Virus record (IMG/VR): IMGVR_UViG_3300008266_000260
Location: 1 to 33,279 of that record
Direction: 5' to 3' (one strand)
Length of the DNA: 33,279 bases
Source of the DNA: a virus
Shown in pieces: positions 1-33,279 of this stretch. The position numbers were made by a program, and so were the translations under genes. The notes beneath the pieces are model-generated. The model was not told where the DNA came from, did not search any database, and saw only the letters and a list, made by a program, of their open reading frames with translations. How positions within the stretch are numbered: the first letter of the stretch is position 1; each line of letters opens with the position of its first letter.

Positions 1-114
1 CATCAAGCCTGGCACCAGGGTGCTGACCCTCGAGTCCGGCTCGGTCTACATCCAGCGCCAGGGCAAGTCGCTCAACGAGTTCATCTTCACGGACACCCAG
101 GCGACCTACGTCAC
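1..114. repeat. Terminal overlap, copy 1 (identical to window end)
   Basis: These bases are identical to the last 114 of the window. The repeat lies inside the tail tubular protein B reading frame and joins it in frame, which fits the overlap of a circular assembly. A true T7-style direct terminal repeat would normally lie between genes. Confidence 0.95.
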
Positions 115-907
115 CAACCGCATCTCGCTGCTATCTGGCCATCTGCTCAAGACCCCGCAGCGCATCGCCATGCGCCGGGCCGCCAGCACCGATGAGTCGG
201 ATCTGCTGATGCTGACCAACGAGGCAGACGGCTCCCTGGCCGTCTTCTCGCTGATGCGCTCGCAGCAGATCACCAGCCCCAGCGAGTTCACCACCGATGG
301 CCGATTCATCGACATCGGCGTGGATGTGACCCAGATCTACTGCGTCACCAAGCGCACCTTCAACAGCGTGGACAGGTACTTCGTGGAGCTGTTCAGCGAC
401 AGCCTGTACACAGACTGCGCCTTCACAGGCGGGTCTGCCGGCGGCGTGGGTTCCGGCCTGCCGCACATCGGCAAGTCGCTGAACGTGATCTGCGACGGCG
501 TGCCCCAGGGCAACGAGACTGTCAGCGCCGGCGGTGCCGTGACCTTCGACCGCGAGAGCGTTACCAGCTACGAGGTGGGCCTGCCCATCACGGTCTACGT
601 CAAGACGATGCCCGTGGACATCAGGCTGCAGACCGGCAACCGGGTGGGCTTCAAGAAGCGGATCGTTGAGATCAACGCGGTGGTCAAGGACACCCAGCAC
701 CTGCTGGTCAACAACCAGCCGGTGGCTTTCCGCTTGTTCGACAACCCGCTACTGGATGCACCCGAGCCTACCTTCACCGGCATCAAGCGCGTCAACGGCG
801 TGCTGGGCTACAGCCGCGAGCAGGCCATCGAGGTGTCCCAGAACCTGCCCCTGAAGATGACGCTGCTGGGCCTTGATTACCGTGTGGCAGTCCACGCAGG
901 AACCTAA
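1..907 (+). CDS. Tail tubular protein B-like (nozzle), C-terminal part
   Basis: This is the C-terminal continuation of the gene that begins at 31853. The frame entering the window edge (IKPGTRVLTLESG) is exactly the frame leaving the right end. Joined across the circle the protein is about 739 residues, close to the size of the T7 gp12 nozzle family. Its predicted role is the distal part of the short tail, through which DNA leaves. It ends two bases before the first internal virion protein, as expected in the tail-to-ejection-protein order of podoviruses. The sequence has no signal peptide or membrane segment and looks beta-rich. The family call rests mainly on the N-terminal part and on gene order. 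Confidence 0.8.
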   Translation, partial: IKPGTRVLTLESGSVYIQRQGKSLNEFIFTDTQATYVTNRISLLSGHLLKTPQRIAMRRAASTDESDLLMLTNEADGSLAVFSLMRSQQITSPSEFTTDGRFIDIGVDVTQIYCVTKRTFNSVDRYFVELFSDSLYTDCAFTGGSAGGVGSGLPHIGKSLNVICDGVPQGNETVSAGGAVTFDRESVTSYEVGLPITVYVKTMPVDIRLQTGNRVGFKKRIVEINAVVKDTQHLLVNNQPVAFRLFDNPLLDAPEPTFTGIKRVNGVLGYSREQAIEVSQNLPLKMTLLGLDYRVAVHAGT

Positions 908-909
908 CC

Positions 910-1623
910 ATGGCAACTACACCACCAGTACTCGGATCCGCGCAGGCCATCGGCGGGATGCTGGATGCCTACGCATCCTCGGAGATGCAGCGGGCCTCGG
1001 CCATCCAGCAGCAAACAGGCTACCTGTTGCAGGCACGCGACACTCTGGCCGTGGCCGAGGTGCGTGCCGACCTGGATGAAACCTATGCCGCCGTGCAGAC
1101 GGGCCGGATCCTGCAAAAGGCAGAAGCTGACGCCCGCAACTGGCAGATCGCCGGCAACACCCTGATGCGGAACATGAGGCAGACCAATGCTGCCTTGCGT
1201 GCCCGTGCGGCGGCCAGCGGCGTGGCCCTGGGCTCCGGCTCGATTGAGGACGTTCAGCTGGAGAACGTGGCCGCAGCCATGCGCGATGTTGATGTCACAG
1301 ACCTCAATGCCCTGTCTGCCCGTGTGCTTGGCTTTGAGGATGCGATGGGTCTGGTTCAGTCCACGCAGCTGCAGAACACTCTCAACCTGTTCCAGGCCCA
1401 GCGTCAGTCCGGCCAGTACAACCAGGCCGCAGCTGCTTCCCGCCAGGCGGGCGGGATGCTGGCCAACTTCACCCTGGCGCGTGGCGTGATGAACCTGGCT
1501 AAGGCCGACCCGTTTGCAGAAGTCGGGATGACGCAGCGGGCGAAGGATCGTGAATTCAGGGCAGCCTACTACGGGCCGCAGGATCCGCTCGCCAACTGGC
1601 GGCGCTACGGCAGAGAGGATTAA
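910..1623 (+). CDS. Internal virion protein (gp14-like position)
   Basis: A 237-residue protein rich in Ala, Gln and Arg, largely helical, with a long predicted coiled region (residues about 25-110). It contains the stretch RARAAASGVALGSGS (about 98-112), a pattern seen in small internal virion proteins of T7-like podoviruses. It lies directly after the nozzle gene and before three large virion proteins, the usual place of the first ejection protein, which in T7 helps build the channel across the outer membrane. No enzymatic motif is visible. It starts 2 bases after the previous stop, with the gene body of the nozzle supplying the ribosome site. Function is inferred from position and composition. 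Confidence 0.65.
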   Translation: MATTPPVLGSAQAIGGMLDAYASSEMQRASAIQQQTGYLLQARDTLAVAEVRADLDETYAAVQTGRILQKAEADARNWQIAGNTLMRNMRQTNAALRARAAASGVALGSGSIEDVQLENVAAAMRDVDVTDLNALSARVLGFEDAMGLVQSTQLQNTLNLFQAQRQSGQYNQAAAASRQAGGMLANFTLARGVMNLAKADPFAEVGMTQRAKDREFRAAYYGPQDPLANWRRYGRED

Positions 1624-1626
1624 TAG

Positions 1627-3390
1627 ATGGCAACTGGGCGCATTGAATCTGGCCGTGTAGACATCCGCGGCCCCGGCTCCTCCCCCATGCAGCGCGTGGG
1701 TGTGGGGGAGGTCAACTTTGTGGGGCCGCGTGTCGCTGCACAGGGGGCTGGCCAGATCGCTGAGGCGCTCGACCGCATGAGCGCCAACCTGTTCCAGGAT
1801 TCATTCAGGCAGCGGGAGAAGGAAGGCTTGCAGTTCGCTGCCGAGAACCCGCCCACGCCTGACCAGATCGAGGCCGCCAAGAATGGCAGGCTGGACGATC
1901 TGGATCTGGGTGCCAACCCGGTCAGCGTGTTCCAGCAGGCCGTCCGAAAGTCCCGCGCCCTGCAGCTGTCTCAAGCCTTTGAGATGGAAGGCAGTCAGGA
2001 GCTGGTGCGGCTGCTGGAGCTGGTCAAGCTCGGCGATGTCACCCCGGATCAGATCCTCACCAAGATCAACACCATGACCGAGGGGCTCGGTCGCACGCTG
2101 GCCAAGATCGACCCGGACGCTGCCTACAAGTTTCGCGCCTCGATGGCTACCAGCGGCAATGCGGTCTACCGTGATGCCGTACAGGCGCATATCAAGCGGG
2201 CCCAGGAGCAGGCGCTCATCAAGGTGGATGAGACATTCCGAAACCGCCGCGATCTTCTGCAGTCCGCAGCCAATGCCGACCCGGCCAACTTCGACCTGGT
2301 TCATGCGCCGACCTTCCTGGCCGACATCAACCGTTACGCGCAGACCTTGAGCAGCCCCGCCCTGCAGTCGCAATATAGCCAGCAGGCACGCGAGGCGATC
2401 AAGAACGCCAAGATCGGCGTGATCGCCAGCAAGCTCAATACCCCGGAGAACGCCAACACCAACCCCATGGCCGTGCTTGACCGCATCCGCAAGGGCGAGC
2501 TGGGTACGCACTCTGCGCTGCTCAAGTCTTTTTTGGAGGGCCCCGGCAAGGATGATGCCGCGATCCAGCAGATCGAGAAGCAGTTCATGGAGTACGTCGG
2601 GAACCATATCCGGCTGCGCGATGACGCTGCGAAGCTGGACAAGACCAACCGGGAGAACAAGGGCAACGACCTGCTGATCGAATACTACCGGCCCAACACG
2701 CCGACAAGTCGCAAGACAGCAATCGCCAACGAGCTGGCAGGTCTTCGCATCCTGTCCATCGAGCAGCTGGAGAAGTTCCTCGACCCCAAGGCCAAGGCCG
2801 CGGACGGGTATGTGGTCGGCGCACTTGAGAACAAGATCATGCTGGGCGAGATCACCGAGCCCGAGGAGCTGAAGCGCCTGTCTGCCCGTGCTGGTTTGAG
2901 CGGTGAGCAGTACCTGCGCCTGAACAGCCAGCTGCGCCAGGGCTTCGACAGGGATCAGGCTGAGGCCCGCAAGTTCCTCAACCGCGTGGCCGGCGTGCCC
3001 GATGTCCAGAGCGTGTTCGCCAGCAAGGACGACGAACACAAGATCGCCAAGGGCGACAAGCTGGTGGGCATCTGGAAGGACAAGATTGAAGCCTTCCGCA
3101 AGTCAAACCCCGGTGTGGCCATCCCGTATTCGCAGCTGGCCCGCGAGGCCGCGCAGAACTACAACGACACCGACCGTGCTGATGCTACGAAGGCGCGGGC
3201 GCGTAACGAGCTGAACAACTTCGTGACCGAGCTTGTCTCCAAGAAGCGCGTACAGCAGGGCTTCGTGATTGACGAGAACACCGATGTGGATGCCCTGGTC
3301 AAGCAGGGCATTCTGAAGATCACCGCCAAGGATGACCAAGCGGACTATGTTCGCAAGCGCATCCAGATCTTGCGTGAAGTGGCGAGGTAA
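1627..3390 (+). CDS. Internal virion protein (gp15-like position), unknown family
   Basis: A 587-residue hydrophilic, mostly helical protein with many Lys, Glu and Gln residues and no signal peptide or obvious membrane span. The N-terminus (MATGRIESGRVDIRGPGS) is Gly/Pro-rich and followed by repeated amphipathic helices. It sits second in the block of four ejection-type proteins, three bases after the previous stop and two before the next start. T7 gp15 (about 750 residues) occupies the same place and has a similar all-helical character, so a periplasmic tunnel or ejection role is the best guess. I see no catalytic motif and recognise no domain, so the product is inferred from context. Confidence 0.6.
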   Translation: MATGRIESGRVDIRGPGSSPMQRVGVGEVNFVGPRVAAQGAGQIAEALDRMSANLFQDSFRQREKEGLQFAAENPPTPDQIEAAKNGRLDDLDLGANPVSVFQQAVRKSRALQLSQAFEMEGSQELVRLLELVKLGDVTPDQILTKINTMTEGLGRTLAKIDPDAAYKFRASMATSGNAVYRDAVQAHIKRAQEQALIKVDETFRNRRDLLQSAANADPANFDLVHAPTFLADINRYAQTLSSPALQSQYSQQAREAIKNAKIGVIASKLNTPENANTNPMAVLDRIRKGELGTHSALLKSFLEGPGKDDAAIQQIEKQFMEYVGNHIRLRDDAAKLDKTNRENKGNDLLIEYYRPNTPTSRKTAIANELAGLRILSIEQLEKFLDPKAKAADGYVVGALENKIMLGEITEPEELKRLSARAGLSGEQYLRLNSQLRQGFDRDQAEARKFLNRVAGVPDVQSVFASKDDEHKIAKGDKLVGIWKDKIEAFRKSNPGVAIPYSQLAREAAQNYNDTDRADATKARARNELNNFVTELVSKKRVQQGFVIDENTDVDALVKQGILKITAKDDQADYVRKRIQILREVAR

Positions 3391-3392
3391 GC

Positions 3393-5249
3393 ATGGCCCT
3401 GAGCAAACTAGAGCAGCAGCTGGTTGACCAGTACACCAACGTCAACTACCCCCGGATGGAGCCCGAGCCGGAGCCGCCGGCAGAGGGCGAGATGCCCTTT
3501 GAGCCCTACCAGGTGGCGCAGGCTGGCCCTGGTGTGACCGGGCCCGGTGGTGCTGCCTTCGGCGTGTTCCCTGGCGCAGGCCGGCGTAGGCCGGAGAACA
3601 ACAGCGACATCGGCCAGCGCATGGTGCAGGGCGCACCCGACTTCGCTGCAGGTGCTGCGCGAGGATTCACCGGGGCGGCGCTCGGCCTTCCTGGTGACGT
3701 TGAGAAGCTGGGCCGGTTCATCTACCGGCTGGCCACCGACAACCAGGGCGGCGGCGTGCTGGACAAGTTTGGCCGGGCCGCGCAGTCGCTGGAGGAGTCT
3801 TCGGTGCTGCCGTCCAGCGAGGATCTGCTCAAGAACGGCTACACCATCCCCGGCACGCAGATCACCCTGCCGCCGCTGCCGGCAGCTGTGCCGCCTGGCA
3901 CACCTGGCATGGGACTCACGCCCCAGCAGCGCGAGACGGCAGCTGGCGCTGGTCAGTTCGTGGGCGAGCTTGTGGGCGACCCGGTGGCCCTGGTCAAGGG
4001 TGGTCAACTTGCCGTGCAAGGTGGCAAGGCTTTGCTGAAGGCTACGGAGAACGTGCCGGTCGGCCTGAGCATCAAGCCGGTAGGCAACCCCGAAGATGCC
4101 CTGCTGATGCCGGTCAAGGTTGCTGGCCGCGAGATCAAGATCCCGGCTGACCAGGCCGCGGTGCTGCAGAAGGCGATCAAGAACCTCACCCCCGAAGAGC
4201 AGGCGAAGTTCCGCTCAGACACGGCGCAGAAGTTCGTGACCATCTTGTCCGAGCTGCCGACGACCAAAGAGTTCGCCGCGGCGGCCATCGGTGGCAAGGC
4301 CAAGAAGGGCTGGTACGAGGGAAGCGCCCAGGCCATCCTGCAGGTGTTCGGCCCTGACGCGCCCCGCTTTGCCGCGCTGCTGTCGGCCACCAGCCCGCAG
4401 ACCAGCGTCGAGTCCAACCTGTTCAACGCGCTGCAGGTCTGGAAGAACTGGACGGCAGCCGGCCGCCCGACCGACCGCGATGCCATCATCAAGGTGATGG
4501 GCGACAGCGTCCAGGGCAACAAGGGCGAGGAGTCGGTGCTGGACGCCTGGATCAACAACAGCGTGCGGGCCCTGTCGTCGGAAGATCCTAGCAAAGTTGT
4601 ACTGTCTGGGCCGAAGGTAAACAGCTTCATGTTGAACCTGCAGGGCAACGTGGACGAAGTTACCAACGATGCCTGGATGGCGGCTTTCTCCCTGGTTGAT
4701 CAGAAGATCTTCAGCGGCAGCCTGACCAAGGGCGGTGACCCCGGCAAGGGGCCCGGCTACCTGGCGATGAATGCCAGGGTGCGGGATACCGCCGCCTACC
4801 TGACCAAGGTGACCGGCGAGACATGGACGCCCGCGGAAGTTCAGGAGACAATCTGGTCTTGGGCGAAGACGCTGTACGAAACCGCCGGTAGTGCTGGCGA
4901 AAGCCGCAGCGCGGTTCAGCTGATCCGCGACAATGCAATCACCGAACAACTGATCGCATCCACCCCTGACTTCAGGACTCTGTTCTATGACGCAAGATTC
5001 CAACCAATCCTTGAGCAAGCCGGGTATGCAGACCAGCTCACCCGACTCCGCGAAGCTACTGGAGCAGCTGATGGCGCAGCAGGAGGCAAAAAACCCCGAG
5101 CTGGCGGCCAAGCAGGCACGCTTGATCCAGGCGCTACGCAACGTCTCAACGAACGAAACGCCAAGCGCCTAGACACCCTGCGAAAGCAGAGGGAGCAAGC
5201 CTCAGCGGAGAAAGCGAAAGTACAAAACCCATCAGGAGGGGTTGAATAA
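3393..5249 (+). CDS. Virion protein with HhH DNA-glycosylase-like domain
   Basis: A 618-residue protein in the ejection-protein block. The N-terminal third is Pro/Gly-rich (for example the segment around 40-75). The middle (about 270-500) looks like an enzyme domain: SPQT at 334-337 followed by an N and W-rich helix, then LSGPKVNSFMLNLQGN with Lys408, then VTNDAW with Asp426. As I recall the family, the helix-hairpin-helix of endonuclease III-type glycosylases has a Lys and an Asp 18 residues apart (K120/D138); the spacing here is also 18. Mycobacteriophage proteins with an SPQ...GPK...VTxDxWA pattern look similar. The C-terminal 100 residues are charged and coiled. The stop overlaps the next start (TAATG). 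Virion location is inferred from context, and glycosylase activity is a hypothesis. Confidence 0.6.
   Translation: MALSKLEQQLVDQYTNVNYPRMEPEPEPPAEGEMPFEPYQVAQAGPGVTGPGGAAFGVFPGAGRRRPENNSDIGQRMVQGAPDFAAGAARGFTGAALGLPGDVEKLGRFIYRLATDNQGGGVLDKFGRAAQSLEESSVLPSSEDLLKNGYTIPGTQITLPPLPAAVPPGTPGMGLTPQQRETAAGAGQFVGELVGDPVALVKGGQLAVQGGKALLKATENVPVGLSIKPVGNPEDALLMPVKVAGREIKIPADQAAVLQKAIKNLTPEEQAKFRSDTAQKFVTILSELPTTKEFAAAAIGGKAKKGWYEGSAQAILQVFGPDAPRFAALLSATSPQTSVESNLFNALQVWKNWTAAGRPTDRDAIIKVMGDSVQGNKGEESVLDAWINNSVRALSSEDPSKVVLSGPKVNSFMLNLQGNVDEVTNDAWMAAFSLVDQKIFSGSLTKGGDPGKGPGYLAMNARVRDTAAYLTKVTGETWTPAEVQETIWSWAKTLYETAGSAGESRSAVQLIRDNAITEQLIASTPDFRTLFYDARFQPILEQAGYADQLTRLREATGAADGAAGGKKPRAGGQAGTLDPGATQRLNERNAKRLDTLRKQREQASAEKAKVQNPSGGVE
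4987..5172 (+). CDS. Possible overprinted small ORF inside virion gene
   Basis: A 61-residue reading frame, shifted relative to the virion gene that contains it. Unlike most shadow frames here, its translation has natural composition: hydrophilic and helix-forming, with few Arg/Pro runs, including KLLEQLMAQQEAKNPELAAK. An AGGA lies about 12 bases before its ATG, which is weak. It covers the segment where the main protein changes from a folded domain to a low-complexity charged tail, so either frame could be the younger one. An independent protein, a frameshift product and chance are all possible. Confidence 0.25.
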   Translation: MTQDSNQSLSKPGMQTSSPDSAKLLEQLMAQQEAKNPELAAKQARLIQALRNVSTNETPSA

Positions 5250-8200
5250 TGGCCGTCCCCAATCAACCCCTTGATCAGCGTCTGTCTGGGATGCTGTCCG
5301 ATGCCGTGCCGTCGGATGCGGCCCCGCCCGCCAACACGGACATGGCTGATGTGGGTGACAGCCAGGTGGTGACCACCGCCGATGACAGCGTGCAGGTCGC
5401 CCAGCTCGGGCCGATCATTGACCTGCTCAAGTCTGGCGGCAAGATGGTGCGCGAGGGCCAGGCCGCCAAAAGGGGCCGGGAAGCCGCCCAGGAGGCCGCA
5501 GGCGCGATCCCGACGGCAAAGCCGCCCGCAGGTGCCCCGACGGTCACGCCGCCTGCTGCAGCCCCCGCAGCGCCCCCGACGGCCACCCCCCGTGCCGACG
5601 CAGTCACCGGCCAGGTCGAGAGGCTGCAGGGCCAGCTGACCCAGATCGAGCAGACCATCGACACCGCAGCGACGGCTGGCACCCCGCCGACCACGCTGAT
5701 GAACCTCAACCGCATCGACGGCCCCGAGGACTTCAAGGCGACGGTGGACGCCCTGGTCAACTCCACCGGGGTGACCACCCAGCGCATGACCTGGGAGGCC
5801 CTGCTGGCCGATGTGAAGAAGAAGGGCCTGGGCACCGAGGTGCTGGGCGACCTGGAGGCAATCCGCGCCAAGTACGGCGAGCTGCCCCAGGATCTGGTGC
5901 GCCTGCGCCTGGCCAGCTACGCCAACAGCAGGGAGTTCTACGATGTCGCCCGGCAGGCCTACCTCAAGCCGGACGATGCCGAGCTGCAGGCCAGGATGCT
6001 GTACCTCCTGAGCCGCCAGAACGCGCTGTTTGAAACCTACAAGCTGGTGGGCACCCGCGGCGCTCAGGGTACTGCTGCCGGTCGGATGCAGATGACCGAG
6101 GGCATGGCCGACCAGGTGCTGGGCCAGCTGCAGATCAAGATCCCGGCGGTCAGCGATGCCGAGATGAAGGCCATGCTGGCCAACCCCCAGGTGGCCCCCA
6201 ACCTCAAGGTGCTGGTCGAGAAGTTCGTGCAGCTCACCGAGGACGGTGCCCGCGAGGGCCTGCTCAACAAGGTGAGCAAGGTGGGCCTGATCCCAGACCT
6301 GTGGGATCGCACCTGGAAGAACGGCCTGCTGTCGGCCACCGGCACGCACATGGTGAACCTGACCAGCAACGCTACATTCCTGGCCAGCACCGTGGCCACC
6401 CGCGCCCTGGCCGGGGCTATCGGCAGCGGCAAGCGGGCCATGGGCCTGGGCGGCGAGGTCGAGATGGGCGAGGCAGGCGCGATGCTGGCCGGCATGATCA
6501 GCTCCTTCCGCGAGGGCCTGAGCCTGGGCTTCACGGCCCTGAAGACCGGCACCACCCGTGAGATGCGCGAGGGCCTGGATCTGATCAGCGATGCCGGCCA
6601 GAAGCTGGAGGGCCAGTACCAGATCTTCGACGCCCGCAACTACGGCATCGAGAACGAGACGCTGGTCAAGGGCATCAACGGCTACGCCAACTTCGTGACC
6701 CTGCTCGGTGGCCGGCCCATCATGGCCATGGACGAGGTCTTCAAGACCATGGGCTTCCGGGCCGAACTGTATGCCCAGGCCTACCGCGCCCAGGCCCAGG
6801 CCCGCCGTGCAGCCCTGGAGGCCGGCAAGTCCGCGGACGAGGCCGAGCTGATCGGCCTGAACCGCATGGCCGAGATCCTGAGCGACCCGCCGGCCAACAT
6901 CGAGGAGGCGGCCACCGACTTCGCCCAGATGATCACCTTCAGCCGCAAGCTGACGGGCGCATCGGCGCAGATCCAGCAGCTCGCCCAGGACAACCTGGTG
7001 GGCCGCATCACCCTGCCCTTCGTGAAGACCCCGATCTGGGTGACCAGCGAGTCCATGCAGCACAGCATGATCGCTCCGCTGTCCTCTCAATGGCGGGCCG
7101 ACTTCGCTGCCGGCGGTGCCAAGCGCGAGCTGGCCATGGCCAAGTGGGGCATGGGCTCGATGCTGATGCTGGGCGTCGGCAGCTATGTGGCCGATGGCCG
7201 GATCACCGGCGGCGGGCCCGGCGACCAGAACCTGCGGAAGATCTACCTCGACAGCGGCTGGCGTCCGTACTCCTTTGTGTTTACCGACAAGGAGTGGGAT
7301 GCCGAGTTCGTGGAATACCTCAAGGGTAAGAACCTCGACCCCAGCATCGGCAAGGACGGCAAGCTGTATGTGCCCTTCCGCGGCATCGACCCCATTGCCG
7401 GCCCGCTGGCCATGATGGCCGACGCGGTCGAATACGGGCGCTACGAGGACAACGAGGACGCGGTGGGCCAATGGGTGCTTGGCGCGACCTGGGGCCTGTA
7501 CAACTACGTCGGCCAGCAACCGTTCCTGACCTCCATCAGCTCGATTGCCGGGGCCTTCAGCCAATCCATCCCCAACCCCAAGCAGGCCTTCCGCGCTGCC
7601 CTGGATCAGCTGGCCTCGACCGCGGTGCAGTACACGGTGGAGGGCTCCCCGGTCGGCGTGTTCTCCAGCGCCAGGGCCATGATCGAGCGCGGCGTGGACA
7701 ACACCAAGCGGATGACCTCCGATTCCCCGGAGCTGCCGACGGTGATTAAGGGTTTCTACGAGGGCTTCAACAAGGTGCTGGCCAAGACCCCGTTCTTGTC
7801 CGAGAACTTGCCCCCGCAGTACGACTACCTGGGCGAGCAGATGACCGACGTTGACCCGGCCAATCCCTGGCTGGCCAGCACCACCGGCATCCGCTTTAGC
7901 TACGCCAAGCAGCGCCCGGCTGACAAGGTGATGATCACCCTGGGGATGTCCGTCAAGAAGCCGGACGCCAACGTCCAGGTGTCCGATGTCAGGGTAAAGC
8001 TGGAGCCCGAGGAATACGCCTGGATGATGGAGCGCCTGGGCAAGGTCACGGACGGCGCAGGCCGCACGCTACCCCAGGCCATCGTGGAGATGGCCAACAG
8101 CCCCGCTTTCTTGAGCGTGGACAAGGCCACCCAGCAGAGCAATATGCGCGAGCTGTACGGCACCTACACCAAGGCCGCCCAGGGCGAGCTGCTGCAGAAC

Positions 8201-8281
8201 AGCCCGTTCTCGGGGGCTGTCCAGCGGCGTATCGAGATGGCCGCAAACCGCCGCCCGAGGGTGGGCATTTACGACCGCTGA
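5249..8281 (+). CDS. Large internal virion / ejection protein (gp16-like position)
   Basis: At 1,010 residues this is the largest protein of the genome and the last of the ejection block. The N-terminus has an Ala/Pro/Thr-rich linker (about 85-125). The C-terminal half has a long helical region with PFVKTPIWVTSES (about 590-602) and WRADFAAGG (about 614-622), a pattern I associate with large virion proteins of podoviruses that often carry a lytic transglycosylase elsewhere. No convincing transglycosylase Glu motif is visible here. Short hydrophobic helices (for example around 635-650) could touch membrane. Its size and place match T7 gp16, which enters the cell first and pulls in the genome. 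It starts by TAATG overlap with the previous gene. Confidence 0.65.
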   Translation: MAVPNQPLDQRLSGMLSDAVPSDAAPPANTDMADVGDSQVVTTADDSVQVAQLGPIIDLLKSGGKMVREGQAAKRGREAAQEAAGAIPTAKPPAGAPTVTPPAAAPAAPPTATPRADAVTGQVERLQGQLTQIEQTIDTAATAGTPPTTLMNLNRIDGPEDFKATVDALVNSTGVTTQRMTWEALLADVKKKGLGTEVLGDLEAIRAKYGELPQDLVRLRLASYANSREFYDVARQAYLKPDDAELQARMLYLLSRQNALFETYKLVGTRGAQGTAAGRMQMTEGMADQVLGQLQIKIPAVSDAEMKAMLANPQVAPNLKVLVEKFVQLTEDGAREGLLNKVSKVGLIPDLWDRTWKNGLLSATGTHMVNLTSNATFLASTVATRALAGAIGSGKRAMGLGGEVEMGEAGAMLAGMISSFREGLSLGFTALKTGTTREMREGLDLISDAGQKLEGQYQIFDARNYGIENETLVKGINGYANFVTLLGGRPIMAMDEVFKTMGFRAELYAQAYRAQAQARRAALEAGKSADEAELIGLNRMAEILSDPPANIEEAATDFAQMITFSRKLTGASAQIQQLAQDNLVGRITLPFVKTPIWVTSESMQHSMIAPLSSQWRADFAAGGAKRELAMAKWGMGSMLMLGVGSYVADGRITGGGPGDQNLRKIYLDSGWRPYSFVFTDKEWDAEFVEYLKGKNLDPSIGKDGKLYVPFRGIDPIAGPLAMMADAVEYGRYEDNEDAVGQWVLGATWGLYNYVGQQPFLTSISSIAGAFSQSIPNPKQAFRAALDQLASTAVQYTVEGSPVGVFSSARAMIERGVDNTKRMTSDSPELPTVIKGFYEGFNKVLAKTPFLSENLPPQYDYLGEQMTDVDPANPWLASTTGIRFSYAKQRPADKVMITLGMSVKKPDANVQVSDVRVKLEPEEYAWMMERLGKVTDGAGRTLPQAIVEMANSPAFLSVDKATQQSNMRELYGTYTKAAQGELLQNSPFSGAVQRRIEMAANRRPRVGIYDR

Positions 8282-8312
8282 CCGTACAATTTTCAACAGG
8301 AAGGATTGAGCC

Positions 8313-11084
8313 ATGGGCGTCCCAATTTCAAACGTCACGCGCCGTGTGGTGCTGGCTGCCAGCGGCACCGGCCCGTACAACTTCACCTTTGAGATCCTGG
8401 CGGCGAGTGACATCGCTGTCTACCGGGACGACACGCTGCTGACGCTGACGACGGACTACACCGTCACCATCAACAGCAACGGCACCGGCTACGTCACCCT
8501 GGTGGCCACGCCAACGGGCGCGACTCAGATCGCCATCGTCGGCAACCGCACCATCCAGCGCACCACCGACTTCGTGACCGGCGGCGACTTCTTCGCCAAC
8601 ACGCTCAACACCGAGCTGGACTCGCTGACGATCTTCGCGCAGCAGAACGCAGAAGCTACTGACCGTGCGCTCAAGGCCCCGCAGACGGATCCGACCAGCA
8701 TCGACATGACCCTGCCCCGCGCATCGGTGCGGGCCAACAAGACGCTGGCATTCGACGCCAACGGTGACCCGACCACGGGCGAGGTGATCGGTGACAACCG
8801 CGGCAACTGGGCCTCTGGTGTGGCGTACAACAAGCGCGACATCGTCAAGGACACCAGCAACGGCAACGTCTACTACGCCAACACCTCGCACACCTCGACC
8901 GGCACCACCCCGATCAGCACCAACGCTGATGCGGCCAAGTGGGATCTGATCGTTGACAACGCCAGCGCCACCGCATCGGCCTCCGCTGCAGCTTCGTCGG
9001 CCTCGGCGGCTGCCACCAGCGCCAGCAACGCCTCGACCTCGGCAACGAACGCGGCCAGCTCTGCCTCGACAGCCAGCACCCAGGCGTCGAACGCCAGCAC
9101 CTCGGCCACCAATGCTGCCAACTCTGCGACCGCAGCTGCCTCATCGGCCAGCACCGCCAGCACGCAGGCGACCAATGCCAGCAACAGCGCCTCGGCAGCG
9201 GCCACCTCGGCCACGAACGCCAGCAACAGCGCGAGCGCGGCCAGCACCTCTGCGACCAACGCAGCAAGCTCTGCCAGCGCGGCCTCGACCAGCGCGAGCA
9301 ACGCATCCACGTCTGCCACCAATGCGGCCAACAGCGCGACCAGCGCCAGCTCCAGCGCCAGCACCGCGACGACTCAGGCCGGCATCGCCACCACCCAGGC
9401 AGGCAACGCAGCGACCAGCGCGACCAACGCTGCCAACAGCGCAACGGCTGCTTCCAACAGCGCCAGCGCCGCAGCTACCAGCGAAACCAACGCGGCTGCC
9501 TCTGCCGCGTCTGCCGCCTCGGCGCTCGACTCATTCGATGACCGCTACCTGGGCAGCAAGGCCAGCGACCCCACGGTGGACAACGACGGCAACGCGCTGG
9601 TGACCGGGGCGCTGTACTACAACACCACCACGCAGACCATGAAAGTCTACGACGGTGCCAACTGGATCGCGGCCACCGCAGCCGGCACCTCGGCCATGAC
9701 CCGCTACCGCTATGTGGCGACCTCTGGCCAGACCACCTTCAGCGGCGCGGACTCCAACGCGCTGACCCTGAGCTACACCAGCGGCAACATCGTGGTGTCG
9801 CGCAACGGTGTGGTGCTGGACACCAGCGAGTACACCGCCACCAACGGTACGAGCATCGTGCTGGCATCTGCTGCTGCGCTCAATGATGTGCTGGACATCG
9901 TCGCCTTCAAGAGCTTCACGGTGGCCGACACCTACACCAAGGCTGAGGTGGACACCAGCCTGGCCGGCAAGCAGGGTCTTGATTCGGAGTTGACCACGCT
10001 GGCCGGCATGACCAGCAGCCGCGCTACCTTCCTGGCCAGCACCAACCAGTTCGGGTTCATCAATCGGCTTCTGAACGGAGATATGCGGATTGACCAGAGG
10101 AATGCTGGGGCGAGTGTGACGCCTACCGATGCACAGTACACTGTTGATCGTTGGAATGCTGGTTTGACTCAGGCTTCTAAATTTAGTGTTCAGAGAAGCA
10201 CTGTTGCACCTGCTGGATTTACCAACTCATTGTTGGTTACTTCACTTTCCGCTTATTCGGTTGTTTCTGGCGATTTGTTCCGTGTGTCTCAGTACATTGA
10301 AGGATTTAACGCTTCGGACTTGGGCTGGGGCGCTGCTGGCGCACAGTCGGTCACATTGTCGTTTTGGGTTCGTTCTTCACTGACTGGCACTTTCAGCGGC
10401 GCACTGTTGAATAGCGCGGTCAACCGATCCTACCCATTCACTTACACAATAAGCGCAGCAAATACTTGGGAGCAAAAATCAGTCACCATTGCTGGCGATA
10501 CATCTGGCACTTGGTTGACTGACAGCGGGATTGGTATTCGTGTTGGATTCAGTCTTGGCGCTGGCAGTACCTTCAGCGGCCCTGCTGGGTCTTGGGCTGC
10601 TGCAACTTATACGGCGGCTACAGGCGCAGTTAGCGTGGTCGGCACCAACGGAGCCACCTTCTACATCACCGGCGTCCAGCTTGAGAAGGGATCGGCGGCC
10701 ACGCCGTTCGACTTCAGGTCGCTAACCCAAGAGCAGCAGCTCTGCTCTCGCTACTACCACACGAACGTGGAGATAAACACTCTGCCAAGCAAGGGCGGCG
10801 CCTCTTACTTTGAAGGCGTGGTTTCAACTGTCGTCAACAGCGGCACCTCTCAAGCAACGATGTACCGATTCCCTGTCCCGATGAGGGCGGCTCCTACTGT
10901 GTCGGTCTGGACTCCAAACAACGGTACTGCAGGACAGGCTTGGTCAGAAGCAACGCAGGCGAATGTTACTTACTCAATCGGGGCTGGTAACACAAAGCAA
11001 TTGGGAGCGGGGACGAATCCAACCGGCTCCGCTATTAGCGGTAACGTCTATTACTTTCACTATGCAGCAAATGCGGAGCTTTGA
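8313..11084 (+). CDS. Tail fibre / receptor-binding protein
   Basis: A 923-residue modular fibre. Residues 1-150 match the T7 gp17-type N-terminal anchor that attaches to the tail (YNFTFEILAASDIAVYRDD, then FFANTLNTELDSL). Residues 165-190 (NWASGVAYNKRDIV) resemble a small carbohydrate-binding motif. Residues about 215-405 are an Ala/Ser/Thr/Asn-rich repeat likely to form a trimeric shaft. Around 430-450 is YYNTTTQTMKVYDG, a common fibre repeat, followed by a second anchor-like beta domain (about 462-535). The C-terminal 340 residues begin NRLLNGDMRIDQRNAG, typical of exchangeable receptor-binding heads. AGGAAGGA precedes the ATG. Base composition drops sharply in the C-terminal part, a sign of domain exchange. 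Confidence 0.9.
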   Translation: MGVPISNVTRRVVLAASGTGPYNFTFEILAASDIAVYRDDTLLTLTTDYTVTINSNGTGYVTLVATPTGATQIAIVGNRTIQRTTDFVTGGDFFANTLNTELDSLTIFAQQNAEATDRALKAPQTDPTSIDMTLPRASVRANKTLAFDANGDPTTGEVIGDNRGNWASGVAYNKRDIVKDTSNGNVYYANTSHTSTGTTPISTNADAAKWDLIVDNASATASASAAASSASAAATSASNASTSATNAASSASTASTQASNASTSATNAANSATAAASSASTASTQATNASNSASAAATSATNASNSASAASTSATNAASSASAASTSASNASTSATNAANSATSASSSASTATTQAGIATTQAGNAATSATNAANSATAASNSASAAATSETNAAASAASAASALDSFDDRYLGSKASDPTVDNDGNALVTGALYYNTTTQTMKVYDGANWIAATAAGTSAMTRYRYVATSGQTTFSGADSNALTLSYTSGNIVVSRNGVVLDTSEYTATNGTSIVLASAAALNDVLDIVAFKSFTVADTYTKAEVDTSLAGKQGLDSELTTLAGMTSSRATFLASTNQFGFINRLLNGDMRIDQRNAGASVTPTDAQYTVDRWNAGLTQASKFSVQRSTVAPAGFTNSLLVTSLSAYSVVSGDLFRVSQYIEGFNASDLGWGAAGAQSVTLSFWVRSSLTGTFSGALLNSAVNRSYPFTYTISAANTWEQKSVTIAGDTSGTWLTDSGIGIRVGFSLGAGSTFSGPAGSWAAATYTAATGAVSVVGTNGATFYITGVQLEKGSAATPFDFRSLTQEQQLCSRYYHTNVEINTLPSKGGASYFEGVVSTVVNSGTSQATMYRFPVPMRAAPTVSVWTPNNGTAGQAWSEATQANVTYSIGAGNTKQLGAGTNPTGSAISGNVYYFHYAANAEL
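8958..9530 (+). repeat. Ala/Ser/Thr/Asn-coding low-complexity repeat in tail fibre
   Basis: About 190 codons are nearly all Ala, Ser, Thr and Asn in short variants such as SATNAANSATAASSSA. The DNA is a degenerate direct repeat of GCC/AGC/ACC/AAC codons (45 of 60 bases are G or C in 9181-9240). Such repeats form the elongated shaft of many fibres and allow length change by recombination. Confidence 0.85.
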
Positions 11085-11086
11085 TC

Positions 11087-11266
11087 ATGTATCAGCTTGT
11101 TAACCTTCTTGGGCCAGGTGGTGTCACCGCATCGTTCGTAAAGCGCATCGCCGACCTTGCAATGATCCCCTTCGATGAAGCGAACACGGACTACCAGCAG
11201 TACCTCGCGTGGCTGGCGCAGGGCAACCAGCCGCTGCCTGCGGATGATCCTGTACAGAATCCGTAA
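11087..11266 (+). CDS. Small protein downstream of tail fibre
   Basis: A 59-residue protein beginning MYQLVNLLGPGG. I chose the ATG over an in-frame TTG six bases upstream because GGAG lies about 9 bases before it. The segment IPFDEANTDYQQYLAWLAQGN is a pattern found in many short proteins or C-terminal segments next to phage tail fibres, sometimes linked to fibre assembly. Its function is not established. It starts just after the fibre stop and is probably cotranslated. Confidence 0.65.
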   Translation: MYQLVNLLGPGGVTASFVKRIADLAMIPFDEANTDYQQYLAWLAQGNQPLPADDPVQNP

Positions 11267-11280
11267 GGAGGACTTGAGAG

Positions 11281-11493
11281 ATGGAACACGGAGAGATTGA
11301 TCCTGTTCGCTATGGCGTGCTGTGGGAGCGCGTGCAGAACATGGACAAGAAGATTGACAAGATGGAAGGCCAGATCGCAGAGCTGCTTGAGCTTGCCAAC
11401 AAGAGCAAGGGCGGGTTCTGGATGGGCATGACCATCGCCAGCTCGGTCGGTGCTGCTGTGGCCTGGGTCGCCGGCCATCTAAAAGGAGGCTGA
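11281..11493 (+). CDS. Small membrane protein of the lysis cassette (XhlA-like)
   Basis: A 70-residue protein with an N-terminal amphipathic coiled coil (WERVQNMDKKIDKMEGQIAE, about 15-34) and a single C-terminal membrane helix (about 46-65). This architecture resembles haemolysin XhlA-type proteins that accompany phage holins. A strong AAGGAGG site precedes the ATG. It opens the cluster of membrane proteins that ends with holin and lysozyme, so a role in lysis timing or membrane disruption is likely but not proven by sequence. Confidence 0.6.
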   Translation: MEHGEIDPVRYGVLWERVQNMDKKIDKMEGQIAELLELANKSKGGFWMGMTIASSVGAAVAWVAGHLKGG

Positions 11494-11495
11494 AG

Positions 11496-11975
11496 ATGCT
11501 GCCGCTGATTGACCCGATGGACGCCTTGGCTGCTGTGAACAAGGCCGTGAAGATGGTCAAGATGGCGGCAAGCACTACCGACAACGTGGCCAGCCTGGGG
11601 CCGCTGCTTGGCAATTACTTTGAGGCCAAGCACACCGCCGTGCAGGCAGCACGCCAGGCCAAGAAGAAGGGCGGCTCCAACCTGGGCGCTGCTGTCCAGA
11701 TCGAGATGGCCATCAAGGCCCAGAAGGACTTTGAGAACCAGCTCAAGGGTCTGTTCTTCAGCTCCAACAACATGGATGTCTGGCAGCAGATCATGCAGCG
11801 GGTGGCCGAGATGGATGCTGCAGACCGGGCCGAGGCCGAGCATGAGAAGGCTGTCGAGGCCAGGCGCAAGCGCCAGCAGCAGGAGTTCCGCGAGCTGGCC
11901 ATCGGCATCGTGATCGCCGTGGTCATCGTCAGCAGCGGCGGCTGGCTACTGGTCAAGTTCTTGATGTCGGTATGA
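11496..11975 (+). CDS. C-tail-anchored coiled-coil membrane protein
   Basis: A 159-residue protein with an amphipathic N-terminal half, a strongly charged helix (about 105-130, rich in Ala, Glu, Lys and Arg) and one C-terminal membrane helix (about 134-156, IAVVIVSSGGWLLV). An AGGAGG lies 6 bases before the ATG, inside the end of the previous gene. The single anchored helix and long coiled coil recall spanin-like or holin-accessory proteins, but an inner-membrane spanin normally has its membrane helix at the N-terminus. I do not recognise the family; context points to the lysis stage. Confidence 0.6.
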   Translation: MLPLIDPMDALAAVNKAVKMVKMAASTTDNVASLGPLLGNYFEAKHTAVQAARQAKKKGGSNLGAAVQIEMAIKAQKDFENQLKGLFFSSNNMDVWQQIMQRVAEMDAADRAEAEHEKAVEARRKRQQQEFRELAIGIVIAVVIVSSGGWLLVKFLMSV

Positions 11976-11976
11976 G

Positions 11977-12147
11977 ATGCCCGACGACAACGACCCCTGG
12001 AAAGAAGCCCGAGATGGCTTCGACAAGTGGCTGCGCCTGTGCTGCTACTTGGGTGGCGTGTGGGTCTTCCTCGACATCCTCAAGGTGCTGCCCCAAGAGA
12101 TCGGAGACAAGATCGTCGCAGCGATTCTGAACAAGCTAGGACTATGA
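11977..12147 (+). CDS. Small membrane-associated protein (56 aa)
   Basis: The translation MPDDNDPWKEARDGFDKWLR is followed by a hydrophobic segment (LCCYLGGVWVFLDILKVL, residues 21-38) and an amphipathic C-terminus. The ATG follows the previous stop by one base and the stop overlaps the next ATG (ATGA). This tight packing on both sides is the main support that it is translated. It could be a holin accessory or pinholin-like peptide; there is no recognisable family. Confidence 0.55.
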   Translation: MPDDNDPWKEARDGFDKWLRLCCYLGGVWVFLDILKVLPQEIGDKIVAAILNKLGL

Positions 12148-12623
12148 ACTTCCCTGCAAGACCCACCCCCACCTCCAGCCGCTCCGAGCGCGAGGCCTAC
12201 GTCAAGGCCTGGGCTGCCATCACCATCTCCCTGTTCGCCCTGCTGCTGGCCATCAACGGCTACTTCGGCGGCAGCAACTCCAGCCGGGTGCTGAACAAGA
12301 CCATCGAGTCCAACAACCTGTGGGCCTGGTACCAGGCCAAGAACATCCGCTCGGTCATCTACGAGGAGGCCGGCAAAGCGGACAAGGCCGCCAGACAGAA
12401 GGCCGACATGGAGGAGATCAGCGAGAAGGCCAAGCGTGCCGAGGCTGACCGCGATGTCGCCAAGAACAGAAGCCCCTGGTTCTCCTATGCAGGCATGGCC
12501 CTGCAGCTCGCCATCGTCCTGTCCAGCGCCGCAATACTGGCTGTGATGATGCCGCTGCTTTACGGCAGCGTGGTGGTTGGCGTGGGCGGTGCCGCGCTGC
12601 TTGTTTATGCAATGGTGATCTGA
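12144..12623 (+). CDS. DUF4337-like membrane protein
   Basis: A 159-residue protein with a membrane helix near the N-terminus (AAITISLFALLLAING, about 23-38), a conserved-looking middle (NLWAWYQAKNIRSVIYE), a Lys/Ala/Glu-rich helix, and two further membrane helices at the C-terminus (about 113-157). The SNSSRVLNKTIESNNLWAWY pattern is that of DUF4337 proteins as I know them; their function is unknown. I placed the start at the ATG overlapping the preceding stop (ATGA) rather than at an upstream in-frame ATG whose extension is Arg/Pro-rich shadow sequence. It probably modifies the membrane during lysis. Confidence 0.7.
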   Translation: MNFPARPTPTSSRSEREAYVKAWAAITISLFALLLAINGYFGGSNSSRVLNKTIESNNLWAWYQAKNIRSVIYEEAGKADKAARQKADMEEISEKAKRAEADRDVAKNRSPWFSYAGMALQLAIVLSSAAILAVMMPLLYGSVVVGVGGAALLVYAMVI

Positions 12624-13123
12624 TGCTCTCTCTACTCTCAACCCTCGGCGGCATCCTGCTCGGCGGCCTGCCCAAGCTCCTGGATTACTTCCAGGCCAAA
12701 CAAGACCACAAGCATGAGCTGGAGCTGGCCCGCGTGCAGTCCGAGCGCGAGCTGCAGCTGGCGGCCCAGGGCTTTGCTGCCCAGGCAAAGGTCGAGGAGA
12801 TCCGCTCCGACCAGATCGCCATGCAGACCGAGGCGGCCATGACGCAAGGCGCTCAGGAGCATGACAAGAAAGTGCTAGAGAAGGCCAGCAAGTGGGTGGC
12901 CAACTACATCGGCACGGTGCGCCCGACCATCACCTACCTGTTTGTGCTGGAGCTGATGGCCATCAACGGGTTCCTGGCCTTCTACCTGTGGAACCACCCC
13001 GAGCTGATCAAGAGCATCGACGATGTCATCAAGTACAGCGAGCTGATCTTCAGCTCCGACGAGATGGCCATGCTGGGCGGCATCATCGGGTTCTGGTTCG
13101 GCAGCCGCGGGTTCAAGAAGTGA
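12623..13123 (+). CDS. Holin, 3-TM (GTA-holin-like) family
   Basis: A 166-residue protein with three membrane segments: near the N-terminus (about 3-22), about 102-123 (TYLFVLELMAINGFLAFYLW) and about 146-162, ending GIIGFWFGSRGFKK. The terminal FWFGSR motif and the long charged helix between the first and second segments (Glu/Gln/Ala-rich, about 25-90) are typical of the GTA-type three-helix holins. It would permeabilise the inner membrane so the cytoplasmic lysozyme encoded next can reach the wall. It starts by TGATG overlap with the DUF4337-like gene, and its stop is overlapped by the GTG start of the lysozyme. Confidence 0.8.
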   Translation: MLSLLSTLGGILLGGLPKLLDYFQAKQDHKHELELARVQSERELQLAAQGFAAQAKVEEIRSDQIAMQTEAAMTQGAQEHDKKVLEKASKWVANYIGTVRPTITYLFVLELMAINGFLAFYLWNHPELIKSIDDVIKYSELIFSSDEMAMLGGIIGFWFGSRGFKK

Positions 13124-13629
13124 AACTCAGCCACGCCGGCGCGGAGCTGATGCACAGGTACGAGGGCTGCCGCAACCGGCCCTACCTGTGCCCTGCCCAC
13201 ATCTGGACGATTGGCTACGGCCATGTGCTGTACCAGGAGCAGATCCGTCTGCCCATGGTCAAGAAGGAAGGCTATGCCGGGATGATCCGAAAGGAGTTCC
13301 CGCTCGCTGAAGGAGACAACCGTGTCTGGACTAAGGACGAGATCAACGAGCTATTCGCAACTGATGTCAGCAGCTTTGAACGCGGTGTTCTACGACTTGT
13401 TCCCGGCGTTGCTGGCCGGCAAGGCAGCTTTGACGCTCTGGTCAGCTTTGCCTTCAATGCTGGGCTAGGCAACCTGCAGCGCAGCCAGATCCGTATGCGT
13501 GCCAACCGCGGGGATTGGCCGGGCGCTGGCGAGGCGCTGATGGATTGGACAAAGGGCGGGGGCAAGGTGCTGCCCGGCCTGGTCAAGAGACGCGAGGCCG
13601 AGCGGGCGCTGCTACTGTCCGACGACTAG
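13120..13629 (+). CDS. Endolysin, GH24 lysozyme
   Basis: A 169-residue lysozyme (muramidase) that cleaves the MurNAc-GlcNAc bond of peptidoglycan. The catalytic signature is clear: Glu15 in RYEGC, Cys24 eight residues later and Thr30 five after that (E-8-C-5-T), in EGCRNRPYLCPAHIWTIGYG. The C-terminal lobe has FDALVSFAFNAGLGNLQRS. There is no signal-arrest helix, so export should depend on the holin. I chose the GTG that overlaps the holin stop (GTGA); the longer upstream frame is shadow sequence. Its stop shares CTAG with the stop of the convergent leftward operon. Confidence 0.92.
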   Translation: MKLSHAGAELMHRYEGCRNRPYLCPAHIWTIGYGHVLYQEQIRLPMVKKEGYAGMIRKEFPLAEGDNRVWTKDEINELFATDVSSFERGVLRLVPGVAGRQGSFDALVSFAFNAGLGNLQRSQIRMRANRGDWPGAGEALMDWTKGGGKVLPGLVKRREAERALLLSDD

Positions 13630-13757
13630 ATCAGCCGCCAGCCTGTCAGCACCCCCAGGTAGGTCACCCTGGCGATCAGGCCCAGGATCACCAGGCTCAG
13701 GAACCACAGGCCCATGGCCGTCAGGATCACGGCCAGGCCCTTGAACAAGGGGGTCAT
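13626..13757 (-). CDS. Tiny membrane protein (43 aa) at end of leftward operon
   Basis: The translation starts MTPLFKGLAVILTAMGLWFL and continues as a hydrophobic helix (about 7-30), ending TGWRLI. Its ATG overlaps the TGA of the RecT-like gene (ATGA), and its stop shares CTAG with the convergent lysozyme stop. The overlap and clear membrane character support translation. Function is unknown. Confidence 0.55.
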   Translation of the reverse strand: MTPLFKGLAVILTAMGLWFLSLVILGLIARVTYLGVLTGWRLI

Positions 13758-14764
13758 TGGCTTGCCCCCAGGGAGCGCAGCCGCTGCTGGTAGGCCGCGA
13801 TGTGGCGCACCTTCTTGGGCGCGTCCACCCTCTTGAGCATTTCCTCATTGGCCTCCTTCAGCTCGCGCAGCTTGGTCATGCGATCACGCGCCGGCACCTT
13901 GGCTGCCTTGCAGGTCTTCTCGGCCAGGTCTTCGTAGGCGTCGGCCCATGCGTCGATGGTCTGGTGGACGCTGAACGGGGCCTCCTTGCCAGGCACCCGC
14001 AGGGCAAACCCGATCACCTCTACCGGCTCGGGCGGCGCTGCCGTCACCGCGTCGGTGATTTGTTGTTCTACAGCAACAGTCTCAACAACCTCGACCGGCT
14101 CCGGGTCAACGGTGTCGGCCATGGCCTGCTCCATCACCACCAGGTCGCTGACAGGCAGGGCTGGGGCTGCCGGTGCCAGGGCGTCCAGCGGGTTCTTGGG
14201 CGTGATGTCGCGGGCCTGGCGGGGCTTGTCCTCTGCCGGGTAGTCCTGGGCCTCCTCAGCGGTGATCAGGCCCTTGAGAACGTCAGGGAAGGCATCGCGC
14301 AGGGCGAAGCCCCTGGCCCGCATCTGCAGCATCCGCTTGGGGTAGGCCTGCCACGGCCCCTGCTTGCCCCATAGGCCGGCCCGCTTGGCATCCTCGACGG
14401 AGAACCTGGCGACCACCGGCTTGCGTCCCTTGCGGCTGGCCACGCACACGGCCACCGGGTTGGGCGTGCCTTCCCCTTCGACGTACTCCTCGACGCCTTC
14501 GCAGACCGGGCTGGCTTGCACCAGGGCCATGGCTGCATCTCCGTAGACCGAGGGCTTGCCGTTGATGACGCTGATGTTCTGCAGCGCCTGCAGCGGGGCC
14601 AGGCCGATCTCATAGCCCCATTGCACGGCGACCATGATGTCCTCGGGCTTGCCCTGGTACTGCTTGGGAACCATGGCCGACTTCGCCAGCATCTCGCTGA
14701 ACTGGATGGCCTCGGTGATGGTGGCGGGGGCGAAGCCGCGCTGGTTGGTGGTGGTCAATTGCAT
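13754..14764 (-). CDS. recT: RecT-family ssDNA-annealing protein
   Basis: A 336-residue protein whose first 180 residues match RecT/Bet-type single-strand annealing proteins: FSEMLAKSAMVPKQYQGKPE (22-41), then AVQWGYEIGLAPLQALQNIS and VINGKPSVYGDAAMALV. The second half is Ala/Pro/Val-rich linker followed by a basic helical tail (about 270-336), longer than the usual core. It would coat resected single strands and anneal homologous DNA, working with the YqaJ-type exonuclease encoded upstream in the operon. GGAG lies 7 bases before the ATG. It overlaps the genes on both sides. Confidence 0.88.
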   Translation of the reverse strand: MQLTTTNQRGFAPATITEAIQFSEMLAKSAMVPKQYQGKPEDIMVAVQWGYEIGLAPLQALQNISVINGKPSVYGDAAMALVQASPVCEGVEEYVEGEGTPNPVAVCVASRKGRKPVVARFSVEDAKRAGLWGKQGPWQAYPKRMLQMRARGFALRDAFPDVLKGLITAEEAQDYPAEDKPRQARDITPKNPLDALAPAAPALPVSDLVVMEQAMADTVDPEPVEVVETVAVEQQITDAVTAAPPEPVEVIGFALRVPGKEAPFSVHQTIDAWADAYEDLAEKTCKAAKVPARDRMTKLRELKEANEEMLKRVDAPKKVRHIAAYQQRLRSLGASQ

Positions 14765-14931
14765 ACGTCTTCTCCGGGTAGGTATTGCTTGAGAGTCTCG
14801 AAAACCAGGGCGACCACGGAGGTGATGACCTCATCGGCTTCCTGCTCGGTCATGTCGGTGCTGTTGAGCAGAGCCACCAGCGCCCGGTTGTGTGCCTCCA
14901 TGAGGGGGCTGACATCCATGGGGTCGCTCAT
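14755..14931 (-). CDS. Small acidic protein between exonuclease and annealase
   Basis: A 58-residue acidic protein, MSDPMDVSPLMEAHNRALVA continuing to a C-terminal LPGEDVCN. Its ATG overlaps the exonuclease TGA (ATGA) and its end overlaps the RecT start by 10 bases. The helical content and the position suggest a small partner or modulator of the exonuclease/annealase pair. I recognise no family. Confidence 0.55.
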   Translation of the reverse strand: MSDPMDVSPLMEAHNRALVALLNSTDMTEQEADEVITSVVALVFETLKQYLPGEDVCN

Positions 14932-15890
14932 GCCTTGACCTCCTTGATGGTCAGGGTGGACTGCCGGATGGTGTAGGCGTCCTTGGCCGGCACCATCTTG
15001 GCGGGCTGGGCCTTGTAGTGGCGGGTGGGCCGGCTGATCTGGTACTGGCCGGCGATGCCCATCTCGGCTGCGCCCAGCAGCTTCTTGAGCTTCTCCTCAT
15101 CCTCGGCGACCTTGTCCTCGATGGTCTTGATCTCCTTGCGCTTGGCCAGGATCTTGGCGGCCAGCTCGGCGCAGCTGTCATCCAGCACAGCCGGCTCCGC
15201 GCTCACCGGGAACGGGCCGCGGGCGTCTGGCCACTTCTCATCATCGGCGGGCGGGTAGTAGTCCACCGTGCCGGTGTCCTGCCAGGCATCCAGCCGACGC
15301 TGGAAGTCCATGGTGACCTCTGCAATTTTTTTGACCGTGGCCTGGTGCGGCGCGAACAGGAAGACGCGCAGCTCGATGCCGCGGTAGAGGGTGGCCACCG
15401 CGCCCCACTTGGCCTGGACGATGTCCATCTGGGCCTGCAGCTGAATGGGGCCGCGCCACAGGGGCGGCACGTCCTCGGGCGGCATGGAGGTGAGCTTGGC
15501 CTCCAGCACCCCGATGCCGTCCAGCTGGATGCTGTCCTGGCCAATGACATAGATGCCGGCAGTTGGGTCGGTGGTGATGATCTGGCCGTGGCCATCGCCC
15601 GTGCCATCCAGGCTGCAGCACAGCGGCAGGGTTTCGTGGAACCTGGCGGTGGGGTGGTCAATGACCAGATCGACCAGCTCGAGCCGGCGGGCCGCGTCCT
15701 CGAGGATCATCGGCTCCATCAGGTTGCCCCAGGCCATGGCCTCATTGCCGATGTCCTCCCGCTCCAGGCCCTTCAGGGCGCGGATGCTGGCCTCCAGCTC
15801 ATCGTTGGGCGTGCGGTAGCGGCTGATGCCCATGACCGACGGCAGCCGGCTGGCAGACAGCATCGTGTCAGGCGTGACTTTGTTGACCAT
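14928..15890 (-). CDS. YqaJ-like viral recombinase (lambda-Exo-type exonuclease)
   Basis: A 320-residue nuclease with the PD-(D/E)XK pattern of the YqaJ/lambda exonuclease fold: Glu59 in GNLMEP, Asp95 in SLDG, then Glu130 and Lys132 in LEAKL, followed by the Gln-rich QLQAQMD helix (150-156). The C-terminal 100 residues are a charged coiled segment (KEIKTIEDKVAEDEEKLKKL) beyond the catalytic core. It would resect double-strand ends and load the RecT-like annealase encoded downstream. AAGGAG lies 7 bases before the ATG, inside the preceding gene. Confidence 0.85.
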   Translation of the reverse strand: MVNKVTPDTMLSASRLPSVMGISRYRTPNDELEASIRALKGLEREDIGNEAMAWGNLMEPMILEDAARRLELVDLVIDHPTARFHETLPLCCSLDGTGDGHGQIITTDPTAGIYVIGQDSIQLDGIGVLEAKLTSMPPEDVPPLWRGPIQLQAQMDIVQAKWGAVATLYRGIELRVFLFAPHQATVKKIAEVTMDFQRRLDAWQDTGTVDYYPPADDEKWPDARGPFPVSAEPAVLDDSCAELAAKILAKRKEIKTIEDKVAEDEEKLKKLLGAAEMGIAGQYQISRPTRHYKAQPAKMVPAKDAYTIRQSTLTIKEVKA

Positions 15891-16197
15891 TCGTTTCTCC
15901 TTCTTGGTTGGTCAGCTGGTAGACCCGGACGACACGGGCGTGCGCCTGGGGATGGGTGGCCTCGGTGTAGCCGACGGCCTTGAACTGTTTGGTCTTGAAC
16001 ACCGCGCCCAGGACGGACGGGTGCATCTCCGCGGGCAGCTCGATGCCGGCGCGGATGTCGTTGATGCTAACGGTGCCCTGCTTGCGGCAGACCTCAGCCG
16101 CTAGTAGCCGGCAGCGGGCCAGGAACACAGCGTCCCTGGCCTGGAACAGATTGAGCTGGGTGTCACGGATCACCCGTCCGATGTCGGCGTGTTGCAT
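15868..16197 (-). CDS. Conserved phage protein of unknown function (109 aa)
   Basis: A soluble 109-residue protein; the segment VFKTKQFKAVGYTEATHPQA followed by HARVVRVYQL is one I associate with conserved hypothetical proteins next to recombination genes in betaproteobacterial phages. The N-terminal helices and the C-terminal beta segment could form a winged-helix fold, but this is not certain. GAGG lies 6 bases before the ATG. It overlaps the exonuclease start by 23 bases and is part of the leftward operon. Confidence 0.6.
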   Translation of the reverse strand: MQHADIGRVIRDTQLNLFQARDAVFLARCRLLAAEVCRKQGTVSINDIRAGIELPAEMHPSVLGAVFKTKQFKAVGYTEATHPQAHARVVRVYQLTNQEGETNGQQSHA

Positions 16198-16205
16198 TGC
16201 CGACC

Positions 16206-16421
16206 TCAGCGGGTGAACCAGATGATGGTCAGGGCGACTGCGCCGATGACGTACAGGCAGCGCAGGAACAGGCGCTCGGCCCGATCCTCCAGGCTGGGCC
16301 GGTCACCCAGCAGCGCCTGCTGCAGGCGCTCCTCGGTGGCGCTCAGGTTGATTCGCCTTGGGGGTTGGTACTGTGATCCGATCAAGACCTTGCCGGTGTT
16401 GTAGGGGACGGGCTTTTGCAT
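16206..16421 (-). CDS. Small C-tail-anchored membrane protein (71 aa)
   Basis: MQKPVPYNTGKVLIGSQYQP is followed by an acidic and basic helical middle (ATEERLQQALLG) and one C-terminal membrane helix (about 53-69, LYVIGAVALTIIWF). AAGGAG lies 9 bases before the ATG, overlapping the recombinase stop. I recall similar N-termini (PYNTGKV.IG..YQPP) in other phages and prophages, all without known function. A role in membrane-linked early takeover is only a guess. Confidence 0.6.
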   Translation of the reverse strand: MQKPVPYNTGKVLIGSQYQPPRRINLSATEERLQQALLGDRPSLEDRAERLFLRCLYVIGAVALTIIWFTR

Positions 16422-16434
16422 GGTTGGTTTCTCC

Positions 16435-17097
16435 TTAGATGCGTTTGAGCAGGTTGGACACCTGGCTGGGTGCCCAGGTGGTGTTACCCCTGGGGGTTTC
16501 GATGCCGCGAGCGGTCAGGGCTGCGGCGATGTCGCGCAGGGTGCTGGCCCCTGACTTGCGGATGATGTCCTGCACCAGGGGGCCAACGCGCTCTGCGTAG
16601 CGGTCTGCCTTGGCCTGGATCTTGGCGATGCCGGCGGCGCTGCCGACCTCGGGGGTGGGGCTGCCCAGCTGACGGCCCTGTGCCTTGACCTGGGCCAGGG
16701 CTGCCTTGGTGCGCTCGGAGATCTTGCGGGCCTCCCACTCAGCGAACACGGCCATCATCTGCAGGAAGGTGCGGTCAGCCTCGGGCATATCGGCGCAGAC
16801 AAAGGGCACAGAGCTTTCCAGCAGGCCGGAGATGAAGTGGACGTTACGGGCCAGGCGGTCGAGCTTGGCGATCACCAGGGTGGCTTTTGTACGCTTGGCC
16901 AGGCTCAGGGCGTGAGCCAGCTGCTCGCGGTCGTTCTTGCGGCCAGACTCGACCTCGGTGAACTCGGCGACCAGCTCGGCCTGGCCAATGTGGCGGGCGA
17001 CGGCCTCGCGCTGGGCGTCCAGGCCCAGGCCGCTCTGGCCCTGCTTGTCGGTGCTGACGCGGTAGTACGCGACGAACTTGCCGGTGTGCGGGGCCAT
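16435..17097 (-). CDS. Serine recombinase (resolvase/invertase family)
   Basis: A 220-residue site-specific recombinase. The catalytic domain is intact: AYYRVSTDKQG with nucleophile Ser15, the LDAQ segment, VIAKLDRLARN (about 75-85) with the conserved Asp/Arg pair, and a long E helix (ADRTFLQMMAVFAEWEARKI). The C-terminal 45 residues (LRDIAAALTARGIETPRG, then WAPSQVSNLLKR) look like the small DNA-binding helix-turn-helix of this group. It is much shorter than large serine integrases (450 residues or more), which argues for a resolvase or invertase. GGAGG lies 8 bases before the ATG. No inverted invertible segment was seen nearby. Confidence 0.88.
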   Translation of the reverse strand: MAPHTGKFVAYYRVSTDKQGQSGLGLDAQREAVARHIGQAELVAEFTEVESGRKNDREQLAHALSLAKRTKATLVIAKLDRLARNVHFISGLLESSVPFVCADMPEADRTFLQMMAVFAEWEARKISERTKAALAQVKAQGRQLGSPTPEVGSAAGIAKIQAKADRYAERVGPLVQDIIRKSGASTLRDIAAALTARGIETPRGNTTWAPSQVSNLLKRI

Positions 17098-17100
17098 GGT

Positions 17101-17361
17101 TCAGGCCTCCAGCTTGTAGCCGAACATGAAAGCAGGCAGGGACTGCTTGCGGATCAGGCTGCGGCGGGTGCTAGGGTGGAGGTAGGCAACGTCCATCCAC
17201 TTGTTGTGCGCCTCAATCGCAACGTCATGCTCCAGCAGGGCTGCTTGCGTGAGCTTGTCATTGCCGCCAAAGGTGGTGGCGTACAGCGCGTGGCGGGTCA
17301 GCGCGAGCTTGGCAGCGTGGCGAGCTGCTTCTGCACAGGCGAGGGCTTCTTGCTTGGTCAT
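17101..17361 (-). CDS. First gene of leftward operon, unknown (86 aa)
   Basis: An 86-residue soluble protein, Ala-rich and helical at the N-terminus (MTKQEALACAEAARHAAKLA), with a basic C-terminus ending AFMFGYKLEA. AGGAG lies 7 bases before the ATG. It is the first gene behind the leftward promoter and operator candidates, and ends 3 bases before the recombinase. Position suggests an early regulator or accessory factor, but no motif supports a particular role. Confidence 0.6.
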   Translation of the reverse strand: MTKQEALACAEAARHAAKLALTRHALYATTFGGNDKLTQAALLEHDVAIEAHNKWMDVAYLHPSTRRSLIRKQSLPAFMFGYKLEA

Positions 17362-17388
17362 CTCTGAACTCCTGTATCTCGGTGGTTC

Positions 17389-17409
17389 ACGATGTCACCG
17401 CGACATCGT
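17389..17409. promoter_or_regulatory. 21-bp palindrome, probable operator
   Basis: Perfect 8-base arms ACGATGTC and GACATCGT flank a 5-base centre (ACCGC). It lies just after the predicted start of the leftward transcript, where a bound protein would block the leftward operon. The Arc-like protein encoded at 17560 is an obvious candidate ligand; this is inferred. Confidence 0.6.
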
Positions 17410-17417
17410 TGGACGCA

Positions 17418-17448
17418 ATCATAAACGAAAACGGGAGGGTGTACACAA
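17418..17448 (-). promoter_or_regulatory. Candidate leftward sigma70-type promoter
   Basis: On the minus strand TATGAT (17423-17418) is a good -10 box; a weaker TTGTGT (17448-17443) lies 19 bases upstream as a possible -35. Transcription would start near 17411 and read the recombination operon. The -10 is convincing, the -35 and spacing are not ideal. Confidence 0.45.
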
Positions 17449-17451
17449 CCC

Positions 17452-17466
17452 AATAGCCACGCTATT
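17452..17466. promoter_or_regulatory. 15-bp palindrome in divergent control region
   Basis: Perfect arms AATAGC and GCTATT around CAC. It lies between the leftward promoter candidate and the rightward operon, a position suited to control both. Confidence 0.45.
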
Positions 17467-17469
17467 TTC

Positions 17470-17484
17470 TAGGGACAAACCCTA
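17470..17484. promoter_or_regulatory. Second 15-bp palindrome in divergent control region
   Basis: Perfect arms TAGGG and CCCTA around ACAAA, three bases from the previous palindrome. The two arm sequences differ, so they may bind different proteins or be chance in a short AT-richer stretch. Confidence 0.35.
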
Positions 17485-17523
17485 ACTAAGCTCCTGATTC
17501 TGGGCTAGTACAGCAGCCAAGAG

Positions 17524-17529
17524 TATGAT
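17524..17529 (+). promoter_or_regulatory. Candidate -10 box of rightward early promoter
   Basis: TATGAT lies 30 bases before the ATG of the ribbon-helix-helix gene. No good -35 is seen at normal spacing (TGGGCT at 17 bases), so activation or an alternative promoter is possible. Confidence 0.3.
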
Positions 17530-17559
17530 CCGCGCCGTCACCGTGAATACAGGAGCGCC

Positions 17560-17751
17560 ATGAAGACCTCACCCAACAAGCCGCTGGTGGTCAGGCTACG
17601 GCCCGACACTCGCGCCCTCCTCGACCGTGCAGCTGAAGACCAGCGCCGCAGCCTGGCCAGCATCGTGGATGAGGCTGTGCGCGAGCAGCTGCGCGACCGC
17701 TACGCCGATGTCTCGCAGCGCCTGGACGTGCTGCTGCGGGGCGTGCGATGA
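17560..17751 (+). CDS. Arc/MetJ-like ribbon-helix-helix DNA-binding protein
   Basis: A 63-residue protein with the ribbon-helix-helix pattern: an N-terminal beta strand (KPLVVRLRPD, about 7-16), helix A (TRALLDRAAEDQ) and helix B (SLASIVDEAVREQLRDRY). Such dimers insert the beta ribbon in the major groove of palindromic operators. It is the first gene of the rightward early operon, directly beside three palindromes, so autoregulation and control of the divergent leftward operon are likely. CAGGAG lies 4-5 bases before the ATG. No other repressor candidate was recognised, so it may be the main early regulator. Confidence 0.8.
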   Translation: MKTSPNKPLVVRLRPDTRALLDRAAEDQRRSLASIVDEAVREQLRDRYADVSQRLDVLLRGVR

Positions 17752-17918
17752 CGCAGCAAGAAGCCATCAGGGTGCTGGACATGGCCCGCGAGGGCCAGAA
17801 CCTGCCCGTCGAGGTGATCCAGCTGGCGCTGTCGGTCACCGATCAGCAGCCGCGGCCAGACAACGCCGACCGCTACGAGCAGTTCCTCGAGGCGCTCAGG
17901 AAGGCTGGCCTGCTGTGA
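17748..17918 (+). CDS. Small acidic protein (56 aa), unknown
   Basis: MTQQEAIRVLDMAREGQNLP continues to a C-terminal FLEALRKAGLL. The ATG overlaps the stop of the ribbon-helix-helix gene (ATGA) and its own stop is overlapped by the GTG of RusA. It is helical and soluble, with no recognised family. Coupling on both sides supports it as a real gene. Confidence 0.6.
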   Translation: MTQQEAIRVLDMAREGQNLPVEVIQLALSVTDQQPRPDNADRYEQFLEALRKAGLL

Positions 17919-18328
17919 CGCTGGAGCTGTCCTTCACCGTGCCTGGCGAGCCGAAGGGCAAGGGCCGGCCCCGGTTCCTGAAGACCGGGCGCACCTACAC
18001 CCCGGCGGCCACCGTCGAGTACGAGCGGCGCATCGCCACCAGGGCAGCTGAGGCCATGCCCTGCCCTCCGACCGCCCTGCCCGTCAGCGTGCGGGTGGAT
18101 GTCTTCAATGGCATCCCCAAGAGCTGGACGAAGGCCCGGCGGCAGCGTGCCCAGGAGGGCCTGGAGATCCCCGGCAAGCCAGACCTGGACAACGTGGCCA
18201 AGGCGGTGCTGGACGCCCTCAACGGCGTGGTCTACGCCGACGACCAGCAGGTGGTGCGCCTGGTGGTGCAGAAGCAGTACAGCCTGGATCCGCGGTTGGA
18301 TGTCCGGGTGAAGGAGTTGATCGAATGA
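17915..18328 (+). CDS. rusA: RusA-family Holliday junction resolvase
   Basis: A 137-residue endonuclease that would resolve four-way junctions. The N-terminus is typical (LSFTVPGEPKGKGRPRF), and the catalytic acidic residues are visible: Asp90 and Asp92 in GKPDLDNVAKAVLDALNG and Asp109/110 in YADDQQV, as in the RusA fold. I chose the GTG that overlaps the previous stop (GTGA); the upstream in-frame extension is Arg-rich shadow. With RecT, YqaJ and the SSB-tailed protein it completes a recombination set that could resolve branched replication products before packaging. Confidence 0.9.
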   Translation: MTLELSFTVPGEPKGKGRPRFLKTGRTYTPAATVEYERRIATRAAEAMPCPPTALPVSVRVDVFNGIPKSWTKARRQRAQEGLEIPGKPDLDNVAKAVLDALNGVVYADDQQVVRLVVQKQYSLDPRLDVRVKELIE

Positions 18329-18660
18329 AACACCTGATCACGGCCAGCCTGCTGGCCATCTGCAGCGCCGCCCAGGCCGAGTTCTGGGACGGCAACAAGC
18401 TGCTGGAGCGCATGAACGGCGGCCAGGGCGACCGTGCCATCGCGCTGGGCTACGTCATCGGGGCAGCTGATGCCACCCGCGGCATCGCCTACTGCCCGCC
18501 ATCCCCGACCATCACCGCCGGCCAGGTCTACGACATGGTCAAGATCGCCCTGGAGCAGGCACCCTCGGTCAGGCACCTGTCTGGTGACGTGATTGTCGGG
18601 GCTGCTTTGGGCGTCACCTGGCCCTGCAGCAAGGGCAACAGCGGAGGGCGACAGCTGTGA
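18325..18660 (+). CDS. Rap1a/Tai-like secreted immunity-type protein
   Basis: A 111-residue protein with a clear signal peptide (MKHLITASLLAICSAAQA, cleavage after residue 18). The mature part carries the pattern FWDGNKLLERM, DRAIALGYVIGAADA, YCPP, ITAGQVYDMV and RHLS...TWPC, which I recognise as Rap1a/Tai family. Cys57 and Cys101 could form the conserved disulfide. Characterised members protect bacteria from type VI amidase effectors in the periplasm; a phage copy may act on peptidoglycan enzymes or protect the infected cell, which is inference. It overlaps RusA by ATGA. Confidence 0.75.
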   Translation: MKHLITASLLAICSAAQAEFWDGNKLLERMNGGQGDRAIALGYVIGAADATRGIAYCPPSPTITAGQVYDMVKIALEQAPSVRHLSGDVIVGAALGVTWPCSKGNSGGRQL

Positions 18661-18785
18661 ATGAGCCAACCTTCTGGGAGAAGCTGGCGGCCTTCGTGCT
18701 GGTGGTGGCCGGAACAGGCGCGGCCATCTGGCTGGGCACCACCGTGGTCAGGGCTGGCTTTGGCCTGCTGGGGGCTTGCCGATGA
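18657..18785 (+). CDS. Small membrane protein (42 aa)
   Basis: Starting at the GTG that overlaps the Rap1a-like stop (GTGA), the product MNEPTFWEKLAAFVLVVAGT has one membrane helix (about 9-30) and ends GLLGACR. An ATG 4 bases later opens a different, Trp/Pro/Arg-rich frame that I reject. Function unknown; the next gene is also a membrane microprotein. Confidence 0.55.
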   Translation: MNEPTFWEKLAAFVLVVAGTGAAIWLGTTVVRAGFGLLGACR

Positions 18786-18886
18786 TGTGGTTCCTGGCTG
18801 GCCTTGCCCTGGGCCTGGCGCTCGCCCTGCCCCTGCTGCTGATCGCCATCGCCCTTGTGGTTTTGCTGGGGACTGAAGATGCGTAA
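18782..18886 (+). CDS. Hydrophobic microprotein (34 aa)
   Basis: MMWFLAGLALGLALALPLLL continues as an almost entirely hydrophobic helix, ending LGTEDA. The start overlaps the previous stop (ATGATG) and its end overlaps the next start. A single-span membrane peptide is the only description the sequence supports. Confidence 0.5.
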   Translation: MMWFLAGLALGLALALPLLLIAIALVVLLGTEDA

Positions 18887-19340
18887 ACGCAGCAAGTACA
18901 GGCCCAAGGGCGTGATCCAGGACACCGTGGGCCATGTCCTCGGGGGCTTTCGCCTGGTGCAGCACACCGGCAAGGCCGTGACCCTGAAGATCAAGAACCA
19001 CCAGGCCCTGGCCAGCATGGTCGGCGGCACCGGCAGCCGGGATGACATCGACATCCTGATCGCGGCCATGAACGTGGCCGAGGCCCTGGCCATCACCTGC
19101 GAGTTGGGCACCGAGTACCGGGCCGAGATCACCGCGGCGCAGGATGCCATCGTGACCATGGGCCGGCGGGGCATCGCCAAGAACCGCTTCCTGTTCACGG
19201 GGCCGGAGCTGACGGCCATGAACCTGGGCATGGAGATCCATGACGCCCAGCTGGATGCCTGCACCGTGGCGCAGCTGGAGAAGGCGCTGGACTTCGTGGC
19301 CAGGGAGATCCGCGCCAGGAGAGCGAGGGCCATCGCATGA
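18879..19340 (+). CDS. Conserved early phage protein, unknown (153 aa)
   Basis: A soluble 153-residue protein with a basic N-terminus (MRKRSKYRPKGVIQDTVGHV) and helical body. I chose the ATG overlapping the previous gene rather than the upstream ATG because the first eight residues of the longer form overlap the microprotein and look non-native. Similar proteins with RPKGV near the start occur in early operons of betaproteobacterial phages, without known function. It ends by ATGA overlap with the sigma-like gene. Confidence 0.6.
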   Translation: MRKRSKYRPKGVIQDTVGHVLGGFRLVQHTGKAVTLKIKNHQALASMVGGTGSRDDIDILIAAMNVAEALAITCELGTEYRAEITAAQDAIVTMGRRGIAKNRFLFTGPELTAMNLGMEIHDAQLDACTVAQLEKALDFVAREIRARRARAIA

Positions 19341-19768
19341 CCGGCTTTGCATCGCCCCACTACGGCAAGCTGATGACCGCCTCGCTGCCCAGCGAGGTCA
19401 AGAGGATCTGGTACAGCCGGGACGAGGAGCTGCCCGAGCTGCCCCGGCATCGCTGGTCATGGGAGCTGCAGGACGACATGGAGCAGGTCGAGCAGCGCGA
19501 GCTGCTGCAGAAGATCCTAGAGGCCGCCTGCCTGGATGAGCGGTACAGCCTGGTGCTGCAGCGCCTGGTGCTGGAGGACTGCACCCTGGAGGACGTGGGC
19601 CAGGAGCTGGGCGTCGGCAAGGAGCGCGTGCGCCAGATGGAGGCCAAGGTGCTGCGGCGTCTGCGCCAGGTGCAGCAGCAGTTCACCGGCGTGAGCCGCT
19701 ATGACCTGATTCGCGCCGAGGTGATGACCTGGAGGCGCTGGACATGGATCGAGAGGCGCCGGCCATGA
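19337..19768 (+). CDS. Sigma-70 region 4-like transcription factor
   Basis: A 143-residue protein whose centre (about 48-112) resembles sigma region 4: a helix with CLDERYSLVLQRLVLEDC, then the helix-turn-helix TLEDVGQELGVGKERVRQME and AKVLRRLR. This matches the -35-recognition helices of housekeeping sigma factors (VGxxxGVxxERVRQxExxALxxLR). Region 2, needed for -10 melting, is absent. It could act as an activator, a sigma mimic or an anti-host factor bound to RNA polymerase. The phage has no polymerase of its own, so this is a candidate late-gene switch. It starts by ATGA overlap with the previous gene. Confidence 0.75.
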   Translation: MTGFASPHYGKLMTASLPSEVKRIWYSRDEELPELPRHRWSWELQDDMEQVEQRELLQKILEAACLDERYSLVLQRLVLEDCTLEDVGQELGVGKERVRQMEAKVLRRLRQVQQQFTGVSRYDLIRAEVMTWRRWTWIERRRP

Positions 19769-19977
19769 GCCTGTCCTGCCATCAGGTCTTCATGCTCAAG
19801 CACTTCGCCATGGGCTGGCGGTTCAAGCTGACCAACAACGTGCCCGGCAGCTGGAACACCTACTGGTCGCTGCGCCGCCGCGGCCTGGTGAGCGCCGGCA
19901 GCGTCATCACGGACACCGGGCGCAAGGTGCTGGCCAAGGAGCTGCAGCTGCAGGCCAAGCGGGAGGCTAGGCCATGA
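19765..19977 (+). CDS. Small winged-helix-like protein, unknown (70 aa)
   Basis: MSLSCHQVFMLKHFAMGWRF continues with SWNTYWSLRRRGLVSAG and TDTGRKVLAKELQL. The order helix, helix, YWSLRRRGL, TDTGRKVL resembles a small winged helix of the kind that ends with a T.xGR..L helix. I chose the ATG overlapping the previous stop (ATGA); another in-frame ATG at 19744 with a GGAGG upstream would add seven residues. DNA binding is possible but not shown. Confidence 0.55.
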   Translation: MSLSCHQVFMLKHFAMGWRFKLTNNVPGSWNTYWSLRRRGLVSAGSVITDTGRKVLAKELQLQAKREARP

Positions 19978-20210
19978 AGCGGCCATGGAAGCCCTGGTAC
20001 CCGAAGCACACAGGCCCCCTGCCCGAGCGCCGGGTGCTGGAGCGCGGGGCAGCCAGGGAGCTGCTGACCACCTGGGAGCTGACCCAGGACAAGGCCCTGG
20101 TGGACGGCCACCTGGCCAGGATGGACAAGCTGTACGGCAAGGGAGCCGAGGAGCGGATCCGCGCACACATGAGAGACATCGCCAGGAATGAGCGCCTTGC
20201 CAGACCATGA
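19974..20210 (+). CDS. Small basic protein, unknown (78 aa)
   Basis: MKRPWKPWYPKHTGPLPERR is followed by Ala/Arg/Glu-rich helices (AARELLTTWELTQDKALVDG). It is basic and soluble with no recognised family. ATGA overlaps join it to the genes on both sides. Confidence 0.55.
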   Translation: MKRPWKPWYPKHTGPLPERRVLERGAARELLTTWELTQDKALVDGHLARMDKLYGKGAEERIRAHMRDIARNERLARP

Positions 20211-20689
20211 ACAAGCCGACAGACCTACAAGACAAGGCCGCCTGGTGCCAGTACGGGGACGAGCAGGAGCTGGCCTTCCTGGCCAACACCTGGGCCAGCA
20301 ACATCGCCGTGTTCCGCAACCCGGCGAAGCTGACCGACCCCTATGCCCACGATATGTACGCCGTCTTCCCGGCAGACCTGAAATCCATCCGCACGCCCTT
20401 CAACACCGCTGACCGCTACGGGATTGACCCGCGCTATGCCATCACGCTCAACGACAAGGATCTGCGCCGCTACGGCGAGAAGGAACCCAGCATGATGGTG
20501 CTGCTGGACGTTCGATTCCCGTGGCACCAGGCCGTCCATGTGGCCCAGATCGGCCACCTGCAGGCAGCTGCCAAGAATGGCCGGGCCAAGCTGCACCACT
20601 ACCAGCAGCGCACCGAGGACAGCCAGGGCAACGCCAAGGCGTCCTGGGTGTACGACTGCCGCTGGTTTCCTGTGCTGGGGGGCAGATGA
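20207..20689 (+). CDS. Conserved phage protein, possible nuclease-like fold (160 aa)
   Basis: A 160-residue soluble protein. The central pattern DPYAHDMYAVFPADLKSIRT, then ADRYGIDPRYAITLNDKDL, is one I have seen in many phage hypothetical proteins. A D..ADLK arrangement followed by a conserved YGIDPxYAxT segment could reflect a PD-(D/E)XK-like site, but the match is weak. It lies just upstream of the replication initiator and is coupled to both neighbours by ATGA overlaps. Confidence 0.55.
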   Translation: MNKPTDLQDKAAWCQYGDEQELAFLANTWASNIAVFRNPAKLTDPYAHDMYAVFPADLKSIRTPFNTADRYGIDPRYAITLNDKDLRRYGEKEPSMMVLLDVRFPWHQAVHVAQIGHLQAAAKNGRAKLHHYQQRTEDSQGNAKASWVYDCRWFPVLGGR

Positions 20690-21618
20690 GCGCCCTGCCC
20701 GACACCGTGGTGCCCTTCGCGCTGCCCAAGCGCCCCAAGGTGCGGGAGAAGGAAGCCCCGCCAGACCAGCGCACCCTGTGCGTGCTGCCCTTCCGAGCGG
20801 TGGCCGACAAGCAGCTGACCGACGGCGGTCTACGCGTGCTGGCGGCCATCTGCAGCTACTGCAACCGGGCAGGCATGACCTGGGTGAGCCAGGCCAAGGT
20901 GGCCAGCGACCTGGGCATCAGCCGCCAGGCCATCACTAACCAGATGGCCCAGCTGCGCCGGCTGGGCTACGTCGAGATCGTCAAGAAGGGGTTCAGGGGC
21001 GAGCGCTCCAACACCATCCGGGTGATCTTCGACCCCACCGTGGACGCAGAGACAGCCATCGCCATCACCTCAGCCCAGGAACCCACCAGGCCACCAGCCA
21101 TGCAAGACACACCAGATCCCGAAGGCCAGCGCCGCATCGCGCAGCTGGTCGCCCAGGCCCTGAAGAACCCCAACCCGAAGAAGGAGTACACCATGCCGAA
21201 GACCGGCCAGACCCGCACCGTGCAAGCCATCAAGGAGGCCAACGCCAAGGCCACCAGGAGGCGCTCCATAGGACACCCTACAGTGTCCAATGAGGAGCCT
21301 CAGCATAGGACACCGCAGCCTGTGGATAACTCACTCCATAGGCAACCTATAGGACACTCAGGAGTGTCCCCGAACACAGAGAACACAGATAGTAGAGAGA
21401 GTATTAAGAGTAAGAGTATTAATAATCTAACTACTGTTCTAGGACAGCTGAACGAACAGCAAAGAGCTGAGATCGCAGCCGCAGGCGTGGCCGACACCGA
21501 GGCCAGCCAGGCGCTGCAGCTGCTGCTCGACACCTACCAGGCCGAGGGCATCGCGCCCAACCCTGCCCGCCTGGCAGCTGAGGTGATCGCCCTGGCAGAT
21601 GCTGGCCGGATCCAATGA
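20686..21618 (+). CDS. Replication initiator-like winged-helix protein
   Basis: A 310-residue protein. Residues about 45-115 form a winged helix-turn-helix (LTDGGLRVLAAICSYCN, SQAKVASDLGISRQAITNQM, LRRLGYVEIV), as in phage replication initiators. Residues about 140-250 are a polar, disordered linker whose DNA carries iterons, a DnaA box and an AT-rich segment. The last 60 residues are helical (SQALQLLLDTYQAEGIAPNP). Like lambda O, it probably binds repeats inside its own gene and recruits the host replisome; no phage helicase or polymerase was found. The start is the ATG overlapping the previous stop; the longer frame upstream is shadow. Confidence 0.75.
   Translation: MSALPDTVVPFALPKRPKVREKEAPPDQRTLCVLPFRAVADKQLTDGGLRVLAAICSYCNRAGMTWVSQAKVASDLGISRQAITNQMAQLRRLGYVEIVKKGFRGERSNTIRVIFDPTVDAETAIAITSAQEPTRPPAMQDTPDPEGQRRIAQLVAQALKNPNPKKEYTMPKTGQTRTVQAIKEANAKATRRRSIGHPTVSNEEPQHRTPQPVDNSLHRQPIGHSGVSPNTENTDSRESIKSKSINNLTTVLGQLNEQQRAEIAAAGVADTEASQALQLLLDTYQAEGIAPNPARLAAEVIALADAGRIQ
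21265..21447 (+). other. Putative replication origin inside initiator gene
   Basis: The octamer TAGGACAC occurs at 21269, 21306 and 21350, with a near copy TAGGACAG at 21440. Two copies continue into inverted repeats: GGACAC/GTGTCC (21271-21288) and GGACACTCAGGAGTGTCC (21352-21369). TGTGGATAA at 21321-21329 is the exact complement of the DnaA box TTATCCACA. Directly downstream is an AT-rich stretch (hand count 18 of 60 G/C in 21381-21440) with tandem GAACACAGA (21372, 21381) and repeated GAGTATTAA (21399, 21414), like a DNA-unwinding element. The whole order matches iteron-type origins such as that in lambda O. Confidence 0.75.
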
Positions 21619-21979
21619 TGCCCGGCAAGGCCCCTGGAAGCCCGCAGGAGCGCCGATCAGGGGCTGGGCTAGGCATGGGTACCAGCTCAAGCCTCCAGCG
21701 CCTTGTAGGCCCTGTGTCGCAAACCCAGACGAACGTATGGGTTCTGTACAAGGCAGGGGGGGGTGCCTGGCGTGTCCAGAACCAGGGGGAGGGGGCAGCG
21801 TGTCCCTGGGGAGCCGAGGCCAGCCATATGCGCCGGTACGCGCCTGCGCGATAACGCGCACGTCAACGCACGCGTGAGGAAGGCGCCCTTTGCCCCCCTA
21901 CCCCCGGCATCGCTAGGCGGGGGCCACCCTCAATTTTTTCTCACCTTTTCGACGACAATCTTTTTTAAGGAGAACGTAA
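21619..21979. other. Noncoding, structure-rich gap between early and packaging genes
   Basis: No convincing gene is seen. The gap holds AGGCA-G8-TGCCT (21751-21768), further G runs (785-789, 791-795, 808-811) with quadruplex potential, two more GTGTCC hexamers (21772, 21800), a perfect palindrome TGCGCGATAACGCGCA (21845-21860), CACGCGTG (21869-21876), and a C5/G5 hairpin (21901-21923) followed after 10 bases by six T. It could hold a terminator, regulatory sites or the packaging signal, since terminase genes follow. A 79-codon ORF from 21615 has unnatural composition. Confidence 0.5.
21901..21939 (+). terminator. Weak candidate terminator
   Basis: CCCCCG and CGGGGG form a 6-bp stem with an 11-base loop; the T6 run begins 10 bases after the stem, further than usual. 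It would end the early operon. Confidence 0.3.
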
Positions 21980-22264
21980 ATGGCCACTAACTACGAGATG
22001 CGCCCTGGTCAAGGGTCTGCTTTCAAGAACGACAAGAAGACCGAGGATTGGCACCCTGCCTACAAGGGCAAGGTGATGCTGCCCGATGGTTCGCTGCATT
22101 GGCTGGACATCACGCCGAAGAAGACCAAGGCTGGGGACACCTGGCTGGCGGTGAAGGTGGGCAACCAGATCCAGGGTGCTGCCAGGCCGATGGACTCGCA
22201 CAACGAGGCCAAGGGCAACGGGTATCAGCCGCAGCCTGCTGATGACTCTGACATCCCGTTCTGA
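21980..22264 (+). CDS. Small protein with SSB-type acidic C-terminal tail
   Basis: A 94-residue protein, MATNYEMRPGQGSAFKNDKK, with a beta-rich middle (KGKVMLPDGSLHWLDITPKK) and a polar linker ending DDSDIPF. This terminal tip is nearly identical to that of bacterial SSB, which binds many replication and repair enzymes. The body is too short for a normal SSB OB fold, but a reduced OB fold is possible. It may organise host or phage repair enzymes on single strands with RecT. AAGGAG lies 8 bases before the ATG, and it is followed by TGATG overlap with the small terminase. Confidence 0.7.
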   Translation: MATNYEMRPGQGSAFKNDKKTEDWHPAYKGKVMLPDGSLHWLDITPKKTKAGDTWLAVKVGNQIQGAARPMDSHNEAKGNGYQPQPADDSDIPF

Positions 22265-22698
22265 TGGCCCGGCCTAAGTCTCGCGTGTCCGAGCAGATCC
22301 CGTCCCTGAAGAACTGGGGCGGGGTCAGGAGCGTCCAGCGTCGGCTGGAGCGCAGCAGCACCATCATGGCCAACCGTGAGGCTGTGGCCTATGCGCTGCT
22401 GTGCATGGCCAACACGAAGATCACCGACATCATGACCTGGGACGAGTCTGGCCAGGTCAGGGTCAAGGCTGCATCGGACATTCCTGAACACGCGCTGCAG
22501 GCGATCAAGACCATCCGCACCCGCGTGGACAAGGAAGGCAACAGCACGCTGGAGATCGAGCTGTACGACAAGGTGGGGGTTCTGCGTCTGCTGGCCAAGG
22601 CGAGCGGTCTGCTGGACAACCCTGACGATGGCTCGGAGAAGCCCAGCGTGATTGATGTGAACGTGGTGGCCCCGCCGCCGGAGGTATCGCATGAATGA
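22264..22698 (+). CDS. terS: Terminase small subunit
   Basis: A 144-residue protein with a basic N-terminus, a central TKITDIMTWDESGQVRVKAA, then IPEHALQAIKTIR and IELYDKVGVLRLLAKASGLL. The DIPEHALxAI and LYDKxxxLxxLAKxxGL segments are characteristic of small terminases that recognise the packaging site. It lies upstream of the large terminase with two small genes between. Its start overlaps the previous stop (TGATG). Confidence 0.8.
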   Translation: MARPKSRVSEQIPSLKNWGGVRSVQRRLERSSTIMANREAVAYALLCMANTKITDIMTWDESGQVRVKAASDIPEHALQAIKTIRTRVDKEGNSTLEIELYDKVGVLRLLAKASGLLDNPDDGSEKPSVIDVNVVAPPPEVSHE

Positions 22699-22909
22699 CA
22701 TTGAAACCCTACGCGCCGCTGCCGAGCGGATCACAGCGCACAACGTGGCCCTGCGGTCTTTCCTGCTGCGGCTGCTCGATCCTGAAGACCTGGGCCATGC
22801 GGTCACCCGCGAGGTGCGCGAGAAGGCCACCACGCTGCTGTCCATGCAGAACATCTGCCCGCCCTGCTCCGGCAATTGCCGCCAGGGCCGGGACTGTCCC
22901 AACCGATGA
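22691..22909 (+). CDS. Small Cys-rich-tail protein (72 aa)
   Basis: Helical N-terminus (MNDIETLRAAAERITAHNVA) and a C-terminal cysteine cluster CPPCSGNCRQGRDCPNR (C-x2-C-x3-C-x5-C), which could bind zinc. The start overlaps the small terminase end by 8 bases. Similar CRQGRDCP endings occur in other phage proteins without known function. Confidence 0.6.
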   Translation: MNDIETLRAAAERITAHNVALRSFLLRLLDPEDLGHAVTREVREKATTLLSMQNICPPCSGNCRQGRDCPNR

Positions 22910-23178
22910 AGTACCGCTGCAGCTGCTCGCCCCTGAGCGCCTTTCATTGGCGAGATCCTGACCGGCCCAGGCTGATTGATTGGTCTGACCTGAACAAGTC
23001 CCAAAGCTCCTCCGCGCACTCCAGCGCGGTGGTCAATGCCAAGCGGGCCACCGGGGTGGATGTGGCCACCGTGCATGGCTTGTCGAACAAGCAGCACCCG
23101 ATGAAGCTCGACCCCAAGCACTTCCACGTTTTTATGAAAGCGGTCACCAGCGATGGCAAGAACAAAAGAACAAAGTGA
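22906..23178 (+). CDS. Small protein upstream of large terminase (90 aa)
   Basis: MKYRCSCSPLSAFHWRDPDR continues to a basic C-terminus (DGKNKRTK). I chose the ATG that overlaps the previous stop (ATGA); an upstream in-frame ATG adds only shadow residues. It overlaps the terminase start by 26 bases. The family is unknown; it could be a terminase accessory protein. Confidence 0.5.
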   Translation: MKYRCSCSPLSAFHWRDPDRPRLIDWSDLNKSQSSSAHSSAVVNAKRATGVDVATVHGLSNKQHPMKLDPKHFHVFMKAVTSDGKNKRTK

Positions 23179-24712
23179 CAAGGCCGTGGCCATGTCTGGC
23201 CTGCGCCTGGACTTCAGCAAGTCCCCGGTCATCTACGACTTCATCCAGTCCAACGCCTTCGTGCAGGGCATCATGGGGCCGGTTGGGTCGGGCAAGTCCT
23301 ACGGGTGCGCGTCCAAGATCTTCATCAAGGCCGTGCAGCAAAAGCCCAGCCCCATCGACAACATCCGCTACAGCCGCTGGGCGGTGGTCAGGAACAGCTA
23401 CCCCATGCTGAAGACCACCACCATCAAGACCTGGCTGGATCTGTTCCCTGAGTCCACCTTCGGCCCCATGCTGTGGACGCCACCGATCACCCACCACATC
23501 CGGCTGCCGGCCCGCGACGGTGCCGCAGGCATCGACTGCGAGGTCATCTTCCTGGCCCTCGACCAGCCCAAGGATGTCCGCAAGCTCCTGTCCCTGGAGC
23601 TGACCGGGGCCTGGGTCAACGAGGCCCGCGAGCTACCCAAGGCGGTGATCGACGGCCTGACGCACCGGGTCGGACGCTACCCGACCAAGCGCGACGGCGG
23701 CGCTACCTGGCACGGCATCTGGATGGACACCAACCCGATGGACGATGACCATTGGTGGCACAACATGGCCGAGAAGGAAAAGATGTCCGGCCCCTATGCC
23801 TGGAAGTTCTGGAAGCAGCCAGGCGGCGTGATGGAGGCAGACCCCGACACCCTGCCGGACAACCCCGAGGCCAACGATCATGTGTTCTCAGCGGGCAAGT
23901 GGTGGAAGGTCAACCCCAAGGCCGAGAACATCAACAACCTGCCTGGCGGCTACTACCCGCAGATGCTGCTGGGCAAGAACCTCGACTGGATCCGCTGCTA
24001 TGCAGGGGGCCTGTACACCTACGTCCAGGAAGGCCGGCCCGTCTGGCCAGAGTACGAGGACAGCACCATGTCCGGCGACACCGAAGTGGATCCGACCGTG
24101 CCGATCCAGATCGGCCTGGACTTCGGCCTGACGCCCGCGGCCACCATCGGCCAGCGCCTGCCCAATGGCCGCTGGCTGATCCACAAGGAGATCGTCACCT
24201 TCGACATGGGCCTGGAGCGGTTCGGCCTGGAGCTGCTGGCCCTGCTCAACCAGCACTACCCCAACCACCAGGTGCTGCTGTGGGGTGACCCCGCCGGCAT
24301 GGCCAGGGATGCGATCTACGAGGTCACCAGCTTCGACTTCTTGCGAACCCTGGGGCTACGGGCGCAGCCGACGGCCAGCAACGACTTCAAGGTGCGCCGG
24401 GAAGCCGCGGCAGCCCCTATGCAGCGCCTGATCGCCGGCAAGCCAGGGCTGATCGTCAACAGGCAATGCAAGCTCCTCCGCAAGGCCCTGGGCGGCGGCT
24501 ACCATTTTAAGCGCGTGTCTGTCGGTTCTGGCCAGGAGCGATTCAGGGATGCGCCCAACAAGAACGAGCATTCGCACATTGGCGACTCCTTCGGCTACCT
24601 GATGCTCGGCGGCGGCGAGTACAACCGCATGACCCGCACCCCCAGCCTGGGCGGCAGGCCCATGAACCAGACCGTCATCATGAAGCAGGACTTCGATGTC
24701 TTCTCTGGGTGA
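23153..24712 (+). CDS. terL: Terminase large subunit
   Basis: A 519-residue packaging motor. The ATPase part has Walker A GPVGSGKS (42-49) and a Walker B-like GAWVNEARE (about 150-158). The nuclease part has the acidic residues of an RNase H fold: Asp in IGLDFGLTPAA (about 320), Asp in LLWGDPAG (about 377) and Asp in HSHIGDSFGYL (about 475). It would cut replicated DNA and pump it through the portal. The length and motif spacing match podoviral TerL. The ribosome site at the chosen ATG is weak, so Met14 is an alternative start. Confidence 0.92.
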   Translation: MARTKEQSDKAVAMSGLRLDFSKSPVIYDFIQSNAFVQGIMGPVGSGKSYGCASKIFIKAVQQKPSPIDNIRYSRWAVVRNSYPMLKTTTIKTWLDLFPESTFGPMLWTPPITHHIRLPARDGAAGIDCEVIFLALDQPKDVRKLLSLELTGAWVNEARELPKAVIDGLTHRVGRYPTKRDGGATWHGIWMDTNPMDDDHWWHNMAEKEKMSGPYAWKFWKQPGGVMEADPDTLPDNPEANDHVFSAGKWWKVNPKAENINNLPGGYYPQMLLGKNLDWIRCYAGGLYTYVQEGRPVWPEYEDSTMSGDTEVDPTVPIQIGLDFGLTPAATIGQRLPNGRWLIHKEIVTFDMGLERFGLELLALLNQHYPNHQVLLWGDPAGMARDAIYEVTSFDFLRTLGLRAQPTASNDFKVRREAAAAPMQRLIAGKPGLIVNRQCKLLRKALGGGYHFKRVSVGSGQERFRDAPNKNEHSHIGDSFGYLMLGGGEYNRMTRTPSLGGRPMNQTVIMKQDFDVFSG

Positions 24713-24734
24713 TAGCGCCGCGCCATCGCTTCGC

Positions 24735-24762
24735 TTGCATCCTGTACAGACCCCAATAGAAT
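24735..24762 (+). promoter_or_regulatory. Candidate promoter just upstream of cupin-like gene
   Basis: TTGCAT and TAGAAT are 16 bases apart. The -10 is good and the -35 weak. The transcript would start near 24769, only a few bases before the ATG at 24773, giving an almost leaderless message. Confidence 0.45.
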
Positions 24763-24772
24763 CTACTGGAAC

Positions 24773-25294
24773 ATGGACGCCCTGCAGGTATTTGAAAGCG
24801 ACAACCAGCTGACGCCTGTACAGATGCGTGAGCGGGTGGTGGCGCTGCAAGACCAGCTGCTGCAGATGGAGCAGGCTGACATTGTGACGCTGCACAAGTT
24901 CCTGCCGGGGGTCTATGAACGCACGATTGTGATCCCTCCCTGGACGGTGCTGACAGGGGCGGCGCACAAGACGGCCTACAGGGTGCGGCTTGAGCGTGGC
25001 GTCATTGCGGTCAACACCGACGATGGTGTGCGAGTGCTTGAGGGGCCGTGCGAGTTTGATGTGGCTGCCGGGTTTCAGCGGGCAGGCCGGGTGTTTGAGC
25101 ATGAGGTGGTCTGGACTGACATCTATGCGAACCCGGACAACTGCAGGGACATCGACAAGCTAGAGGATCGCCTGTACGAGGTGCCGTCATGCGGCATGGG
25201 TGACAAGCGCAGGTTGGATGAATTGGCGCTGATAGCGCAAGGAGAAGCTAAATGTCTGGATGGATTTCAGCAGCAATCGTTGCCACGGGCGTAG
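24773..25294 (+). CDS. Cupin-like beta-barrel protein, virion region
   Basis: A 173-residue protein. An N-terminal helix (about 16-42) is followed by a beta-barrel-like region: YERTIVIPPWTVLTGAAHK (49-67), RLERGVIAVNTDDG, GPCEFDVAAGFQRAG, HEVVWTDIYANPDN. The turns and His/Glu placements (His65, Glu74, His110) resemble small cupin domains found in phage structural regions. Metal binding is possible but not clear. It starts just after a promoter candidate and has little room for a leader. Its C-terminus overlaps the next gene by 43 bases. Confidence 0.6.
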   Translation: MDALQVFESDNQLTPVQMRERVVALQDQLLQMEQADIVTLHKFLPGVYERTIVIPPWTVLTGAAHKTAYRVRLERGVIAVNTDDGVRVLEGPCEFDVAAGFQRAGRVFEHEVVWTDIYANPDNCRDIDKLEDRLYEVPSCGMGDKRRLDELALIAQGEAKCLDGFQQQSLPRA

Positions 25295-25701
25295 TCAACG
25301 CCTACCAGGCAAACCGCAGCCGCCAGAAGGCGTCTGACGACCAGCGCAAGGCGCTGCAGCAACAGGCAGAAGACGCGGCCAAGATGCGCGATGAGGTGTC
25401 GCGTCAGACCAGCGCCTATGCCCAGCAGGCTACGTCCCTGCAGCAGCAGGCCGACACAGCCCGCCAGCAGTTTGAGTTGTCCGCACAAACCTACCGCGAC
25501 AACAAGCTGGCGATGGAACAGAAGGCCCGCGAAGTCCAGGCCGCTGCCGATGAGGAGCGCCGCAAGGCTGCAGCCGCTGAGGCCTCTGCCCTGCGTGCCC
25601 GCACCCGCGGTGGCCGCCGCTCGCTGCTGTCTGGTGAGCGCATGGACGCCGAGCTGGGCCTGGGCATGAACCTGGGCGGCTCCTCGGGGATGTTGCAGTA
25701 A
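25252..25701 (+). CDS. Coiled-coil protein with N-terminal hydrophobic segment
   Basis: A 149-residue protein: a short hydrophobic N-terminal segment (WISAAIVATGVVNAY, 4-18), a Gln/Ala-rich coiled coil (about 30-105) and a basic, Gly-rich end (RARTRGGRRSLLSGERMDAE, then NLGGSSGM). AAGGAG lies 7 bases before the ATG, which decides this start inside the end of the cupin-like gene. The composition resembles small internal virion or membrane-contact proteins located before the portal. No enzyme motif is seen. Confidence 0.6.
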   Translation: MSGWISAAIVATGVVNAYQANRSRQKASDDQRKALQQQAEDAAKMRDEVSRQTSAYAQQATSLQQQADTARQQFELSAQTYRDNKLAMEQKAREVQAAADEERRKAAAAEASALRARTRGGRRSLLSGERMDAELGLGMNLGGSSGMLQ

Positions 25702-26279
25702 TGGCCACCTTCCGTCCAACCCAAGCAAACCTCGCCCGCCTGTCGCGCCGCATGGGCGGCATCGACCGCTTGGCTGGCGAGTACAAGCAACAGCTCTCAG
25801 CTCTCACCGATGACTACGCCAAGAGCTTCAGGGAATACCAGGGCCGCGTGACCGAGCAGATGGCCCCGTTTGAAGCGGCCATGAAGCAGTACCAGGAGGT
25901 GGCCAACCCTCAGTACCAGGGCGCTCTGTCCGACTACAACGCCAAGCTGGAGGCCTACCGCCAGCAGCTGGCAGAGCTTGAGAAGGATCCCGTGGTCGAG
26001 AAAGAAGGCGAAACCAAATACAAGACCTGGTACGGCAAGACCAAGACCGAGAAGTTCACCTACTACGAGCCGAAAGAGATTCCGACCTTCACCGAGAAAG
26101 CGCCGACCGCGCCTGATGTGCCGATGGCCCCGCAGGTCGAGCAGTTCCAGGGCGGCGAACAGTTTGAGGCCAAGCGCAGCCAGCTGGGTCAGACCATGCA
26201 GCGCGAGGTGGGTGAGCGCCGCGCCGCACGCCTACAGGCCACGCGCCGCAGCAGCCGCACGATGTTGGGAGGTGCGTGA
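25701..26279 (+). CDS. Coiled-coil virion-region protein (192 aa)
   Basis: The N-terminus has a helical coiled coil (about 20-95). The middle contains a Lys/Thr-rich segment (EGETKYKTWYGKTKTEKFTY, about 105-124) then a Pro-rich stretch (about 130-150). The C-terminus is very basic (RRAARLQATRRSSRTML). It starts by TAATG overlap with the previous gene. A structural or DNA-contact role is possible; I do not recognise the family. Confidence 0.6.
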   Translation: MATFRPTQANLARLSRRMGGIDRLAGEYKQQLSALTDDYAKSFREYQGRVTEQMAPFEAAMKQYQEVANPQYQGALSDYNAKLEAYRQQLAELEKDPVVEKEGETKYKTWYGKTKTEKFTYYEPKEIPTFTEKAPTAPDVPMAPQVEQFQGGEQFEAKRSQLGQTMQREVGERRAARLQATRRSSRTMLGGA

Positions 26280-26449
26280 TGGACAAGGTGCAGAAGGTCA
26301 TGCGCGAGTACAAGGAGGGCACCCTGCACTCCGGCAAAGGCGGCCCCGTGGTCAAGAACCCAAAGCAGGCCATCGCCATCGCTCTGTCTGAGCAACGCCG
26401 CTACCGCGCCAAGCGCAAGGGCGGCCTGATGAAGGAGGCCACAGCATGA
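26279..26449 (+). CDS. DUF6496-like small basic protein (56 aa)
   Basis: MDKVQKVMREYKEGTLHSGK followed by a core PKQAIAIALSEQRR matches the DUF6496 pattern (VMREYKxGTLxSGSG...KQAIAIALSE) as I know it. It is strongly basic and may bind nucleic acid. It starts by TGATG overlap with the previous gene and overlaps the next by ATGA. Confidence 0.65.
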   Translation: MDKVQKVMREYKEGTLHSGKGGPVVKNPKQAIAIALSEQRRYRAKRKGGLMKEATA

Positions 26450-26619
26450 AGATCGAGATCGAGATCAAGAAGAACGGCAAAGACAAGCCGATGGAAAAGC
26501 CTGAGCTTGAAGACGAGCAGAAGGTGGCCCTGGGCAGAAAGCTGCAGAAGAACATGATGCTCACCCGCATGGAGCGCAAGCTGCTGGCGGCCTACCTGCT
26601 CAAAGAGGAGGACGACTGA
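26446..26619 (+). CDS. Small charged protein (57 aa), unknown
   Basis: MKIEIEIKKNGKDKPMEKPE is followed by a charged helix (LGRKLQKNMMLTRMERKLLA) and an acidic end (LKEEDD). The ATGA and TGATG overlaps on either side support translation. Function unknown. Confidence 0.55.
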   Translation: MKIEIEIKKNGKDKPMEKPELEDEQKVALGRKLQKNMMLTRMERKLLAAYLLKEEDD

Positions 26620-26783
26620 TGGACGCCAAGGAAGTCTGGGAAAAGCCCCGGCCCAAGGATCTGGGCAAACCCCGCGAGCTGTCAGACGCGCAGAAGCGCA
26701 TGGCAATGCGCCGGGCGCAGAAGGCCGGTCGCCCCTACCCCAACCTGATCGACAACATGGCGGCAGCCAAGGCCAAGAAGTGA
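26619..26783 (+). CDS. Small basic protein (54 aa), unknown
   Basis: MDAKEVWEKPRPKDLGKPRE then a basic helix (DAQKRMAMRRAQKAGRPYPN) and AAAKAKK tail. It starts by TGATG overlap and its stop is overlapped by the GTG of the next gene. The RRAQKAGRPYPNLIDN segment looks like a short conserved motif, but I cannot name it. Confidence 0.55.
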   Translation: MDAKEVWEKPRPKDLGKPRELSDAQKRMAMRRAQKAGRPYPNLIDNMAAAKAKK

Positions 26784-27103
26784 GCAGGCTGAAAGACCCC
26801 GAGGGTGGCCTGACCGAGGCTGGCCGCCGCCACTACGAGCGCACGGGCGAGAGCAAGAACCTGCAGCCCGGCGTGAAGGAGTCAACCCCGTCGGGTGATC
26901 GTGCCCGCCGCAAGGGTTCATTCCTGACCCGCTTCTACACCGACCCGAGCGGGCCGCTGGTCAAGGACAACGGGGAGCCGACGCGCCTGGCGCTGGCAGC
27001 GCGTGCCTGGGGCGAGCCTGCCCCTCGCACAGCTGCAGCTGCTGCACGCCTGGCCGCCAAGGGCCGCAACCTGCTGGCCAAGTACAAAGCCGAAAAGGAC
27101 TGA
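26780..27103 (+). CDS. DUF6321-like protein upstream of portal (107 aa)
   Basis: Starting at a GTG that overlaps the previous stop (GTGA), the product reads MSRLKDPEGGLTEAGRRHYE, NLQPGVKES, RRKGSFLTRFYTDPSGPLVK, TRLALAARAWGEPAPRT. This is the pattern of the DUF6321 family as I know it, common in phage structural regions. Basic and Ala-rich at the C-terminus. Function is unknown. Confidence 0.65.
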   Translation: MSRLKDPEGGLTEAGRRHYERTGESKNLQPGVKESTPSGDRARRKGSFLTRFYTDPSGPLVKDNGEPTRLALAARAWGEPAPRTAAAAARLAAKGRNLLAKYKAEKD

Positions 27104-27110
27104 TTGCATC

Positions 27111-28724
27111 ATGGAATACAAAGACAAAACCGGCGGGATGCGCCTGACCCCCGAGCAGATCATCAAGCGCCAGGACATCGCCCAGAAGAAGAAGGACGAG
27201 TTCCAGGCGCTGTACATGGATGCCTACGAGTTCGCCCTGCCCCAGCGCCAGCTGTACGGGGTCTGGGAGGGCAACTACACCGGCAAGAACAAGATGACCC
27301 GGGTCTTCGACTCGACGGCCATCAACTCCACCCAGCGGTTCGCCAACCGGCTGCAGTCCGCGGTGTTCCCGCCGCAGCGCAAGTGGTGCCGCCTGGATGC
27401 CGGCAGCGACATCCCCGCCGACCGCCGCGGCACCGCCAAAGCCGTGCTGGAGGCCTACAACGACAAGATGTTCACCGTCCTGCGGCAGTCCAACCTGGAC
27501 ATCGCTATGGGCGAGTTCCTGCTCGACCTGGCCGTGGGTACCGCCTGCATGATGGTGCAGCCCGGCGACGATGTCAGCCCCATCAACTTCATCCCGGTGC
27601 CCCTGTTCCTGGTCACCTATGAGGAGGGCGCGAACGGCCAAGTGGACAACGTCTACCGCAAGATCCGCATGAAGGCCGAGTCCATCCAGCGCCAATGGCC
27701 AGATGCCAAGATCGAGGGCCAGCTCAAGCGCCTGATCGAGGACAAGCCCACCGAGGATGTGGAGCTGCTGGAGGCCACCATCTATGACGCCAAGCGTGGC
27801 GACTACTGCTACCACGTTATCTACAAGCAGGGCAAAGAGGAGCTGGTCTACCGCCGCCGCAAGTCCAGCCCCTGGGTGGTCAGCCGCTACATGAAGGTGG
27901 CCGGCGAGATCTATGGCCGCGGCCCGCTGCTCACCGCCCTGCCGGACATCAAGACCCTCAACAAGACCATCGAGCTGCTGCTCAAGAACGCCAGCCTGGC
28001 TGTCTCCGGGGTCTACACCGCTGCCGACGACGGGGTGCTGAACCCCAACACCGTCAAGCTGGCCCCCGGCGCAATCATCCCTGTGGCCCGCAACGGCGGC
28101 CCGCAAGGCCCGGCCCTGGCCGCCCTGCCCCGCTCCGGCGACTTCAACGTCAGCCAGCTGGTCATCAACGACCTGCGCCAGAACGTCAAGCGCATCCTGC
28201 TGGATGAATCGTTGCCGCCAGACAACATGAGCGCCCGCTCGGCCACCGAGATCGTGGAGCGCATGAAGGAGCTGTCCCAGAACCTGGGCAGCGCCTTTGG
28301 TCGCCTGATCAACGAGACGATGATCCCGCTGGTGTCCAAGATCCTGGAGGTCATGGACGAGCGCGGCCTGATTGATATGCCGCTGCGGGTCAACGGTCTG
28401 GAGGTCAAGGTGGTGCCCGAGGCACCGCTGGCCCAGGCCCAATCCATGGACGAGGTGCAGGCCATCCTGCAGTACGCCCAGATCATGCAGACATTCGGCG
28501 CAGACGGCGCTGTGGCCCTCAAGACCGACGCCCTGCCCGACTACCTGGGCGAGAAGCTCGGCGTGCCCATGGCCGTCCGCAACACCCGCGAGGAGCGGGC
28601 CGTCATCCTGGAAGAGGCCCAGAAGTCTCAGCAAGCGCAGGTCATGGCTCAGGCCATGGCCATGCAGGCCCAGGCCGGCGGTGCGCCTATGCAGCCCCCG
28701 ATGGCTGAGGAGATGCCTGCATGA
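27111..28724 (+). CDS. Portal protein (T7 gp8-type head-tail connector)
   Basis: A 537-residue protein of the usual length for podoviral portals. Features include LYMDAYEFALPQRQLYG (about 32-48), DSTAINSTQRFANRLQSAVF and PPQRKWCRLDAGSD, then a conserved central wing, with a long C-terminal helical region (about 420-530, Gln/Ala-rich). Twelve copies would form the ring through which the terminase drives DNA and on which the tail assembles. The start at MEYKDK was chosen; the upstream frame overlapping the DUF6321 gene is shadow. It is followed by ATGA overlap with the Bbp19-like gene. Confidence 0.9.
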   Translation: MEYKDKTGGMRLTPEQIIKRQDIAQKKKDEFQALYMDAYEFALPQRQLYGVWEGNYTGKNKMTRVFDSTAINSTQRFANRLQSAVFPPQRKWCRLDAGSDIPADRRGTAKAVLEAYNDKMFTVLRQSNLDIAMGEFLLDLAVGTACMMVQPGDDVSPINFIPVPLFLVTYEEGANGQVDNVYRKIRMKAESIQRQWPDAKIEGQLKRLIEDKPTEDVELLEATIYDAKRGDYCYHVIYKQGKEELVYRRRKSSPWVVSRYMKVAGEIYGRGPLLTALPDIKTLNKTIELLLKNASLAVSGVYTAADDGVLNPNTVKLAPGAIIPVARNGGPQGPALAALPRSGDFNVSQLVINDLRQNVKRILLDESLPPDNMSARSATEIVERMKELSQNLGSAFGRLINETMIPLVSKILEVMDERGLIDMPLRVNGLEVKVVPEAPLAQAQSMDEVQAILQYAQIMQTFGADGAVALKTDALPDYLGEKLGVPMAVRNTREERAVILEEAQKSQQAQVMAQAMAMQAQAGGAPMQPPMAEEMPA

Positions 28725-28987
28725 GCGGCTGGGACGACCTGGACAACGCCGACCAGACCGAGGACAGGCGCGAGGCCACGCAAAAGCGTGAAGACCTGAT
28801 GCGCCTGTGTCTGCGCGTGTTCGGCACCGAGGATGGCCAGAAGCTGCTTGAGTGGCTGCGCGAGATGTATGTGGATGTGCCCGTTGCCGTGCCGGGCGCT
28901 GATCCCTCCCATGCCTTCTTTGCCGAAGGGCAGAGGAACGTGGTGCGGGACTTAATAGCGCGGATCAACCAAGCAAGGAAGCTCTAA
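28721..28987 (+). CDS. Bbp19-like small structural-region protein
   Basis: An 88-residue protein: acidic N-terminus, then LMRLCLRVFGTEDGQKLLEW (26-45) and AEGQRNVVRDLIARINQA. The pattern of a C..VFxTxDGQxxLxWL segment followed by xxEGQRxxVRxI matches the Bbp19-like family described in Bordetella phage BPP-1 relatives, usually between portal and scaffold. Function is not known; head assembly is likely from the position. Confidence 0.65.
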   Translation: MSGWDDLDNADQTEDRREATQKREDLMRLCLRVFGTEDGQKLLEWLREMYVDVPVAVPGADPSHAFFAEGQRNVVRDLIARINQARKL

Positions 28988-28991
28988 CCCA

Positions 28992-29768
28992 ATGGCAGAC
29001 ACCAACGACCAACCCGGTGGCGACACCGGCCTATTGGACTCGGTCACCGTCGAAGACCCCAACACCCCCGCAGAACCGCAGAAAGCGGAGATCCCCCACA
29101 AGGCTGCAGACCCTGCAGCTGCAGCTCCGGCTGCCGCCCCGGAGGCCCCGCCCGAGTGGCTGCCGGAGAACTTCGTCAAGGACGGCAAGCCCGACTACGA
29201 GAGCCTGGCCAAGTCCTGGCGCGACCTGCGCGGCAAGATCAGCAAGGGCGCACACAACGCGCCGGCTGACGGCAAGTACGACACCAGCAAGTTCGGTGAG
29301 AACGCCGCCGACAACCCGATGGCAAACACCATCGTGGGCTGGGCGAAGGAAAACGGCCTGAACCAGGCGCAGTTCGATGACCTGGTAGATCGCCTGCAGA
29401 CCAATGCTCAGGAGATCATGGCCGGCGACATGGTCGATCCCAAGGCCGAGATGGCCAAGCTCGGCCCCAACGCCAGCGCCGTCATCAACGGCATGGTCGA
29501 TTGGGCCAGGGGCCTGGTCAACAAGGGCGTCTGGGCCAAGGAGGACTTTGAGGAGTTCAAGATCATGGGCGGCACCGCCCGCGGTCTGCAGGCCCTGGTC
29601 AAGATCCGCGAGGCCTACGAGGGCCGCGTGCCCATCGAGTCGGTGCCCGTGGACGGCGCACCGTCAAAGGACGACTTGTACCAAATGGTTAATGATCCGA
29701 AGTACAAGACGGATCCTGCCTACCGTCAGAAAGTCGAGCGCCTGTTCCACCAAGTCATCGGGAACTGA
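28992..29768 (+). CDS. Capsid scaffolding/assembly protein
   Basis: A 258-residue acidic protein. The N-terminal 55 residues are Ala/Pro/Asp-rich and unstructured; then EWLPENFVKDGKPDYESLAK (about 55-74), helical segments rich in Ala, Asn and Glu, and a C-terminal helix ending FHQVIGN. The PExFxxDGKPDYExLAKSW pattern and the position between portal and major capsid identify the T7 gp9-type scaffold. It is followed by a strong terminator. Confidence 0.8.
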   Translation: MADTNDQPGGDTGLLDSVTVEDPNTPAEPQKAEIPHKAADPAAAAPAAAPEAPPEWLPENFVKDGKPDYESLAKSWRDLRGKISKGAHNAPADGKYDTSKFGENAADNPMANTIVGWAKENGLNQAQFDDLVDRLQTNAQEIMAGDMVDPKAEMAKLGPNASAVINGMVDWARGLVNKGVWAKEDFEEFKIMGGTARGLQALVKIREAYEGRVPIESVPVDGAPSKDDLYQMVNDPKYKTDPAYRQKVERLFHQVIGN

Positions 29769-29804
29769 GTCTCCAAGGTTGCGGCAATCCTGCCGTTGCC
29801 ACTT

Positions 29805-29831
29805 GCCCCGGCCTCGCGCCGGGGCTTTTTT
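29805..29831 (+). terminator. Rho-independent terminator after scaffold gene
   Basis: An 8-bp perfect GC stem (GCCCCGGC / GCCGGGGC) with loop CTCGC is followed directly by six T. It separates packaging/scaffold transcription from the major capsid unit. Confidence 0.88.
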
Positions 29832-29853
29832 GTACAAAGTCCAACGCCCCCTA

Positions 29854-29885
29854 TTGACAAGTGCAATTTCCTCCTACAATGGAGG
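29854..29885 (+). promoter_or_regulatory. Strong promoter of major capsid gene with inverted repeat at -10
   Basis: Perfect TTGACA (29854-29859) and TACAAT (29875-29880) are separated by 15 bases, two short of ideal. The -10 box is flanked exactly by inverted CCTCC and GGAGG (29870-29874, 29881-29885). A repressor or activator could bind there. The transcript would have a leader of about 130 bases. Confidence 0.7.
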
Positions 29886-29886
29886 C

Positions 29887-30018
29887 AAGGCCCATCGCAA
29901 GGTGACCCTGACCGCAGCGAGATGCTGACGAGTGGCTGCCGCAAGCAGCAAGCACAGGCCCGGATCTCCGGCTCACCGACGCGCAAAACCCTGTCCAACA
30001 ACCGAATGAGGTAATCAA
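29887..30018 (+). other. Capsid mRNA leader, about 130 nt
   Basis: No gene is seen. The leader can form a hairpin GCTGC-cgcaa-GCAGC and ends with GAGGTAATCAA before the capsid ATG, a modest ribosome site. It may stabilise or control the abundant capsid message. Confidence 0.4.
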
Positions 30019-30873
30019 ATGAGCGTTTCTCTGTCGAACGCCTTTGTCACGCTCTTCGACGCAGAGGTCAAACAGGCTTACCAGGGCAAAGCAATGCTGG
30101 TGGGCGCTGTGCGTCAGCGTCGGGGTGTCGAAGGCTCCACCGTTAAGTTCCCCAAGGTCGGCAAAGGCGTGGCTACTGCCCGCGTGACCCAGACCGATGT
30201 GACCCCGATGAACGTCGGGTTCAGCACCGTGACCTGCACGCTGGGCGATTGGAATGCCGCTGAGTACAGCGACATCTTCAGCCAGCAGAAGGTCAACTTC
30301 GATGAGCGTAGCGAGCTGGCCCAAGTGGTCGGTGCAGCAATTGGCCGTCGCCAGGATCAGCTGATCCTCGATGCGCTGTCTGCTGCCTCCGGCACCGGCA
30401 CCGTCGCCAACTCCATCGGCGGCGCAAACACCAACATGAACATCGCCAAGCTGCGCGAGGCTGCCAAGATCCTGAACGCCAAAAACGTTCCGGCTGATGG
30501 CCGCCACATCATCATCCACGCCAACTCCCTGGCTGCGATGCTGGAGCAGACCTCGGTGACCAGCTCTGACTTCAACACGGTCAAGGCGCTGGTTCAGGGC
30601 GAGATCAACGCATTCATGGGCTTCCAGTTCCATGTGCTGGGTGATCGCGCTGAAGGTGGCCTGCCCATCGACGGTTCTTCCGACCGTACCCTGTACGCCT
30701 TCCACAGCCAAGCGATTGGCTACGCCGAAGGCATCGCTCCTCGCACCGAGATCAACTACATCCCCGAGAAGACCAGCTGGCTTGTCAACGCCCTGTTCTC
30801 TGCCGGTGCTGTGGCGATCGACGCCGAGGGTATCGTCAAGATCACGGCCCGCGACACCGCGGCTGCCGCTTAA
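30019..30873 (+). CDS. Major capsid protein
   Basis: A 284-residue protein with the composition of a HK97-fold capsid: an N-terminal arm (MSVSLSNAFVTLFDAEVKQA), GSTVKFPKVGKG and AEYSDIFSQQKVNFDERSEL, an A-domain region with HIIIHANSLAAMLEQ (about 163-177), and a C-terminal beta segment. It lies after the scaffold with its own promoter and terminator context, as expected for the most abundant protein. Codon use is more even than in neighbours, with more T-ending codons, consistent with high expression. No maturation protease is present. Confidence 0.88.
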   Translation: MSVSLSNAFVTLFDAEVKQAYQGKAMLVGAVRQRRGVEGSTVKFPKVGKGVATARVTQTDVTPMNVGFSTVTCTLGDWNAAEYSDIFSQQKVNFDERSELAQVVGAAIGRRQDQLILDALSAASGTGTVANSIGGANTNMNIAKLREAAKILNAKNVPADGRHIIIHANSLAAMLEQTSVTSSDFNTVKALVQGEINAFMGFQFHVLGDRAEGGLPIDGSSDRTLYAFHSQAIGYAEGIAPRTEINYIPEKTSWLVNALFSAGAVAIDAEGIVKITARDTAAAA

Positions 30874-30889
30874 TAGGAGGGTCTGAAAC

Positions 30890-31168
30890 ATGGCTTACTC
30901 TGCTGACGGCTTCACCGCGTACAGCGCATCCAAGCGCGGCAATGCCCCGTCGATGTATGGTTACAAGACCACCGACGCCATTGCTGATGTCAACACCAGC
31001 GGCTACTTCAACGCTCTGGCCAACACCCTGGAAGTGGGCGACGTTATCCATTGCGTGACCTCCACCGGCACTACCGCCGTGGTCACCCTGGTCTACGTTG
31101 TCTCCAACGCTTCCGGCGTGGTTGACGTAACGGACGGCACCACGCTGTCCAACACCGACAGCGATTAA
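30890..31168 (+). CDS. Small head-region protein, possible decoration (92 aa)
   Basis: A beta-rich 92-residue protein: MAYSADGFTAYSASKRGNAP, then YFNALANTLEVGDVIHCVTS, with a C-terminal VVDVTDGTTLSNTDSD. GGAGGG lies 8 bases before the ATG. Similar small proteins with VGDxIxxxTSTG directly follow the capsid gene in related phages and may decorate or cement the head. The role is inferred from position. Confidence 0.65.
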   Translation: MAYSADGFTAYSASKRGNAPSMYGYKTTDAIADVNTSGYFNALANTLEVGDVIHCVTSTGTTAVVTLVYVVSNASGVVDVTDGTTLSNTDSD

Positions 31169-31185
31169 TCGCAGTCGGCGCAAGC

Positions 31186-31221
31186 GGGCCAGCCCCTGAG
31201 CAATCGGAGGCTGGCCCTTCT
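31186..31221 (+). terminator. Hairpin terminator/attenuator before tail tubular A
   Basis: Nine-base perfect arms GGGCCAGCC and GGCTGGCCC with a 14-base loop, followed by TTCTC. The short T run suggests partial termination, which would lower tail gene expression relative to capsid. Confidence 0.6.
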
Positions 31222-31238
31222 CACATTGAGAGGTACAC

Positions 31239-31853
31239 ATGGCTGCTGGAGATACCGGGATAACGATCTGCTCTGACGCCCTGCTTCTGCTGGGTGCCAA
31301 GGCCATCTCATCCTTCAATGACGGCACCGACGAATCCAGCGTCTGCGACCGCCTCTACCCCGACATTCGTGACTCCACGTTGATGATGTATCCGTGGAGC
31401 TTCAGCATGAAGAAGATCCAGCTGTCCCGGCTGGTGACCACGCCCAACAGCGTCTGGAAGTACGCCTACCAGCTGCCCGGCGACCGCCTTGGTGGCCCGC
31501 GTGCTGTGTATGACTCGGCTGCCGTGGGTGCCACGCCGCGCAAGGAGTGGGAGATCCAGGGCGACCAGCTGCTGACCAATCTGGAGTCTGTCTTCATCGA
31601 CTACCAGTACAGCACCCCCGAGTACGCCATGCCGCAGTACTTCGTGCAGCTGCTCAAGTACCAGGTGGCCTGGCACATTGCCGAGCCGATCACAGAGCAA
31701 GCAGAGAAGGCTGGCTTCTGGCGGCGCATGGCACTGGGCGAGGTCAACGAGAATGGCCGCGGTGGCCACTTCAGGCAGGCCACGCAGATCGACGGTGCCA
31801 ACAACGCGGTCAAGGTGATCGACGACTACACCCTGATCACGGCGAGGTACTGA
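31239..31853 (+). CDS. Tail tubular protein A-like (gp11, adaptor)
   Basis: A 204-residue protein: ITICSDALLLLGAKAISSFN (8-27), VCDRLYPDIRDSTLMMYPWS (about 35-54), then YAYQLPGDRLGGPR. This series is typical of T7 gp11-type adaptor proteins that bind the portal and carry the tail nozzle. Its length (T7 gp11 is 196) fits. The stop overlaps the nozzle start (TGATG), as usual for the gp11/gp12 pair. Confidence 0.9.
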   Translation: MAAGDTGITICSDALLLLGAKAISSFNDGTDESSVCDRLYPDIRDSTLMMYPWSFSMKKIQLSRLVTTPNSVWKYAYQLPGDRLGGPRAVYDSAAVGATPRKEWEIQGDQLLTNLESVFIDYQYSTPEYAMPQYFVQLLKYQVAWHIAEPITEQAEKAGFWRRMALGEVNENGRGGHFRQATQIDGANNAVKVIDDYTLITARY

Positions 31854-33279
31854 TGTCCCGATTCGTTGACCTGCAGACCAACTTCAGCACGGGCGAGCTT
31901 GACCCGTTGATGCGGGCGCGTGTCGATCTGGAGCAGTACAACAACGCCCTGGCCAAGGCCACGAACGTCTTGATCCAGCCCCAAGGTGGCCTGCGCCGCC
32001 GGCCAGGCACAAAGCACGTTCTGGAGCTGCCCAACAGCAGCACGCCAAGCGCGGCCAACGGCGTGCGCCTGGTGCCATTCCAGTTCTCTGTGTCCGACAG
32101 CTATATGCTGTGCTTCACGCACCAGCGTATGTACGTCATCAAGAACGGGGCTGTGGTCACGGCCATCAACGGCGGGGCCAACAACTACCTGACCACCAGC
32201 ATCACCAGCGACATGGTGGACGATATGTGCTGGACGCAGTCGGCTGACACCCTGATCGTGGTGCATCCCGACCTGCAGCCGGTCAAGATCGTGCGCGGCG
32301 GCAGCGATGCCACCTGGACGGCCACCACCATCACCTTCGACAGCGTGCCGAAGTACGCTTTCAACCTGGACACGCACACGAACAACTCGGAGTCGCTGAC
32401 CCCGTCTGCGGTGAGCGGCAACATCACGCTGACCACCACCAGCTCCAAGCACGACACCGGCACGGCCCAGGCTGGAACCAGCACCACCATCACGCTGAAG
32501 GGATCATCCAGCGGTACGGACGACTACTACAACGGCCTGTACATAACCATCACAGGCGGCACAGGCGCTGGCCAGATCCGCATCATCGAGGACTACGTCG
32601 GCTCCACCAAGGTGGCCACCGTTGACCGGGCCTGGACGACCACGCCAGACAACACCAGCACCTACAGCATCACAAGCTGGACGACCGAGGCGGTCAACCA
32701 GTACGTCAACGCCACGCCCCAGGGCCGCGCCCGCATCGTGCGGTATGTGTCGGCCACGGTGGTCGAGGCCATCACCGAATACCCGTTCTTCAGCACCGCA
32801 GCAATCGACGCGGGCCGCTGGGAGCTGGAACATGGCTACGAGGATGTGTGGAGCAGCACCAAGGGTTGGCCGCGGTCGGTCACCTTCCATGAGGGCCGGC
32901 TGTATTTCGGCGGCTCCAAGTCGCGCCCGTCCACCATCTGGGGCAGCAAGATCGGCCTGTTCTTTGAGTTCGTGCCGACCGAGTCCCTGGACGACGATGC
33001 GGTCGAGGCCACGCTGGACACCAACGAGCTGAACGTCATCACCGACATCATCAGCTCGCGTGACTTCCAGGTCTTCACCACGGGCGGCGAGTTCTTCGTC
33101 CCTCAGCGAGATAGCGACCCGATCACCCCGCTGACCTTCACATTCAAGAACGTCAGCAGGAACGGCATCAAGCCTGGCACCAGGGTGCTGACCCTCGAGT
33201 CCGGCTCGGTCTACATCCAGCGCCAGGGCAAGTCGCTCAACGAGTTCATCTTCACGGACACCCAGGCGACCTACGTCAC
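31853..33279 (+). CDS. Tail tubular protein B-like (gp12, nozzle), N-terminal part
   Basis: The gene is open to the window end and continues in frame at the window start. The N-terminus MSRFVDLQTNFSTGELDPLM, then DLEQYNNALAKATNVLIQPQ and GGLRRRPGT, is the conserved start of phage tail tubular/nozzle proteins (NFxxGELSPLMxxRxDLxxY...NxxVxPQGGxxRRPGT). The rest is beta-rich with Thr/Ser. It starts by TGATG overlap with the adaptor gene. The full protein, about 739 residues, forms the distal tail tube. Confidence 0.88.
   Translation, partial: MSRFVDLQTNFSTGELDPLMRARVDLEQYNNALAKATNVLIQPQGGLRRRPGTKHVLELPNSSTPSAANGVRLVPFQFSVSDSYMLCFTHQRMYVIKNGAVVTAINGGANNYLTTSITSDMVDDMCWTQSADTLIVVHPDLQPVKIVRGGSDATWTATTITFDSVPKYAFNLDTHTNNSESLTPSAVSGNITLTTTSSKHDTGTAQAGTSTTITLKGSSSGTDDYYNGLYITITGGTGAGQIRIIEDYVGSTKVATVDRAWTTTPDNTSTYSITSWTTEAVNQYVNATPQGRARIVRYVSATVVEAITEYPFFSTAAIDAGRWELEHGYEDVWSSTKGWPRSVTFHEGRLYFGGSKSRPSTIWGSKIGLFFEFVPTESLDDDAVEATLDTNELNVITDIISSRDFQVFTTGGEFFVPQRDSDPITPLTFTFKNVSRNGIKPGTRVLTLESGSVYIQRQGKSLNEFIFTDTQATYV
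33166..33279. repeat. Terminal overlap, copy 2 (identical to window start)
   Basis: Identical base for base to positions 1-114 and lying within the nozzle gene. Removing one copy gives a circle of 33,165 bp with an unbroken reading frame across the junction. Confidence 0.95.

Follow-up and report, generated by a model that had tools for sequence, protein, structure and literature searches.

A DUF7178 domain with a predicted HhH-GPD glycosylase fold in a putative internal virion protein of a small phage

A 618-aa protein encoded in a viral DNA stretch of 33,279 nucleotides (the whole analysed stretch, hereafter the window) contains a domain of the family DUF7178, residues 255-505, which according to structure prediction has the HhH-GPD fold across its whole length. 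We consider it fairly probable that this domain is an Ogg2-like base-excision enzyme that uses Lys408 and Asp426 as catalytic residues, is carried in the virion and is delivered at entry. The fold, the conservation of the Lys/Asp pair, the gene position and the domain fusions were computed, and from these we infer packaging, ejection and catalysis. With its placement in the HhH-GPD superfamily and an intact Lys/Asp pair, DUF7178 becomes a testable enzyme and, through its occurrence in internal virion and polyvalent proteins, a module of base-excision type joins the repertoire that phages may inject. Glycosylase labels had already been given to some standalone members by depositors; new here are the tests of fold and catalytic pair across DUF7178 and the finding that predicted internal virion proteins and polyvalent proteins contain the domain as a module. 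In the open-access literature, we found no paper that names DUF7178 and none that reports a domain of this kind from virion or polyvalent proteins.

Genomic context of the 618-aa protein

The gene of the 618-aa protein is located in a cassette that runs from a tail protein to a tail fibre in the following order:

2..907, plus strand: C-terminal part of the tail protein, encoded by a gene divided between the two ends of the window (phrog_376, E 1.4e-42)
910..1623, plus strand: 237-aa internal-virion-type gene without family match, syntenic in relatives
1627..3390, plus strand: 587-aa internal-virion-type gene without family match, syntenic in relatives
3393..5249, plus strand: 618-aa predicted internal virion protein with the domain (ORF, orthologues and gene neighbours)
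5249..8281, plus strand: 1010-aa internal virion protein in a gp16-like position (phrog_6651, E 2.1e-15)
8313..11084, plus strand: tail fibre gene, the last of the cassette (phrog_38058, E 5e-63)

On the basis of this gene order and of homologues fused into polyvalent virion-type proteins, the 618-aa protein was predicted to be an internal virion protein, which supports the virion setting suggested by an earlier note on this DNA. The N-terminal part of the split tail protein is encoded at 31547-33277, and the corresponding gene is a single 852-aa ORF in the related locus L001. It was also observed that the first 100 bases of the window recur near its end, with the one tail gene split over both ends; this pattern suggests that the window is the complete genome of a small phage, assembled as a circle. 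No hypermodification, DNA polymerase or integrase genes could be identified among the window ORFs scanned, in which small ORFs were partly covered. Outside the cassette, a 198-aa protein with a DUF4337 match (12027-12623, E 4.1e-29) is encoded near the endolysin gene (12892-13629).

Domain architecture and family membership

The following parts of the 618-aa protein could be distinguished:

3393..4154, plus strand: fast-evolving N-terminal region, residues 1-254 (identity across orthologues)
4155..4907, plus strand: DUF7178/HhH-GPD-like domain core, residues 255-505 (Pfam PF23802; AlphaFold2 model m073e1cdb7505; VIA-align Z 10.1 to 3n0u)
4311..4316, plus strand: conserved W307-Y308 (53/53 in the virion set, kept in standalone members)
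4392..4403, plus strand: SPQT, residues 334-337 (S334 and P335 invariant, 37/37)
4602..4616, plus strand: shortened hairpin L-S-G-P-K408 (K in 53/53 and 37/37; hhalign of standalone members)
4668..4670, plus strand: D426 in VTNDAW (D in 53/53 and 37/37; helix position in the model)
4842..4856, plus strand: C-terminal motif Q484-W488 (Q and W in 52/52; hhalign with the Ogg2 profile)
4908..5222, plus strand: helical C-terminal extension, residues 506-610 (kept in virion forms, absent from standalone members of ~195 aa)

Orthologues of the 618-aa protein in 12 sampled contigs were 562-635 aa long, and their mean identity was 35% over residues 1-254 versus 86% over residues 255-505. The N-terminal region was without match in the giant ORFs of relatives. 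In the C-terminal extension, which occurs only in virion forms, F527 and R592 were invariant in the virion set. The whole protein is devoid of cysteine. Pfam recognised one domain in it, DUF7178, which matched residues 305-432 (E 3.7e-8; 34 bits versus a cut-off of 27) and alone exceeded its curated cut-off, and PF00730 had no match anywhere in the genome. The protein also matched phrog_3842; both DUF7178 and phrog_3842 are families of unknown function. The window protein had no direct match to the NCBIfam glycosylases either, and sequence searches of the PDB with virion-form and standalone profiles returned unrelated matches alone (E >0.2). In its Asp region, one standalone member aligned with an N-glycosylase/DNA lyase model of NCBIfam at E 0.16, a sub-threshold hit that was set aside.

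Conservation of the Lys/Asp pair

A scan of IMG/VR yielded 80 loci and a profile scan yielded 277 relatives. In 53 non-redundant domain sequences, W307, Y308, S334, P335, G406, P407, K408, D426 and W428 were all invariant; it should be noted that some scan patterns overlapped the D426 stretch, so that the conservation of this Asp in those sets is biased. An independent set was collected by tblastn of phage records with divergent members (~120 records, mostly standalone proteins of ~195 aa). We then used a 37-sequence alignment comprising the window domain, 12 virion-type members and 24 members from phage records (23 standalone and one embedded in a large protein), the majority of which had been retrieved without patterns over S334, P335, K408 and D426. 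Each of these four residues was conserved in all 37 sequences of this diverse alignment, and adjacent columns were variable. The Asp site of standalone members reads (I/V)-D-(R/G/V)-(H/W)-A, compared with V-D-T-H-V in EndoIII and I-D-R-H-I in Ogg2.

SPQT (334-337), Lys408 and Asp426 in VTNDAW, the last two at a spacing of 18, were the basis on which the earlier note had proposed a glycosylase. All of them are present in the ORF, the spacing was again 18 when recounted, and the conservation of the pair in homologues, named beforehand as a refutation test, held in both the 53- and the 37-sequence sets. However, the three motifs by themselves are too weak as evidence for a glycosylase. The 618-aa protein contains two K-x17-D pairs, the shuffled protein contains 1.6 on average and such a pair is present in 81% of shuffles; for a stricter motif (G.K ... 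D.[HWN]hydrophobic), the fraction falls to 2.7%. The spacing is thus at chance level and was rejected as standalone evidence. What lifts the Lys/Asp pair above chance is its conservation in 37/37 sequences together with the predicted fold. K408 (codon 4614-4616, within LSGPKVNSFMLNLQGN) is a candidate Schiff-base lysine, and D426, which in the model caps the N-terminus of the next helix, is a candidate for the catalytic Asp; SPQT, compared by eye, probably corresponds to the S-x-Q loop in EndoIII/Ogg2.

Predicted fold

The virion form (residues 255-610) was modelled with AlphaFold2 on a 52-sequence alignment (A1), which gave an all-helical model with a pLDDT of 91.4 and a pTM of 0.89. Foldseek found no significant match of this model in the PDB; AGOG appeared at rank 25 with a probability of 0.16, amid transporters and prenyltransferases, and Foldseek by itself gave no E <0.001 for either the virion or the standalone model. 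When VIA-align was run on the Foldseek candidates, ranks 1-14 were all HhH-GPD glycosylases (Z 10.1 to 6.5) and the next unrelated fold had a Z of 5.9. The best matches were TmOgg (3n0u; Z 10.1, 182 aligned residues, 3.7 A), MjaOgg (10.0) and SsOgg (9.5), followed at lower ranks, down to Z 6.5, by hOGG1, MutY, AGOG, NTHL1 and EndoIII.

Because a Z of about 10 can be ordinary in a helical protein, the fold test was repeated with a standalone member, the S-CBP42 protein in IMG/VR, modelled on an alignment of 19 sequences (A5). This model (pLDDT 93.4) had a Foldseek probability of 1.00 to AGOG and MjaOgg. Its VIA-align scores were 13.4 for MjaOgg (183 of 198 residues), 13.0 for TmOgg, 12.9 for SsOgg and 10.7 for EndoIII, and glycosylases made up all 50 matches listed. 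The poor Foldseek ranking of the virion model was thus resolved by VIA-align and the standalone model, and the domain is predicted by the models to have the HhH-GPD fold across its whole length.

In both models, the Lys is in the first turn of the helix that follows the hairpin and the Asp directly precedes the next helix (in the virion model, D426 is model residue 172 and the helix begins at 173). This arrangement is that of the catalytic pair in the HhH-GPD superfamily. In place of the canonical G-h-G hairpin the window protein reads L-S-G-P-K, and the standalone model has a helix-hairpin-helix (108-115, 118-127) with a shortened hairpin. The earlier note had asked for a comparison with EndoIII/MutY/AlkA-type folds, and its suggestion of an endonuclease III-type domain stands as regards the HhH-GPD core; the closest fold is Ogg2, and the G-h-G hairpin is reduced. 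The positions proposed for K408 and D426 agree with the helix placement in the models and with the profile alignments described below.

Profile alignments with EndoIII and Ogg2

Sequence links were sought with hhalign. The standalone profile aligned with EndoIII sequences from genomes at a score of 24.1, which placed its Lys and Asp on the corresponding EndoIII residues; in 200 column shuffles, the mean was 13.2 and the maximum 22.6. Against an Ogg2 profile built from PDB sequences, the score was 35.7 with a probability of 70% on the core columns (column shuffles: mean 11.9, sd 2.2, max 18.8). The Ogg2 match spans the hairpin, the Asp and the C-terminal Y...W motif, with the catalytic Lys and Asp aligned, and Q484-W488 falls on the conserved D-L-x-x-W motif of Ogg2. 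With A1, the narrow profile of virion forms, hhalign gave nothing against EndoIII or one Ogg2 sequence, and the score against the Ogg2 profile was not above shuffles (48/200); thus, the sequence link to Ogg2 depends on the standalone members.

Polyvalent fusions and standalone genes in relatives

Relatives carry the domain inside polyvalent proteins of 1,200-4,000 aa. Of 48 non-redundant relatives, 34 had it within an ORF of at least 1200 aa, and several of these ORFs are located downstream of the same tail gene as the window cassette. Pfam domains identified in 17 of these giants included ART-PolyVal (12), LPD22 (5), LPD38 (4), GNAT (3) and InPase (2), and LPD37, LPD39, LPD23, RadC, SLT transglycosylase, MuF_C and zeta toxin were found once each. 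An 1860-aa ORF (3549-9128 of IMGVR_UViG_3300014167_000001, L061) combines an S-AdoMet lyase (E 4.7e-17) and DUF7178 in one polypeptide. S-AdoMet lyase is the kind of enzyme that phage T3 uses against restriction; as far as its domain matches tell, this ORF joins an enzyme of anti-restriction type to one that resembles a glycosylase. In L028, one of the loci with giants (L028-L054), ART-PolyVal (604-714) is located just N-terminal to the glycosylase-like domain (783-969), and the two are possibly a conserved pair. The giant homologues correspond to what Iyer et al. 2017 (PMC5512222) termed polyvalent proteins; a glycosylase is not mentioned in the text of that paper.

The standalone genes showed a marked positional trend. 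In 17 of 18 linear records (L170-L192) from unrelated phage groups, which are partly non-independent and represent roughly ten lineages, the gene was at most 6.5% of the genome from an end. It is the third gene in Lentibacter phage ICBM2, Anabaena phage A-4L and CRP-1 and the second in Celeribacter phage P12053L, and it is at the extreme right end in several mycobacteriophages. The exception is SIO1, which belongs to the same genus as P12053L and may be a permuted record. Predicted virion carriage and an early-gene-type position would both suggest that the domain acts when infection begins.

Depositors named most standalone members 'hypothetical', some 'glycosylase', 'DNA glycosylase' or 'N-glycosylase/DNA lyase' (MK4 gp76, Shagrat gp113, Kumao gp115 and S-CRES3 gp63 are glycosylase-named) and others 'endonuclease' or 'portal protein'. 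Tunturi_3 gp111 (PP885686.1 74402-74998; L169 3893-4489), a DUF7178 protein of 198 aa, had been given the name 'portal protein' on deposition, which is probably a misannotation, and prophiT49-2 gp166, labelled 'endonuclease', is a further member. Several large actinobacterial phages (OK040793.1, ON637770.1, OK040790.1 and PP978770.1) had two DUF7178-like places per genome, possibly paralogues.

Proposed function and alternatives

If the domain is an Ogg2-like base-excision enzyme, it would be packaged with the other internal virion proteins and would be released from the particle before the DNA or together with it. The HhH-GPD core would then bind duplex DNA and flip out a modified or damaged base, and Lys408, activated by Asp426, would attack C1', so that the base leaves and the resulting site is abasic or nicked. 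An Ogg2-like fold does not imply 8-oxoguanine as the substrate. A role in the first minutes of infection is favoured because of the fusions to host-takeover and anti-restriction-type domains and the terminal, early-gene-type positions. Because of the fusion partners, we would favour counter-defence or host takeover somewhat over repair of incoming DNA, which is almost as probable, and attack on host DNA may also be considered. More broadly, we put forward as a tentative idea that the delivery of a base-excision enzyme at entry is widespread among phages. The enzyme would arrive ready-made within virion or polyvalent proteins or be among the first products expressed, and it would remove or make use of a base mark, on either the incoming or the host DNA, for counter-defence or takeover. 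If true, this would be an undescribed base-excision arm of the injected-effector arsenal.

Several alternatives should be considered. First, the ejected domain could repair incoming phage DNA by removing oxidised or UV-damaged bases such as 8-oxoguanine. The nearest folds are indeed 8-oxoguanine glycosylases of several families, and the relatives include cyanophages, roseophages and Salinibacter phages of sunlit waters. However, fold similarity does not give the substrate, host enzymes could do this work, and the fusion partners are of host-takeover and anti-restriction types rather than repair proteins; we regard repair as less likely than not, but as a serious option.

Second, the enzyme might excise from host DNA a base or epigenetic mark that is absent from phage DNA, leaving abasic sites that would cripple the chromosome. 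Fusions to ART, zeta-toxin and GNAT domains are in line with such an attack, for which restriction glycosylases (PMC10273834) and Brig1 (PMC11078745) provide precedents in conflict, but many phage types keep the domain as a small gene with no partner, and we consider this reading unlikely.

A slightly less likely explanation again is that the scaffold and its Lys are used for abasic-site cleavage or base hypermodification, that is, by an AP lyase or a base transferase. Thymine-hypermodifying phage enzymes have been related to the HhH-GPD fold, and the Lys is invariant; on the other hand, the Asp required for base excision is invariant as well, and the window ORFs scanned lack hypermodification genes. 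It is improbable that the domain is a non-catalytic DNA-binding module that aids DNA packing or translocation. Its DNA-binding fold and its location in the virion cassette would suit such a role, but neither Lys nor Asp varies among the diverse phages and settings, non-virion versions among them, and a domain of 86% identity stands beside a region of 35%. Finally, a chance motif without the HhH-GPD fold has in its favour the frequency of K-x17-D in shuffles and is scarcely credible in view of two independent models, the searches and the conservation; as far as prediction goes, it is already refuted.

Comparison with known systems

The preferred interpretation, in which an Ogg2-like enzyme for base excision is delivered at entry, can be compared with several known systems. 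With Ogg2 proteins (MjaOgg, 3knt/3fhf; TmOgg, 3n0u; SsOgg, 3fhg), the window domain shares the whole-domain fold, the Lys and Asp pair and the aligned C-terminal Trp helix. It differs in its ~10% sequence identity, its S-G-P-K hairpin and the lack of a Pfam match to them, and DUF7178 domains are phage-carried and partly located inside virion proteins. Endonuclease III and MutY have in common with it the HhH-GPD fold, the K-D spacing of 18 and, in standalone members, the D-x-H-h signature, whereas their structural scores were lower. No member of A1 has the four cysteines of the [4Fe-4S] motif, and such a cluster is absent from the window protein because it has no cysteines. The glycosylase-named standalone DUF7178 proteins belong to the same family and carry the same invariant residues, but they are ~195 aa long and encoded by separate genes near genome ends; the window form has in addition an N-terminal region, the helical C-terminal extension and a virion-cassette setting.

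The gene order of T7 is gp12-14-15-16-17. The window resembles the region of the ejected internal virion proteins gp14-gp15-gp16 in its order from tail protein through internal virion proteins to tail fibre and in the phrog_6651 match of the 1010-aa protein; it has one gene more than T7, which codes for an enzyme-like domain and is inserted after the gp15-like and before the gp16-like position. Homologues of the domain occur with ART-PolyVal, LPD22, LPD38, InPase and MuF_C in giants that, like other polyvalent proteins (PMC5512222), combine several disparate enzymatic domains, whereas the window protein itself does not. Restriction glycosylases (PMC10273834) and Brig1 (PMC11078745) demonstrate that base excision serves phage-host or self/non-self conflict. 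Brig1 is, as the window domain may be, a DNA glycosylase in phage-host conflict, but it is host-encoded, related to uracil-DNA glycosylases and acts on glucosylated phage DNA (PMC11078745). Anti-phage glycosylases of the Brig1 type raise the mirrored possibility that phages inject glycosylases of their own.
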